Shown one piece after another: positions 1 to 64,000 of a stretch of DNA of 64,000 bases. The notes under the pieces were generated by a model. The model was not told the origin of the DNA, did not search any database, and was given only the letters and a program-made list of their open reading frames with translations. The translations under genes were made by a program, and so were the position numbers. How positions within the stretch are numbered: position 1 is the first letter of the stretch; the number at the start of each line of letters is the position of its first letter. Origin of the DNA: Roseovarius sp. (lineage in GTDB: Bacteria > Pseudomonadota > Alphaproteobacteria > Rhodobacterales > Rhodobacteraceae); assembly GCF_027019125.1 (NCBI RefSeq), contig NZ_JALUXE010000024.1:98590-162589 (forward strand), written 5' to 3'.

Positions 1-3
1 TCC

Positions 4-2649
4 GTGCTGACACCCCCACCCACAGGCTATGGCCCAGACAAGGTCTTTAACACGACCAAGCGTCTTTCGGCGCAAATACTGCTGGGCCTAATGCTTGTGG
101 CAAGCATCGCGCTGCTCGTCAGCGCGATGGCCTTTCAGCAGCGGCTTGAACACGTCCGCTCGGCCAACACCGACAATGGCGGCTGGGTCGTGGCACAGCT
201 CGAGGTGGACCATCTCGGGTTGATGCAGAAACTTGACGCGGCGGTTCTCACGACACGGCCCGAAGTCACGGCACCGCTCACGGCTGAGACGCTGACCATG
301 GTCAAGCGTGAGTTTGATATATTTTACAGCCGTGTGGACATCTTCAGCTCGACCCTGCAGCGCATGGATGTATCCGATGACCTGCTGGACCGGGTCGAGC
401 GGCTCAAGGTCGTGCGCGAACGTCTCGCCGACAGGATCGATGCGATCGAAGGAGATGATCCAGCGGCACTCGAGGCGTTCCGCACTGCCGTAGATAGCAC
501 CTACCCGATGGTTCGCGACATCACGGTGGCCGGGCTTCAAGAGATCACCGTCGAAACCTCACGCGCCCGCGAAGAGGAGCAGCGCCTCTTTGTGCGCTTT
601 TTCATGCAATCTCTGCTGCTTTTCTGCCTGATGACCATCGGAGCGTTTCTGGCGGTGCGCATCTGGCGCGAGCTGGAACGCCGCACCGCCGAGACAGGGC
701 GCATCGCGGCCATGCTCTCGACTGCTTTCAATTCGACGATGAACGCTGTCATCGTGACCGATCCGAAATCGCGCATCCTCTATAGCAACGACCGCGCACG
801 ACGCCTCTTGGGCTATACTGCCGAAGACCTGCAGACCATGTACGCCGAGGATATCCTGATCTTCGACCCCTCCGTGCCGCGCGACACGGTCGAGGGGCTG
901 ACGCCCCGGAACAAGGCCTCTTTTGTCGCGGCCTGCAGAAGCGCGGTGGGCCGCGAGATTCCGGTGGATTTCTCGATGGTCGAGGATCACGACATTTCAG
1001 GCAATCCCATCGTCATTCTCTTCATCCGGGACATTTCAGCCCAGGTCGAGGCCGAAACCAATCTGCGTGAAGCCCTGGTTCAGGCCAAACAGGCCGCCCG
1101 CGCCAAGAGCATGTTCCTCGCGACCATGAGCCACGAGATGCGCACGCCACTGCATGGGCTGATGGCCTCGCTTTCGTTGATGAACGAAACCGATATGTAT
1201 CCCGAAAACCGCGCTTTGCTGAAAACCGCCCGCGATTGTAGTGCACGGGCGCTCATTCAGATCGACGACGTGCTGGAACTGACCCGCTTGGGTGAGAGCA
1301 CGGAAACGCCCACGTCCTTTAGCCCCGCACGCATCGCCGCCGACATCGTGGACGAGCTGCAACCCCTTGCCAAGAAGTCGAATAACCGGATCGAGCTGAT
1401 CACCCAGGGCGATTTTGATCTGCATCGCCTGGAAGGCTTGCCCAATGCGTTTTCCCGCACGCTCTATAACCTTGCCGGCAATGCCGCGAAATTCACCAAG
1501 AATGGCACCATCACCATCCGGCTTAGCCTGGGTGGTCACGCGCCGGACAACCTCGACCTTACGGTCGAGGTCGAGGATACCGGCATCGGTATCGCACCAG
1601 AAGATCAGAAGCGCATTTTCGAGAGTTTCGAAACTGTCGGCCGCAGCGAGGTGAATTCCGCCATGGGCACGGGCCTCGGCCTGCCGATCGCCAAGCTTGC
1701 GATCGAACGGCAGGGCGGCGTTCTGGGGCTTCACAGCACACCGGGCGTCGGCAGTTGCTTTTTCTTCACCATACCGCTGCGCCTGTCACAAGCGCCGCAA
1801 GAGGACCTAGTTGCTACATCCAATGCGGCCGAAAGCGGCGTTGCGGACACGCCTCGGCGTATCCTCGTCGTCGATGACAATGACATCAACCTGACACTGA
1901 TGACCGAAATGGTCCGACGCATGGGCCATAGCCCAGACGTCGCCATGAACGGTCAAGAAGCGTTGGACAAGGCCACAGCCGAGGCCTTTGACGTGATCCT
2001 GATGGATTTCTCGATGCCGGTGATGGATGGGCCGACATCGGCAAGACTGATCCGCAGCTCCGGCGGACCCTCCGCGCAGTCGGCAATCATCGGGGTGACT
2101 GCCCTTATCGGCGCGCATAGCGGCGACGAACGTGCGGCAGCAATGGACAATATCCTGACCAAGCCCGTAAGCCAGGAGAATCTCGCCCGTGCGATCCGTG
2201 ACACGCGACACCATGAGCGCGCCGCCGTCGAAGCCGCAGAGGACAACACGGACGAGGATGGGGACGAGGAGCTTTTGACCGAGAGCCGCGACGCCGCGAC
2301 CATGCTGCACGATCTGGGCGAGATGGTGGGCCACGACACTGCGTTGCGGCTGGTGCGGACCACGCTAAGCGATGCCGAGGCCGCCTTTGCGGCCATGACC
2401 GATCCAGCGCTCTCGCTCGACGAAAAGGTGTTTATCATCCACAAGGCGGCGGGATCGACCGGGTTTATCGGGCTGGAGGAGCTCACGGAGACCCTGTCGG
2501 AGGCGGAAACCCTCGCACGGGCTGGCACGGATCCCGGCACAAGCGAGCTTGTCCCCGCCGCACGGGCACTGTTGCGAGAGGCCTGTAACGATTTTGCGCC
2601 GCTTCTGCCTGCGCAAGACGGTGCCGATTTGCCGTCAGAGGCAGTCTGA
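4..2649 (+). CDS. Hybrid sensor histidine kinase (TM, PAS, HisKA, HATPase, REC, Hpt)
   Basis: 881-aa ORF with SHEMRTPLHG H-box, GTGLGLPIAK G-box, REC (VVDDNDIN, DVILMDFSMPVMDG) and C-terminal Hpt motif IHKAAGSTGFIG; GTG start near the window edge, so the true start may lie upstream. Confidence 0.9.
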   Translation: MLTPPPTGYGPDKVFNTTKRLSAQILLGLMLVASIALLVSAMAFQQRLEHVRSANTDNGGWVVAQLEVDHLGLMQKLDAAVLTTRPEVTAPLTAETLTMVKREFDIFYSRVDIFSSTLQRMDVSDDLLDRVERLKVVRERLADRIDAIEGDDPAALEAFRTAVDSTYPMVRDITVAGLQEITVETSRAREEEQRLFVRFFMQSLLLFCLMTIGAFLAVRIWRELERRTAETGRIAAMLSTAFNSTMNAVIVTDPKSRILYSNDRARRLLGYTAEDLQTMYAEDILIFDPSVPRDTVEGLTPRNKASFVAACRSAVGREIPVDFSMVEDHDISGNPIVILFIRDISAQVEAETNLREALVQAKQAARAKSMFLATMSHEMRTPLHGLMASLSLMNETDMYPENRALLKTARDCSARALIQIDDVLELTRLGESTETPTSFSPARIAADIVDELQPLAKKSNNRIELITQGDFDLHRLEGLPNAFSRTLYNLAGNAAKFTKNGTITIRLSLGGHAPDNLDLTVEVEDTGIGIAPEDQKRIFESFETVGRSEVNSAMGTGLGLPIAKLAIERQGGVLGLHSTPGVGSCFFFTIPLRLSQAPQEDLVATSNAAESGVADTPRRILVVDDNDINLTLMTEMVRRMGHSPDVAMNGQEALDKATAEAFDVILMDFSMPVMDGPTSARLIRSSGGPSAQSAIIGVTALIGAHSGDERAAAMDNILTKPVSQENLARAIRDTRHHERAAVEAAEDNTDEDGDEELLTESRDAATMLHDLGEMVGHDTALRLVRTTLSDAEAAFAAMTDPALSLDEKVFIIHKAAGSTGFIGLEELTETLSEAETLARAGTDPGTSELVPAARALLREACNDFAPLLPAQDGADLPSEAV

Positions 2650-3705
2650 CTCGAGCCCCAGCTTCTGCATGCGGCTGATGAGGGTGGTCCGCTTGAGCCG
2701 CAGCATCTCGGCGGCACGGGTGACGCGGCCCTCGCTCAGTTCCAGCGCGGATTGGATCACCTTGACCTCGACCCGCTGCAACATGGTGCGCAGGTCGAGC
2801 GTGCCGCTTTCGGTCAGCATCCCCTTGAGGTCGGTCACGCCCTCGGGCAAGGCCCCGACATCGGGCTCGGGCGTCACGGGGGCAGCCCCGGCAAAGCTCA
2901 GGCGCGGCGCCATGGCGATACGCGCCTCGTCTTCGGTGATGGTGCGGTTGCGGAACAGGATCTGCGCCCGGTCGTGGAAATTGCGCAGTTCGCGCACGTT
3001 GCCCGGCCACTCCTGCGCCATCAGAAACGCCAGCGCACAGGGGGTCAGTTGCAATGTGCTGCCGCCCCGGCTGCCCTGCTCCATCGCCCGAAGGATCTGC
3101 GGAATATCCTCGGCATGTTCGCAAAGGGCGGGCACACAGAGGCTGAACACCTCGATCCGGAACAACAGGTCCTCGCGGAACCGCTTTTGGGCGACTTCCT
3201 GCTGCAAATCGCGATGCGTCGCGCTCAGCAGGCGGAAATTGACCGGGATCGGCGCGCCGCCCCCGACCCGTTGAATGGTCTGGGTTTCGAGCGCACGCAG
3301 CAACTTGACCTGCACATGCAATGGCGTCTCGCCAATCTCATCAAGAAAGAGCGTGCCGCCCTCGGCCTGTTCGATCAGCCCGATCCGCTGCGCCGTGGCG
3401 CCCGTGAACGATCCCTTTTCATGGCCAAAAAGCTCGGATTCCAGCAGGTCAGCGGGAATGGCCCCGCAATTGACCGGGATCATCGGCCCAGTGCGCCCCG
3501 ACATGAGGTGCATCGCATTGGCAACCACTTCCTTGCCCGCGCCGGTCGGTCCGTTGATCAGGACCGGCACATCGCTCGGCGCGATGATGCAGATCGCCTG
3601 CTTCAACCGCCGCATCACCGGCGTATCTCCGACCAGCACTGCATCCAGACGCAGGTCGATGGGAAACTGTTCGGTAATGGAAGAGGTGGGCCAATAACTG
3701 GTCAT
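2635..3705 (-). CDS. fleQ: Sigma54-dependent activator, FleQ-like (AAA+ plus Fis HTH, no receiver domain)
   Basis: Walker A GPTGAGKE, HEKGSFTGA sigma54-contact loop, GGTLFLDEIGE Walker B, C-terminal HTH (EGRVTRAAEMLRLKRTTLISRMQKLGL); start chosen at MTSYWPTSS; overlaps the 3' end of the preceding convergent gene. Confidence 0.82.
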   Translation of the reverse strand: MTSYWPTSSITEQFPIDLRLDAVLVGDTPVMRRLKQAICIIAPSDVPVLINGPTGAGKEVVANAMHLMSGRTGPMIPVNCGAIPADLLESELFGHEKGSFTGATAQRIGLIEQAEGGTLFLDEIGETPLHVQVKLLRALETQTIQRVGGGAPIPVNFRLLSATHRDLQQEVAQKRFREDLLFRIEVFSLCVPALCEHAEDIPQILRAMEQGSRGGSTLQLTPCALAFLMAQEWPGNVRELRNFHDRAQILFRNRTITEDEARIAMAPRLSFAGAAPVTPEPDVGALPEGVTDLKGMLTESGTLDLRTMLQRVEVKVIQSALELSEGRVTRAAEMLRLKRTTLISRMQKLGLESDCL

Positions 3706-3827
3706 GCTACGCGATCCGGTATGCTTAAGGATATACATCCTCAATAGCAGCATCCCGGACATTACCTATGCGTGCAAAAGAAGTCCGCAGATTATCTAAA
3801 GATAAGAAGCGCCCCCTTGGCCACCAC

Positions 3828-4604
3828 TCAACGGCGTGTCTTGTCGGGGGTCTTGCGTGCGGGCATGCGCGGAACGGTGCCCTCTGGCAGGGCTGCGGTT
3901 TCCCAATAGCGGACCTGCTGCACATGGCTTATGAGCGGTTCCGATCCGGCAAAGCGCCGATCTGCGCGCGGTGCGGGCTCGGCAAGACGCGGGGCCTCGC
4001 GCGGCGGGATCATCGGCCCCGCCATTCCCATCGCGGCCCGTGCAATCTCGGTCTCCGGCACCATCTCGGGGGAGGTTTCGACCGGCCCCAACCGCGCCAT
4101 GGCCTGACGCACCCGGCCCAGATAGGCCGCACCGCGCCGCGGATCACGGGAATGGTAATAGCGGGTTGCCGCCTCCCAGCTTCCGGTTTCCGCGCGCAAC
4201 TCGCTCAGGTAACGGGCGGCATAATCGGTATTGCGGGCCGGGTCGATCATCTCGTCCAGATTGGCGAAATTATCGCCATGCCACCGATAATTGAGCTGCA
4301 TGCAGCCCACGTCGAAGCCGCGCACGCCGCGCGCCACCAATTGCCGCAGATGCGTCAACGCCTCGTCCTTGCTGCCAAAGTAATAGCCCTTGCCCCGCAC
4401 ATTCGAGGTCCAGGCCCAGGCCTGTGTGCCCGCCTTGCCCTGCGCGCGCCCTGACTCTGTGCGTGCAATCGCCCGCAAAAGCCCCTTGGGCAGGCCATAG
4501 CGCTCGGCTGCTTGTGCTGCCAATGCCTCACAGTTCGCGGGGCTGGCAAAAGAGAGGGACGGCACCCAGAATAGGGCCACACAAAAAAGGATAACATGTC
4601 TCAT
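3828..4604 (-). CDS. Lytic transglycosylase (SLT fold), probable flagellar SltF-type
   Basis: Signal peptide, YGLPKGLLRAIARTESG, GCMQLNYRWHG and NTDYAARYL motifs; lies next to flgL in the flagellar cluster. Confidence 0.82.
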   Translation of the reverse strand: MRHVILFCVALFWVPSLSFASPANCEALAAQAAERYGLPKGLLRAIARTESGRAQGKAGTQAWAWTSNVRGKGYYFGSKDEALTHLRQLVARGVRGFDVGCMQLNYRWHGDNFANLDEMIDPARNTDYAARYLSELRAETGSWEAATRYYHSRDPRRGAAYLGRVRQAMARLGPVETSPEMVPETEIARAAMGMAGPMIPPREAPRLAEPAPRADRRFAGSEPLISHVQQVRYWETAALPEGTVPRMPARKTPDKTRR

Positions 4605-4614
4605 GCCCCCTCTT

Positions 4615-4630
4615 TGCAAGCCTCGGGCCA
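4615..4630 (-). promoter_or_regulatory. Candidate sigma54 promoter upstream of the lytic transglycosylase gene
   Basis: Minus strand reads TGGCCC-GAGGC-TTGCA against consensus TGGCAC-N5-TTGCA. Confidence 0.5.
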
Positions 4631-4654
4631 AGTGGGGCCAGACCTTCGGAATCC

Positions 4655-5893
4655 TCAGCGCAGGAAATCAAAGAGGCTCTGCTGCGTGATCCGCACATAG
4701 GCCTGTTGGGTGGCATCCCGCGTCAGCATGGATTGCTGGAGCTTGGTCAAGGCATTGGCAAGATCCAGATCCTCCAATCCCGACACCGCCTTGCTCATCG
4801 CGAGCTTGCGGTTGTCGATCAAGTCCGAATGCCGCGCGGCATCGGCCGACAAGGCCCCCAGCTGTGTGCGTTGGTCGATCAAATGCTCGGACGCCCCGCG
4901 CAGCCGGTCGATCACCGCATCTCGCGTGCGGCCTTGTGGCACCAGCGCCTGTGTGCCCCCTTCGGCATCGCGCGCGACCATCAACACCCCGCCCGCGTCG
5001 GGCTGACGAGAGACATTCGACACCGTGACAGGACCCTGAGCCGTCAGGATCAGCCCGCCAGTTTCGGGATCGAGAGCTGCGCTAATGCCAGTGGCCGTGG
5101 TCTGGGCGTTGATCGCCTCGACCGCGCCCGTCATGGCCCCTTCGGCGGCAACAAAGGGCACTATCGCCGTGCCCAATGGTCCGTCAAGCGTCATCGCCCA
5201 CTCTGCGGGTGCGCGGGTCAACGCGGGATCAAGGCTCAGTTGCCCAGCCCCTGTTGCGCTGGCGCGCGGCGCGCTGCTCGCCGTGGACAGGCTGCCCAGA
5301 AAATCGTCGATCACGGCAAAGACATCGCCGCCCTCTGCCCCCATGCGAAACACCGTATTCCCGCTCAGCCCCGTGGGCAGGCTGAGGGTCTCCGACACTT
5401 GCAACCGCGATTGCCCGCCGTCGCCCAGGTAAACCACGCCCTCCGGCCCGTCACGAAACGGATCGGATTGCGTGTTGTAGCCACCAAAGAGCGTGCGACC
5501 GCTCTCGTCGCGGACATTGGCCAGCCCCACAAGACTGTCGCGCAGCGCCCGCACCTCGGTGCCGATACTGTCGCGCTCTGTCGCCGTCGCCGTGTCCGAG
5601 GCCGCGCGCAGGGCCAATTCGCCAATCCGGCGCATGACATTGCCCGCCTCAGACAGCACCGTATCGGCCTGATCCAGCCGCGCGCCCGCCCGTTCGAGAT
5701 TGCTCGAATAGCGATCCAGCGCCTCTTGCTGCTCTTTTGCCGCCGACAGGCGCAGCGCACGCACCGGATCGGCCGAGGGACGCGGATCGTTCACGCCAGA
5801 GGAAATCTCCCCCTGCAAATCGGAAATCCGCTCATTCACCTGCGACAGGTTGCGGGTGGTGACGTTGTGAAAAAAACTGGTGCCGATACTCAT
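4655..5893 (-). CDS. flgL: Flagellar hook-associated protein 3
   Basis: N-terminal MSIGTSFFHNVTTRNLSQVNERISDLQGEISSG and C-terminal LANALTKLQQSMLTRDATQQAYVRITQQSLFDFL flagellin-like termini. Confidence 0.92.
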   Translation of the reverse strand: MSIGTSFFHNVTTRNLSQVNERISDLQGEISSGVNDPRPSADPVRALRLSAAKEQQEALDRYSSNLERAGARLDQADTVLSEAGNVMRRIGELALRAASDTATATERDSIGTEVRALRDSLVGLANVRDESGRTLFGGYNTQSDPFRDGPEGVVYLGDGGQSRLQVSETLSLPTGLSGNTVFRMGAEGGDVFAVIDDFLGSLSTASSAPRASATGAGQLSLDPALTRAPAEWAMTLDGPLGTAIVPFVAAEGAMTGAVEAINAQTTATGISAALDPETGGLILTAQGPVTVSNVSRQPDAGGVLMVARDAEGGTQALVPQGRTRDAVIDRLRGASEHLIDQRTQLGALSADAARHSDLIDNRKLAMSKAVSGLEDLDLANALTKLQQSMLTRDATQQAYVRITQQSLFDFLR

Positions 5894-5901
5894 TCAGAGC
5901 C

Positions 5902-8900
5902 TCATATCGCTTGCAGCAGGGTGTCGAAGATGGACCGCGCCACGGAAAGAACCTGCGCATTGGCCTGATAAGCCTGTTGCTGTTGCATCAATTGCGCCGC
6001 CTCGGCATCGAGATCGACCCCGCCAAGTTCGGATTCGGCGCGTGCCGCACTCTCGGCCTCGGCCTCGGCGGTAGCGACCCGGTTCTCGCTCGCCGTGACC
6101 TGCGCGCCTGCCCGCTGTTGCAGACTGGCAAAGCCGGTGGCATAGCCGCCCCGCCCGGTCAGCCCATCGCGTTGCCGCAGATTGGCCAGCGATTCGATGC
6201 TGCGCCCGTCCCCGGCCCCGCCGCTGCTGGGCGACAAGAGGTACCGGTCGCCTGTCACGCGCCCGCCCCCCAATGTCACCTCGAGATCGCCAAAACGCGT
6301 GGTGCCTGCGGCATCCAGCGTGCGCGACGCCAGATGTGCGCCGCTCTCGCTGTCAAAGAGGCCCACAAGGCCGGTGGTGGCATCCAGCACCCGCAACTCG
6401 CGCGCGCGCTCGGTGGCGGGGGTGTCGCTGATCTGACCGGCAAGCCGCAAGGCCCCTGTGCCGCCCATGACCACAATCAGATCCTCGTCGGGAATGTTGT
6501 CGAGGCGCAGGACGGAACCACCGCCGCTTGGGATGCTGTCAACCGCCAATACCCGGTCATCCGTGGCCGTCAGACGCAGCGCGCCGCCCTCTGTCACCTC
6601 GGCGCGCAGGCCCAGGGTCTCGAACCCCGCCGCCGCAGCCCCCGGCTGTGCGTCAATCAGCATCTCGCCATCCAGGGCGCTGAACTGGATTTCAACCCGG
6701 CCAAAGGCGGTGTTGATATGGCCCGTGCCGGGGAAGGTTGCGGGCAGCACGACCGCCCCTGCTGATACGCTGACAAAATGCTCCTGCCCGTTCAGCTTGA
6801 TTGTGAAACTTGCGGGCAGGCTGCCCGCGTCGAAGGGCTGACCGATGATGGTCGTCACCGGCGCATTGCCCTGCCCCATGCCAAAGCGCGCCGCCTCGCC
6901 CGCATCGCCCGGCAAACGCAGCGCCGAACCATCGAGCGTGCCGCCTTCGGTTTCGAGGATGAGGCGGTTGTTTTCGTCAAAATGCGCGGTGACGCGGCCC
7001 TCTTCAGGGCCGCTTACCACCGGCACGCCGCCGCTCATGCGGATGGCATAATCCTGCGTCCCAAGGCTCACGCGCATCTGCGCGCCCTCGGGCGGCAACG
7101 CGGTCAGCGCCGCGCCGGTGATCCGGCTGGCCGGGGCCGTTGCGCGCAGGTCCGCGGCCAGCGCCCGCGCCATGGCCGCCCCGGTGCCAAGCGCCGGATC
7201 GGCCTCGGCTGTCACCACGCGGCCATCGGCCCCGGTCACGCTGATCCGCCGCAGGCTCTGATCCCCTGGCCCCGGCTCGGCCGGGGTCAGGGTCACTTGC
7301 GCCCCCGCCGCGCTGGTCTGTCTGGTGATGAGGCCGCTCTCGAACCCATCCGGTGCCGCCACTTGCAAGACACCGTTCTCGGTCACGCCAAAGCCGGCGC
7401 TGCCGCTCAGGCGCACCGTGCCGGAAATCCGCGCCGCATCCGGACCGCCGGCCCCAAGGGTGACCGAGCCCAACGCCGCGCCATCCGGTGCCAGCCGTGT
7501 GAGCGTCACGGGCTCGGACCCGGAATGGGCCACGCGGCTCAGTGAAATATCCGCACCGCTCGCCTCGACCAGCACAAGCCGCCCGCCGTTGGGGGCAAGC
7601 TCGGCGCGGATGCCCGTCGCCCCCGATTGCGCGTTGATCGCCGCTTGCAGCCCCGCCGCACCGACCGCGCCCAGGTCGGCCTCGATCGCCAGGGGTGTCA
7701 GATTCTGCCCCGACAGCCGCAGCGACAGCACGCCACTTGCAGGCACGTCGAGCTCCAGACGGGTTTCCGCCTCGGCGCGCACGGGCAAGGCGGTCGTCAA
7801 TTCCTGCGCGACCCAAGCGGCGTTGGCACCGCCGGGCAGGCGCAGCGTGCTGGATTGCGTGGCCCCCTCGTAACCGATTTCAACGCCTGGGTTGGCCGGG
7901 GCTGGTGTGGTGCCGGTCCAGGTGGCGATCCCGCCCGCCTGCCCCAAGAGCGCCACGTAATCGCCGGTCACGGATTGCCGCGACAGTGTCAGGCCGCCAT
8001 AAGGTGCCGCCCCGTCGAGGTAATCGGCAACATAGGCGGCATCCGTGTAAAACCCGTTCTCAGGCGTCAGCAGTGCTGCGGCCGCGCTCGTCCCCAGAGG
8101 TGGGCCGGAGAGCTGCCGCCCGTCGCGGGTAAAGACGGACAGCACCGCCGCCGGGGCCGCATCCGCGACGACGACACCGGACAGATTGCCCTGATCGGTC
8201 GCGAGGTTGGTCGACAACGGCAAAGACCCGTCGCGCGCCAAGAGCGTCAGCGTATCGCCCACCGCTTCGGCCATAAGGCCAAAGGCGCTCAGGCTCTCGC
8301 CTGCGTCCGTCTGCACAGCGCCGCTGTTGAGCGCCGCTGCCAGGGTCTCGCTCGTCAGGCCTGCGGGCAGCGCGAATTGCGCCACGCCGTCAGGCGCGGT
8401 CAGGCTCAGCGTTTGCGGTACAGCCCCCCCAAGCGGCCCCAGATCCATCGCCGCGTAGCGCGGTTGCACCGACAGCGCCGCCCCGGCATGGCCCGCCGGG
8501 ATCACCCCGACAACGCCCGCGCTCAGAAACTCGACCGGTTCCGCGGTCAAAACCCCGGAAAGGTCCCGCGGGCCGGTCGCCTCGGAGAGAAGCGCGGTCG
8601 CATCCAGCGTGGCGGTGCCACGATTGCCCGGCACGGCGCTCACCGTCAGCGTGCCTGCGGCGGCAATACCTTGCGGATCATTCAGCACCAGCGTCATATG
8701 CCGCGCCGACGCATCCTGCCGCGTCAGGGTGATCCGGTCGCCATCCTGCGGCACGCCGCTCATGTCGATCCGCAATCCCGGCAGGCTCAGGGTCTGTTCA
8801 CCTGTCGCCAGAATCTGCCCCGCCGCATCCCGCGCCTGCCACAGGCCCGTGGGCGCATCCTGCACCAGCGTGAGCGGCCCTTTGGGCATGATACGGGCAT

Positions 8901-9909
8901 CCGTTATGGTGACACTGGCCGCCCCGGTGCCACGCATCAACGCACCCGGCGCCGCCTCCCATCCAGACACGGAAAAGAGTGCCCCGCCGCGCTCGCCCGA
9001 AGGCGTCAGGCCTTGGGAATGCACCGCGTTGATTTCCTCGGCCATCCGGCTGGCCCAGCGGTCAAGATCGGAGGCCGCCTGCGCCATCACGCCAGCCGCA
9101 TCCGCCAGCCCGCCCAGCATTCCGCCACGCAGGCTGGTCTGCACTTCGACCGCCTTGGTATCGGCAGAGGTGACGATATAGCGCCCCGCCGTGCCCTGCT
9201 CTATCCGCCCGGCGCGGCCCCGCTCGAGAACCATCGGCCCGCTGCCATCGGCCCCAAGCCGCACCGTCGCGCGCCCTGCGTCATCCAGCTCGACATCTAT
9301 CGATACAAGTTCCGCCAGATTGACCAAGAGCCGGTCGCGCTGATCCAGCAGGGGATTACGCGCGCGCTCATCGTTCACTTGCGCCAATTGTTCCTGAACA
9401 TCTGCCAGACCGCTCAGAACGGTGTTGACCCGTTCCACGGTTTGCGCGGTCTCGTCCCGCACATTACGCGCGAGAACGTCGATCCCTTCGGCCAGGTCGG
9501 CCACGCCGCTTGCCAGCGCCTCACCCGCACTCAGAACCGCCTGCCGCAACCCCTGGTCCTCGGGCACCTGCGACAGCCCGTCCAGCGCATCGAAAAACCC
9601 ATCCAGCAGATCGGGCAACCGGCCCTCTCCGGGCAAGAGCCGATCCTCCAGTGCCTGCACATGGCTCAGATGGGTCTCTGCCGCCCCCAGCGTGCTCTGG
9701 GCATCGCGGCTGCGCGCGGCCAGCAAACCGTCAAAGGCGCGGCGGATGTCCACCACGTCCACGCCGCCGCCTACGCCCACCTCTTGCATCACCGCATCGC
9801 GGCGACGATAGCCATCGGTGTCGACATTGGCGATATTCTCGCCAGTCACACCAAGGGCTGTGCGATAGGCCAGAACCCCCCCGCGCCCGATGTCCATGAT
9901 GTCGACCAT
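5902..9909 (-). CDS. flgK: Flagellar hook-associated protein 1, unusually large (1335 aa)
   Basis: N-terminal rod/hook motif ALGVTGENIANVDTDGYRRRD and C-terminal LDAEAAQLMQQQQAYQANAQVLSVARSIFDTLLQ; long beta-rich centre. Confidence 0.92.
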   Translation of the reverse strand: MVDIMDIGRGGVLAYRTALGVTGENIANVDTDGYRRRDAVMQEVGVGGGVDVVDIRRAFDGLLAARSRDAQSTLGAAETHLSHVQALEDRLLPGEGRLPDLLDGFFDALDGLSQVPEDQGLRQAVLSAGEALASGVADLAEGIDVLARNVRDETAQTVERVNTVLSGLADVQEQLAQVNDERARNPLLDQRDRLLVNLAELVSIDVELDDAGRATVRLGADGSGPMVLERGRAGRIEQGTAGRYIVTSADTKAVEVQTSLRGGMLGGLADAAGVMAQAASDLDRWASRMAEEINAVHSQGLTPSGERGGALFSVSGWEAAPGALMRGTGAASVTITDARIMPKGPLTLVQDAPTGLWQARDAAGQILATGEQTLSLPGLRIDMSGVPQDGDRITLTRQDASARHMTLVLNDPQGIAAAGTLTVSAVPGNRGTATLDATALLSEATGPRDLSGVLTAEPVEFLSAGVVGVIPAGHAGAALSVQPRYAAMDLGPLGGAVPQTLSLTAPDGVAQFALPAGLTSETLAAALNSGAVQTDAGESLSAFGLMAEAVGDTLTLLARDGSLPLSTNLATDQGNLSGVVVADAAPAAVLSVFTRDGRQLSGPPLGTSAAAALLTPENGFYTDAAYVADYLDGAAPYGGLTLSRQSVTGDYVALLGQAGGIATWTGTTPAPANPGVEIGYEGATQSSTLRLPGGANAAWVAQELTTALPVRAEAETRLELDVPASGVLSLRLSGQNLTPLAIEADLGAVGAAGLQAAINAQSGATGIRAELAPNGGRLVLVEASGADISLSRVAHSGSEPVTLTRLAPDGAALGSVTLGAGGPDAARISGTVRLSGSAGFGVTENGVLQVAAPDGFESGLITRQTSAAGAQVTLTPAEPGPGDQSLRRISVTGADGRVVTAEADPALGTGAAMARALAADLRATAPASRITGAALTALPPEGAQMRVSLGTQDYAIRMSGGVPVVSGPEEGRVTAHFDENNRLILETEGGTLDGSALRLPGDAGEAARFGMGQGNAPVTTIIGQPFDAGSLPASFTIKLNGQEHFVSVSAGAVVLPATFPGTGHINTAFGRVEIQFSALDGEMLIDAQPGAAAAGFETLGLRAEVTEGGALRLTATDDRVLAVDSIPSGGGSVLRLDNIPDEDLIVVMGGTGALRLAGQISDTPATERARELRVLDATTGLVGLFDSESGAHLASRTLDAAGTTRFGDLEVTLGGGRVTGDRYLLSPSSGGAGDGRSIESLANLRQRDGLTGRGGYATGFASLQQRAGAQVTASENRVATAEAEAESAARAESELGGVDLDAEAAQLMQQQQAYQANAQVLSVARSIFDTLLQAI

Positions 9910-9912
9910 GGT

Positions 9913-10239
9913 TTACTCCTGTGCCCCGCCCAGATGGGCAGAAAACTGGCGATAGATTGCCTCGGACAGGCCCAGACCCGCGCGCCCCGCCCCCACTTCG
10001 GTCAGCGTGCTGTCGAGGAGGGATTGAGCGGTCTGGGTTGCCGAACTTTCCGTCAACGAGTCTCCAAACGACGCGGCGCGGCCGGATTGTAGGATCTGGT
10101 TGAGAAAAAGCGCCTCGAACCCCTCTGCCGCGCCGCGCAGCCGGTCCGCGTCGCGCGTGGCCTTGGTGGCAATCTTGTCGTCGGACAGGCTAGAAGCCTG
10201 GCGGGCATCAAACGCTGTGGCAACCGGGGACAGGGTCAT
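9913..10239 (-). CDS. flgJ: FlgJ-type rod-binding protein without muramidase domain
   Basis: 108 aa; AAEGFEALFLNQILQSGR motif of the rod-binding domain; located between flgI and flgK. Confidence 0.85.
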   Translation of the reverse strand: MTLSPVATAFDARQASSLSDDKIATKATRDADRLRGAAEGFEALFLNQILQSGRAASFGDSLTESSATQTAQSLLDSTLTEVGAGRAGLGLSEAIYRQFSAHLGGAQE

Positions 10240-10252
10240 GGCTGTATGCTCC

Positions 10253-11380
10253 TCAGATCACGATCAGGTCGGCGCGCAGGGCACCCGCGCGGTGCAGCGC
10301 CTCGAGAATGGCCACCAGATCGGCGGCACTCGCCCCCACGGCATTGATCGCATCGACCAGCGAGGCCAGCGACACACCCGGATCAAACACAAAGGCGGGG
10401 TTGTTTTCCTGCTGCACGTCAATCTGCGTATCCGGTGTCACCACGGCATTGCCCGGCACCACCACGCCGCCATCCCGGCCATTAACAACCGTTGCGCCCT
10501 GGTCGACGTTGAAATCCTCGTTCACCCGCACGGTCAGCGAGCCATGCGAGACAGCGGCGGGCGTCACCCGCACCATGCCACCAATGACCACCGTGCCGGT
10601 GCGCGCATTGACGATGACCTGTGCCGGCGGCGCAGCGGGATCAACCTCGATATCCTGCAAGAGACCCATGAAAGGCACCCGCGCCGCCGGATCGGCCGGC
10701 GCGCGCACCCGCACCGAACTGCCGTCAAAGGCCACGGCCACACCATCGCCAAACTGCGCATTGATCGCATCGGCCACATTGCTCGCGGTCGAGAAATCCG
10801 GGCGGTTCAGATTCAGCACGAAATACTCGGTTTCCAGAAAGGCTGTTTCGACCATCCGTTCGACCGTGGCACCACGCGGCACCCGCCCCACGGTGGGCAC
10901 ATTGACCACCACGGACGAGCCGTCGCCGCCTTCGACCCCCAGGCCGCCAACCACCAGATTGCCCTGGGCGATGGCGTAGACCTCGCCATCCGCCCCCATC
11001 AGCGGCGTCATCAATAGGGTACCGCCCTGCAGGGACTTGGCCTTGCCAGCGGTCGAAACCGTGACATCCAACACCTGACCCGGCTTGAGAAACGGCGGCA
11101 ACTCGGCCGTCACCATCACCGCCGCCGCGTTCTTGGCATCCAGGTCGTTGGTCCCCACCTCGAGCCCGAGGCGCGAGATGATGGATTGCATGGATTGCCG
11201 CGTGAGGCCCGAGTTGCCGTCGCCCGACCCGTTCAGACCCACGACAAGACCATAGCCCACCAGCGGGTTCGATCGCACCCCGGCCACATCCGCCAGATCC
11301 TTGAGCCGGTCGGCCAGCGCCGCCCCCGGCACGAGGCAGACCAGCAACAACAGGACTCTCAGCATGCCCGCGCCCTTCAT
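10253..11380 (-). CDS. flgI: Flagellar P-ring protein
   Basis: [30 protein letters not shown] and C-terminal [32 protein letters not shown]. Confidence 0.96.
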
Positions 11381-12039
11381 AGCGGCGACACGGTTTCAAA
11401 GGCGCGGCGCAGCCAGCCTTGCTTGGCGGTATCGGCCACATCGCCCGCACCCACATATTTGATCTCGGCATGGGCGATCCGGTCAGACCGCACGACGTTG
11501 TCGGCGGAAATATCCGTAGGCCGCACCACTCCGCGCAGACGGATGTATTCCTGACCATTGTTGAGCGTCAGTTTCTTTTGGCCCACGATTTCGAGGTTGC
11601 CACCGGGGAGCACCCGCACAACGGAAACCGATACGCGGCCCGTCAGAGAATTGGACTGCGTGGCATTGCCCCGCCCGGCATAGCTGCGGGTGGTGCCGCT
11701 GGTCAGGCGACTATCGTCAAAGCCGAAGGACAGAACGTCGGGCAGGTCCAGCTCGAAACTGTCGGTCTTGCTTGATCCCGCCGCCTGCGATTTGCTCGCG
11801 GCAAAACGCTCGGAGAATTCGACCGTCAGAATGTCGCCCACGGATCGCGCGCGCCGGTCGGCAACGAAGAGACCGTTGGAATATCCGGCATAGATCGAGC
11901 CTGTGGGCATCAGGCGCGATTGCTGCACCTCTTCGACCGGGTAAACCGGCGCATAAAGCTCCGATTCCGCCTCTTCGATCTGGGTGGAACAACCGGCCAG
12001 CGCAACAAGCGCGACAGCGGTGCAGGTGAAACGGCGCAT
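11377..12039 (-). CDS. flgH: Flagellar L-ring lipoprotein
   Basis: Lipobox [61 protein letters not shown]. Confidence 0.95.
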
Positions 12040-12050
12040 CAGGATCCCCT

Positions 12051-12839
12051 TCAGAGATTATTGGCGAGATAGCTCATCATGTCGTCCGAGGCCGAGATGG
12101 AGCGGGAGTTGATTTCATAGGCGCGCTGCGCTTCGATCATGTCGACCAGCTCCTGCACCACGTTGACATTCGAGGTCTCCAGCGTGCCCTGAAGCAAGGC
12201 CCCCATGCCGTCCTCGACCGGATTGCCCACGATCGGCGCGCCGCTTGCGGTGCTCTCGACCACAAAGGTTTCGCCCACCGGCTCCAGCCCGCGCGGATTG
12301 GCGAATTGCGCAAGGGTCAACTGCCCCACCTCCTCGGCCTCGACCGCATCGGGCAGGGTCACGCTGACGATGCCGTCACGGGAAATGCTGATGCTGGTGG
12401 CCTCGGCGGGGATCTGGATTTCGGGCTGCACGATGTAGCCGCTCGACGTGGTCAGGACACCATCGGCATTCTGCGAGAACGTGCCGTTGCGCGTGTATCC
12501 GATCCGCCCATCCGGCATCAGCACCTGAAAGAACCCCTTGCCGTCAATCGCCAGATCCAGCGCGTTGTCTGTCGTGGTCAGGCTGCCTTGGGTATAGATC
12601 TTTTCGGTGCTGACCAGCCGCACACCCGTTCCCAGCGTGGTGGGTGCCGTCTGTTCGGTCGCCTCGGATGTCTGCGCGCCGGCAGGCCGCAGCGTCTGAT
12701 AGAGCAGCGTTTCGAAATTGGCGCGGTCGCGCTTGAAACCGGTGGTGTTGACGTTGGCCAGGTTATTGGAAATCACCTGAATACGGGCTTGCTGCGCATT
12801 GAGCCCGGTTTTGGCCACATGCATCACGTTCGAGGACAT
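12051..12839 (-). CDS. flgG: Distal rod protein
   Basis: AKTGLNAQQARIQVISNNLANVNTTGFKRDRANFE and NVNVVQELVDMIEAQRAYEINSRSISASDDMM. Confidence 0.96.
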   Translation of the reverse strand: MSSNVMHVAKTGLNAQQARIQVISNNLANVNTTGFKRDRANFETLLYQTLRPAGAQTSEATEQTAPTTLGTGVRLVSTEKIYTQGSLTTTDNALDLAIDGKGFFQVLMPDGRIGYTRNGTFSQNADGVLTTSSGYIVQPEIQIPAEATSISISRDGIVSVTLPDAVEAEEVGQLTLAQFANPRGLEPVGETFVVESTASGAPIVGNPVEDGMGALLQGTLETSNVNVVQELVDMIEAQRAYEINSRSISASDDMMSYLANNL

Positions 12840-12878
12840 CGGCGCTGCCTTTCCTGAGGTCTCTGTTCGATCTCAGTC

Positions 12879-12894
12879 TGCAAACGTCGTGCCA
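12879..12894 (-). promoter_or_regulatory. Sigma54 promoter for the flgGHIJKL operon
   Basis: Minus strand TGGCAC-GACGT-TTGCA, an exact match to the -24/-12 consensus; predicted leader about 29 nt before flgG ATG with a GGAAAGG ribosome-binding site. Confidence 0.85.
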
Positions 12895-12966
12895 GCCCGA
12901 TCTGGTTTTACGACCAATGCGCCGGTAATTTTAGCGCCATGCCGAAAAAATGAGATGGGCGGCCTC

Positions 12967-13602
12967 TCACGGCGCGCGCCCGCAGCTCTCGGGACGGGCA
13001 TCCGTGGGCATCTCGGCGCACCATTTGGCAAACTCTGCCCCCGCGCGCTCTTGCACTGCCAGCCGCGCCTTGGGCTCCAGCCCGGCCATGGCCACCTCCC
13101 GCAGCGCAAAGCCGCCCGGCTCTTCAAAGGCAGCGCCCAGCGTGAACCAGAGCGCCGCCTCTTCCATCCGGGCGGGACTGCGCAATTGCGCCTCGACCCG
13201 ACCGAGCGCCACGAATTGTCCCGTCACACCAGCCTCGGCCCGGGCGCGCAGATCGGCCAGCAACCGATCCGCCAGCCGGGCGCGGGCCGGTTCGGTCAAA
13301 CGGTTCAACAGAAGATCGCTCACGTCCATTGCCCGGGTCTCGCCCGCAAGACGCGCCCGCCATGCCCAATAGGCCGCTGCCTGATCGTCCTGCGGCACGC
13401 CCTGCCCGCGTGCCAGCATCACCGCAAGGTTGACCTGAGCCGCCCGGTGCCCGGCCTGTGCCAGATCGGCGAAAATCGCCACAGCCGCCCCGGCCTGTCC
13501 ATCTTGTGCCAGGGCCACGGCCCGGCCGAAATCCGGCGTAGACCCGGCCATCGCGGCCGCGCCGCATAACCAAACCGTAGATGCCAGCAAGAACCGCCGC
13601 AT
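12967..13602 (-). CDS. Secreted Sel1-like/TPR-like repeat protein
   Basis: Signal peptide; AQAGHRAAQVNLAVMLARGQGVPQDDQAAAYWAWRA Sel1-like repeat. Confidence 0.65.
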   Translation of the reverse strand: MRRFLLASTVWLCGAAAMAGSTPDFGRAVALAQDGQAGAAVAIFADLAQAGHRAAQVNLAVMLARGQGVPQDDQAAAYWAWRARLAGETRAMDVSDLLLNRLTEPARARLADRLLADLRARAEAGVTGQFVALGRVEAQLRSPARMEEAALWFTLGAAFEEPGGFALREVAMAGLEPKARLAVQERAGAEFAKWCAEMPTDARPESCGRAP

Positions 13603-14004
13603 CTACTTGCCCGCCATCATCACCAGTTGCAGATACATCATGCGCCGTCGCTCTCCGTCCGGGCGCTGCTCATAGACCACCAGACGATGCCGCTGCGTGG
13701 GGGTCATCTCGACGTCGATGCTGACCGTGTCGGGCAGGTGAATATCGTGCTGCGCCAAGAGCGCCTTGGGATCGGCCAAAAGAGCGGTGCTGAAGGCGCG
13801 ATCAATCCAGCTCCGGGCCAGAGCCCGCCCAAGGATTTCCGGCAAATGCCGCTCGACCAGCGAAATATCGTGCAGATTGGTGCTCCGCCGCACCAGAGGA
13901 AAGGCGTCCGGCGCTTGGCCCGGCGCGGCCTGTCCCGCAGACCGGCGCAACATCCTGAATTTTGACAAGGCGCCCGCCACTCTGCCCACTCCTTCTGGTT
14001 TCAC
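13603..14004 (-). CDS. Hypothetical protein with NHLP/nitrile-hydratase-alpha-like region
   Basis: 133-aa ORF; WIDRAFSTALLADPKALLAQHDIHLPDTVSIDVEMTPTQRHRLVVYE resembles the NHLP-leader pattern. Confidence 0.55.
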   Translation of the reverse strand: MKPEGVGRVAGALSKFRMLRRSAGQAAPGQAPDAFPLVRRSTNLHDISLVERHLPEILGRALARSWIDRAFSTALLADPKALLAQHDIHLPDTVSIDVEMTPTQRHRLVVYEQRPDGERRRMMYLQLVMMAGK

Positions 14005-14072
14005 CGCGTCGCTTGGGCGATACGGTTCCTCACAGACACAACGACAAAAAACCCTGTCAGTTTAGCGTCGCT

Positions 14073-14088
14073 TGGCGCGGTCCTTGCA
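14073..14088 (+). promoter_or_regulatory. Candidate sigma54 promoter upstream of the FliL-like gene
   Basis: TGGCGC-GGTCC-TTGCA against consensus TGGCAC-N5-TTGCA. Confidence 0.5.
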
Positions 14089-14099
14089 GTTTGCCCTGC

Positions 14100-14600
14100 A
14101 TGACCCGGATTTCGCCCCGCCAGCCGCTCATCATCTTTGCCCTGACTGCAAGTCTCGGGCCAATGGCGCTTGGGGCTGCCAGCCTTTGGGTCCTGCGCCA
14201 CACGCCCAGCGTGCCACAGCCAATGGCCGCGACTGCCCCCACGGGCGATGCCCCCGCCGGACCCGAGCCGCGCCGCTATCTGCCGCTCAGCCTGCCGGTG
14301 ACGGTGACTTTGCCAGACGGCGGCGGCACGGTCAGTATCGGCCTGGGTATCGCTCTGCGCGAGGCAGGCAGCATCGAACTCATGGCCCGGCTGGCCGACC
14401 GACAACTCGAGGCACAGGCCGAACTGGCCGATGTCGTGCTGCGCGCCGCCGAGAGCTATCCCGCCGACACCCGCCTCGCGGCGCTGCGCAACACCCTGCC
14501 CGAAACGCTGAAAGAGGCGATGAACGCCCGGCTGATCACCATGAGCGAGGAGCCTGCCATCCTGGAGGTTCTGATACTCGACTGGTCCCACGCCCCCTGA
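14100..14600 (+). CDS. fliL: FliL-like flagellar basal-body-associated protein
   Basis: Single N-terminal TM, periplasmic domain RRYLPLSLPVTVTLPDGGGTVSIGLGIALRE, ~166 aa, in the flagellar cluster; internal ATG at 14100 of ORF 13962..14600. Confidence 0.55.
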   Translation: MTRISPRQPLIIFALTASLGPMALGAASLWVLRHTPSVPQPMAATAPTGDAPAGPEPRRYLPLSLPVTVTLPDGGGTVSIGLGIALREAGSIELMARLADRQLEAQAELADVVLRAAESYPADTRLAALRNTLPETLKEAMNARLITMSEEPAILEVLILDWSHAP

Positions 14601-14655
14601 TTGGCAGGCTTCTTGCATCCCCGAGACATATACCAAGCCCGTGAAAGGACATCCC

Positions 14656-14802
14656 ATGATCTCCATGCGCCAGACCTTCATTCCCGCCCCCGGCACCGAT
14701 CCGCACAAACTGGGTGTGGAACTCGTGATCTGCGACGAAAATGGCGAACCGCGGCGTCAGCATGTCTGGGGTCTGGTGCGCTTGCTGCGCCGCCTCTGCT
14801 AA
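14656..14802 (+). CDS. Small ORF, 48 aa, not in the supplied ORF track
   Basis: ATG preceded by GAAAGGA; reads MISMRQTFIPAPGTDPHKLGVELVICDENGEPRRQHVWGLVRLLRRLC*. Confidence 0.45.
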   Translation: MISMRQTFIPAPGTDPHKLGVELVICDENGEPRRQHVWGLVRLLRRLC

Positions 14803-14823
14803 GGGACGCGGGTCGCGGCCATT

Positions 14824-15045
14824 TCAGCGCGGCTGCCGCAGGTGCTGCCGAAGGCGCGTCGCAAAAGCAACAGTGCCGACCCCGAGGATCCCCCAACCTA
14901 TCGTCAGCGGCGCGGGCATCAGCCCGGCCACCGCCGTGGCCCATCCGGGTTGCAGGTAGATCCCTGCGATCAACCCGCCCGCAATCGTCAGAAACATGCG
15001 CAGCTTGAGGCAGGTGGCGCAGGTCTGTTCCTGCCTGCCCGCCAT
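14824..15045 (-). CDS. Small two-TM membrane protein with CxxC motif
   Basis: 73 aa, CATCLK motif and two hydrophobic stretches; start abuts the preceding gene's stop. Confidence 0.5.
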   Translation of the reverse strand: MAGRQEQTCATCLKLRMFLTIAGGLIAGIYLQPGWATAVAGLMPAPLTIGWGILGVGTVAFATRLRQHLRQPR

Positions 15046-15374
15046 CAGCGCGGCCCAGCCTTGCGATCGCAGTTCAGATAGACAAGATTTGCCCGGCCGC
15101 GCCCCGCGCGCTGCGCCGCCTTGGCCGACAGCATATCGGCGGTGCGCCGCACCGCATCGAGCGCCTCGGCAAGGATCGTGATGCGATCCTGTGCGCCATC
15201 TTCAGACAAGGACGCCCCCCCCACCAGCGCAATGACCGCGCAGCGCAGGGCATGATCGGCGCGCGACACAGCCGCCAGATCCCCTGTTTCTGCCGCCGCG
15301 ACCAGCGCCGCCGTCAAGTTTCGGATCTGGTCGCCAAGAAGGCTGTAGGTCATTTGCTGCACCACACGTGTCAT
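15045..15374 (-). CDS. Hypothetical small helical protein, possible flagellar chaperone (FliT-position)
   Basis: 109 aa helical ORF overlapping the end of fliS by 4 nt. Confidence 0.5.
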   Translation of the reverse strand: MTRVVQQMTYSLLGDQIRNLTAALVAAAETGDLAAVSRADHALRCAVIALVGGASLSEDGAQDRITILAEALDAVRRTADMLSAKAAQRAGRGRANLVYLNCDRKAGPR

Positions 15375-15787
15375 ACCGCCTGCGCCTTGACCTGCGACCC
15401 GATTTGTTGCCAGGCGTCCAGAATGTCACCCATGGCAGCGGCAGCCTCTGCCAGGCGCGCGCCCTCTTCGCCGCGCATCGCCTTGAGCACGTGAAACCGC
15501 GCGAATTCATAAAGCTGGAAAAGATCCCCCGCCAGATCGCCGCCTGCCTCGAAATCGAGACTCGATTGCAGGATATAGATCGCGGTCAGAACCCGGTTGA
15601 CGTGGTCCGCCGGCAACGGGCGCGCCTCTTGTTGGGTGCGCGCCAAGACACCGAGTGAGCGGTTGAGTTCACGCAACGTGACAAAAACGATGTCATAGGG
15701 ATCGGTTGCCGCTTCCTGCACGAGGGTCTCGGCCTGACGGTAACGGGAACGGGCGAAGGCGAAACTCATCGAAACTTCCTTTGACAT
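15371..15787 (-). CDS. fliS: Flagellar export chaperone FliS
   Basis: SRYRQAETLVQEAATDPYDIVFVTLRELNRSLG and DLAGDLFQLYEFARFHVLKA. Confidence 0.8.
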   Translation of the reverse strand: MSKEVSMSFAFARSRYRQAETLVQEAATDPYDIVFVTLRELNRSLGVLARTQQEARPLPADHVNRVLTAIYILQSSLDFEAGGDLAGDLFQLYEFARFHVLKAMRGEEGARLAEAAAAMGDILDAWQQIGSQVKAQAV

Positions 15788-15834
15788 GATTGCCAGATCT
15801 GTTTGTCAAAACGGCAAATCGCGTCAGGATGTTA

Positions 15835-15859
15835 GCCCCGGCAGTATTGCCGCCGGGGC
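15835..15859 (-). terminator. GC-rich hairpin just downstream of the cheA3-like gene
   Basis: GCCCCGGC-N9-GCCGGGGC, perfect 8-bp stem, 7 nt beyond the stop on the minus strand; no clear T-tract. Confidence 0.5.
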
Positions 15860-15865
15860 CTGGCG

Positions 15866-18800
15866 TCAGGCTGCGACGCTGGCCTTGCTCTCGTCGCCCG
15901 AAGCCAGCGCGCTGACGGCAACAACCATGCCCACCTCGCCACCGGACAGGACGGCGATGCCACTCATGTCGCGCATCCCCGACAGCACGCCCTGCAAGGG
16001 GCGCAGCATCACAAGCTGCTGACCCAAGAGCTCGTCAACCGGAATGGCGATGCGCGTCTGATTGCTGCTGAGAACCACATAGAGCCGCGCGCCAGCGGGC
16101 ATGTCGGCCGGCTCTGGCAGCAACGGATGCACAGGCACAAGCGGGCCTTCGTCGATATGAAGCATCCGCGCGCCCCCAGAGGCCGCCACCGGCAAGAGCC
16201 GGTCGGTCTGAAGAATACGATGGATCGAATCCACCGGCAGCACATAGCGCACATGGCCCACCCGCACGACCATGCCATCAAGCACGATCATATGCTGCGG
16301 CACCCGCAGGTGGAATCGCACCCCGGCCCCGGCAGGAAGGCTGACACGGCGCAGCGCGCCCTTCTTGCGCGCCATCTCGTCGGCCAGCACGGCATAGGCC
16401 TCGGACACCGGAGCCTCGGGGCTGTTGTCGGTCAGCTCGACCCGCACGTGATCGCTTTCGGCCTCGACCGAGATATGAAACCGCGACGCCGGATATTCCC
16501 CGGAAAGCCGCAGATTTACCAGTGTCTTGAGCGGCCCGCGCAGTTCCTCGATCAACATCTGGTCGAGCATCACGTCGCCACCGACATAGGTGACAGAAGC
16601 ATCGACACCGATCTTGCGGGCCTGCGTGGCCACGTAGGCCTTGAGCGGGCGCAACAGCACTTCGGAAGGGCGCGACCGTTGCGCCACGCTTTCCTGTTGC
16701 AGATGCGACAACTCTGCCGAGAGCTGCGCCCCCGACTCGCTGATTTCCTGAAGCCGCATATTGTGCTGCTCCAGCCGGTCGCGCAGGACCGAGCGCACGC
16801 GCTGCTCCAATTCGCCCACCCCGGTGGCGCGCAGCGCCTCCATCACATCCTGCACCAGATCGACCGAAGCAAGCTGTGTCAACTCGTGCTCGAGCTGCGC
16901 GTGGCTGGCGGAAATGGCCCCCACCGCCTCGAGCAGCGCGAGGCTATCGCCGACATCCGACATCGGGATAAGATCAAGCGTGTCGGGCTCTGCCGCCCCG
17001 GCCTCGGGTGCTTCGCGCACCTTGAGAGCCTGCGCCATCATCAGCCGCGTGCCCGTCGTGTCCAGCATCGCCAGCCGCTCGACCATCCGGTCCTCTTCAA
17101 GGCTCGATGCCACGAGGAAATCAAACAGCGTGGCCTTGTCCAGGAACACCGTGACGTTGGTGATCATCCGCACGACGCCCGTGGTGATCCACTCAAGGAA
17201 GCCCTGCGCCAGCGCGTCATCGTCATTCAGATCGGCCCGCAGCACATAGAAATGCAGGCCCTCCTTGATCGCCTCATGGGCGGTCTTGACGCTCTCGGGC
17301 GACATCACCCGGTGGAATTCCGGGGGCAGGCCCAATCGGGATTCGATGCTCTTGGCGGTCATCACACCGCTGGCTACGAAACAGGCGTTGGTCGCCTCTT
17401 CGAACATCTTTTCAATCCGCGAGGTGTCAGGCGTATCCCCCTGATCCAGCGCATCGAACACCAGTTCCATCGTGTCGACAAAGCCGCGCCCCATTTGGAG
17501 CAGGATCACATCCGGGGCCTTTTGATCAACGCGCACCCGCGCGAAGAGGTCGATCAGCGCCATCGTCAGTTGCGAGGCCGTTTCGATCCGGTAATTCAGA
17601 CAGGCGAAATGCACCTGTCGCATCAAGGTGGAAAATGCCGGGAACCAGTTGGCACCGTCCTCGACGCTCCGCGCCTCCATTCCCTTGCGCAGGCTTTGCA
17701 GCGTCTCAAAGATATGGTCGACGCACCAGGCACCCAAGAGCTTGCTTGGGGGCATCATCTCGGCGTCGAACACCGACGCGGGCAAACTGCGCTCGACGCT
17801 GACCAATTCCTCGTACAACGCCAGTTCAGCAGCGCGATACGCATGGCCTGCCGGCTCTTGCGACAGTCTGTGGGCGCTGTCGACCAGCCGCACATATTCG
17901 CGCGGCGCGGCCAGATCGGCGATCCGCTCGGCAAGATCGCGGCGCTCTTCCATAGTGCAGGGCGTATCGCCCCCCATCCGCATGCCCTGGTCGGCAATCA
18001 GCGGGTAGAGCTCTGCGATAGCCTGGAAGAAAGCCCGTCCATCGGCGGCCGGATCAATCGGACCACGCGTCTGCGCCGGAGCGGCGTCCGCGTCGCCAAA
18101 TTCTTGCGCGGCACGCGCGCGCAGCTCTGCCACATGGTCCTTGGCTGCGGCATGGCTCATGCCCGTGGCCTCGGCCACCGGATCCAGCAGCGCAACCCAG
18201 CCGGTCAGATCAAGCTGCTGCGCGGCATAGCGCAGACCGTCGGCCTCCTTGCGCAGGGCGGCGAGGCTCGAGTCCTCTGACCAATTCGCGCAGAGCGCGT
18301 CCATCTTGTCGAGCGTCTTGAACACCATATCGGCAAAGATCTGGTGATAGGTCTGATCCGCCCGCAACTTGCCTTCCGCGACCTCGGCCGCGGGTTTGGG
18401 TCGCGCCGTGGTCTTCTTGACCGGCGCGGCTTTGGCTTCCACTTGGGGTTCTGGCGCAGGTTCAGGTTCTGCAACCGGCTCTGAGACCACATCGACGGCG
18501 GGCTCTGGCATCGGCTCTGGTTCGGGGGCGGGCTCTTCGGCAACCTCGGGCGCGGCGCTTTCCCCGCTCAACAGGCGGCGGATCGCGGCGCTCAGGTCGC
18601 GCGTTGCGGCGAGGTCCGGCGCATCTCCGCTCAGGACCGGCTCCAACAGGGCCAGCCAATCGGCGAGGTTCAGCTGTCCGGCGGCATAATGCAGGTTATC
18701 CGCCTGCCTGTGCGCGGCGCGCGGGCTGGTATCCTCGACCCACTCCGCAACCAACGCATCCAGCGCGGCGCAGGTCTTGTCGGCCATGTCGTTGAAAATC

Positions 18801-19624
18801 TTGTGATGTTCCGAGTCGGGGGCCAGGAGCTTGCCCTCTGTCACCTCGGCCACGGTCTTGACCTGCGGCGCAGGTTCCGGCTCTGGCTCTGGCTCTGCTT
18901 CGGCTTCGCTCTGCGGCGCTCCGTCCTCTTCGGCTTCCAGCTCAGCTTCGGGCTCTGGATCATCCTCGGGCTCGAATTCCGGCTCGTCATCGTCGCCTTC
19001 GAATTCGTCAAATTCCGCGCCGTCGCCTCCGTCCAGCTGATCCAGCAAACCCGCCAGCCCCATGTCAAAGACGGGGGCCTTGGCTTTGGGGGCCGATGCC
19101 GCTTCAGGTTCAGGTTCAGGTTCAGACTTGGGCGCAGCAGGCGCTTCGGCGGCCGCTTTCTGCGGCACCACATCGGGTTGCGGCTCTGCTGTGGGCGCAG
19201 GCTCTGCCGGTTCGGCTTCGGCCCCGGTCAAACGCCCGATCATCGTTCGCAAATCCTGCTTGAGCCCCGCTGTCGGGCCCGGCTCCACATCGGCGCGGGT
19301 GTCGGCGGTCTCTTCGAGCATGCCGCGCAACGCGTCGCCGGTGCGCATCAGGATATCGGTGATCTCGCCATTCAGCGGCACGCCTTCGTCGCGCACCAGA
19401 CCGATCAGATCCTCGGCCAAATGTGCCAGCCCCTCGACCTGCGCCAGTCCCAGCACGCGCGAGTTGCCCTTGAAGGTATGGACAGCCCGGAACAGCGCGC
19501 CGATATGCGCACCCATGTCGCCTTTGCCCCCTTCAAGGGCATCGAGCGCCGCTTCCATTGCGTCAAGGGACTGCGCGCCGTCATCGGCATACAGCATCCA
19601 GATTTCGTCCATCTCATCCATCAT
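15866..19624 (-). CDS. cheA3: CheA3-like protein: N-terminal Hpt (P1), long linker, degenerate P4 region and C-terminal CheW-like P5
   Basis: P1 motif LFRAVHTFKGNSRVLGL; C-terminal VRVGHVRYVLPVDSIHRILQ...AIPVDELLGQQLVMLRPL; catalytic N/G boxes not seen. Confidence 0.82.
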   Translation of the reverse strand: MMDEMDEIWMLYADDGAQSLDAMEAALDALEGGKGDMGAHIGALFRAVHTFKGNSRVLGLAQVEGLAHLAEDLIGLVRDEGVPLNGEITDILMRTGDALRGMLEETADTRADVEPGPTAGLKQDLRTMIGRLTGAEAEPAEPAPTAEPQPDVVPQKAAAEAPAAPKSEPEPEPEAASAPKAKAPVFDMGLAGLLDQLDGGDGAEFDEFEGDDDEPEFEPEDDPEPEAELEAEEDGAPQSEAEAEPEPEPEPAPQVKTVAEVTEGKLLAPDSEHHKIFNDMADKTCAALDALVAEWVEDTSPRAAHRQADNLHYAAGQLNLADWLALLEPVLSGDAPDLAATRDLSAAIRRLLSGESAAPEVAEEPAPEPEPMPEPAVDVVSEPVAEPEPAPEPQVEAKAAPVKKTTARPKPAAEVAEGKLRADQTYHQIFADMVFKTLDKMDALCANWSEDSSLAALRKEADGLRYAAQQLDLTGWVALLDPVAEATGMSHAAAKDHVAELRARAAQEFGDADAAPAQTRGPIDPAADGRAFFQAIAELYPLIADQGMRMGGDTPCTMEERRDLAERIADLAAPREYVRLVDSAHRLSQEPAGHAYRAAELALYEELVSVERSLPASVFDAEMMPPSKLLGAWCVDHIFETLQSLRKGMEARSVEDGANWFPAFSTLMRQVHFACLNYRIETASQLTMALIDLFARVRVDQKAPDVILLQMGRGFVDTMELVFDALDQGDTPDTSRIEKMFEEATNACFVASGVMTAKSIESRLGLPPEFHRVMSPESVKTAHEAIKEGLHFYVLRADLNDDDALAQGFLEWITTGVVRMITNVTVFLDKATLFDFLVASSLEEDRMVERLAMLDTTGTRLMMAQALKVREAPEAGAAEPDTLDLIPMSDVGDSLALLEAVGAISASHAQLEHELTQLASVDLVQDVMEALRATGVGELEQRVRSVLRDRLEQHNMRLQEISESGAQLSAELSHLQQESVAQRSRPSEVLLRPLKAYVATQARKIGVDASVTYVGGDVMLDQMLIEELRGPLKTLVNLRLSGEYPASRFHISVEAESDHVRVELTDNSPEAPVSEAYAVLADEMARKKGALRRVSLPAGAGVRFHLRVPQHMIVLDGMVVRVGHVRYVLPVDSIHRILQTDRLLPVAASGGARMLHIDEGPLVPVHPLLPEPADMPAGARLYVVLSSNQTRIAIPVDELLGQQLVMLRPLQGVLSGMRDMSGIAVLSGGEVGMVVAVSALASGDESKASVAA

Positions 19625-19658
19625 GGTGTCACCCGCCCAGTGGGTTGCATTCCGGCCC

Positions 19659-20063
19659 TCAGGCCCCGACCAGTGCCCGCATCACGCGCGTCAACTCGTC
19701 TCCGGTCTTTTCCTCGAGGTCATGCGACACTGTGCCGGAGGGCTTGGAAACCACCCCATCCGCACCCAGTTCGCGCGCCTTTGCCGCCAGGGGAGATCCC
19801 TGCACCGTCACCGAGGACAGCATACAGATCTTGGCCCGCGTCTTGAGCTTGGCGTGACGCAGAAACTCAAGCCCGTCCATCACCGGCATCTCGATATCGA
19901 GCAGGATCAGGTCGAGGTCGGGCAGGTCCGGAAGCTTGTCCAGCGCCTCTTGTCCGTTGGCGGCCTGCGCCACGAGCTTGAAGTCTTTACGCGACTTGAG
20001 AAAACTGGAGATGTAGAGCCGCATCATCGCGGCATCGTCCACCACCATTACATTATAAGGCAT
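19659..20063 (-). CDS. cheY: Chemotaxis response regulator CheY-like
   Basis: VMVVDDAAMMR, LILLDIEMPVMDGLEFL, MLSSVTV, GADGVVSKPSG. Confidence 0.88.
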   Translation of the reverse strand: MPYNVMVVDDAAMMRLYISSFLKSRKDFKLVAQAANGQEALDKLPDLPDLDLILLDIEMPVMDGLEFLRHAKLKTRAKICMLSSVTVQGSPLAAKARELGADGVVSKPSGTVSHDLEEKTGDELTRVMRALVGA

Positions 20064-20128
20064 TGTCTTGTCTCCAAATTATATGGACTTTGGCAGAGGT
20101 GGGGCGGCACCGCGCCGCCCCCTCCCGC

Positions 20129-22078
20129 TCAGAAGCCGTTAAAGCCACGTGCGTCGAGATCGAGCGATCCGCCACCATTCACCCGCCCGTTGGGCTTGCT
20201 TCCCATCATGGCCTGGATCTGCGCCATCATCTCGGGCGTGAGACCGCTGAAGCCGCTCATCGGGACCGCCGCCGTCGTGCGGCGCAGCTTGAAGCGACCG
20301 ATCTCTTCCTTCATCTGCTGGGTGGCGGCACTCATCTCGGCAGCGCCAGCGGCCAGTTCGTCCGCCTGCTGGCTGGTATCGAGCGCCGTCTTGGAAATCT
20401 CGGACATGGCGAGCGAGATTTGCGCCACGCCGCGCGACTGCTCGGCACCCGAGCGGTCGATTTCCTCGACGATATCCTTGACCTGCGTGATCTGCTGCGA
20501 GATGCCGGTAAAGGCCTCGGATGTCTCATCCGCAATGCGAACCCCCGCATTGACGCGGTTCGACGCATCCTCGATCAGATCCGAAGTTTCGCGCGCCGCC
20601 TTGGCGGACCGGCCCGCAAGGTTGCGCACCTCTTGCGCCACCACGGCAAAGCCGCGCCCATGCTGACCGGCCCGCGCCGCCTCGACCGCCGCGTTCAGCG
20701 CCAGGAGGTTGGTCTGGAACGCGATTTCGTCGATCACCTTGATGATCTTGGCGATGTCCTGCGACGAGGTCTTGATGCCATGCATGGCTGTGACCATGTC
20801 CTTGATCTTGGCGGCACCCTGATCGGCGAGACCCACGGCGCTGCTTACGAATTGCGACGCTTTCTGGGTCGACTCGGAATTTGCGCGCACCTGCTGATCG
20901 GTCTGGTTGACCGAAGCCGAGACCTCTTCGACCGAGGCCGAGGCAACCTGCGAATTGGTCGAGAGCGTCTGGCTCGAGTGGGCCACCTGGTTCACCGTGG
21001 TCGCGACCTGATCCACCTGTTCGGAGATCACCGCAAAGGCCCCGTTGAGGCTGCTGAACGCCTGCTCGAAGGACTCGATCACGCTGCGATATTCGCCTTT
21101 GAACTTGGACAGGTCCGCCTGCACGTCAAGATTGCCCGCGACGATGGAATCCGACAGCGTGCGAATTTCGCTGACCACTTCGCGGAAATTGCCGCGCACC
21201 TTCTCGATGACGCGGTTGATGAAGGCTTTCTTGCCGGGCAGCGTCGCGAAGGGCGTATCGAAATTGCCTTCGCCGAACTCCTCGACCACGGCGAGCGCGG
21301 CCTTCTTGGTGTCGATATGGGCCTTAACCATTGCATTCATCATCGCCGCTGCGCTGCGGACTTCACTCCGTTCGAACGCGTCATGGTCGACGAAGGCATC
21401 AATATCACCGGCATCATGCGCGGCGGCCATTTTCTCCATCTCTGAGGTCAGAAGCTGGAACTCATTGAGCGCGAGGTCATTCTCGGCCTTGATGCGCTTG
21501 ATCTCGGTCACGTCCCGCCATTCCACCAGCACGAATTGCGATCCACGCTCGACACCGGCGACGGGGGTCGCGGTAAATTCCAGCGAGATGCCGCCAATCA
21601 CAAAGGCACCTTCATGCGGCCCGGTCATGTTATCCATGATCCGGCGCTGATAATGCGGGTTCTTGTGGAACACATCGACATTCTTGCCGATGATCTCACG
21701 CGACCGGAAATGCGGCAGATCGCGACGGATATCGTTTTCAATGCGGTCGAACATCTTGAACGCGGCTTCGTTACAGTAGAGGATATTGTAATCCTCGTCC
21801 GCAACCATGATCGGATTGCCCAAAGAGGCCAGAAGCGAGGTTGCAACCACGCGCTTGGAAAAATCCAGGTCTTTCACGTCATCCATGCTGTCATTTCCTC
21901 TATTCTTGGCGTCACGGGTCGATTGGGTGGTCATCTCTTGTTTCCTTTCGGTGTCGTCGGCGGGCTGGTCCGGCGTGGGCTGGGGGGCTGAAACATCCAT
22001 CCGCGAGTCATCCGCGGCACTGGACGTGGAAATCGGTTCCTGATCGGAAGCCGGGGGATCGGAGCGCGGGTCGGCCAT
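20129..22078 (-). CDS. Soluble methyl-accepting chemotaxis protein with PAS domain
   Basis: [42 protein letters not shown] hairpin tip; PAS region [20 protein letters not shown]; no TM helices. Confidence 0.93.
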
Positions 22079-22081
22079 GGA

Positions 22082-22603
22082 TCAGGCTTCGGCCATCATC
22101 GGCGGGACGAGCGCGTCATCCTCGACCAGCAGGTTGACATTGAGCAGGATCGCTACCCGGTCTTCCAGACGGCCCAACCCCAAAACGAGGCTGCGGCCCT
22201 CGGCCCCCGAGAAGCTATGCGTCCGGTCGATCTGGTTGGCGGGAATGTCGAGAACTTCGTTGACGCCATCCACGATCAGGCCCACCGGCGCATCGCTCAC
22301 TTGCAGCACGATCACCACCGTGCGGTCATCATAGGCCTTGTCCGGCATGCCAAAGCGCAGCCGCACATCCATAAGCGGGATCACCTTGCCACGCAGGTTG
22401 ATCACACCCTTGATGTAATGCGGCACGTCCGGCACGCTCATGATCCGTTGCAGCCCGACAATCTCGGTCACAACTCCGATCGACACCCCGTAGAGTTCGG
22501 ATCCGACCGGAAAGGTCAGATACATGGTGTCGATGGAATCCGACGGCTCGGCCTGGAGCTCGTTCTGTGGTGCCTGCGTATCGGCTAACGCGGTTTTAGT
22601 CAT
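22082..22603 (-). CDS. cheW: Chemotaxis coupling protein CheW
   Basis: YLTFPVGSELYGVSIGVVTEIV, IKGVINLRGKVIPLMDVRLRFG. Confidence 0.95.
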   Translation of the reverse strand: MTKTALADTQAPQNELQAEPSDSIDTMYLTFPVGSELYGVSIGVVTEIVGLQRIMSVPDVPHYIKGVINLRGKVIPLMDVRLRFGMPDKAYDDRTVVIVLQVSDAPVGLIVDGVNEVLDIPANQIDRTHSFSGAEGRSLVLGLGRLEDRVAILLNVNLLVEDDALVPPMMAEA

Positions 22604-22605
22604 GG

Positions 22606-23736
22606 TCAGACTCCTCTATGGGTCATTCGGGGGGCCGGGGCGGCAGTTGCCCGCTGGGTTGCAGATGTCGTGCCAACCGAAGCCAGCAGTTTCTCCGCCA
22701 TCTGGTCGAGCGGCACTTGTGCCAGCGCCGCCCCTCTCTCCCACGCACGCGCGGGCATTCCGTAGACCAGCGATGTGGCCTCGTCCTGAACAAAGGTCTG
22801 CGCCCCCGCGAGGCGCGCGGCCAGCAATCCGTTGGCACCGTCGCTGCCCATGCCGGTCAGCAGGGCTGCACTCAGGCGCGGCGCAGCCAGCTTTGCGGCC
22901 GATGCCAGAAGAACGTCGACCGACGGCGTTGAATAACAAACCGGATCGCCTGCGGTCATCTCGACCGCAAGTTCACCCGACGCGGCCCGACGCAAGCGCA
23001 TGTGCCGCTCGCCGCCCGGCGCAATGAGGGCCAGGCCGGGGCTAAGTCGGTCGCCCTGTCGCGCCTCGCGCACCTCGATGGCACAGGTCGCATTGAGCCG
23101 TCGGGCAAAAGCCTCGGTAAAGCCGGCGGGCATGTGCTGAACAATCACCACGGGGGGGCAATCGACGGGTAACGCATGCAGCACCGTGCCCAGCGCCTGC
23201 ACCCCGCCTGTCGAGGCCCCAAGCGCGATCACCCACTCGCGCGACCGCACAGGTGCCGCAAGCGCTTGCGATGAGGCTGGCGCGGCAGCCGCGACCGCGG
23301 TCTGCATCCGCTTCATGTCGACCCGCGCCACCGCCCGCACACGTGCAGCCAGGGTTGCCATTGCGATCGTGTCCATCAAGCCTGGCGCCACGCCTTGTGG
23401 CTTGGGCATCACATCGATTGCCCCGGCCTCCAGCGCCTCGATACTGCGCCGCGCCCCAAGCTGGGTTGTCGATGACACCACGATGGTCGGGATACGCAGC
23501 CGCGCCACGGTCTGACGCAGGAATTCCATGCCACCCAGCCCCGGCATTTCCAGATCCAACGTGATCACCTCCGGGCGACGGGCGACGACAAAGTCATGCG
23601 CCTCTTCGGCACTCGCGGCCTCGCCGATCACCTCGATGTCGGGATCAGCGGCAAGCGTCCGGGTCAGGAACCGCCGGAAAAAGGTTGAATCGTCGACAAC
23701 GAGCACCGTGACGGGTGCGGAGGAACGGGTCATCAT
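22606..23736 (-). CDS. cheB: Protein-glutamate methylesterase CheB
   Basis: REC domain plus IALGASTGGVQALGTVL, VVIVQHMPAGFTEAFA, LLTGMGSDGANGL. Confidence 0.95.
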   Translation of the reverse strand: MMTRSSAPVTVLVVDDSTFFRRFLTRTLAADPDIEVIGEAASAEEAHDFVVARRPEVITLDLEMPGLGGMEFLRQTVARLRIPTIVVSSTTQLGARRSIEALEAGAIDVMPKPQGVAPGLMDTIAMATLAARVRAVARVDMKRMQTAVAAAAPASSQALAAPVRSREWVIALGASTGGVQALGTVLHALPVDCPPVVIVQHMPAGFTEAFARRLNATCAIEVREARQGDRLSPGLALIAPGGERHMRLRRAASGELAVEMTAGDPVCYSTPSVDVLLASAAKLAAPRLSAALLTGMGSDGANGLLAARLAGAQTFVQDEATSLVYGMPARAWERGAALAQVPLDQMAEKLLASVGTTSATQRATAAPAPRMTHRGV

Positions 23737-24542
23737 GACCTCCTACGATAAAGACCGGTGGCGACGGGCTCCCAGAGGGTGCCAAGTTGGCGCACGGATT
23801 CCGTCACAGAGGTGATCAGCCAGCCACCCGGCTCGACCACGTCATAGAGGGCATTCACCGTGGCAATCTGATCGGCCCGATCGAAATAATAGAGCACGTT
23901 GCGGCAGAAGACGGCCTGAAACGGGCGGTTGAACGGATAGGGTGTCGCCTTGAGGTTCATGCGCCGGAAGGTGCAGGCCTTGCGCAACTCGGGGGCCACG
24001 CGGTACTGATCCAGCCCGGCAGGCGTGAACCAGCGATTTACCCGCGCCGGGTCGGTCTGGGAAAACTGACGGGCAGAATAGATGCCCAACTCGGCCCGCT
24101 CGACCACCGGCTCGCTGATATCGGTGCCCAGAATATGCGTGCGGTTGAGAACGCCAGTTCCCAGCCGCTCGGCCAGCATGATGCCCAGCGTATAGGCCTC
24201 TTCTCCACTGGAACAGGCCGCCGACCAGAACCGGAATTCGGAACGCTCCTTGAGTTCAGGCAGGGCCAGGTCCATGAAATGGTCCAGCACCTCGATCTCG
24301 CGGAAAAAATAGGTGTGGTTGATCGAAGCCGCATGCAGCACAGCAAGCTGCAGGTCCTGCGCACTGGCGCGGTCCAACTCACGCGCCAGGTGGTTCAGAT
24401 CTGGCAGGCCGAACCGCCGCAAGACGCGCTCCATTCGCTGGCGCAGCAAATTGGCCTTGGACGGGCCAAAGGTGATCCCGCAGCGGCGGCTCAACCAATC
24501 GCGCAGCTGCTCGAATCCGGCCTGATCCGCATGGATCTCCAT
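23733..24542 (-). CDS. cheR: Chemotaxis methyltransferase CheR
   Basis: FRFWSAACSSGEEAYTLGIML, VFCRNVLYYFDRADQI; start MEIHADQ coupled as TGATG to the upstream cheA stop. Confidence 0.95.
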   Translation of the reverse strand: MEIHADQAGFEQLRDWLSRRCGITFGPSKANLLRQRMERVLRRFGLPDLNHLARELDRASAQDLQLAVLHAASINHTYFFREIEVLDHFMDLALPELKERSEFRFWSAACSSGEEAYTLGIMLAERLGTGVLNRTHILGTDISEPVVERAELGIYSARQFSQTDPARVNRWFTPAGLDQYRVAPELRKACTFRRMNLKATPYPFNRPFQAVFCRNVLYYFDRADQIATVNALYDVVEPGGWLITSVTESVRQLGTLWEPVATGLYRRRS

Positions 24543-25753
24543 CAACGCCCGCCTCCGTTTGCCAGTCGCTCGCAATCAAGCACCATCGCCACCTCGCCCG
24601 AGGCCAAGAGCGCAAAGCCCCAGCTCGCGCGCACCCGTGTCAGGGTGCCTTCCAGCGGCTTCATCACCACCTGCTGACGGTCGAGAATCTCATCGACCGG
24701 CACGGCAATCGGGCCAGAGGTCGACTCGAACACGATAAAGACCATCTCTGACAGCGGCGGCAGATCGCTGCGCATGCCGTCAAAGAATTTTTCCAACCGG
24801 CACACAGGAATGAACCGATCCCGCTGCCGCAGCATTTCGCAGCCACCCTCGGCCGAAAGGGCCAGGTGATCGCCAATGCCCGGTTTCACGATCTCGGCAA
24901 TATCGTCGATCGGCACGCAATAGAGCTGCGTGCCCAGCCGCAGGATCACGCTGTCCAGAAACGCCAGCGACACAGGAATATGCAGCGACACGGTAGTGCC
25001 TTTGCCCTCTTCGCTCTGCACCCCGATGCGGCCCCGCAGATCCTTCATCGTGGTGTTGAGCACATCCATGCCCACACCGCGCCCCGACAGGGTCGTCACG
25101 GCCTCGGCTGTCGAGAACCCCGGCTCGAAAATCGCCTTCCAGACGGCGGCATCCTCGGGCTCTTCGGTCGGGCCGAAGAGACCCCGCTCGCGCGCCTTGG
25201 ACAGGATCTTGCCACGGTTGAGACCGCGACCGTCGTCGATCACCTGAATTCGCACTTCGCTGCCCACCTGTGCGGCAGACAGTACAATCCGCCCCGCGGG
25301 CGATTTTCCCGCGGCCTCGCGCTCTGCGGGGGGTTCCAGCCCGTGATCGGCGGAATTGCGCACCACATGCAGCAACGGATCATAAAGACGGTCCGCCACC
25401 AGCTTGTCGATGGATGTATCCTCGCCACGCAACTCGAGGTCGATTTGTTTTCCGGTTTCGCGCTGCAGTTCGCGCACCATGCGCTTGAGCCTGCGAAACA
25501 CCTCATCCACGGGCACCAACCGCAGTTCGCTCGCGGCGTCCTGCACTTCGCCCACGATCATCGACAGGCGGTGCGCGGCCGCTTCGAACCCAACAAGATC
25601 GAGATTGGCCAATTCCGGGGCATTGATGGTTTCGGATACCGAGAGCGACAGCTCTCCTACGAGATCCATCAAGCGTCCGATCTTATCGGAAGACACGCGT
25701 AACAACGCGCCGCCAGAGGCCTGCTCAGGTACCTGCTCTGCGCGCGCGGTCAT
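24542..25753 (-). CDS. cheA4: CheA4-like histidine kinase lacking the P1 phosphotransfer and P2 domains
   Basis: Starts at the P3 dimerisation region; N box LLHVVRNSADHGLEP, G boxes VIDDGRGL and SGRGVGMDVL; CheW-like C-terminus; no HxxKG. Confidence 0.92.
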   Translation of the reverse strand: MTARAEQVPEQASGGALLRVSSDKIGRLMDLVGELSLSVSETINAPELANLDLVGFEAAAHRLSMIVGEVQDAASELRLVPVDEVFRRLKRMVRELQRETGKQIDLELRGEDTSIDKLVADRLYDPLLHVVRNSADHGLEPPAEREAAGKSPAGRIVLSAAQVGSEVRIQVIDDGRGLNRGKILSKARERGLFGPTEEPEDAAVWKAIFEPGFSTAEAVTTLSGRGVGMDVLNTTMKDLRGRIGVQSEEGKGTTVSLHIPVSLAFLDSVILRLGTQLYCVPIDDIAEIVKPGIGDHLALSAEGGCEMLRQRDRFIPVCRLEKFFDGMRSDLPPLSEMVFIVFESTSGPIAVPVDEILDRQQVVMKPLEGTLTRVRASWGFALLASGEVAMVLDCERLANGGGR

Positions 25754-25892
25754 GGCTGCAACCCTCTTTCAGGACACAGCTTTTCTGTGGACACACTCGA
25801 CATGTGAATGGGTCTCTCCAAGACTGTCGGCTTGCTCGCCGGTTACATTTGAACGCAGGATTGCAACCGGCGTGCCAAGCTAGGGGGCGCCG

Positions 25893-26201
25893 TCAGGCGG
25901 CATCTTCGGTGTTTCCATCGAAATTGAAGATACAGACTCCTTCGAATCCCGTAGATCGAAAGAGAAAGGTCTTCTTCATAGTCTGGATGAAGCCCCCGTG
26001 TTTCTTTTCGAAGTTCTTGAGATCCGCGATGGTCGGGAAGAACAGGTTTACAGAAATGTCACCCTCCTTGCCGATCATCACCGTCAAACCGGAGATCCGA
26101 CATTCCGGAATCGCATTCCCCAGAATCTCCGTGATGAAAGGGGCCGCGATCTGTGCCGCATCGAGGCTTGGAAACTTGAGATGATACGTTTTCGATAACA
26201 T
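25893..26201 (-). CDS. Hypothetical 102-aa protein at the head of the chemotaxis gene group
   Basis: Start chosen at MLSKTYHLKFPSLDAAQIAAPFITEILGNAIPECRISGLTVMIGKEGDISVNLFFP; same strand as the che genes. Confidence 0.6.
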   Translation of the reverse strand: MLSKTYHLKFPSLDAAQIAAPFITEILGNAIPECRISGLTVMIGKEGDISVNLFFPTIADLKNFEKKHGGFIQTMKKTFLFRSTGFEGVCIFNFDGNTEDAA

Positions 26202-26516
26202 TTGTTGCCTACCAGTTGAGCTCTTCTGACTCCCCAAACGGACCCTTCCCCAAAAATGTGAGCGCTCAGGCGACATATCCTCCGAGTATCTTTAGATGGA
26301 GGCGGCTCGCTTTTGGCGCGAACCCGCACTGAAAGTGCTGGCCTGCACAAAGGACAGCATCCGCACTCCTGCCGACTGACGAAGCCTCGACACACGACAG
26401 TCGACACCCGCCCTTTTCGTCGGAGTTGCGACGTTTTTCTGGCGCAACCGGCCGGGTTGCCCCGCGAAATCACGCTTTCGGGCCAATCCGGGGCAAAAAT
26501 GCCCGCAAAACCCGTC

Positions 26517-26532
26517 TGGCACGATCCCTGCT
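26517..26532 (+). promoter_or_regulatory. Sigma54 promoter upstream of the fleT-fliE operon
   Basis: TGGCAC-GATCC-CTGCT; one mismatch to the -24/-12 consensus; predicted ~24-nt leader. Confidence 0.75.
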
Positions 26533-26566
26533 TACACATTTCATATCGCAATCAACGAGGTTTCCC

Positions 26567-27703
26567 ATGGCCGACATCTGCATCACCGCCGCGAATTTCC
26601 CTCAGGCACAGGCCCTCAAGGCGCTGCTCGACGGGCGCCGTCTGAATGTCCGCATCGGCTATCAGCCCACCTGTCACACGCTTGTTCAGGGCGCACCCGT
26701 GACCGACCAGCGCGCGCTGGTGGAACTGGCCCGCAAGCTGGGGGCGAAACGCATCGTGGTGGTCGAAGGTCAGGCCGCAGAATTTGCCCTGCGCGAGGAT
26801 CTGGGCGGGCGCATGCTGACCGTATCGCTGCCCGATAGCGGCCTGCCCGCCCTGCGCGATGCCGCTCTGATGGCCCTGGCCGATCTCTTGGCTGCGCCCT
26901 TTGGCACCATGGTTGCCGCAGATCCGAACTCGGGTGCCCTCATTGATATGGCCCGCCGCGTCGCCCGCTTTGACGTCAGCGTCTTTATCAACGGCCCCAC
27001 CGGCAGCGGCAAGGAAGTGCTGTCGCGCCTGATCCACGCGGCTTCGCCCCGCGCCGACAAACCCTTTGTTGCGATCAACTGCGCCGCTATCCCCGAGAAC
27101 ATGCTCGAAGCGCTGCTCTTCGGACATGAAAAAGGGGCCTTCACCGGCGCCAACACCGCCAACAAGGGCTATCTGCGCGCCGCTGACGGTGGCACGCTGC
27201 TGCTTGATGAGATTTCCGAAATGCCGATGGCGCTTCAGGCCAAACTCCTCCGTGTCATTCAGGAAAAGGTCGTGACCCCGTTGGGCAGCCAGGCCGAAAC
27301 CCCGGTTGATGTGCGCATCCTCGCCACTTCCAACCGCGACATGGAGAGCGAAATCGCACGCGGCACCTTCCGCGAAGACCTCTATTACCGCCTCAACGTG
27401 TTCCCGCTGGAAACGCTGGCCTTGTCAGCGCGTCCGCAGGATGTTCCGGTGCTGGCCCAAGCGATGCTGCGCCGCCACACGCCCGAAGGACTGCCGACGC
27501 CGCTTTTGTCGCCCGAGGCTTGCGACATCCTTACCGGCCATTCCTGGCCCGGCAATGTGCGCGAGCTGGAAAACGTCATGCAGCGCGCGCTGGTTCTGGC
27601 CGATGGCATGGTGATTGCACCTGAACATATCATGCTTGTTGCCCGCCCCACCTCTCTGTCCGCCGCGCGCCCCGCCGCAGTATTCACCTCTCTCGCCGCC
27701 TGA
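26567..27703 (+). CDS. fleT: Sigma54 AAA+ activator lacking a C-terminal HTH, FleT-like
   Basis: GPTGSGKEVLSRLIH, HEKGAFTGA, GGTLLLDEISEMP; C-terminus ends EHIMLVARPTSLSAARPAAVFTSLAA with no Fis HTH; start chosen at MADICITAANF. Confidence 0.83.
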   Translation: MADICITAANFPQAQALKALLDGRRLNVRIGYQPTCHTLVQGAPVTDQRALVELARKLGAKRIVVVEGQAAEFALREDLGGRMLTVSLPDSGLPALRDAALMALADLLAAPFGTMVAADPNSGALIDMARRVARFDVSVFINGPTGSGKEVLSRLIHAASPRADKPFVAINCAAIPENMLEALLFGHEKGAFTGANTANKGYLRAADGGTLLLDEISEMPMALQAKLLRVIQEKVVTPLGSQAETPVDVRILATSNRDMESEIARGTFREDLYYRLNVFPLETLALSARPQDVPVLAQAMLRRHTPEGLPTPLLSPEACDILTGHSWPGNVRELENVMQRALVLADGMVIAPEHIMLVARPTSLSAARPAAVFTSLAA

Positions 27704-27715
27704 TCCTGACCTGAC

Positions 27716-28042
27716 ATGAGCCTGACCGGCATCTCCTCTTCTGTCAGCATGATGCACGCCTCGCAGGCGGCAGCACGCCCTGACCCCATCCAGCGCCCGA
27801 CCGCAATGGCCGACGCACAGGGGCCGGGCTTTGCCGAACGGCTGGGCAAGGCAGTTGAGAACGTGAATACCCAACAAGGCAAGGCCGCACAGGCCGCCCG
27901 CGACTTCGAGACCGGGCGCACCGAGAACCTTGCCGCCGTGATGGTCGAGCAACAGGTCGCCTCGCTTGGGTTCCAGATGACGATGCAGGTCCGCAACAAG
28001 GCGCTCACCGCCTATCGCGACATCATGAACATGCCGGTCTGA
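27716..28042 (+). CDS. fliE: Flagellar hook-basal body complex protein FliE
   Basis: NLAAVMVEQQVASLGFQMTMQVRNKALTAYRDIMNMPV. Confidence 0.92.
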   Translation: MSLTGISSSVSMMHASQAAARPDPIQRPTAMADAQGPGFAERLGKAVENVNTQQGKAAQAARDFETGRTENLAAVMVEQQVASLGFQMTMQVRNKALTAYRDIMNMPV

Positions 28043-28073
28043 GCCTCAGACGAGAACCACGGAAGTAGAGAAC

Positions 28074-29768
28074 ATGGACGGATCGCAAACCACTCTCCCG
28101 GCACAAGCTGGCGCCACGTCGCTCGTACAGCGCGCGCGCCTTGCGCTCTCGGGCATGGATGGGTTCATGGCCCAGCCGGCCCTGCGCCGCGCCCTGCCGG
28201 CGATTGGCGTGCTGCTGGTCGTGACGCTCGGGCTGGCGGCATGGCTGTTGCTGGCCCCTGCCGACCGCGTGACCCTGCATGCAGGTCTGCCCGAGGCCGA
28301 GAAATCCCGTGCTCTCGACGCGCTGACCGCCGCCGGTATGGACGCGCAGCTAGACCCGTCGTCCGGCGCGCTGACCGTGGCTGCAGACCAGTTTCACAGC
28401 GCCCGGATGCTTCTGGCCACTCAGGGCCTGCCCGCAGGGGCAACCGACGGCATGTCGGCAATTGACGAGATGCCCATGGGCACATCGCGCCAGATCGAAT
28501 CCGCCCGCCTGCGCCGGATGCAGGAACTGGACCTTGCCCGCTCCATCCAGGAATTGCGCCCGGTGCGCGCTGCCCGCGTGCATCTGGCCTTGCCGGAACG
28601 CAGCGCCTTTGTCCGCGACAGCCAGCCGCCCCGTGCCTCCGTGTTCCTGGAACTCGCGCCCGGCATGACCCTCGATCAGGCGCAGGTTCGCGCAATCGTC
28701 AGCCTCGTTTCCGCCGCCGTGCCCGATATGCCGCGCGGCAATGTCTCGGTCGTGGACCAGACAGGCACGCTCCTGACCAGCCCCGAAGAAGACCCGGTGC
28801 AGGCCGAGGCCGACCGCCAGATGCAGCATCAGCGCAGACTCGAAGCTGTCTACCGCGATCGGGTGCTGGCACTCCTGACGCCCATCGTGGGCGCAGGCAA
28901 TGCCGCCGTTGAAGTGACGCTGGATATGGATTTCACCCGGTCCGAGATCACCAGCGAGGAATACCTGCCCGACACCGCCCTGCGCAGCGAGCAGAGCAGC
29001 AGCCAACAAACCAGCGGCGCACAGGTCGGCGGCATTCCCGGCGCCGTCTCCAACACGCCCCCCAACGAGGCGCAGATGGCCGACGCCGCCTCAAAAGCGG
29101 CCAAGAGCGGCACCACGAACAGCGCCACCTCCTCGACCCGCAATTACGAGGTTAGCCGCCGGGTGGAAACCCGCCAGCCCCAGACCGCCCAGATCAACCG
29201 CGTGCATGCCGCCGTGCTCTTGCACCGCCTGCCCACGCCCGAAACCCCCGCCGACGGCGATGCCGCGCCTGCCCCCGAGGCCGTGCCGCTCGCGGAAATC
29301 GAGGCATTGACCCGCTCCGCCATCGGCTTTGACGAGGCACGCGGCGACCTTGTCACCGTGGCCAGCGCGCCCTTTGTCGTGGCCCCCTCCCTCATTCCCG
29401 CAGAACGCTGGTATGATGCGGCCTGGCTTCCCACCCTGGGGCGCACACTGGCGCAACTCGCCCTCTTTGGCATCATCGTGCTGGGTGTCGTGCGCCCGAT
29501 CCTCAATCGCCTTCTGCCACCTGTCGGGGCCACCACTGCCACCACCGGCATGACCTTTGGCGACGCCATCGAAGTGCCCCGCGGCGAGAGCCTGTCCGCC
29601 CTGCGCCAGCGCCTCGAGACCGCGGCCCCCAATGCCGATGACCTCAACGGGGCCATCACCTACGAGGAAAAGATCGACCTTCTGCGCCAGATGGCAGGGG
29701 CCGAGACCAACCGTATCGCGGGCGTCTTCAAGTCCATGATCGCCCCCACCGGTGAGGACCGTCCATGA
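28074..29768 (+). CDS. fliF: Flagellar MS-ring protein
   Basis: Two TM segments; RRMQELDLARSIQELRPVRAARVHLALPERSAFVRD; YEVSRRVE. Confidence 0.95.
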   Translation: MDGSQTTLPAQAGATSLVQRARLALSGMDGFMAQPALRRALPAIGVLLVVTLGLAAWLLLAPADRVTLHAGLPEAEKSRALDALTAAGMDAQLDPSSGALTVAADQFHSARMLLATQGLPAGATDGMSAIDEMPMGTSRQIESARLRRMQELDLARSIQELRPVRAARVHLALPERSAFVRDSQPPRASVFLELAPGMTLDQAQVRAIVSLVSAAVPDMPRGNVSVVDQTGTLLTSPEEDPVQAEADRQMQHQRRLEAVYRDRVLALLTPIVGAGNAAVEVTLDMDFTRSEITSEEYLPDTALRSEQSSSQQTSGAQVGGIPGAVSNTPPNEAQMADAASKAAKSGTTNSATSSTRNYEVSRRVETRQPQTAQINRVHAAVLLHRLPTPETPADGDAAPAPEAVPLAEIEALTRSAIGFDEARGDLVTVASAPFVVAPSLIPAERWYDAAWLPTLGRTLAQLALFGIIVLGVVRPILNRLLPPVGATTATTGMTFGDAIEVPRGESLSALRQRLETAAPNADDLNGAITYEEKIDLLRQMAGAETNRIAGVFKSMIAPTGEDRP

Positions 29769-30802
29769 CCCTCGCGTTGCCTGCCCCTGCCGGAGCCAGT
29801 CCCGGCGCTGACCTGACCCCGGTGCAAAAGGCCGCCATCCTGATGATGGTCTTTGGAGAAGAGACCGCCGCGCAGATCCTGCGCGCCCTCTCCCCCTCCG
29901 AGGTTCAGGTGCTCGGCGAGGCCATGTTCACCGTGCAAGGTGTCGATCACGACACGGTCGACGCGGTGCTCAACGAATTTCTGGGACTGGTCAGCAATCA
30001 GACCGGCATCGGCATCGGTGCTGGCAATTATGTCCGCCAGGTGCTCGATCAGGCGCTTGGCGCGCACAAGGCGCAATCGGTGCTCTCGCGCATCGTGCCC
30101 ACCAACAGCGAACGCCCGATTGAAATCCTCGACTGGATGGACCCATCTGCCGTGGCCGAACTGATCCAGGACGAGCATCCGCAGATCATGGCGCTGGTCA
30201 TCGCCTCGCTCGACTATGCCCAGGGGGCCGAGGTGCTCAAACTCCTGCAGCCCGAGGCACAGCCCGAAATCATCCGCCGTATCGCCACGCTCAACACCGT
30301 GCAACCCGAGGCGCTGCGCGACCTCGAAGAGGTGATGCGCGCCAAGTTCAAGGCCAACACCACCCTGCGCGCCTCGCAGATCGGCGGGGTCAAGGCTGCC
30401 GCCCGGATCATGAACTTCACCCGTCAGGATATGGAAGAGCGGATCATGAAGGACATTCGCAAGGATGACAAAACGCTCTCCGAGGATATCCAGGACAATC
30501 TTTTCGTGTTCGATTACCTCATCAAATCCGACGAGCGCGCCCTGCAGACCGTGCTGCGCGAAATCGACACCGAGGTTCTTGTTCTCGCTCTCAAGGGTGC
30601 CAATCCCGCCCTGCGCGACAAGCTCTTGGGCTGTGTTTCGGCCCGCGCCGCCGCCAATATCATGGACGAGATGGAGGCCATGGGCCCGGTGCGTCTGAGC
30701 CAGGTGCAAGAGGCCCAGAAGCAGGTCATCACCGTCGCCCGCCGCCTGTCTGACGAGGGCAAGATAACGCTCGCCGGACGCGGCGGCGAAAAGATGGTCT
30801 GA
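29765..30802 (+). CDS. fliG: Flagellar motor switch protein FliG
   Basis: VQKAAILMMVFGEE, EHPQIMALVIASL, DDKTLSEDIQDNLFVFDYL; 4-nt overlap with fliF. Confidence 0.96.
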   Translation: MTLALPAPAGASPGADLTPVQKAAILMMVFGEETAAQILRALSPSEVQVLGEAMFTVQGVDHDTVDAVLNEFLGLVSNQTGIGIGAGNYVRQVLDQALGAHKAQSVLSRIVPTNSERPIEILDWMDPSAVAELIQDEHPQIMALVIASLDYAQGAEVLKLLQPEAQPEIIRRIATLNTVQPEALRDLEEVMRAKFKANTTLRASQIGGVKAAARIMNFTRQDMEERIMKDIRKDDKTLSEDIQDNLFVFDYLIKSDERALQTVLREIDTEVLVLALKGANPALRDKLLGCVSARAAANIMDEMEAMGPVRLSQVQEAQKQVITVARRLSDEGKITLAGRGGEKMV

Positions 30803-30806
30803 GACC

Positions 30807-31595
30807 ATGACCGCGATGCCCGCCCCTGACCTCCCCCCCGAGACCGGCGCACTGACGCCTGAGGATCTGCTGGCCCTCGTGCGCCGCTCATCGCAGCAAT
30901 TCCAGCGCCGCCAGCCCGCAACACCAGAGGCACAGGCAGAAAGCGGCTTTGCCCCGCAGACCGTGGTGCGCCCCCTGCGCACGCAGCCGCCAGAGCCCGA
31001 ACCCGCGCCCGTCGATACAGCGTCCGAACCCACCGCCGCCACCTTTACCCCCGCACCGCCACCGCCCACTTTGGACATCGAGGCAGAGCGCCGCGTCGCC
31101 TGGGCCGAGGGCCACGCCGCCGCGATGCAGGAGATCGAGGCCGCCTGCGCCAAAGCGCGCGCCGAGGCTCTGGAGGAGGCCCGCGCCACCGCGGCACAAG
31201 ACATCGCCGAGGCGCGCGACGCCTTTACCGCCGCCGTCACCCGCCTCACCAGCGCTGAAAACGAGCGTCTCGCGGATCTGACCGCCAAGCTGGAGCTCGC
31301 CGTGCGCCACTTGGCCACCCAGCGCGCCGGGCAGAAGATTGACGAGGCCCCCCGTCCCTTTCTGCGCCGGATCGAAAAGATCACCCATCAGATTGCCGCC
31401 GGGGCCGAAGGGACCGTCGTGCTGATGAACCCGGCGGACCTCATTGCAATCAAACCCCATATCAAGGATTTCAGCCCGCTGGCCAAAGGCCGCCTGTCGC
31501 CCGACACCACGCTGGGGCGCGGCGATATGCGCCTGCGCATGGACGAGATCACCTTTTCCGACGTGATCGCCGAACGCGACGGGGGGCTGGCATGA
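30807..31595 (+). CDS. fliH: Flagellar export apparatus protein FliH
   Basis: Pro-rich N-terminus, AWAEGHAAAMQEIEAACAKARAEALEEARA coiled coil; position between fliG and fliI. Confidence 0.75.
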   Translation: MTAMPAPDLPPETGALTPEDLLALVRRSSQQFQRRQPATPEAQAESGFAPQTVVRPLRTQPPEPEPAPVDTASEPTAATFTPAPPPPTLDIEAERRVAWAEGHAAAMQEIEAACAKARAEALEEARATAAQDIAEARDAFTAAVTRLTSAENERLADLTAKLELAVRHLATQRAGQKIDEAPRPFLRRIEKITHQIAAGAEGTVVLMNPADLIAIKPHIKDFSPLAKGRLSPDTTLGRGDMRLRMDEITFSDVIAERDGGLA

Positions 31596-32926
31596 CCGAT
31601 CTGCTCGCGCGTCTGGCCCAAGTCACCGAAACCATGACCGAGGTGCCACCCCCCGGCTATTCGGGTCAGGTGCTGCGCTACGATGGTCTCATCCTCGAAT
31701 GTGCGGGCTTTCCCGCCAGCCCCGGCACCCGCTGCCGGATCGACACCGAGGATGGCAAGGGTGCCACGGGTGAAATCGTGGGCTTTGCCAATGGCCGCAA
31801 TCTGCTCTTTCTCGACCAGCCCGGCGCGCGTATCACCCATGGCTGCATGGTGCATAAGCTGCGCGGCGGGCATAACGCCGCCATGGGCGACGCCCTCTTG
31901 GGCCGCGTGCTCGATGCCGAAGGCGTGCCGCTCGACGGCTTTGGCCCGCCCGATTGCCCCGACACCCGACCGCTCTCGGGGCGCGAACAAAACCCGCTCG
32001 CGCGGCAACCGGTCGATGCCCCCCTTGATGTAGGCGTGCGCGTGATCAACGCGGCCCTCACCGTGGGGCGCGGTCAGCGCGTGGGCATCATCGCAGGCTC
32101 TGGCGTGGGCAAATCCGTTCTGATCGAGATGATGACCCGCTATACCTCTGCCGATGTGATCGTCGTCGGGCTGATCGGCGAACGCGCCCGCGAAGTGGGC
32201 GATTTCGTCTCCAAGGTGATGACCGGCGAGAACCGTGCCAAGACCTGCGTCGTGGCCGTGCCCGCCGACCGCTCGCCGCTCCTGCGCCTGCGCGCGGCGC
32301 ATCGCGCCACCGCGATTGCCGAATATTTCCGCGATCAGGGCAAACAGGTCATGCTGATCATGGACAGCCTTACCCGCGTGGCCCATGCCCGCCGCGAAAT
32401 CGGTCTGGCGCTTGGCGAACAACCCACCGCCAAGGGCTATACGCCGTCGGTCATCTCGATGATCCCCGGGCTGATCGAGCGTGCCGGTCCCGGCCTGCCC
32501 GGTCAGGGCAGCATCACCGCATTCTATACCATTCTGGCCGATGGCGACGACACCACCAATGACCCCGTGGTCGACACCGCCCGCGCCATTCTCGACGGGC
32601 ATTTCGTGCTCTCGCGCAATCAGGCGCAGATGGGCATCTATCCGGCCATCGACCTTACCCAATCGGTGAGCCGTGTGATGAAGGACATCGCCGAGAAACC
32701 CCACCACGCAGCCGCGCTGCGCCTGCGCCGCCTCATTGCCCTTTACATGGAGAACCGTGACATGATGCTGATGGGTGCCTATTCCCCCGGTCAGGACGCT
32801 ACGCTTGACGAGGCCGTTGCCCTCTGGCCCCGGATCGAGAACTTCATCCGGCAGGACATCCACGAACCCGCCAGCCTCGAGGACAGTATCAGCGCCCTTT
32901 GCGCCCTGACAGGGGGTGCCGCATGA
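31592..32926 (+). CDS. fliI: Flagellum-specific ATPase FliI
   Basis: GIIAGSGVGKSVLIEMM, VGLIGERAREV, VMLIMDSLTRVAHARREIGLALGE. Confidence 0.97.
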   Translation: MTDLLARLAQVTETMTEVPPPGYSGQVLRYDGLILECAGFPASPGTRCRIDTEDGKGATGEIVGFANGRNLLFLDQPGARITHGCMVHKLRGGHNAAMGDALLGRVLDAEGVPLDGFGPPDCPDTRPLSGREQNPLARQPVDAPLDVGVRVINAALTVGRGQRVGIIAGSGVGKSVLIEMMTRYTSADVIVVGLIGERAREVGDFVSKVMTGENRAKTCVVAVPADRSPLLRLRAAHRATAIAEYFRDQGKQVMLIMDSLTRVAHARREIGLALGEQPTAKGYTPSVISMIPGLIERAGPGLPGQGSITAFYTILADGDDTTNDPVVDTARAILDGHFVLSRNQAQMGIYPAIDLTQSVSRVMKDIAEKPHHAAALRLRRLIALYMENRDMMLMGAYSPGQDATLDEAVALWPRIENFIRQDIHEPASLEDSISALCALTGGAA

Positions 32927-33339
32927 GCGCGCGTCAGCACCGCCTCCTGACCTTGATGGCGCGGCAGGAAAACCGCGATCTTGGACATCTCTCGATCCAG
33001 CTAGGCCACCTGCGCCAGCAGGAAATGCAGCAGTTCGACATCGCCGACCGTCTGGGCCAGATGCTCGACCAGACCGCTACCCTCTCGACCCAGCCGATGA
33101 CCCCAGGCCAGCTCAGCACCGCGCATTTCATGGGTCGCACCTTGGTGCAACAGCTCGAGGCGACGCGCAGCCAGATTGCCCGCACACGTCAGGAACGCAC
33201 CGCCGTGGAACAGGACCTCTCGCAGCACCAGCGTCGCCAGCAGATCCTGCAAGAGCGCGCCGACCTCTGCCGCCGCGCCCTGCATCTGGCCCGCGCCGAG
33301 GCCGAGGACAACGCCACCCAGCCCCGCCGCACGCGTTAA
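32923..33339 (+). CDS. fliJ: FliJ-like flagellar export chaperone
   Basis: 138-aa coiled-coil ORF, ATGA overlap with fliI. Confidence 0.6.
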   Translation: MSARQHRLLTLMARQENRDLGHLSIQLGHLRQQEMQQFDIADRLGQMLDQTATLSTQPMTPGQLSTAHFMGRTLVQQLEATRSQIARTRQERTAVEQDLSQHQRRQQILQERADLCRRALHLARAEAEDNATQPRRTR

Positions 33340-33349
33340 ACCTGCGGCC

Positions 33350-34213
33350 TCAGCGCACGCATGCATCGCGCAAGTCGCGCAAATGCTCCGGGATGGCCCG
33401 CGCCGTCACGCCCGCCTCGCGCACCAGCCCGTCGAAATGCAGCGTCATCGCCTGAATCCGCTCGGTGTCGCGAAACACCATGTAATTGCGCCCCAGATAG
33501 AGCACCGACAAGAGCGGCCCAAAGATGGTGATCGGCGCCGAATAGACCCGCCGCGCATCAAAGAGATAGAGCCGCAGACGCGGATAAAGCTGCGTTGTGG
33601 TGGCGATCAGATGATCCAACTGCGCCCGCCTGAGGCCTGCGGACAATCCGCGATAATAGCCCTCGCCCCGCGCGAAACTCTCGATCTCATAGAGCGGCAA
33701 GGCGATCTCGTAATCCGACCGCGCCGCCCGCATCCAGGCCATGCGATCCTCGGACGCCCCGATCGCCTGATCGGTCGAGCGGCCCAGATGTGGCGCATAT
33801 TCCCATTCCAGCATTGCGCGGGTCTTGAGCATATCCGGCAAGGCGGCCGGCACATGGCGGATCTTGTAGCCCGCCGCCTCCTTGTGCCAGGCGAAAATCT
33901 GTTCATCCACCAAGGCGCGCGGCGCCTCGGTCAGCGAGAGTGTGTTGGCCAACATGTCTGCGGCCGTCTCGGGCCGGTCGGTCAACCCCAAGAGCCAGTC
34001 AGCCGACACCCCCAAGGCCGAGGCACATTCCCCCACCACCTGCGCATTGGGCAACCGCGCGGCATCGCCCTTGAGCAGTTGCGACACGGTCGAGCGATCC
34101 ACGCCGATGGTCCGCGCCAGAACGCTCTGATTGCTGCCGCGCAGGCGCATCGCCTCGGCCAGCCGGGTGCGGAACAGGGTTGCGCGCAGACGTTTGTCGA
34201 TATTTTTTATCAT
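33350..34213 (-). CDS. XRE-family transcriptional regulator
   Basis: N-terminal HTH GSNQSVLARTIGVDRSTVSQLLKGDAARLP; divergent from the desaturase. Confidence 0.85.
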   Translation of the reverse strand: MIKNIDKRLRATLFRTRLAEAMRLRGSNQSVLARTIGVDRSTVSQLLKGDAARLPNAQVVGECASALGVSADWLLGLTDRPETAADMLANTLSLTEAPRALVDEQIFAWHKEAAGYKIRHVPAALPDMLKTRAMLEWEYAPHLGRSTDQAIGASEDRMAWMRAARSDYEIALPLYEIESFARGEGYYRGLSAGLRRAQLDHLIATTTQLYPRLRLYLFDARRVYSAPITIFGPLLSVLYLGRNYMVFRDTERIQAMTLHFDGLVREAGVTARAIPEHLRDLRDACVR

Positions 34214-34234
34214 TTGGTGATTTTTATCACAAAT
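34212..34234. promoter_or_regulatory. Candidate operator between XRE regulator and desaturase
   Basis: Near-perfect inverted repeat ATTTGGTGAT/ATCACAAAT abutting the regulator start. Confidence 0.4.
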
Positions 34235-34321
34235 GCGGAGAAATGTTAACCATTTCCGAAATGGCGTCCTCAGGAAATCGAAACGAATGTCGCGCCATAT
34301 TACGTATCAAAAGGACCTTGA

Positions 34322-35287
34322 ATGCGCCCCCATTCGCAAGCCGCAGCCCCCACCGGAACCGCCGGACTACCGCCCAAGACGCGGCAGGATGCCCGCGTGG
34401 AATGGCCCACGCTCGGGCTCTTGGCGCTCTGCTACGGCTTATGGATCTTTGGCACGACCGCGGCCTCGGTTCTGGCGCTTCCTCTGGGCATCGTCGTGAC
34501 TGCCCTTGCCATAGCGCTCCATTCGTCGCTCTGTCACGAGGCGCTGCATGGCCACCCTTTCCGTTCCCGTCTCCTGAATGAAACGCTGGTCTTTCCCTGC
34601 CTTTGCCTCGTGATCCCCTATGTTCGTTTCCGGGATACTCACCTTGCGCATCACCGCGAGGAATATCTCACCGACCCCTATGACGACCCCGAGGCAAACT
34701 ACCTGGATCCCGCCGTCTGGGCGCGGTTGCCACGTTCGGTGCGGCTGGTCCTGCGGCTCAACAACACGCTGGCGGGGCGTATGCTGATCGGCCCGCTGGT
34801 GGCGCAGGTCATGTTTCTGCATAGCGATTGGCAGGCGATCCGGGCGGGCGACCGCGCCGTACGCAAGGCCTGGCTCTGGCATGTTCCGGCGGTGGCGCTG
34901 GTGTTTGTCTGGCTCTGGTTCGCGCCGATGCCGGTCTGGGCCTATCTTCTGGCGGTCTGGCTTGGCCTGGCGGTGCTGAAAATCCGCACTTTTCTGGAGC
35001 ATCGCGCCCATGAGCGCGCCAGTGGCCGCACCGTGGTGATCGAGGATCGCGGCCCGCTGGCATTGCTGTTCCTCAACAACAACCTGCATGTGGTGCATCA
35101 CATGCACCCCGAGGTGCCATGGTATCAGTTGCCCGCCCTCTATGCGGCGCGGCGCGATCATTACCTGCGCCGCAACGATGGCTATGTCTATCGCTCCTAT
35201 GCGGAAATCTTCCGCGCCCATCTCTGGCGCGCCAAGGACCCGGTGCCGCACCCTCTCTGGCAAGGGCGGTCTCACGGCGACGCATAA
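34322..35287 (+). CDS. Fatty acid desaturase-family membrane protein
   Basis: Histidine boxes HEALH, HLAHH, HVVHHMHPEVPWYQLP. Confidence 0.88.
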   Translation: MRPHSQAAAPTGTAGLPPKTRQDARVEWPTLGLLALCYGLWIFGTTAASVLALPLGIVVTALAIALHSSLCHEALHGHPFRSRLLNETLVFPCLCLVIPYVRFRDTHLAHHREEYLTDPYDDPEANYLDPAVWARLPRSVRLVLRLNNTLAGRMLIGPLVAQVMFLHSDWQAIRAGDRAVRKAWLWHVPAVALVFVWLWFAPMPVWAYLLAVWLGLAVLKIRTFLEHRAHERASGRTVVIEDRGPLALLFLNNNLHVVHHMHPEVPWYQLPALYAARRDHYLRRNDGYVYRSYAEIFRAHLWRAKDPVPHPLWQGRSHGDA

Positions 35288-35299
35288 CGGGGCCGGGCT

Positions 35300-36712
35300 C
35301 TACCCCCGCAGCACCGCGCCTGGATTCATGATCCCCAGAGGGTCAAGCGCCGCCTTGATCGCGCGCATCGCGTCCAGCTTTACCGGATCGCCATAGCGCT
35401 CCAGGTCTTCGACCTTGAGCCGCCCGATACCATGTTCGGCGCTGACAGACCCGCCCATCTCATGCACCAGATCATGCACCGCGCGCTTGATCGCGTCGCG
35501 TTCGGCCACGTGATCCGCACGGCTGCGCCCCGGCATGGGAAAGACGTTGTAATGCAGGTTGCCATCGCCCAGATGCCCGAAACAGTTGATCCGGAACGCC
35601 CCGATCCGGGCAATCACTTCGGCGCCTTTTGCGATGAAATCCGGGATCTCTGACATCGGCAGCGAAATATCATGTGAACTGATCGACCCGATACGGCGGT
35701 TCGCCTCGGGAATTTGCTCGCGCACCTCCCAGAACTGATGGCGCTGCGTCTCGGATTGCGCAACGATCCCATCGCTGACCAGCCCCGCCTCGAATGCCTC
35801 GGCGAACAGCCCCTCGAGCGCCAAGGCCGGATCAAGCCCACGGGCCAGCCCCACATCAATCAGCACGAACCATTCCGGCATCTCGGCAAAGGGCTGGCGG
35901 ATGTCGGGCAAGGTCTCGGCCAGAAACTCCAGCCCGGCCCGATGCATGATCTCGAATGCGCTCACCCCCTCGCCCACCCGGTCGCGCGCCAGTGCCAAGA
36001 GGTCAAGCGCGGCGCGCGGGCTGTCCACCACCATGAGCGCCGTGCCCTCGCCCGCGGGGCGCGGAGACAGCTTGAGCGCTGCGGCGGTGATCACCCCGAG
36101 CGTGCCCTCGGAGCCGATCAGGAGATTACGCAGATCATAGCCGGTGTTGTCCTTGCGCAGGCGTTTGAGGCCATGCCAGATGCGCCCGTCGGGCATGACC
36201 GCCTCAAGCCCCAGACAGAGATCGCGCGCATTGCCGTAGCGCAACACGTTTACGCCGCCCGCATTGGTGGCAAGGTTTCCGCCAATCCGCGCCGATCCCT
36301 TGGCAGCGATGCTGAGAGGAAAGAGCCGGTCCACCTTGGCGGCGGCCTCGTGAATATCCTGCAGGATCGCCCCCGCCTCGACCACGATCACATTCTCGGA
36401 CGGATAAATGCCCCGCACCGCGCGCATCCGCTCAAGGCTCAGGATCACGGGGCGCGGCCCCTCGGGCGCGATTTGCCCGCCGACAAGCCCCGTGCCCCCG
36501 CCATAGGGCACCACCGGCACCCGCGCCGCGGCGCAAGCGCGCACGATCTCGGCCACCTCTTCGGTGTTGCCAGGGGCCAGAACCACGCCCTGCCCCTGCC
36601 AGCGGCCGCGCGGTTCCTCGAAATATCCGGGGGTTGCCTCGCGAAACGTGGGCGCGGGCAGGCGCGCGCGCAGCGCGTCGATGAATGCGGGGGTGGCTGG
36701 GATCAGGCTCAT
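35300..36712 (-). CDS. FAD-binding oxidase (GlcD / D-lactate dehydrogenase type)
   Basis: VVPYGGGTGLVGGQ, GGNLATNAGGVNVLRYGN, SVSAEHGIGRLK. Confidence 0.92.
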   Translation of the reverse strand: MSLIPATPAFIDALRARLPAPTFREATPGYFEEPRGRWQGQGVVLAPGNTEEVAEIVRACAAARVPVVPYGGGTGLVGGQIAPEGPRPVILSLERMRAVRGIYPSENVIVVEAGAILQDIHEAAAKVDRLFPLSIAAKGSARIGGNLATNAGGVNVLRYGNARDLCLGLEAVMPDGRIWHGLKRLRKDNTGYDLRNLLIGSEGTLGVITAAALKLSPRPAGEGTALMVVDSPRAALDLLALARDRVGEGVSAFEIMHRAGLEFLAETLPDIRQPFAEMPEWFVLIDVGLARGLDPALALEGLFAEAFEAGLVSDGIVAQSETQRHQFWEVREQIPEANRRIGSISSHDISLPMSEIPDFIAKGAEVIARIGAFRINCFGHLGDGNLHYNVFPMPGRSRADHVAERDAIKRAVHDLVHEMGGSVSAEHGIGRLKVEDLERYGDPVKLDAMRAIKAALDPLGIMNPGAVLRG

Positions 36713-36838
36713 GCGATTTACCTATCACGTTGCCTGTAGCGGTCCAGCCCTTTGTGATCCGAAAGGAGGCAGCTTGCCACGCTGAAATCGGCGGCTTTCC
36801 CCTTGCCTCTGGCCGCCCCTCGGGCCATTTTGCGCGCC

Positions 36839-37291
36839 ATGCAGATGATCCCCCGCGCCCCCCTGTTTCTTGGCCTTGCCGGTCTCTTGCCCTTCCTTTG
36901 GGGGGCCCTGACCGTGTTTCTGCCCGACCTCGGCCTCTGGACCGCGCAGACCATCGGGCCGCGCTTTGCCGGGCCCTATGTGATGCTCTTTTACGGCGCG
37001 GTGATCCTGTCGTTCATGTCGGGCGTGCTCTGGGGGTTCGCCACGCGGGCGACGGGCACGATGGCGGGCGTCTGCTACGGCCTCTCGGTCATTCCGGCCC
37101 TCTGGGCGTTTTTCATGACCGGCGGCGGGCCGACCTCGGCGGGAATGAGCCTGATTTTCGGATTCGCGGGCCTTCTGGCGCTTGATTGGCAATTTTCACG
37201 ATGGGGCCTGACACCGCCGTGGTGGATGGCGCTGCGGGTGCTTCTGACGGCGGTGGTGATCGGTTGTCTTGCCGTGGGGGTGCTGCTCTGA
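36839..37291 (+). CDS. DUF3429-type membrane protein
   Basis: Multiple TM segments; [21 protein letters not shown]; internal start at 36839. Confidence 0.7.
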
Positions 37292-37758
37292 TGCCCGCGC
37301 TCTTCGCCTATACCGACGGGGCCTGTTCCGGCAATCCGGGCCCGGGCGGCTGGGGCGTGCTGATGCGCGCCGTGGAGGGCGATACCGTGCTCAAAGAGCG
37401 AGAGCTTTCCGGGGGCGAGGCCGACACAACCAACAACCGGATGGAGCTTTGCGCCGCCATCGCCGCGCTCGAGGCGCTCTCGCGCCCCTCAGCCATCACG
37501 ATTGTCACCGACAGCGCCTATGTCAAAAACGGCGTGACCGGCTGGATGCACGGATGGAAGCGCAACGGCTGGCGCACCGCCGACAAGAAGCCGGTCAAGA
37601 ATGTCGAGCTATGGCAGCGTCTGGACGAGGCGCAAAAGCGCCACACCGTCACATGGGAATGGGTCAAGGGCCACGCAGGACACCCCGAAAACGAGCGCGC
37701 CGATGAATTGGCCCGCGCCGGCATGGCCCCGTTCAAGCCGGGCAAGGCCAAGGGATGA
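37291..37758 (+). CDS. rnhA: Ribonuclease HI
   Basis: [63 protein letters not shown]. Confidence 0.97.
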
Positions 37759-38378
37759 GCGCGCTCTTTCTCCTTGATTACGCCTCGGTCTTGATCTTTG
37801 CGCTGACCGGCGCGCTTGTGGCCTCGCGCCAGCAACTCGACATCGTTGGATTTGCCTTCATCGCCTGCCTGACGGCGGTGGGCGGCGGCACGCTGCGCGA
37901 TGTGCTTCTGGATCGCAACCCGGTCTTTTGGCTGGGCAATCCGGATTATATCCTGATCGCCTGTGGCGCGGCACTCCTGGTATTTTTCACTGCCCATCTG
38001 GTCGAAAGCCGCTATCGTCTCCTGCTCTGGCTCGACAGTTTCGCGCTTGCCGTGGCGGTGCCCGCGGGGGTGAGTGCCGCGATGGTCATGGGGCAAAGCC
38101 CCGTGATCGTGGTGCTGATGGGAATGGTCACGGGTTGCATGGGCGGGCTCATGCGCGATGTCGTCTGCAACGAGGTGCCCTTGGTGCTGAAGCAGGGAGA
38201 GCTTTACGTGACCGCCGCCTTTGCCGGGGCGCTGGGTGCTGTTCTGGTGGCGACGCTCAGCGATGACCCGCTCGTCATCCTGGGCACCTGTGCGGCGCTG
38301 ACATGGGCGTTGCGCGCGGGCTCGCTCGGCTTTGGCTGGCGGCTGCCGGTCTACCGCGCACGCCCGCCAAGAAACTAG
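37755..38378 (+). CDS. TRIC/UPF0126 family membrane protein
   Basis: [20 protein letters not shown] and [23 protein letters not shown] repeats. Confidence 0.9.
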
Positions 38379-38381
38379 CCG

Positions 38382-38621
38382 TCAGCGCCGTTCGCCGATC
38401 ATCTTCCACAGCCAGACAAGCAGCATCGCGCCCAGAACCGCACCGACAAGCCCGCCAAGAAAGCCGGTGATCATCAGCACCATGCGAATGACCACCGCCC
38501 CGATCAACGTGCCCGCTATCCCGATCAGGATGGTGGGTACCACGCCCATCTCGACCCGCATCAGCCGCGTCGCCAGAAAGCCCGCTGCAATCCCCACGAT
38601 CAAGAGCCCGACAATGCCCAT
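38382..38621 (-). CDS. GlsB/YeaQ/YmgE-type small membrane protein
   Basis: 79-aa Gly-rich TM protein MGIVGLLIVGIAAGFLATRLM. Confidence 0.65.
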   Translation of the reverse strand: MGIVGLLIVGIAAGFLATRLMRVEMGVVPTILIGIAGTLIGAVVIRMVLMITGFLGGLVGAVLGAMLLVWLWKMIGERR

Positions 38622-38624
38622 GCC

Positions 38625-38867
38625 TTACCTCCCCTTGCGCCAATGGGTCGGCACGATGATCAGCGCCCCCACCGAGGACAGGATCGCATCAATCCCCGGC
38701 GCGCCAAAGCGAATGCCGAACATGATCCGGACAAAGTAAAACAGAAATGCACCGCCGATGCAGATGATGATCGACGGCAAATAGCCGTTGCGGGTAAAGC
38801 CGGTTTTCTCGCTCGCATAGCCGACGATGCCCGCGATCACCACCGTGCCAAAGAGTTGCATGAACAT
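38625..38867 (-). CDS. Small membrane protein, GlsB/YeaQ-like
   Basis: 80 aa from internal ATG MFMQLFGTVVIAGIVGYASEKTG; paired with the preceding gene. Confidence 0.5.
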   Translation of the reverse strand: MFMQLFGTVVIAGIVGYASEKTGFTRNGYLPSIIICIGGAFLFYFVRIMFGIRFGAPGIDAILSSVGALIIVPTHWRKGR

Positions 38868-38871
38868 CGCG

Positions 38872-39780
38872 TCACCCCAGCTGCGTGCCACGCGGCAAGG
38901 GCATGCCGCGCAGAAACTCATCCACATCCTGCGCCGCGCGCCCGGCGCGTTGCAAGCGCAAAAGCCGCACCGCGCCAGTGCCGCATCCCACAGTCAGCGC
39001 CGCATCGAGCACGGCACCGGGCGCGCCCTGCCCCTCAGCCACAGCCGAGCGAAGCAGCTTGATCCGCTCGCCTCCGGCCTCGCACCACGCCCCCGGAAAG
39101 GGCGAAAGCCCCCGGATCAGCCGGTCCACCTCTGCGGCGGGGCGTGCCCAATCCACCCGCGCCTCGGATTTGTCGATCTTGGCGGCATAGGTCACGCCCG
39201 CCTCGGGTTGCGGCTCTGGCGTCAAGGCGTCGAGCCGCTCGAATGCCTCGACGATCAACCGCGCACCAAGGGCAGACAATCGGTCATGCAATTCCCCTGT
39301 GGTTTCCTGGGGGCCAATCGTCAGTGCCTCGCGCAGCAGAACCGGCCCGGTATCCAGCCCCGCCTCCATCTGCATGATGCACACGCCAGTCTCTGCATCC
39401 CCGGCCATGATGGCGCGATGAATGGGGGCGGCCCCCCGCCACCGGGGCAAGAGGCTGGCGTGGATATTCAGACAGCCACGCGCGGGCGCATCCAGCACCG
39501 CCTGCGGCAGAATGAGGCCATAGGCCACCACCACCGCCACATCGGCCTTGAGCGCTGCAAAATCCGCCTGCGCCACCTCATCTTTCAGACTGACCGGATG
39601 GCGCACCGGCAAGCCAAGCGCCTCGGCTCGCGCCTGGACCGGGCTGGGGCGGTCCTTTTTGCCACGCCCCGCAGGGCGCGGCGGCTGGCAGTAAACGGCT
39701 GCCACCTCATGCCCCGCTGTCACCAGCGCGTCGAGCACCGGCACCGAGAAATCGGGCGTTCCCATGAAGATCACTCGCAT
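38872..39780 (-). CDS. fmt: Methionyl-tRNA formyltransferase
   Basis: [44 protein letters not shown]. Confidence 0.97.
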
Positions 39781-39838
39781 GCCCGCGCCTTTCATTGTTC
39801 CCAAAATATTCAAATCCGACGCCGCCCGCGGCACCGCC

Positions 39839-40333
39839 TCAGCCGATCTTGCGCGCGCGCCGCAAGAGCATGTCGCGTTTGACCTTGCTGAGGTGATCGA
39901 AATACATCCGCCCCTGCAAATGGTCGATCTGATGCTGCACACTTGTGGCCCAGAGACCGACAAAATCGCGCTCTTCGACCTCTCCTGCCGCGTTCAGAAA
40001 CCGCACTGTCACGGCGCGCGGCCGCTCGATCACCGCAGAGACACCGGGCAAGCAGGGGCTCGCCTCGTCGTGAGGGCGCAATTGCACGCTGGAATGCAGA
40101 ATTTCGGGATTGGCCATGCGCACCGCCTGTCCCCGTGCCGTGCTGGCATCGACCACCGCGAGGGCCTGCATCTCGCCCAGTTGCGTGGCGGCAAGCCCCA
40201 CACCCGGCATCGCCTCCATGACCGCGATCATCTCGTCCCAGAGGGCGCGCGTTGCATCCGTGATCTCCGAGACTGGCGCGGCAGGCTGACGCAACCGTTT
40301 GTCAGGCCAGCGCAGACAGGGGCGCGGCACCAC
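39839..40333 (-). CDS. Peptide deformylase paralogue with altered active site
   Basis: GVGLAATQ retained, EGCLS replaced by SPCLPG, HExDH replaced by HQIDH. Confidence 0.85.
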
Positions 40334-40336
40334 CGC

Positions 40337-40855
40337 TTAGCCCCGCGCCAATTCGCGCTTGAGCTTTTGCATGCGCCGGGTGATGAGCTGGCGCTTCATC
40401 GCCCCCAGATAGTCGATGAAAAGCTTGCCATCGAGATGGTCGATCTCATGTTGCACACAGGTAGCCCAAAGACCGCCGAACCCTTCCTTGTGCTCCACAC
40501 CGTCAAGATCCAGCCACCGCACCTCGACCTCGGCTGGCCGCGTGACATCGGCGAACTGGTCGGGGATCGACAGGCAGCCTTCCTCATAGACGCTTTTCTC
40601 GTCGGAAAAGGCCGTGATTTCGGGGTTGAGCATCACGATGGGGCGCGGCGTGGCCCCTTCGTCCTTGACGCAATCCAGCACGATCAGCCGGTCCATAACC
40701 CCCACTTGCGGCGCGGCAAGGCCGATGCCCGGCGCGTCATACATGGTCTCGAGCATGTCCTGCGAGAGTTTGCGCAAGGCATCGGACACGTCCTTTACGG
40801 GCGTGCAGACCTTTCTCAGGCGCGGGTCGGGGTGGATCAGAATAGGCCGCTTCAT
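40337..40855 (-). CDS. def: Peptide deformylase
   Basis: GIGLAAPQ, EEGCLSIPD, QHEIDHLDG all intact. Confidence 0.97.
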   Translation of the reverse strand: MKRPILIHPDPRLRKVCTPVKDVSDALRKLSQDMLETMYDAPGIGLAAPQVGVMDRLIVLDCVKDEGATPRPIVMLNPEITAFSDEKSVYEEGCLSIPDQFADVTRPAEVEVRWLDLDGVEHKEGFGGLWATCVQHEIDHLDGKLFIDYLGAMKRQLITRRMQKLKRELARG

Positions 40856-40953
40856 GGCGGCTATTTAGGCGATGACCGGGGCTTCTGCAACGCCCCTTGC
40901 GCTTGGGCTGTGATCGTTTAGCCTGCGCCGCGATCACCACCCCGGAGAACCCC

Positions 40954-42126
40954 ATGAATTTTGACGAGATCATCGACCGCCGCAATACGTTCAGCTCCAA
41001 ATGGGACAACATGGAAGCATATGGCGGCGTTTCCCCTGACGTGGGCATCCCGATGTGGGTCGCGGATATGGACTTCCGGGCCGCGGATGTGTTGCAGGAC
41101 GCCATGCGCAACCTGCTCGAGCGCGCCAATTACGGCTATTTCACCGGCGAGAACGAGATGAAGGAAGCCACCGCATGGTGGATGAAAGAGCGCCATGGCT
41201 GGACCGTCGATCCCGACCATATGAGCAGCACCGCCGGACTGGGTCATGCCATCGCCCTGATCCTTGAAACCTATACAAATCCCGGTGACGAGGTGATCAT
41301 ATTCTCGCCCGTCTACCACGAATTCGCCTACAAGATTAAACTGAACAAGCGTGTGGTGCACGAGGCTCCGCTTGTGATCCGCGACGGCGTCTATCACATG
41401 GATATGGACGCGCTCGAAGCGGGCTTGACCGGCAAAGAGCGGATGATGCTCATATCCTCGCCGCACAACCCCGCAGGCCGGATCTGGACACCGGAGGAAC
41501 TGCGCCAGTTGGCCGAATTCTGCCGCTGCCACGATCTCTTCATGGTCTGCGACGAAATCCACCATGACCTCGTCTACCCCGGCCAGAGCTTCACCAGCTT
41601 TCTCAACGCGGCGCCCGACGCTGCGGGGTATTCCTTTATCCTTACGGCAGCGTCGAAAACCTTCAACACCGCTGGGGCCCGGCTTGGGACAGTCACCATC
41701 CCCAACGATCACCTGCGCCAACGGTTCCGCCAAGCGCTTTTGGAACATCAGACACAGCCCAACCTTCTCGGTGTCGAATTGACGCGGGCGGCCTATTCGC
41801 CGGGGGGCGCTGAATGGGTGGACGCGCTTGTCAGCTACATTGACCGCAATCACCGGCTGTTTCTCGACGGGATCGGCCAAATTCCGGCGCTGAAGGCGAT
41901 GCCCATGCAATCGACCTATCTTGCATGGGTCAACTTTGCAGATACGGGCATGGAGATGTCCGAAGTGTTGCGCCGAATCCATGAAGATGCGCGCGTTGTT
42001 CCCTCGATCGGGACCGGGTTCGGCATCGGTGGCGAGAGCTTCCTTCGGTTCAACATAGGCACACCGCGCGCCCGTGTTGCCGAGGCGGTCGAGCGGCTGC
42101 AAACCGCGTTTGCCGATCTTCAATGA
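40954..42126 (+). CDS. MalY/PatB-type PLP aminotransferase / C-S lyase
   Basis: MWVADMDFRAADVL, SSPHNPAGRIWT, TAASKTFNTAG. Confidence 0.9.
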   Translation: MNFDEIIDRRNTFSSKWDNMEAYGGVSPDVGIPMWVADMDFRAADVLQDAMRNLLERANYGYFTGENEMKEATAWWMKERHGWTVDPDHMSSTAGLGHAIALILETYTNPGDEVIIFSPVYHEFAYKIKLNKRVVHEAPLVIRDGVYHMDMDALEAGLTGKERMMLISSPHNPAGRIWTPEELRQLAEFCRCHDLFMVCDEIHHDLVYPGQSFTSFLNAAPDAAGYSFILTAASKTFNTAGARLGTVTIPNDHLRQRFRQALLEHQTQPNLLGVELTRAAYSPGGAEWVDALVSYIDRNHRLFLDGIGQIPALKAMPMQSTYLAWVNFADTGMEMSEVLRRIHEDARVVPSIGTGFGIGGESFLRFNIGTPRARVAEAVERLQTAFADLQ

Positions 42127-42148
42127 CGTGCGCCGGGGCAAAGCGGGC

Positions 42149-43162
42149 ATGACGCGGGTCTTCATCACCGGCACGGCCGGGTTCATCGGCTATCATCTGG
42201 CCGACCTGTTGCTGGATGAGGGCATGGTGGTGCATGGTCTCGACGGCATGACCGATTATTACGACGTCAGCCTGAAACAGCGCCGCCACCAGATGCTCCT
42301 GCAAAAGCCGGGGTTCACCGCGACTGAGGCCATGCTCGAGGATCAGGCGGCGGTGGATGCCGCCATCGACGCCTGCGCACCCGACATCATCGTGCATCTC
42401 GCGGCACAGGCGGGCGTGCGCTACAGCCTCGAGAATCCCCGCGCCTATATCGACGCCAATATCGTCGGCACCTTCACCGTGATGGAGGCGGCCAAGCGGC
42501 ATGCGGTTCGCCATCTGCTCATGGCCTCCACCTCCTCTGTTTACGGTGCAAACACAGAGATGCCCTATGCCGAGACGATGAAGGCCGACAGCCCGATGAC
42601 GATCTACGCCGCCACCAAGAAGGCGACCGAGGCAATGGGCCATGCCCATGCCCATCTGTGGAACCTGCCCACCACGATGTTTCGGTTCTTTACCGTCTAT
42701 GGCCCCTGGGGCCGCCCCGACATGGCCTATTTCAAATTTGTCGAGGCGATTCTGGCAGGCCGCCCGATCGACATCTACAATCACGGCGAGATGTATCGCG
42801 ACTTTACCTATGTGGGCGACCTGGTGCGCGGCATCCGCCTGTTGATGGACGCGCCCCCCGTGCGGCCCGATAGCCCCGAAAGCATCGCGCCCGGTGACAG
42901 CCTCTCACCCGTTGCCCCCTACCGGGTCGTCAACATCGGCAATTCCGACAAGGTGCGGCTTCTGGATTTCGTGGCCGCCATCGAAGAGGCGCTGGAACGC
43001 CCCGCCATCCGCAACATGATGGAGATGCAAAAAGGCGATGTGCCCGCCACCTGGGCGGACGCCCGCCTGCTCGAAAGATTGACCGGATACCGCCCGCAAA
43101 CCAGCGTGCGCGACGGGATTGCCCAATTCGTGCGCTGGTATCGCGCCTATTATCAGGTCTGA
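42149..43162 (+). CDS. NAD-dependent epimerase, UDP-glucuronate epimerase-like
   Basis: FITGTAGFIGYHLAD, SSVYGANTEMPYAE, YAATKKATE. Confidence 0.88.
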   Translation: MTRVFITGTAGFIGYHLADLLLDEGMVVHGLDGMTDYYDVSLKQRRHQMLLQKPGFTATEAMLEDQAAVDAAIDACAPDIIVHLAAQAGVRYSLENPRAYIDANIVGTFTVMEAAKRHAVRHLLMASTSSVYGANTEMPYAETMKADSPMTIYAATKKATEAMGHAHAHLWNLPTTMFRFFTVYGPWGRPDMAYFKFVEAILAGRPIDIYNHGEMYRDFTYVGDLVRGIRLLMDAPPVRPDSPESIAPGDSLSPVAPYRVVNIGNSDKVRLLDFVAAIEEALERPAIRNMMEMQKGDVPATWADARLLERLTGYRPQTSVRDGIAQFVRWYRAYYQV

Positions 43163-43272
43163 GCGGGAATGTGATGCCAGAGGGCCGCAACAGCCATGGC
43201 GTCGGGCGACGTGCGCTGATAGCTTGCGGCTGAACCCAAGACACCCGCCGCAATGACGGAGGCAGCCCGCCC

Positions 43273-44316
43273 ATGAGCAAGACCGGCAAACCGATCAATC
43301 TGGCGCTTCAGGGCGGCGGCGCGCATGGGGCCTTTAGCTGGGGCGTGCTGGATTACCTGCTCGAGGATGGTCGCCTGCGTATTGCCGGGGTGTCTGGCAC
43401 TTCGGCCGGGGCAATGAACGCCGTGGCCTTGGCCGATGGCATGACCCGCGCCGGGGCCGACGGCGCTCGCGCGGCTCTGGACAACTTTTGGCGCGGCATG
43501 AGCGGCAGCGTCAAACACTCGCCCATGCAGCGCACGCCACTGGACCGGCTGACTGGCAACTGGGGGCTGGAGAACAACCCCTTTTACCATTTCATGAACG
43601 CGCTTACGGGCGTCGCCTCGCCCTATCAACTCAACCCGATGAACATCAATCCCCTGCGCGATCTGGTGGAAGAGAGCATTGATTTCGACATGGTGCGCAA
43701 ATGCACGGCGTTCGAGCTCTTTGTCTCGGCCACCAATGTCGAGACGGGCCGGGTCAAGGTCTTTGCCCGTGAGGAACTGACAGCGGATATGGTGATGGCC
43801 TCGGCCTGTCTGCCTCAGCTCTATCAAGCGGTCGAGATCGACGGGGTGCCCTATTGGGATGGTGGTTATATGGGCAACCCTGCGCTCTTCCCTCTTTATG
43901 GCAAGACCGGCACCGACGACATCGTGGTCATCCAGATCAACCCGATCGAGCGCAAGGGCGCGCCGCGCTCGGCGCAGGACATCCAGAACAGGATGAACGA
44001 GATCAGCTTCAACGCCAGCCTGCTCAAGGAATTGCGCGCGATTGATTTCGTTGACCGGCTGATTTCACAGGGCAAGCTTTCGACCGATCACTATCGTCCG
44101 GTCAAGGTTCATCTGATCGAGAACGAAGCCGCGCTGAAACCTATGGGGGCGTCGTCCAAGATGAATGTCGAGTGGGCCTTTCTCACCCGGCTGCGCGACA
44201 TCGGGCGCGACACGGCAGCGGCTTGGCTTGACGCCAATTACGACCGCATCGGCAAAGAAAGCACAGTTGACCTACGTGCGATGTTTCAAGGGATCGGGGC
44301 CGAACATCAGGGCTGA
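43273..44316 (+). CDS. Patatin-like phospholipase
   Basis: LALQGGGAHGAFSWGVLDYLLED, GVSGTSAGAM, DGGYMGNPAL. Confidence 0.93.
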   Translation: MSKTGKPINLALQGGGAHGAFSWGVLDYLLEDGRLRIAGVSGTSAGAMNAVALADGMTRAGADGARAALDNFWRGMSGSVKHSPMQRTPLDRLTGNWGLENNPFYHFMNALTGVASPYQLNPMNINPLRDLVEESIDFDMVRKCTAFELFVSATNVETGRVKVFAREELTADMVMASACLPQLYQAVEIDGVPYWDGGYMGNPALFPLYGKTGTDDIVVIQINPIERKGAPRSAQDIQNRMNEISFNASLLKELRAIDFVDRLISQGKLSTDHYRPVKVHLIENEAALKPMGASSKMNVEWAFLTRLRDIGRDTAAAWLDANYDRIGKESTVDLRAMFQGIGAEHQG

Positions 44317-44335
44317 GGGGGGATCGCACGCTGTC

Positions 44336-45112
44336 TCAGCAGAACCGCGTCAGCCATCCCAAACTTGCCTCTGTGCCCGCCTCTCCGGGCCGGTATTCCG
44401 CCCCGAATGGCCGCTGCCAGCCGAGCGCCGCAAACTGCGGCAAGAGCCAGCGATAATCCACCTCGCCCTGGTCCGGCGCGCCGCGATCCGGCACGCCCGC
44501 GAATTGCACATGGCCGATGATGGGCTGATAGCGGGCGAAGCGGCGCAGCAGATCGCCCTCCATGATCTGCAGATGATAGCAGTCGAACATCATCCGCAAA
44601 TTGTCCCGCCTGAGCGCCGCAATGACAGAGGCCGCATGGGCCGTTGACGACAGGTGATACGCGGGCACATCACGGGTATTGATCGGCTCGATCAGGATCG
44701 TCAGCCCCAAGGGCGCGGCCAGATCACAGGCATAGAGCAGATTGGCGCGAAATGCCGCCTCCGCCTCTGGCCCGCCATCGGTGCATCCTGCCATGACATG
44801 CACCGCGCCTGCACCAATGGCCTGCGCATAGTCCACCGCCTGCCGGATTGCCGCGCGCGCCTCTTCTTCGCGGCCCGGCAGGGCAGCCAGCCCGAAATCG
44901 CCCGCCCCCCTGTCGCCCGGCCAGGTGTTCAGCCCCAGCATCGGCAGGCCGGTTTCCTCGAGTGCGGCACGCACCTCGGGCGCGGCGAACTCATAGGGGA
45001 AATGGCACTCCACCGCCGCGAAACCTGTCCGCGCTGCCGCGCGAACGGCATCGGGCAAGGGCAGGTCGGCAAAGAGGAAGCCAAGATTGGCAGAAAAGCG
45101 CATCAGTCCCAA
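44336..45112 (-). CDS. otnI: Hydroxypyruvate isomerase family (OtnI-like)
   Basis: FSANLGFLFADLPL, VECHFPYEF, ILIEPINTRDVPAYHLS. Confidence 0.85.
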   Translation of the reverse strand: MGLMRFSANLGFLFADLPLPDAVRAAARTGFAAVECHFPYEFAAPEVRAALEETGLPMLGLNTWPGDRGAGDFGLAALPGREEEARAAIRQAVDYAQAIGAGAVHVMAGCTDGGPEAEAAFRANLLYACDLAAPLGLTILIEPINTRDVPAYHLSSTAHAASVIAALRRDNLRMMFDCYHLQIMEGDLLRRFARYQPIIGHVQFAGVPDRGAPDQGEVDYRWLLPQFAALGWQRPFGAEYRPGEAGTEASLGWLTRFC

Positions 45113-45747
45113 TCCACCTCGAACTTGCGCACCACCCGCGCAATCTGCCCCGCATCCAAAGGCCGCGCCCCGGTGCCGCGCAAGATCAGCGCCAGCTTCG
45201 CGGTCTCTTCCAGTTCTTCCATCGCGAAAACAGCCGCCTCCAGATCCTTGCCCGCGACCACGGGGCCGTGATGGGCAAGCAACACCGAGGACCGCCGCCC
45301 CGCCAGCCCCCGGATCGCCTCGGCCATCGCCGCGTCACCGGGCACATAGAAAGGCAAGAGCGCCACCTTGCCGACCCGCATCACCGCATAGGCGGTGAGC
45401 GGCGGCACCGCGTTGTCAGGATCGGTATCGGGCAGAATCGAGAGGGCAACGGAATGGGTGGAATGCAGATGCACGACCGCCCCCGCGCTCTGCCGCGTCT
45501 CGTAAAACGCGGCATGCAGCGGCATTTCCTTGGTCGGGGGATCACCCGAAATCAGCCGCCCACCCGCATCAAACCGGCTGAGCCGCGCGGGATCAAGCCG
45601 CCCCATGCTGACGCCGGTCGGCGTGACCAACATCCCGCCATCCTCGGTCCGAACGGAAATATTGCCAGACGCTCCACCGGTCAGCCCCCGGTCGAACATC
45701 GACTTGGCCCAAAAGCACAGATCCTCACGCAGACGGCTTTCACTCAT
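45103..45747 (-). CDS. otnC: Class II aldolase, OtnC-like 3-oxo-tetronate 4-phosphate decarboxylase
   Basis: LTGGASGNISVRTEDGGMLVTPTGVSMG, VVHLHSTHSVALS; start chosen at MSESRLRED. Confidence 0.85.
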   Translation of the reverse strand: MSESRLREDLCFWAKSMFDRGLTGGASGNISVRTEDGGMLVTPTGVSMGRLDPARLSRFDAGGRLISGDPPTKEMPLHAAFYETRQSAGAVVHLHSTHSVALSILPDTDPDNAVPPLTAYAVMRVGKVALLPFYVPGDAAMAEAIRGLAGRRSSVLLAHHGPVVAGKDLEAAVFAMEELEETAKLALILRGTGARPLDAGQIARVVRKFEVDWD

Positions 45748-46984
45748 CGGACTGCTCCATCCTCTGCGCGGCTTCGACAAAGAAATCCGGCCCCCCGAAA
45801 TTCCCCGATTTGAGGGCCACAACAAGATCATCGCCCGCGCGCATCACCGGCACGCCGGGCGCAATCTCTGGCCCGATCTCAAGCTGTGTCAGGCCCAGCC
45901 CCTCGACCACCGCGCCCGAGGTCTCACCACCCGCGCTGATCAGCCGCGTGACACCGCGCGCAACCAGCGCCCGCGCCAGTTTCGCAAAGAGCGTCTCGAT
46001 CGCTGCCGCGACCGCCCCGGCCCCGAACTGCGCCTGATCCTGCGCCACGCGGGCGGGCTCAGCCGAGGAATAGATCATCGGAATCCCGACCTGCGCCAAG
46101 GCCCACTCCGCCAGATCCTCTGGTGCAACCCGGCCCGCCATAACGTCAGCCGCTGAGATTTCCCGCGCTGGATGCGAGGCCGCATGCCGCGCCACCTGTC
46201 CACGCGTGGCAACCGAGCAAGACCCCGAGAGAACCACCGCCGGGCCAGACTGTCCATGCCACGCGCCACCATGCCCCGCCAATTCCCCGCGGACCCGGAA
46301 ATTTTCGGGCAGGCCCATGGCAATCCCGGATCCACCGGTGATCAGGGGCAAATCCGCCGCGGCATGACCCAAGGCCACCAGATCCGCGTCGTTGATCGCA
46401 TCCGCGACGATCAAGCGATGCTCTTGCGCCGCCAGAGCCGCCCGGATCGCCCCCGGCCCTTGCCGCACGACCTCTGCGCCCAGATGACCAACCGGCCCCG
46501 CCACCTGCAACGCCAGCCAGCGGCGAATATCCGGATCGGTCATCGGGGTCAGCGGATGATGCTGCATCCCGCTCTCGCTCAAGAGCCGGTCATTCACAAA
46601 TAGATGCCCCTGATAGACCGTCCGCCCCGCGCCCGGAAAGGCCGGGCAAACGATCACCTGCCGCGCGTCCAAGGCATCGGCCAAGGCCTCGGCCACCGGG
46701 CCGATATTGCCCTCGGGCGTTGAATCAAACGTAGAGCAATATTTGAACAGGAACTGCCGGCACCCCTGCGCGCGCAACCAGTCGAGCGCCGCCAGCGATT
46801 GCGCCACCGCCTCGGCCACCGGGATCGACCGGGACTTGAGTGCGACGACACCCGCCTCCACACCCGCCTCGGCGGGCGCTTTGGGCACACCCACATATTG
46901 CACCGATCGCATGCCCGCCTTGGTCAGCGTATTGGCCAGATCGCTCGACCCGGTGAAATCATCGCCGATACAGCCCAAGAGCAT
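45740..46984 (-). CDS. otnK: Four-carbon acid sugar kinase, OtnK-like
   Basis: LGCIGDDFTGSSDLANTL, KYCSTFDSTPEGNIGP, SAGGETSGAVVEGL. Confidence 0.92.
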   Translation of the reverse strand: MLLGCIGDDFTGSSDLANTLTKAGMRSVQYVGVPKAPAEAGVEAGVVALKSRSIPVAEAVAQSLAALDWLRAQGCRQFLFKYCSTFDSTPEGNIGPVAEALADALDARQVIVCPAFPGAGRTVYQGHLFVNDRLLSESGMQHHPLTPMTDPDIRRWLALQVAGPVGHLGAEVVRQGPGAIRAALAAQEHRLIVADAINDADLVALGHAAADLPLITGGSGIAMGLPENFRVRGELAGHGGAWHGQSGPAVVLSGSCSVATRGQVARHAASHPAREISAADVMAGRVAPEDLAEWALAQVGIPMIYSSAEPARVAQDQAQFGAGAVAAAIETLFAKLARALVARGVTRLISAGGETSGAVVEGLGLTQLEIGPEIAPGVPVMRAGDDLVVALKSGNFGGPDFFVEAAQRMEQSDE

Positions 46985-47874
46985 CAGTCGTCCCCCGGCA
47001 ATCGCAAACCTGCGCGCGCGGCGATATGTTTGGTGATGGCCGCGTCATCGGCGCGTCCCAACCCCGCCGCAGAGGCCGCGCGATACTCGGTCAGCGCCGC
47101 CTCGACCAGCGGCAGGGACAGGGCCGCGCGCGCCGCAATATCGCTGACGATGCCCAGGTCCTTGGGCCAGATGTCTATGGCCGAACGCGGGGCATAATCC
47201 GCCTCGATCACATGCGGCGCGCGGTTCTCGAACATCCATGAATTGCCCGCCGACACCTTGATCACCTCCAACACACGGGCCAGATCAAGCCCTTGAGAGG
47301 TGGCAAAACACAGCGCCTCGCCCATTGCGGCGATATGCACACCTGCCAGCAACTGATTGACCGCCTTCATCGCCGATCCCGGCCCGGCGCAATCGCCCAA
47401 GCGGTGCACCGTTTCTGCCAGTGCCGCCAGCACCGCCTCGGCGCGCACGAATGCCTCGGCCCGGCCCGATGCCATCACCGAAAGCCGCCCCTCCGCCGCC
47501 TTGACAGCCCCGCCTGAAATGGGCGCATCGAGATAGAGCAGTCCGCGGCGGGCTGCCTCTTCCTCCATTTCGCGGGCAAATTCCGGCGCGACCGTGGCAC
47601 AGCCCAGGATGACACCACCCGTCTGCACCCCCTCTGCCCAACCTTGCGCCCCAAAGAGCGCATTGCGCGTCTGTTCGGCATTGAGCACGACACAGACCAG
47701 CACCCCCGCCTTGGGCGATGCCCGGTCCAGCGCACGTCCCCCCGCCGCAACAAGCAACTCCCGACGCCCCGCGTCCGGATCATGGCCGTATGTCTCGAAC
47801 CCGGCCCGCAGGGCGGATTGCGCCATGCCAAGGCCCATCGACCCCAGCCCCACGAAATGCACGATCTCTGTCAT
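46984..47874 (-). CDS. ltnD: NAD-dependent 3-hydroxyacid dehydrogenase, L-threonate dehydrogenase-like
   Basis: FVGLGSMGLGMAQSALRAGF, YLDAPISGGAVKAAEG, PGSAMKAVNQLLAGVH. Confidence 0.8.
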   Translation of the reverse strand: MTEIVHFVGLGSMGLGMAQSALRAGFETYGHDPDAGRRELLVAAGGRALDRASPKAGVLVCVVLNAEQTRNALFGAQGWAEGVQTGGVILGCATVAPEFAREMEEEAARRGLLYLDAPISGGAVKAAEGRLSVMASGRAEAFVRAEAVLAALAETVHRLGDCAGPGSAMKAVNQLLAGVHIAAMGEALCFATSQGLDLARVLEVIKVSAGNSWMFENRAPHVIEADYAPRSAIDIWPKDLGIVSDIAARAALSLPLVEAALTEYRAASAAGLGRADDAAITKHIAARAGLRLPGDD

Positions 47875-49157
47875 TGTCCCACCGAAAGAATGATCTGCAT
47901 CGGCCAGAGCGTGATCGCCGGAATATAGGTGATCAGCATGAGCGCCCCGAACACGGTCAGCACGAACCAGAAAAGATGCGGGATGACCTTCTCAATCGAA
48001 AGATTGGCCACCGCGCAGGCCGCAAAGAGGTTGACGCCCAGCGGTGGCGTGATCATCCCCAGCGCCAGATTGACCACGAGGATCAGCCCGAAATGCACCG
48101 GATCAACCCCGTAGGAGACCGCAATCGGCGCCAATATCGGTGCCAGAACAAGGATCGCCGCCGAGGTTTCGATGAACATGCCCACGACCAGCAGCATCAG
48201 GTTCACGACCAGGAGAAACGCAAAGCGGCTCTCGAAAATGTCCTTGAACCAAGCCGCGATCTCATTGGGCAGACCCGAGCGCGTGATCAGGAACGAGAAA
48301 AGCGCCGCTGCCGCAATGATGAGCATGATCGCTGCCGTCGCCAGCACCGTCTTTTTCAGGATTACGGGCAGGTCCGCAAAGCGCAGTTCCCGGTAGAACA
48401 CCATGCCCACGACCACGGCTGCGGCCACGGCAGCGGCGCTCGCCTCGGTCGGCGTGAAGACGCCCGAATAGATGCCGCCCAGGATCACCACCGGGACGAT
48501 CAACGCAGGCAAGGCGGACCAGAGCGCCGGGCCCACCCGTGGCCGGTCGCGCCCATCCTCTAGCCCGATGCCCCGCACCCGGCAAAGGATCAGCACCAGC
48601 GCCATCAGCGACCCCGCCACCAAGAATCCCGGCCCGATACCCGCAAGGAACAACTGGCCAATCGATGTATCCGTAGAGACACCGTAGAGGATCAGCGGTA
48701 TCGACGGCGGAATCAGCACGCCCAATTCGGCAGAGCTTGCCTGAACCGAGGCCGCCATGGGCGCCGGATAGCCATGTTTCACCATCGCCGGAATGAGGAT
48801 CGCGCCAATCGCAAAGGTCGTGGCCACCGACGAGCCAGAGACCGAGGCGAACATCATGCAGGTCAGCACGCAGGAGGCGGCCAACCCGCCCTGGATGCCA
48901 CCGACAATGGATTTTGCGAGTTCGACCAAACGATGCGAAATGCCGCCCGCAGACATCAGGTTGCCCGCCAGAATGAAGAGCGGAATTGCCATGAGCGGAA
49001 AACTATCGATGCCCGTAAACATGCGCTGCGCCACCAGCAGCAACGGCAGGCGCCCATTGGCCTCTATCCCGATCACCGAGGCAAGGCCAATCGCCACCGC
49101 AATCGGCACGCCAGCCAAAAAGAAGATCGCAAGGGATAGCGCCAGTGCCGCGTTCAT
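47871..49157 (-). CDS. TRAP transporter large permease (DctM type)
   Basis: Many TM segments; FPLMAIPLFILAGNLMSAGGIS, IPPSIPLILYG, TPPLGVNLFAAC. Confidence 0.93.
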   Translation of the reverse strand: MNAALALSLAIFFLAGVPIAVAIGLASVIGIEANGRLPLLLVAQRMFTGIDSFPLMAIPLFILAGNLMSAGGISHRLVELAKSIVGGIQGGLAASCVLTCMMFASVSGSSVATTFAIGAILIPAMVKHGYPAPMAASVQASSAELGVLIPPSIPLILYGVSTDTSIGQLFLAGIGPGFLVAGSLMALVLILCRVRGIGLEDGRDRPRVGPALWSALPALIVPVVILGGIYSGVFTPTEASAAAVAAAVVVGMVFYRELRFADLPVILKKTVLATAAIMLIIAAAALFSFLITRSGLPNEIAAWFKDIFESRFAFLLVVNLMLLVVGMFIETSAAILVLAPILAPIAVSYGVDPVHFGLILVVNLALGMITPPLGVNLFAACAVANLSIEKVIPHLFWFVLTVFGALMLITYIPAITLWPMQIILSVGQ

Positions 49158-49654
49158 TGCAAACCTGCCGAAAACGCAACCGCGCCTTTTTGGACCGCCC
49201 GCAGCGTGCAGCCCAGTATCGCCAAGAGGATAAACACCGACCCGACCGGCAGCGCCGCATAGACCCATGCGATCGAGATTTCCAGCGCCGCCAGCTTTTG
49301 CGACATGACCCGTTCGGTCATCGCCCAACCCTGCCAGAAGAGGATGCAGAAAAACACTGCCGACAGCCCCATCGACACAAGGTAAAGCGCAAAGCCAAGG
49401 CGCGGCGGCAAGATCTTTTGCACCACCTCAACCGCGATCATCGCCCCTTCGCGAAATGCCGGGGCCACGGCCAGAAACACGCACCAGATCATCGCCGAGC
49501 GGGTGATCACCTCGGACCATGTCGAGGGATGCCCAAAGACGAAACGCGTCGTCACCTGATAGAGCGCCAGACCCACCGCGATCAGCAAAAAGCCGATTGC
49601 CAGCCTCAGGGCCAGTTGCGTGGCCATGGCTTCGAGTTTCAGAAAGACTGTCAT
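49154..49654 (-). CDS. TRAP transporter small permease (DctQ type)
   Basis: Four TM segments; position between the other TRAP components. Confidence 0.85.
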   Translation of the reverse strand: MTVFLKLEAMATQLALRLAIGFLLIAVGLALYQVTTRFVFGHPSTWSEVITRSAMIWCVFLAVAPAFREGAMIAVEVVQKILPPRLGFALYLVSMGLSAVFFCILFWQGWAMTERVMSQKLAALEISIAWVYAALPVGSVFILLAILGCTLRAVQKGAVAFSAGLQ

Positions 49655-49671
49655 GCGCGCCCTGCCTTTAG

Positions 49672-49696
49672 CCCCGGCGCACCCTGTGCGCCGGGG
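49672..49696 (-). terminator. Strong intra-operon hairpin between TRAP binding-protein and permease genes
   Basis: CCCCGGCGCA-CCCTG-TGCGCCGGGG, perfect 10-bp GC stem. Confidence 0.7.
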
Positions 49697-49714
49697 TCCG
49701 GTTCCTGCCTTGGA

Positions 49715-50683
49715 TCACTCGACGGCCTTGATCCGTTCGATCATATCGCCGCCGTATTGATCGGTGTAGACGGAATAAGACGCCTCTTCGGCCAATGCCG
49801 CAAACGGGGCCTTGTCGATGTCGGTGATCACCTCCATGCCGTTTTCGCGCAAGAGGGCAACACCCGCCTCTTCCAGTCGGTTGACCTCTGCACGCGTTGC
49901 CGCAGCACTGGCCTTGGCCGCCTCGGCAAACCAGCCGCGCTGCTCGTCGGTCAGACTATCGAGCAGGACCGGCGAGGCCAGAACCGCAGCCGGTGAATAG
50001 ACGTGCCCGGTGAGCGAGACATATTTCTGGACCTCCCAGAATTTCGACGCTGTGATCACCGTGACCGGGTTTTCCTGCCCATCCACGACACCCTGTTGCA
50101 GCGCCGAGAAAAGCTCGGGGAAGGCCATCGGCGTGGGGGCCGCTCCCATGCCCTCGAATGCGGCCATATGCACCTTGTTTTCCATGGTCCGCAGCTTGAG
50201 TCCCGCCAGATCTTCGGGCGTGCGCACGGCGCGCTGCGAATTGGTCACATGGCGAAACCCGTTTTCGGACCAAGCGAGAGCCACGAGATTGTTCTTGCTG
50301 ATCTCGTCGAGCAATTCCTGTCCGATCTCGCCATCCAGCACCTTGCGGGCGTGGTCATAGTCCCGGAAGAGGAACGGCAGATCGAGCGCATAGACCTGCG
50401 GCACGAAATTGCCCAAGGGTCCCGTCGAGGTGATGACCACGTCGAGCGATCCGATCTGCAGCCCCTCGATCATGTCCCGCTCGCCGCCCAACTGCCCGGC
50501 CGGGGCCTGCTCTCCGGTAAAGGTGCCACCGGACAATTCAGTCAGCGTGTCGATAAAGGCCTGCGCCCCCACCCCGTAATGCGACGTGGGCGACAGCGCA
50601 TGCCCCACCACGATATTCTGTTGCGCTTCGGCTGCGGTGGCCAAACCCAGCGCGGCAAGCGCACCCAATGCAAAATATTTCAT
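49715..50683 (-). CDS. TRAP transporter substrate-binding protein (DctP type)
   Basis: Signal peptide MKYFALGALAALGLATAAEAQ; LKLRTMENKVHMAAFEGMGAAPTPMAFPELFSALQQGVVDGQENP. Confidence 0.93.
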   Translation of the reverse strand: MKYFALGALAALGLATAAEAQQNIVVGHALSPTSHYGVGAQAFIDTLTELSGGTFTGEQAPAGQLGGERDMIEGLQIGSLDVVITSTGPLGNFVPQVYALDLPFLFRDYDHARKVLDGEIGQELLDEISKNNLVALAWSENGFRHVTNSQRAVRTPEDLAGLKLRTMENKVHMAAFEGMGAAPTPMAFPELFSALQQGVVDGQENPVTVITASKFWEVQKYVSLTGHVYSPAAVLASPVLLDSLTDEQRGWFAEAAKASAAATRAEVNRLEEAGVALLRENGMEVITDIDKAPFAALAEEASYSVYTDQYGGDMIERIKAVE

Positions 50684-50739
50684 GTGATCCTCCTCCTTGT
50701 TGACTGTTAGTTCCGTCGTCCGGGGCCTCCCGCACCCCG

Positions 50740-51723
50740 TTAGCACATCGTCAAACCATCCATATATTCGCGCACGATCTCTGCAAAATCCTGATTGGGC
50801 GCAAATCCCAGCGCCTCGGCGCGCGGCGTAATGATCTGGCCCGGCCATGTGGTCACGATCCGCTCGATGGCCGCATCTGGCCGCTCTGTCACCCGCGCCG
50901 CCACCTCGGACCCCGCCACCGTTTCCAGCGTCGTCAGCATTGCGCCCACCGTCACCGAAATTCCCGGCAAGGTTACGGTGGTTTCCAGACCCAGATCGGA
51001 CTGCGCCAGACCGATGGCGGTCAGCGTATACTCGAGCGCCTTGGCAGGCGAGGCCAGATGCATCCGAAGATCGCGCCCCACCGGCAAATCCGCCGCCATC
51101 CCCGCCAGAGGCTCGCGGATGATTCCGCTGGCAAAGCCCGAGGCCGCGCGATTGGGCTTGCCCGCCCGCACCGCAATGGTCGGATAGCGCAGTGCGCGCC
51201 CCTTGATATACCCCTTGCGGCTGGCATCGCGCACCAGCAGTTCGCCCATCAGCTTTTGCGTGCCGTAGGATGACAGGGGCGCGGGCAAGGTGTCTTCGGA
51301 AATCGTGTCATTGTCGGCGCAGGAAAACACCGCGACCGACGAGGAAAAGACAAGGACCGGCGGCTTGCGCAGGCTGCGGCAAGCGTCGATCAGGGCAATG
51401 GTGGATTGCAGGTTGACCGCCATGCCCAGCGCGTAATCTTCTTCCGCCTGCCCCGACACGACACCGGCCAGATGAATCACCAGTTCCGGCGCGTCCTCGA
51501 CGATCCGCGCCAGTATCTCCGGGCGATCCAGCGGGCCCGGCACCGCATGCACCCGGCGGCAGGACTGCGCCAGATCATGCAACGGAGCCTCGGCAATATC
51601 GCTGGCAAGGATGGCCGCGATCCGCCGCTCTTGCCCATCCACGATCAGGCTGTCACGCTCCGACAGCGCGCGCACAACGCGCTGACCAATGAATCCCGCC
51701 GCTCCGGTAATCAGAATACGCAC
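50740..51723 (-). CDS. denD: NAD-dependent epimerase/dehydratase, D-erythronate dehydrogenase-like
   Basis: RILITGAAGFIGQRVV, IHLAGVVSGQAEEDY, SSYGTQKLMGELLV; GTG start proposed. Confidence 0.8.
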   Translation of the reverse strand: MRILITGAAGFIGQRVVRALSERDSLIVDGQERRIAAILASDIAEAPLHDLAQSCRRVHAVPGPLDRPEILARIVEDAPELVIHLAGVVSGQAEEDYALGMAVNLQSTIALIDACRSLRKPPVLVFSSSVAVFSCADNDTISEDTLPAPLSSYGTQKLMGELLVRDASRKGYIKGRALRYPTIAVRAGKPNRAASGFASGIIREPLAGMAADLPVGRDLRMHLASPAKALEYTLTAIGLAQSDLGLETTVTLPGISVTVGAMLTTLETVAGSEVAARVTERPDAAIERIVTTWPGQIITPRAEALGFAPNQDFAEIVREYMDGLTMC

Positions 51724-51758
51724 GCCAAATCCCCCTTGCTCCGGACTGAACCAAGTTA

Positions 51759-51772
51759 TGACAGCGCTGTCA
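51759..51772. promoter_or_regulatory. LacI-family-type operator
   Basis: Perfect 14-bp palindrome TGACAGCGCTGTCA in the denD/regulator divergent intergenic region. Confidence 0.75.
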
Positions 51773-51928
51773 ATATCGTTCTGCCCGAGGCCCCTCAAGG
51801 CAAGGTCAGGGCGTGAAAGCCCATGTTTCTGCGTTAGCGGATGTCGCGATCCCCTCATCCCTCGGCTTCGGACCCCTTCGCGTACAGATTTTCAATGACA
51901 GCGCCATCATTTTGCGCAATCTGGTACT

Positions 51929-52954
51929 ATGAACCAAAACACCTCCGATCCCCCTTCTCGTCGTCCGACCCTCTCGCAGGTCGCCAAGGCCGCAGGTGTC
52001 AGCGAGATCACCGCCAGCCGTGCGCTGCGCGGTGGCAGCGCCGTCGCCAAGACCACCCGCCAAAAGGTCGAGCGTGCCGCGCAGGCCCTCAACTACGTGC
52101 CGAACCGTCTTGCCGGAACGCTCGCCGGCGGGGCCTCGCGTCAGGTGGCGGTGATCCTGCCCTCGCTCTCCAATATCGTCTTTGCCGATGTGCTCAAGGG
52201 GCTGGAAAACCGGCTCGAGGATGATGGCTATCATCCGATCCTCGGTATTTCGCATTATGACGCCACTCGCGAAGAACACCTCCTGCACGATCTTCTGTCG
52301 TGGCGGCCTGCGGGCCTCGTGCTGGCCCCGACGTCTGGCAGTGCGGCCACGCGCGCATTGTTGCAGGCTGCCGAACTGCCGGTGGTCGAGGTGATGGACA
52401 CCGATCCCGACGCCGCCGACATGGCCGTCGGCTTTTCGCACCGCGCCGCGGGCCGCGCCATGGCGCATTATCTCATCGGGCGCGGCTATCGCCGGATGGC
52501 CTATATTGGCCATGACATCGCCACCGATTTCCGCGCCCTTGCGCGACTCGACGGTTTCAAGGACGGGTTGACCGACGCAGGCCTTTCCCTGTCCGACACG
52601 CTGATTCTGGATGGCCCCTCCTCGGTTCCGTTGGGGCGGGAAGGGTTGGCACGGCTGCTGGACCGCACCACGCAATGGCCCGAGGCGGTTTTCTTTTCCA
52701 ATGACGATATGGCCGTGGGCGGGGTCTTCCATTGCCAGACCGCCGGTCTCTCGCTGCCCCATGACATCGCCCTTGCGGGGTTCAACGGGCTAAGCATCGG
52801 GCAGGCGCTGCCCACACCGCTGACCACCATCGCCTCGAACCGGGAACGCATCGGCTTTGTCGCCGCTGACCTTATCCTGCGCCGTCTCAAGGGGGAACGC
52901 CCGCCCCGTATCACGCAGATCGACTTTCGTCTTGTCCCCGGCTCCACGGCCTGA
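51929..52954 (+). CDS. LacI-family transcriptional regulator
   Basis: PTLSQVAKAAGVSEITASRALRGGSAVAKTTRQKV HTH; periplasmic-binding-like effector domain. Confidence 0.95.
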   Translation: MNQNTSDPPSRRPTLSQVAKAAGVSEITASRALRGGSAVAKTTRQKVERAAQALNYVPNRLAGTLAGGASRQVAVILPSLSNIVFADVLKGLENRLEDDGYHPILGISHYDATREEHLLHDLLSWRPAGLVLAPTSGSAATRALLQAAELPVVEVMDTDPDAADMAVGFSHRAAGRAMAHYLIGRGYRRMAYIGHDIATDFRALARLDGFKDGLTDAGLSLSDTLILDGPSSVPLGREGLARLLDRTTQWPEAVFFSNDDMAVGGVFHCQTAGLSLPHDIALAGFNGLSIGQALPTPLTTIASNRERIGFVAADLILRRLKGERPPRITQIDFRLVPGSTA

Positions 52955-53018
52955 GGCTGGCAATCGCGCAGGCGCGCCCCATCTTGCCCCTCACCAACAC
53001 GCAGCAGAGGCAGGCGGC

Positions 53019-54341
53019 ATGAGCGATCCGACAGACCAGACCAGAACCGCCCCCGTGCCCGGCCACCGCCTTGGCCGCATGCTGCGCTTGGGCGGGATGA
53101 CCACGGGCATCATGGGCGACATGGTCGCCGGTGGCCTGCGCCAGATGGCCCAAGGCCAGCGTCCGCACCTGCCCGGTCTGCTGCTGACCCCCGCCACCGC
53201 GCGGCGCGTAACCCGTGATCTGGGCCAGATGCGCGGGGCGGCGATGAAACTTGGGCAGATGCTGTCGATGGATACGGGCCTTGTCCTGCCGCCCGAGATG
53301 ACCGCGATCATGGCCGCCCTGCGCGCCGAAGCGCCGCATATGCCGCCCAAGCAATTGCAATCGGTGCTCAATGCCGCCTGGGGCAGCGGATGGTATGGGC
53401 GCTTCAAACGCTTTGATCTGCGCCCCTTCGCCGCCGCCTCGATCGGGCAGGTGCACCGCGCGCAAACGCATGACGGCCGCGATCTGGCGATCAAGGTGCA
53501 ATACCCCGGCGTGCGCGCCAGCATCGACAGCGACATCGACAATCTGGCGACCCTCCTGCGCGTGCCGGGCCTCATCCCACGCGACACGGACCTCGGCCCG
53601 ATACTGCGCGAGGCCAAGGCGCAACTGCATCAAGAGGCGGATTATATCGCCGAGGCGCGCCACCTGAGCGCCTTTCGCCGCCTGCTCACCGGGTCAGAGG
53701 CGTTTCGCCTGCCCGCGTTGCATTCCGATCTCAGCACGCCCGAGGTGCTGGCCATGACCTATATCGACAGCCAGCCGATCGACACACTGACCGACGCGCC
53801 CCAAGACCTGCGCGATCATGTGGCGCAGAAACTGATCGACCTGACCTTGCAGGAACTCTTCGCGTTTGGCCTGATGCAGACCGATCCCAACCTGGCCAAC
53901 TACCGCTTTGATCCTGCGACAGGACAAATCGTGCTCTTGGATTTCGGGGCGGCGATGGAGATTGACCCGTCCCTCACCTCTGATTTTCGCAACCTGCTGA
54001 ACGCAGCTCTTGATCAGGACGGCGCACGCACGCGCGCTGCCATGCTACGCATCGGCTATTTCAGCCCGGCCACCGCGCCCCGCCATCAGGACCTCATCAT
54101 GGATATGTTCGAAACGGCCATGGCGCCCCTGCGCCAGAGCACGCCCTATGATTTCGGCACCTCCGATATGGTCAAGACCCTGCGCGACATGGGGCTTGCC
54201 ATGGGCTCCGAGCGGGAGCTGACCCATGTTCCGCCTCCCGCCACGCTGTTTCTGCACCGCAAGATCGGTGGAATTTACCTTTTGGCCAGCAAGTTGCGGG
54301 CGCGCGTTGCCCTGCGCCCGCTCTTGGAACGCTATCGCTGA
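53019..54341 (+). CDS. ABC1/UbiB-family protein kinase-like
   Basis: RGAAMKLGQMLSMD, AAASIGQVHRA, AIKVQYPG, LDFGAAMEI. Confidence 0.92.
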   Translation: MSDPTDQTRTAPVPGHRLGRMLRLGGMTTGIMGDMVAGGLRQMAQGQRPHLPGLLLTPATARRVTRDLGQMRGAAMKLGQMLSMDTGLVLPPEMTAIMAALRAEAPHMPPKQLQSVLNAAWGSGWYGRFKRFDLRPFAAASIGQVHRAQTHDGRDLAIKVQYPGVRASIDSDIDNLATLLRVPGLIPRDTDLGPILREAKAQLHQEADYIAEARHLSAFRRLLTGSEAFRLPALHSDLSTPEVLAMTYIDSQPIDTLTDAPQDLRDHVAQKLIDLTLQELFAFGLMQTDPNLANYRFDPATGQIVLLDFGAAMEIDPSLTSDFRNLLNAALDQDGARTRAAMLRIGYFSPATAPRHQDLIMDMFETAMAPLRQSTPYDFGTSDMVKTLRDMGLAMGSERELTHVPPPATLFLHRKIGGIYLLASKLRARVALRPLLERYR

Positions 54342-54348
54342 CCGGGCT

Positions 54349-55944
54349 CTACTCCGCCGCCGGTAGCAGCAGGGCTGCGCCCGGCTCGGGACAGCGGCCG
54401 TGCAGGTCGAGCAACCCGTGGCCATAAACCTCGTCCGGTCCCGGCGCACCCAGATCGGCCGCACTCTGGGTGAGGGCATCGCGAATCTGCGCCGGAGTCA
54501 TTTCGGGATTGGCCTGTCGCCAGAGCGCCGCCGCCGCCGTGACATAGGGCGCAGCAAAGGACGTTCCGGTTTTCCACCTTGCCCCCTCGACCGAGGCCGC
54601 GGTCCAGACCTCGACCCCCGGCGCGGCCAGATCAACATGCGGGCCACGCCCAGCCCGGCGATAGATCCCCCCGGAGCGATCCACCGCCGTCACGGCGATC
54701 ACGCTGTCATAGGCGGCAGGATAGGCGGGCGGCGCGTTTGGCCCGCCATTGCCCGCCGCAGCCACCACAACGGCTGTCTCGGCCGCCTCGATAGCCGCCA
54801 GCGTATCCTCAAGCACCGTGTTTGGCGGCCCTGAAAGGCTCAGGTTGATCACCGTCGCCCCGGCACCGATCAACTGATCCAGGCCCTGCACGAGCGTATA
54901 GACATCGGCGCGCTCATCACCCGACGCCTTGTGAAACGCATCCACCGCCACCAGCGGCACCCCCGGCAAAAGCCCCGGCGTACGTGATCCTGCATCGCCC
55001 ACCAAGATGGCAGCCACTGCCGTGCCGTGAATGGCACCCGACGCGCTGTAATCCTCGGGGGCCACGCGCGTCAGCGCCACCTGCGCGGCGGCAAGAGCGG
55101 CGTGGGTCGTATTTATCCCGGTGTCGATCATACCGATTGTGACCGGTGCGCCGCAGGTTTGTGCCCCGATGTGTTCCGGCCAGTGGATCAGCGCCCGTGC
55201 CGCGCAATGCAGCCCGTCGCACGGGGCAAGCGGGGCCGCATCCTCCGTGGCCTGCGGCAAATCCGCGGCCTCGGCGCGGTAATAATGGTTGAAATCCGCT
55301 GTCTCGCCGGTGGGCAAGGCCTGCACCGCTGCGCGCGCTTCGGCCAGCGTGGTGCCCCGCGGCACGGACAGGCGCTGTATGTTGACCCCAAGGGTTGCCA
55401 GATCAATCCGGTCGATCACGCCATAGCCCTGCGCCACCAATGCGGCCGCATCCGCCTCGTTCAAACCGCGCGCAATGATCTCGCGCGGGGCCTCAGTCGG
55501 TCGCGGAGCAGGACGTGGGGCGGGGGTGCGGGCGCGGGCCGCACGGGGGGCAGGCTCAGGCGAAGGGCGACCGAAGATCGTGCGCAGGCTGCGACGAAAT
55601 TCGCGACCTTTGGCCTCGCCGCCTCCAACACCCCCAGCCTCGCTGCTGTCTTGGTCGCTGCTACTGCTACTGCTACTGCCGTCGCTGCTACTGCTGCTGC
55701 CTCCATCGTCACCGGCCCCGTCGCTATCGCTTCCGCTATCGCTTCCGCCATCGCTTCCGCCATCGCTTCCGCCATCACCGCCATCACCGCCGCCGCCGTC
55801 GCCGCCGCGCGCCCAGGCCATGCTCGCTGGGTTTATCCCCTCGGGCCATGGTCCAAGCGGCACGATCCCAAGGATCAGAACCCACACCAGTATCGCTCGT
55901 AACACGCGCACGGAAATTCTCCTTTTGTCGCCCTGCATCAACAT
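54349..55944 (-). CDS. Subtilisin-like (S8) serine protease with Gly/Ser/Asp-rich N-terminal region
   Basis: Catalytic motifs IGMIDTGIN, GAIHGTAVAAI, GTSFAAPYVTAAAA; signal peptide. Confidence 0.93.
   Translation of the reverse strand: MLMQGDKRRISVRVLRAILVWVLILGIVPLGPWPEGINPASMAWARGGDGGGGDGGDGGSDGGSDGGSDSGSDSDGAGDDGGSSSSSDGSSSSSSSDQDSSEAGGVGGGEAKGREFRRSLRTIFGRPSPEPAPRAARARTPAPRPAPRPTEAPREIIARGLNEADAAALVAQGYGVIDRIDLATLGVNIQRLSVPRGTTLAEARAAVQALPTGETADFNHYYRAEAADLPQATEDAAPLAPCDGLHCAARALIHWPEHIGAQTCGAPVTIGMIDTGINTTHAALAAAQVALTRVAPEDYSASGAIHGTAVAAILVGDAGSRTPGLLPGVPLVAVDAFHKASGDERADVYTLVQGLDQLIGAGATVINLSLSGPPNTVLEDTLAAIEAAETAVVVAAAGNGGPNAPPAYPAAYDSVIAVTAVDRSGGIYRRAGRGPHVDLAAPGVEVWTAASVEGARWKTGTSFAAPYVTAAAALWRQANPEMTPAQIRDALTQSAADLGAPGPDEVYGHGLLDLHGRCPEPGAALLLPAAE
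55655..55805. repeat. Low-complexity tandem repeats inside the protease ORF
   Basis: Repeated CTGCTA triplet-pair units and 12-bp TCGCTTCCGCCA units encoding SSSSS and GGSD. Confidence 0.85.
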
Positions 55945-56011
55945 GCCATGCTACAGGAAACGCTGTAACCCCGGTTTTATTCCCGTAGATTGTTTCAAGG
56001 GCCTTTCACCG

Positions 56012-56518
56012 ATGTCTGACCAGTTTACCGAGGATGTCGTGGCCCTGCTGCCCACGCTCAAGCGATTTGCCCTCTCTCTGTGCCGTCAGGGCGATCTTGC
56101 CGAAGACCTCGTGCAGATCACCGCCGAACGGGCATTTCGCGCCCGCGACCGGTTTGACCCCGCAACCCAATTGCAATCCTGGCTCTTTCGCATCCTGCGC
56201 AATGCCTGGATCGACACGCTGCGCCGCGATGCCACCCGCGGCGAGGTGGTGGACATCCACGAAAGCCCGCAACCTGACCCCATCGACAGCGCCGCCCAAA
56301 CCGATGATCGCCTGACCCTCAACGCGGTGCGCAACGCCATGAACCATTTGCCCGAGGATCAGCGGATGGTTCTGCATCTGGTCTGCATCGAAGGGCTCAG
56401 CTATGCCGAAACCGCCACCACGCTCGACATTCCCCAAGGCACCGTGATGAGCCGCCTCAGCCGCGCCCGTCTCGCGCTTGCAAACTCCGTGGGAATAGAT
56501 CGCGTCTCCAGCCGTTAA
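56012..56518 (+). CDS. ECF-type RNA polymerase sigma factor
   Basis: GDLAEDLVQITAERAFRA, LQSWLFRILRNAWIDTLRR, SYAETATTLDIPQGTVMSRLSRAR. Confidence 0.92.
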   Translation: MSDQFTEDVVALLPTLKRFALSLCRQGDLAEDLVQITAERAFRARDRFDPATQLQSWLFRILRNAWIDTLRRDATRGEVVDIHESPQPDPIDSAAQTDDRLTLNAVRNAMNHLPEDQRMVLHLVCIEGLSYAETATTLDIPQGTVMSRLSRARLALANSVGIDRVSSR

Positions 56519-56545
56519 CCCCATGTCAGGGGAAGGATCGAACAG

Positions 56546-57280
56546 ATGCACATTGACGACGACAGATTGATGGCCCTCGCCGATGGCGAGATCACCGGAC
56601 CCCAGGCCGAGGCGCTGCATGCGCGCATTGCCGCCGATGTGGATTTGGCCGAACGCTACGCCCTCTTTGTCGAGACTGCGGATCTGGCGCGGCAGGCCAT
56701 GCAGGATCTGCCAGAGGCGCAGGTGTCCGACGCGCTGGTTGCGCGCATCCGCGCGATGGGCGAGGCCAGCGCGCCGCCAGAGATGACCAATGTCGTGCCC
56801 CTTCGCGCCGCCCCGGCCCCCGCCGCGGCACCCCGTTGGCAGCCGATGGCGCTTGCCGCCAGCCTTGCACTTGCCGTCGGTCTGGGTGCGGGGCTGATGC
56901 TGTCGGGCGGGTCCGATGCCCCGCTTGGCGCGCCCTTCAACACGGCCATGACAGAACAATTGGACAGCTTGCCGTCGGGCACGGCGGCGGAATTGCCGGA
57001 TGGCACCGCCCTGACGGTCGTGGCGTCCTTCACCGATGCCGCCGGTCAGTTCTGTCGGGAATACGAGGCGGCAACGCCCGCAGGCGGCAATTATGTCGCT
57101 GTTGCCTGTCGCGCGGAGGGCGATTGGCAGTTGCAGTTCGCCATGGCGCAAGCCGGTGAGACCGGGGCAGAGGCCGGATACGCGCCCGCCTCATCCCTCG
57201 AAATGCTGGATGCCTTCTACACCACCACGGGCGCAGGCCAGCCGATGACATCCGAGGAGGAGCGCGCCTTGCTGAAATAG
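56546..57280 (+). CDS. Anti-sigma factor (single TM)
   Basis: N-terminal DDRLMALADGEI; one TM WQPMALAASLALAVGLGAGLML; directly downstream of the ECF sigma gene. Confidence 0.82.
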   Translation: MHIDDDRLMALADGEITGPQAEALHARIAADVDLAERYALFVETADLARQAMQDLPEAQVSDALVARIRAMGEASAPPEMTNVVPLRAAPAPAAAPRWQPMALAASLALAVGLGAGLMLSGGSDAPLGAPFNTAMTEQLDSLPSGTAAELPDGTALTVVASFTDAAGQFCREYEAATPAGGNYVAVACRAEGDWQLQFAMAQAGETGAEAGYAPASSLEMLDAFYTTTGAGQPMTSEEERALLK

Positions 57281-57303
57281 CACGCCGCGTCGGGGGCAGG
57301 TCC

Positions 57304-58191
57304 CTACCCCGGAATCACAAACCGACGATCGGGATGGTCCAGCCAATCCGCCGACCGTGCCCTGAGCGCCCCCACCAAGGGCGCGAACCAGTCCCAATTG
57401 GCCGCAGCACTGTCATTCACCACCAGCATCTTCTTGCGGCTATAGATCGGTGCCTCGTGCAACTCAAAAAGCCGCCCCTCCGCCACCAATGGTGCCGCCA
57501 GGGCGCGCGGCAAATACGCCGATCCTCCCCTCTCCAGCAGGAATTGCAGCGCCCAAAAGGAACTGTCGAAACTCACCCGCGCGATACCTGCATCGTGGTA
57601 GGTCTCACCATGGGCGCGGCGATACTCCTCGCCGTGATCCACGAAAATATACTTGGGATCGGCCCGGATCGAGGTCACTTCGCGGTCGGAATAAAGCACC
57701 AGTTCTTCCGGCGGCAACGCATAGACCGTCTGATTGCCCCGCGCCGAGGCCCCATAGGTCAGGATCACATCCACCAGCCCCGCCGCCAACCATTCCTCCA
57801 ACTCGCGCCCGCCGCCCTGTTGCACCGACACGGCCATATCGGGATGGCCCTGAACCACCCCATCGAAGAATGCCCGCCCCGGCCCGTGCCACAACTCGCG
57901 ATCACAGCCGAATGTGCAGACCGAACTGAGGCCCGCCGGCAACCCCGTCTCATAGCGCGCCTGCCGCCACAGCCCGGTCATGATCCGCGCATAGCGCAAC
58001 AGCTTGGTGCCCGCCGGCGTCAGGGTCGTGCCCGATTTCTGCCGATTGAGAAGCTGCTGACCCAACTCATCCTCCAGCGACTTGAGGCGCGCCGTGACCG
58101 TCGATTGCGTCACGTTCAACTTTTGCGAGGCGCGCACCAGATTGCCGGTGTCGACGATGGCAAGAAAGGTCTGCAAGGCGGTGATGTTCAT
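57304..58191 (-). CDS. LysR-family transcriptional regulator
   Basis: MNITALQTFLAIVDTGNLVRASQKLNVTQSTVTARLKSLEDELG. Confidence 0.93.
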   Translation of the reverse strand: MNITALQTFLAIVDTGNLVRASQKLNVTQSTVTARLKSLEDELGQQLLNRQKSGTTLTPAGTKLLRYARIMTGLWRQARYETGLPAGLSSVCTFGCDRELWHGPGRAFFDGVVQGHPDMAVSVQQGGGRELEEWLAAGLVDVILTYGASARGNQTVYALPPEELVLYSDREVTSIRADPKYIFVDHGEEYRRAHGETYHDAGIARVSFDSSFWALQFLLERGGSAYLPRALAAPLVAEGRLFELHEAPIYSRKKMLVVNDSAAANWDWFAPLVGALRARSADWLDHPDRRFVIPG

Positions 58192-58222
58192 CCAGGATTC
58201 TCAATTCGAATTTTCCGCATGT

Positions 58223-58258
58223 TTGCAGCAAAACAATTCGTTTTCAAGAATGCTGCAA
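58223..58258. promoter_or_regulatory. Candidate LysR operator (inverted repeat)
   Basis: TTGCAGCA-N20-TGCTGCAA, perfect 8-bp arms in the divergent intergenic region. Confidence 0.5.
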
Positions 58259-58304
58259 CTATGCCAATTTCCCCCGACCCGCCTCAGATAACCAAGGACA
58301 GCCC

Positions 58305-58901
58305 ATGACCCTAGAGCTTCGCCGCAGCCTCACCCTCGTGCAACGCACCCACCGCGAAGGCGGCAAGGATGTGGCCGATCCCACGCTGCTCGTCGCCGCC
58401 ATGGCGATCATCCGCAACCCGTGGTTCGGACGCGGCCATGTCGAGGATCTTGGCCCCGAAATCCGTGCACAAGGCCCGGTTCTGGGTCGCCTGCTGACCG
58501 ACATGATCCTCGATGTCACCGGCGACCGCCTCGAAGGCTATGGCAAGGCCAGCGTCGTCGGCATGGGGGGCGAGCTGGAACATGCGATGGCGCTGACGCA
58601 TACGCTCTGGTTCGGCAACCAGTTCCGCGATGCGGTCAAGGCCAAGACCTATCTCGCCTTCACCAATACGCGCGGTGCTGCGGGCACATCCCTGATGATC
58701 CCGCTGATGGACAAGGACGACGCCGGGCGACGCTCGCATTACCAGACGATCCATACCACCGTGCCGGACGCGCCCGCCGAGGATGAAATCATCCTCGCCC
58801 TCGGCGCGTCGGTTGGTGGCCATCCGCATCACCGCATCGGCAACCGCTACGAGGACCTGCGCGAGATGGGCCATGACGTCGACAATCCGGCGGGCGTTTG
58901 A
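58305..58901 (+). CDS. Amino acid synthesis (AA_synth/DUF1185) family protein
   Basis: GKASVVGMGGELEHAMALTHTLWFGNQFRDAV, SVGGHPHHRIGNRYED. Confidence 0.82.
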   Translation: MTLELRRSLTLVQRTHREGGKDVADPTLLVAAMAIIRNPWFGRGHVEDLGPEIRAQGPVLGRLLTDMILDVTGDRLEGYGKASVVGMGGELEHAMALTHTLWFGNQFRDAVKAKTYLAFTNTRGAAGTSLMIPLMDKDDAGRRSHYQTIHTTVPDAPAEDEIILALGASVGGHPHHRIGNRYEDLREMGHDVDNPAGV

Positions 58902-59696
58902 ATGGCGCGGACGCCCGAGGGCACGGCCTATGACCTGAGCGGCCCCGAGAACGCCCCCGCCGTGGTGCTGATCCACGGTCTTGGCCTGTCGCGGCAGAGC
59001 ACATGGGGCGTGATCGCGCCGCTTCTGGCACGGCATTTCCGTGTGCTGTGCTACGATCTACCCGGACATGGCGCGAGCGCGCCGCATGTCGGCCCGCTCA
59101 CCCTGACGACCCTGTCAGAGCATCTCGTCACCCTGATGGACCGGCTGGCGTTACCGCGCGCGGCCCTCGTCGGTTTCTCGCTGGGCGGTATGATCAACCG
59201 GCGCGTGGCGCTCGATCATCCGGACCGCGTTACGGCCTTGGGCATTCTCAACTCGCCCCATGAACGCGCACCCGATCTTCAGGCGCGGGTCGAGACCCAG
59301 GCCCGCGATGCCGCCTCGGGCGGTCCGGCGGCCACGATCGACGCTGCCCTGGAACGATGGTTCACCCCTGAGTTCCGCATCTCACGCCCCGAGATGGTCG
59401 AGACCATTCGCGAAACCGTCCTCGCCACCGACCCCGCCAGTTATGCGGCGCATCGGTTGGTGCTGGCAGAGGGGGTGACAGAACTGATCCGGCCCAATCC
59501 GCCCCTGACGCTGCCCGCTCTCGTCGTCACCTGCGAACACGACAGCGGCTCTACCCCCGCCATGGCCCAGGCAATCGCCTCGGAAATCTCTGGCAGTCAA
59601 TGCCACATCCAGCCCGGCCTGCGCCACCTCGGCCTGATCGAGGCCTCGCAGGCCTTTGCCGGCAGGCTCACGCAGTTTCTAAGCCTGCACGCATGA
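58902..59696 (+). CDS. Alpha/beta hydrolase
   Basis: VVLIHGLGLSRQSTW, DLPGHGAS, VGFSLGGMINRR. Confidence 0.9.
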   Translation: MARTPEGTAYDLSGPENAPAVVLIHGLGLSRQSTWGVIAPLLARHFRVLCYDLPGHGASAPHVGPLTLTTLSEHLVTLMDRLALPRAALVGFSLGGMINRRVALDHPDRVTALGILNSPHERAPDLQARVETQARDAASGGPAATIDAALERWFTPEFRISRPEMVETIRETVLATDPASYAAHRLVLAEGVTELIRPNPPLTLPALVVTCEHDSGSTPAMAQAIASEISGSQCHIQPGLRHLGLIEASQAFAGRLTQFLSLHA

Positions 59697-59698
59697 TC

Positions 59699-60214
59699 TT
59701 ATGCGGGCGCATCGCCCAACCATTTATACATGACCCGCGCGTCCACCAACCCGGCCTGCGGATGGCGAAAGGCGCGCGGCAAATGTCCCACGGTTTCAAA
59801 CCCAAGGCTCTGCCATAGCGCGATCGCCCCCCGGTTGGTCTCGACCACGAAATTGAACTGCATCGCAAGATAGCCCAATTCGCGCGCCTCGTCCTGCGAA
59901 TGCAGGCACATGGCCCGCGCGATCCCTTGCCCGCGCGCGGCCTCGGCGACCATGTACCCGGCGTTGCACACATGCGCCCCACCCCCGGCCTGATTGGTCT
60001 TGAGATAGTAGGTGCCCAGAACCTCGCCGCCGCGTTCGGCCACATAGGTGGCGCGCGGTGTTTCCATCCAGAGCGCGCGCACCGCCTCCCGGGTCAGCCC
60101 CGGCTCGATGGCATAGGTATCGCCCGCCCGGATCACATCGCGCACGATGGGCCAGAGCGTTGCGAAATCCGCCTCGCGCGCCAGCCTGATGGTGATGCCC
60201 GCCTGTTCTGTCAT
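59699..60214 (-). CDS. GNAT-family N-acetyltransferase
   Basis: GYMVAEAARGQGIARAMCLHSQDEARELGYLAMQFNFVVETN. Confidence 0.9.
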   Translation of the reverse strand: MTEQAGITIRLAREADFATLWPIVRDVIRAGDTYAIEPGLTREAVRALWMETPRATYVAERGGEVLGTYYLKTNQAGGGAHVCNAGYMVAEAARGQGIARAMCLHSQDEARELGYLAMQFNFVVETNRGAIALWQSLGFETVGHLPRAFRHPQAGLVDARVMYKWLGDAPA

Positions 60215-60267
60215 AGCACACTCCCCCGCCAGCCATGGCTAGCGGGGGCCGCAGCCTTTGGCAAGTC

Positions 60268-61260
60268 TCAGGCGTTCAGATCGACCACAACCCGGCCCTT
60301 GACCTGCCCTTTGAGAATGTCCGCCCCCAGACGCGGCAAATCCTCCAGCGTGGCGGGTGTGATCATCGCCTCCAGCTTGTCCATCGGCAAATCCGTCGCA
60401 ATGCGGTCCCATGCGCGGACCCGGTTGGCATAGGGTTGCATCACACTGTCGATCCCAAGGAGGTTGACGCCGCGCAACAGGAACGGAATGACCGTGGCAG
60501 GCAGGTTCGCGCCCCCCGCCAGGCCCACGGCTGCAACGCTTGCGCCGTATTTCATCTGGCCCAGCACCCGCGCCAGCATCGCGCCGCCAACAGCATCGAC
60601 ACAGCCCGTCCAGCTTTCGCTCTCAAGCGGTCGCTTGACGGTCTCCGCCAGCTCCTCACGCGGCACGATGCGACTTGCCCCCAGCCCGCGCAGATACCCC
60701 TCTTGCTCGGGCCGGCCGGTCACGGCGGCCACCTCATGCCCGAGATGCGCCAGAATGGCCGTGGCCACCGATCCGACTCCGCCAGCAGCGCCGGTGACCA
60801 GCACCTCGCCATTCCCCGGTTTCAGACCGTGATCCTCCAGCGCCATCACCGCCAGCATCGCGGTAAACCCGGCGGTGCCCACCGCCATCGCAGCGCGCGT
60901 ATCCAATCCCTCCGGCAAAGGCACCAACCAATCGGCTTTGACCCGCGCCTTCTGGGCATAGCCGCCCCAATGCGCCTCACCCACACGCCAGCCGGTCAAG
61001 ACCACCTTGTCACCCGGCTTGTAGCGGGCATCATTGCTGGCCTCGACCGTGCCCGCAAAATCAATCCCCGGCACATGAGGATAGGTGCGCACCAGACCGC
61101 CACCCGGCCCGATGCAAAGACCATCCTTGTAATTCACCGTGGAATATTCGACCGCTACCGTCACCTCGGCCTCGGGCAAATCGTCCAGCGTCAGGGTCTT
61201 GACCCCTGCCGATGTCTTGCCGCTTTCCTCGTCCTTCTCGACGACCAATGCCTTGAACAT
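60268..61260 (-). CDS. acuI: Acrylyl-CoA reductase-like MDR oxidoreductase
   Basis: VEYSTVNYKDGLCIGPGGGLVRTYPHVPGIDFAGTV, VTGAAGGVGSVATAILAHLGHEVAAVTGR; neighbour of dmdA. Confidence 0.9.
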   Translation of the reverse strand: MFKALVVEKDEESGKTSAGVKTLTLDDLPEAEVTVAVEYSTVNYKDGLCIGPGGGLVRTYPHVPGIDFAGTVEASNDARYKPGDKVVLTGWRVGEAHWGGYAQKARVKADWLVPLPEGLDTRAAMAVGTAGFTAMLAVMALEDHGLKPGNGEVLVTGAAGGVGSVATAILAHLGHEVAAVTGRPEQEGYLRGLGASRIVPREELAETVKRPLESESWTGCVDAVGGAMLARVLGQMKYGASVAAVGLAGGANLPATVIPFLLRGVNLLGIDSVMQPYANRVRAWDRIATDLPMDKLEAMITPATLEDLPRLGADILKGQVKGRVVVDLNA

Positions 61261-61368
61261 TTCTCTACTCCTCTTTCCTGCAGGACGCCCACGCCCTGCT
61301 TCATCTGGCCCAAAATACCTCGGGGGGGCCGCCCGGCACGGGCGGCGGGGGCAGCGCCCCCACGCTTC

Positions 61369-62481
61369 TCAGGCCCAGAACCCCGCCTGCACGCTGGCGC
61401 GGCGTTCCCCATCGGGCGTCACCACACGCAACTCCGTGCCCGCATCCCAATGGGTCATCCGCACCATGCCAATGGCCACGTTGGTGGCAAAATCCGGCGA
61501 CCATGTGGCCGAACTCACACGGCCCACGCGATCGCCCCTGGCGGACAGAACCGGCCACCACTCGCGGCAGGGCGGCACCGGTGCCCCCTCGATGGCAATG
61601 GCACGGATCTGCTGCGTCGGGCCTTCCTTGGCCACGCGCAACAGCGCATCGCGCCCGATGCAGCCAATCGCGGTGTGGGTGTTGCAGAACTTGCCCAGCC
61701 CGCATTCATGCGGCGTGTTGTCATCGGTCATGTCATTGCCATAGCTCAGCAATCCGCCCTCGATCCGCTCGATCAGATTCGGGCAGCCGGCATGGACATC
61801 CATGCTCTTGCCCGCCTCCATCAGCGCATTCCAGAGCGGCATGCCAATATCGCCACCCTCGACATAGATCTCGAACCCGCCTTGCTTGGAATAGCCTGAG
61901 CGCGCGATCACCATGTCCCGGCCCTGGAAATCAAAATGCCCAAAGCGAAAGAAGCGCACATCGCGCACCGCATCGCCAAAGACCGCCGCCATCAGGTCAT
62001 CTGAGCGCGGGCCTTGAATGGCCAGCGGGCTGACATCCGGCTCATCCACCAGCACGTCAAGCCGCCAGCCCTGTGCGATGCCTTTGACCCAATAGAGCAG
62101 GTCGCTATCGGCAATCGAAATCCACCAGCGATCCTCGGCCAGTTTTACCGCCACCGGATCGTTGAGCATGCCGCCGGTCTCGTCCACGATGGGCACATAG
62201 AAACACTGTCCCGGCGTCATGCCGCGCAAATCTCGTGGGGTGAGCATCTGCATCAGGCGGCTCGCATCCGGTCCGCGCAGTTCCACCTGCCTTTCGCAGG
62301 CCACGTCCCAGACCTGCACCGCCTCTTTCAGGTGACGATAATCTTCCTCGACCGAGCGGAATACGGTCGGCAGGAGCATGTGATTATAGACCGTATAGGC
62401 CTTGACACCCGCCGCCTCGACCCCTTGGGAAAATGGCGTGCGGCGCAACCTGCGCGACGGGGACAAAAGCGGAGCGTTCAT
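61369..62481 (-). CDS. dmdA: Dimethylsulfoniopropionate demethylase-like GcvT-family protein
   Basis: TPFSQGVEAAGVKAYTVYNHMLLPTVFRSVEEDYRHLKEAVQVWDVACERQVELRGPDA; adjacent acuI. Confidence 0.87.
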   Translation of the reverse strand: MNAPLLSPSRRLRRTPFSQGVEAAGVKAYTVYNHMLLPTVFRSVEEDYRHLKEAVQVWDVACERQVELRGPDASRLMQMLTPRDLRGMTPGQCFYVPIVDETGGMLNDPVAVKLAEDRWWISIADSDLLYWVKGIAQGWRLDVLVDEPDVSPLAIQGPRSDDLMAAVFGDAVRDVRFFRFGHFDFQGRDMVIARSGYSKQGGFEIYVEGGDIGMPLWNALMEAGKSMDVHAGCPNLIERIEGGLLSYGNDMTDDNTPHECGLGKFCNTHTAIGCIGRDALLRVAKEGPTQQIRAIAIEGAPVPPCREWWPVLSARGDRVGRVSSATWSPDFATNVAIGMVRMTHWDAGTELRVVTPDGERRASVQAGFWA

Positions 62482-62993
62482 TGGGCCTCCTCGGGCATGA
62501 GAACAAGATCGGTGACAGGCGCCGGCAGGCCTGCGCGCGTCAGCATCGCATGCACCTGCCCCCTGTGATGGGTCTGGTGGTTGAAAAAATGGGTGACGCA
62601 AAGCGCAATCGGGCGGCTCAGCTCTGCGCCCTTCAGGACGGAAAACCATCTGACATCGCCCGTGAGGTCGATGCTGTGCAGATCGCGCGCCCAAAGACGG
62701 AGCGCGCCATCGGTGGCGAACCGCTCCGCGCTCCACGCGGCGCCTGTGGGGGTGAGCGTGGTGCTCGCCTCCATGCCCCCCTCGGGGGCCGTCACCTTGG
62801 CCCCGAACCGATGAAGCCAGAGCCGGTCTGCCCAAAGGATGTGATTGAGCGTCCCGAGGATCGAGCCGAAAAAGGCCCCGTGATCCTCGGTCAACAGCTT
62901 CAGGCTCACGCCATCCACGGCGCGCATCACTTGCGCGTTCTGCCACGCATTATAGCGCGCCATCAGGCGCACATAATCCGCAGTGAGCATCAT
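62478..62993 (-). CDS. DinB-family protein
   Basis: LMARYNAWQNAQVM, LNHILWADRLWLHRF, THFFNHQTHHRGQVHAMLTRAG. Confidence 0.88.
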   Translation of the reverse strand: MMLTADYVRLMARYNAWQNAQVMRAVDGVSLKLLTEDHGAFFGSILGTLNHILWADRLWLHRFGAKVTAPEGGMEASTTLTPTGAAWSAERFATDGALRLWARDLHSIDLTGDVRWFSVLKGAELSRPIALCVTHFFNHQTHHRGQVHAMLTRAGLPAPVTDLVLMPEEAQ

Positions 62994-63622
62994 CAGCGCG
63001 GGCCTTTCCAGTCAATCTGGCAGATTTCCGCGCTGCGCCCGTCGAAATCCCACACCCGGCCAAAGGCGCGCACCCGGCCCTTGGTGGCGGTGGCGACGGT
63101 GATATCCGGCCCCATCCAGTATTCGGTGTTGGTGACGACAATGTCCTCGCCCTTGTGGCCCGGCACCGGCACCACCTCGCCTTGGATCTTCTTGCCCACC
63201 ATCAGGCGGCGCGCGTTGCCTTCGGTCTCGAAAATGACCGGCGCGCGCTCTGCCCCCAGAAACTCGCTGACCAGAACGCCGAACAGGCCGGTCGTGCCGC
63301 GTGCCTTGCCCGAAAAGATATTGACCAGCGCCGCATAGGCATCCTCGCTCGCGCGCTCATCGATAAAGGCCGCCGCCTTCCAATTGCCGCGCGCCATCAG
63401 GCCGGGGATTTCCAGCATGAGACCGACGTTGAGACCGCTCAGGTCCTCGTCGCCATAATGGCCCTCGTCGATGCGCACGCCCGACCATGCCTGACAGTAA
63501 CCCTCGGTGGGCGCATGTTTGCCCAAAGAGACCACGCAGGGGCAAAACACCGTGCAGTTGCAGTTGAGGATCAACTCCCCCTTGATCGCCCAGGGCACTG
63601 TGCCCAATGTATCCAGAGCCAT
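62993..63622 (-). CDS. DUF1326-family protein
   Basis: IKGELILNCNCTVFCPCVVSLG cysteine-rich start; adjacent DUF2182-like gene. Confidence 0.8.
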   Translation of the reverse strand: MALDTLGTVPWAIKGELILNCNCTVFCPCVVSLGKHAPTEGYCQAWSGVRIDEGHYGDEDLSGLNVGLMLEIPGLMARGNWKAAAFIDERASEDAYAALVNIFSGKARGTTGLFGVLVSEFLGAERAPVIFETEGNARRLMVGKKIQGEVVPVPGHKGEDIVVTNTEYWMGPDITVATATKGRVRAFGRVWDFDGRSAEICQIDWKGPR

Positions 63623-63638
63623 GTTACGGCCTCCTCTC

Positions 63639-63917
63639 TCAGATTGACGTGAACAGAACCCAGACTGAAGCCACCATCAACACCGCCCCCAAGGGTCGGG
63701 TCAGATAACGGCCCAGATCAGGCAGTTTCTCCAGGACCATGATCACAGTCGCAAGCCCCATGAAGGCAAGGTTCATGACCCCGCCGACAAAGGCCAGCGC
63801 CATCAGCGCCCAACAGCAGCCAAGACAAACCAGCCCCAGCCGCGCGCCGTTACGCAGCGCACCTTCATCCCAACCCGCATTCCCCAAGTAAATCTTTGAT
63901 TTTGCTGTCGTGATCAT
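63639..63917 (-). CDS. Short DUF2182-like membrane protein (C-terminal part only)
   Basis: GARLGLVCLGCCWALMALAFVGGVMNLAFMGLATVIMVLEKL signature; only 92 aa. Confidence 0.6.
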   Translation of the reverse strand: MITTAKSKIYLGNAGWDEGALRNGARLGLVCLGCCWALMALAFVGGVMNLAFMGLATVIMVLEKLPDLGRYLTRPLGAVLMVASVWVLFTSI

Positions 63918-64000
63918 ATTATTTCAGATATAAATCATGGCGTTGGAGGCTGTGAGGGGCTTGTTTCATGGATCACCCAGAGGGTGCGGGATTACAGCGG

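Follow-up and report, generated by a model that had tools for sequence, protein, structure and literature searches.

Tandem-duplicated, putatively degenerate Hpt modules in the linker region of a Roseovarius CheA3 ortholog

The role of His-less Hpt domains has been posed as an open question (PMC10542144), and the locus analyzed here raises it in a concrete form. A minus-strand reading frame (15866-19624) within a 64,000-nucleotide stretch of Roseovarius sp. DNA (hereafter, the window) encodes a CheA3-like protein whose linker region carries a module of about 95 aa twice in tandem. The original prediction was that these are probably degenerate Hpt domains that could serve as inhibitory, docking or phosphatase-related elements. 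We asked what this module is, how it varies among CheA3 orthologs, and which of these roles its sequence and predicted fold would best agree with.

Judging from sequence, the product of this reading frame is an ortholog of Rhodobacter (Cereibacter) sphaeroides CheA3, in line with the CheA3-like identity proposed for it, because its P1 matches the R. sphaeroides domain (3kyi), a P5 is present, and both the neighboring CheY6 and the operon order agree. The protein begins with a P1 containing the phospho-His and ends with a P5 (Table 1), and the operon, in which cheY6 is the next gene upstream of cheA3, also encodes a P1-less CheA4. The order cheA4-cheR-cheB-cheW-mcp-cheY6-cheA3, then fliS, is identical at the orthologous loci of 14 genomes, with no fliS within the stretch examined for L070. 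The CheY6 proteins of the orthologs are 82-90% identical to that of the window, and the CheY6 contact helix AAMMRLY is retained in all orthologs examined. Near relatives with names are Roseovarius mucosus and Donghicola species, and another genome (L061) would appear to be R. sphaeroides or a very close relative, because its P1 differs from 3kyi at just two positions of the aligned stretch.

Table 1. Features of the cheA3 locus in the window; residues are those of CheA3.
Feature	Position	Strand	Basis
CheA3 ortholog, 1252 aa	15866..19624	-	P1 best PDB match R. sphaeroides CheA3P1 3kyi, E 4.5e-47
P1, true Hpt, phospho-His in VHTFKG, residues 1-133	19226..19624	-	Pfam Hpt 1.3e-10
Linker 1, acidic, disordered-looking, residues 134-256, net charge ~-35	18857..19225	-	Composition
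Short conserved element FDMGLAGLLDQLDGGDGAEFDEFEGDDD in linker 1, residues 186-213	18986..19069	-	Motif search of linkers vs shuffles
Putative degenerate Hpt module copy 1, residues 257-352	18569..18856	-	Repeat alignment, module profile
Pro/Glu-rich linker 2, residues 353-409	18398..18568	-	Composition
Putative degenerate Hpt module copy 2, residues 410-507	18104..18397	-	AlphaFold2 four helices, mean pLDDT 80; Foldseek top matches Hpt
Five-helix bundle, residues 522-613	17786..18061	-	AlphaFold2 helices 21-109 of second model; weak Hpt similarity
Hpt3 (second degenerate Hpt type, putative), residues 626-751	17372..17749	-	P1-domain profile match, pairwise E 5e-5 to 1.3e-4; helical bundle
P2-like alpha/beta domain, residues 757-868	17021..17356	-	Alternating helix/strand in AlphaFold2 model; P2 call from PMC10542144
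P3-like (dimerization) helical hairpin, residues 891-985	16670..16954	-	Profile match 4xiv, 9.5e-9; AlphaFold2 long helices
Putative degenerate P4 (ATPase-like), residues 986-1108	16301..16669	-	Profile match to CheA P3-P4; Foldseek CheA P4
P5 (CheW-like), residues 1110-1245	15890..16297	-	Pfam CheW 1.8e-10
CheY6 ortholog	19659..20063	-	PDB 3kyj_B CheY6, E 2e-67
CheA4 ortholog, P3-P4-P5, without P1	24542..25753	-	Pfam H-kinase_dim, HATPase_c, CheW

The distribution of CheA3 orthologs is patchy: 7 of 180 genomes of the family (sampled by genera) encode one, within the genus to which the window belongs not every species has it, and a search of a plasmid collection returned no full CheA3 ortholog. 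For most of the genomes that carry CheA3 and were searched, the distance between fliM and the che operon is no more than about 20 kb. The only FliM match in the genome of the window and in R. mucosus sits on a different contig (C27 of G000 for the former), and fliM was not seen among the larger ORFs past fliI at ~32.9 kb (window region 28000-33000). Pfam matches to TonB_N, PARP and docking families were rejected as marginal or as low-complexity Pro/Glu sequence.

The repeat itself is well supported. Both copies lie where they had been placed, starting at residues 260 (base 18847) and 414 (base 18385), so that the span previously given for the pair (18095-18848) is correct. Their alignment spans about 90 residues and needs a single gap; its Smith-Waterman score is 196, whereas 2000 shuffles reached 67 at most. 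Between the copies, Pro (14), Glu (12) and Ala (11) account for most of the 57 residues of linker 2, which is indeed the acidic Pro/Glu-rich spacer that had been described. A module profile, seeded with copies from three close relatives and iterated over 20 full-length CheA3 orthologs, recognized exactly two places in the genome of the window, corresponding to copies 1 and 2, and hhalign revealed no further copies in CheA3 residues 515-1105. The motif ADxLxYAAxQLxL holds for the two copies of the window, and the consensus over all copies collected is L-x-[HYF]-A-A-x-Q-[ML]-x-[LF]-x-x-W.

The module was found in 20 of 20 full-length CheA3 orthologs, for 32 copies altogether, and its number ranges from one to three. 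A single copy, a point absent from the original prediction, is the usual state, being found in 12 of the 20 orthologs, including the R. sphaeroides-like L061; two copies are seen in the window, L002, L003 and L058 (Roseovarius and one further genus), and three in L073, L074, L083 and L084, all from another genus. In a tree of the modules, the three copies of genus g102 cluster together (support 98/99), as do the two copies of Roseovarius (83/76) and those of L058 (81/82). Such clustering suggests that the module expanded more than once, a reading that stays no more than suggestive given how short the alignment is and how long the branches are. Across the 180 genomes of the family, the profile matched CheA3 genes only, plus two marginal sequences (E ~5e-4; L094 and L095), the former being located C-terminally in a sulfatase-like protein and judged a chance match.

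As for the fold, AlphaFold2 run on the 32 copies returned four helices (15-37, 43-61, 65-75 and 82-100) with a mean pLDDT of 80 and a core near 90. When this model was compared to the PDB with Foldseek, the best four matches were all Hpt domains (a fungal HPt and the E. coli YojN HPt among them) with probabilities of 0.96-0.98, and CheA P1 ranked seventh, with E-values of 0.3-0.8 and TM-scores of 0.54-0.60; none of these matches is individually significant, the best E-value being 0.31. The four-helix bundle expected of an Hpt domain was thus obtained in the model, with fold matches that point to Hpt though each is weak. Alignment of the module to 30 CheA P1 domains with hhalign gave an E-value of ~0.002 and set the P1 phospho-His column on the Asp of the "ADxL" motif; shuffled-column controls gave E-values of 0.74-0.8 when run the same way and 0.2-0.75 when query and target were reversed. 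The hhalign probability, however, was only 6-12%. No module scored above the gathering cut-off of the Pfam Hpt family (PF01627), which matched 2 of 32 copies at all (best E 0.022), and a PDB sequence search with the module gave no significant match. 

The positions that are kept and lost in this register are informative. Counting from the phospho-His as position 0, all 30 P1 domains have His there and none of the 32 modules does, its place being taken by D, G, S, E, A or K; Lys at +3 is seen in 30/30 P1 domains versus 2/32 modules, and Gly at +4 in 29/30 versus 0/32. At this last position all 32 modules carry His, Tyr or Phe, and the His seen in 18 of them is, on sequence, not a conserved phospho-acceptor, because other copies have Tyr or Phe there. 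Leu at +2, Ala or a small residue at +5 and +6, Leu or Met at +9 and often Gly at +10 are retained, Gln is present at +8 in 30 of the 32 copies (both L058 copies have Arg instead), and five columns are invariant in the 32 copies, which come from several genera. The alignment therefore reads as a fold without chemistry, in which the HxxKG positions are gone and those for helix packing are kept. Taken together, several weak lines (predicted fold, P1 register, kept and lost positions), along with the HHpred result published for R. sphaeroides, support a degenerate Hpt as the best reading of the module. Each of these lines is weak when taken singly. The original prediction is upheld in part, for the degenerate Hpt and for the CheA3 identity, and its phosphatase reading is disfavored.

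By sequence comparison, no folded part of CheA3 is less conserved or evolves faster than the module. When distant orthologs are compared, identity is ~22-33% for the module, against 40-62% for Hpt3, 50-62% for the P2-like domain and 63-72% for P1, and the five-helix bundle at residues 522-613 (23-39%) is the sole domain comparably divergent. Among close relatives, dN/dS values of 0.15-0.25 for the modules and 0.03-0.14 for the other domains, based on noisy dS estimates, indicate that the modules are under purifying selection, although looser than that on most other domains.

The remainder of the region is predicted to be richer than a linker. A second AlphaFold2 model, covering CheA3 residues 505-1108 with 21 orthologs, shows two helical bundles, the first with five helices, an alpha/beta domain, a long hairpin of helices and a fold resembling that of an ATPase. 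What the original prediction treated as linker would also hold a third Hpt-like domain (Hpt3), a domain resembling P2 and a P3-P4 pair that is dead, all missed there and in agreement with what was published for R. sphaeroides (PMC10542144). Hpt3 shows the motif [HFY]HAC-x-[HY]-Y in most orthologs and is far better conserved than the tandem modules; of the two types it is the stronger candidate for a non-phosphorylated Hpt that still has a function. The P2-like domain is the most conserved part of the linker. A profile of residues 505-1108 matched CheA P3-P4 structures with E-values down to 9.5e-9, and Foldseek agrees at ~1e-6. Unlike in the older accounts of CheA3, in which this region was without P3 and P4 (PMC3591291) or was described as a novel phosphatase region (PMC2817712), the dead P3-P4 pair (16301-16954, minus strand) is visible by sequence profile. 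Linker 1 is unalignable outside its short element, in which an amphipathic stretch, FDMGLAGLLDQLDGGD in the window and MDLGNLFDELGDS, MDMSALFDEMSDD or SVADILDLLDDS in orthologs, is followed by an acidic-aromatic stretch in most Roseobacter-type orthologs. The best common 13-mer, from the acidic-aromatic part, scored 190 versus a shuffled maximum of 158, and the hydrophobic spacing of the first part is similar to that of FliM N-termini from the same genomes (EVAALVDGLLD). The element was not seen in L071, L072, L075 and L085.

Which role would such a module have? Phosphatase activity has been assigned to the 794 aa that lie between P1 and P5 in R. sphaeroides CheA3 (PMC2817712, citing Porter 2008), and the module could be all or part of this CheY6-P phosphatase if the conserved Gln on the old phospho-face were used as an amide in the manner of CheZ or of histidine kinase phosphatases. 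The retention of at least one module by every ortholog and the Gln at +8 in 30/32 copies are in favor of this possibility. Both L058 copies, however, carry Arg at that position, the Gln has no invariant acidic partner nearby (position 0 being D, G, S, E, A or K) and no invariant acid/amide catalytic pair exists across the 32 copies; moreover, among the folded parts of the protein the module has diverged most, with the P2-like domain and Hpt3 far better kept, and Pfam recognized no CheZ-, CheC- or CheX-type phosphatase domain in it. We consider this explanation improbable, and the module is probably not the CheY6-P phosphatase active site, because its copy number varies, its evolution is the fastest and an invariant catalytic pair is missing. 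That the Hpt resemblance arose by chance in an unrelated four-helix module appears distinctly improbable as well. Such a reading could draw on the weak Foldseek E-values and on the sequence searches that fell short of Pfam and PDB significance, but Hpt domains take 4 of the 4 top fold matches, hhalign independently gives the correct motif register, and HHpred probabilities of 96-97% were reported for the extra Hpts of R. sphaeroides CheA3 (PMC10542144).

A stronger contender, even if still rather unlikely, is that the modules are a pure structural spacer, or a relic of an ancestral multi-Hpt CheA, retained solely for tether length. The variation from one to three copies and the differing lengths of the flanking Pro/Glu/Ala-rich linkers would fit such a scenario, as would the fact that CheAs with several Hpts, some of them His-less, are common, and loss of function is favored by Berry et al. 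(PMC10542144). The dN/dS values and the five invariant columns, on the other hand, argue that at least the fold is maintained. Fast divergence and a changing number of copies, next to CheY6 proteins 82-90% identical to that of the window, are not what one would expect of a conserved enzyme active site, and we favor a non-catalytic docking or tether bead as the most likely role of the module, and hold this explanation to be probable rather than firm. According to this model, the two copies are tandem duplicates of a putative Hpt-fold domain that would be unable to carry phosphate by the Hpt mechanism, and they would sit on a tether, flexible and acidic, that links the working P1 to the C-terminal, array-bound half of CheA3. 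Each bead may use its old Hpt surface to dock CheY6 or CheA4 P4 as a partner, or may instead set tether length and local concentration, and the CheY6-P phosphatase site would then probably lie in the conserved Hpt3/P2-like/P3-P4-like part (residues ~620-1108). The contacts of CheA3 P1 with CheY6 are published (PMC2817712), and a mapping of the conserved residues of module helix 1 to those that form the CheY6 Met13 pocket of P1 (I11, L14 and Y15) was considered and is not claimed, because a register shift of one residue would move the conserved hydrophobics into the core. A long shot would be that the acidic tether is a multivalent capture arm for CheY6-P, made of one to three dead Hpts and the FliM-like amphipathic element at residues 186-213. 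If true, this arm would hold CheY6-P near the conserved phosphatase half, and copy number would tune signal termination.

Domains with an Hpt fold and no phospho-His are known from other systems. Plant pseudo-HPts such as AHP6 have an Hpt fold without the phospho-His and act as non-catalytic modulators; unlike the CheA3 module, AHP6 is a free-standing plant protein. Pseudomonas aeruginosa ChpA, like CheA3, holds such domains inside a CheA (PMC10542144); unlike ChpA, CheA3 lacks a C-terminal receiver and has a dead kinase domain, and P1 alone keeps the His in the window protein. The closest case is R. sphaeroides CheA3 itself, a P1/P5 split kinase with CheY6-P phosphatase activity and an orthologous protein with the same operon and the partners CheY6 and CheA4, in which Berry et al. 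(2023) already reported two extra His-less Hpts, a P2, a P3 and a non-functional P4 (PMC10542144; also PMC10782961). The text of PMC10542144 gives no coordinates, and either of its two extra Hpts may be the module. Unlike the R. sphaeroides-like CheA3 (L061), which carries one copy, the window protein has two in tandem, and that of another genus three.

His-less Hpts in CheA3 were thus already published for one species, and what is added here is the tandem duplication, the series of one to three copies and the consensus signature of the module. In the literature, as far as we found, the CheA3 phosphatase site is mapped no finer than the 794-aa region, and the domain borders within that region are now concrete enough to be used for truncation experiments. 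Orthologs with one to three copies, in the same operon and next to a CheY6 82-90% identical to that of the window, in fact represent a natural experiment on the role of His-less Hpt domains.
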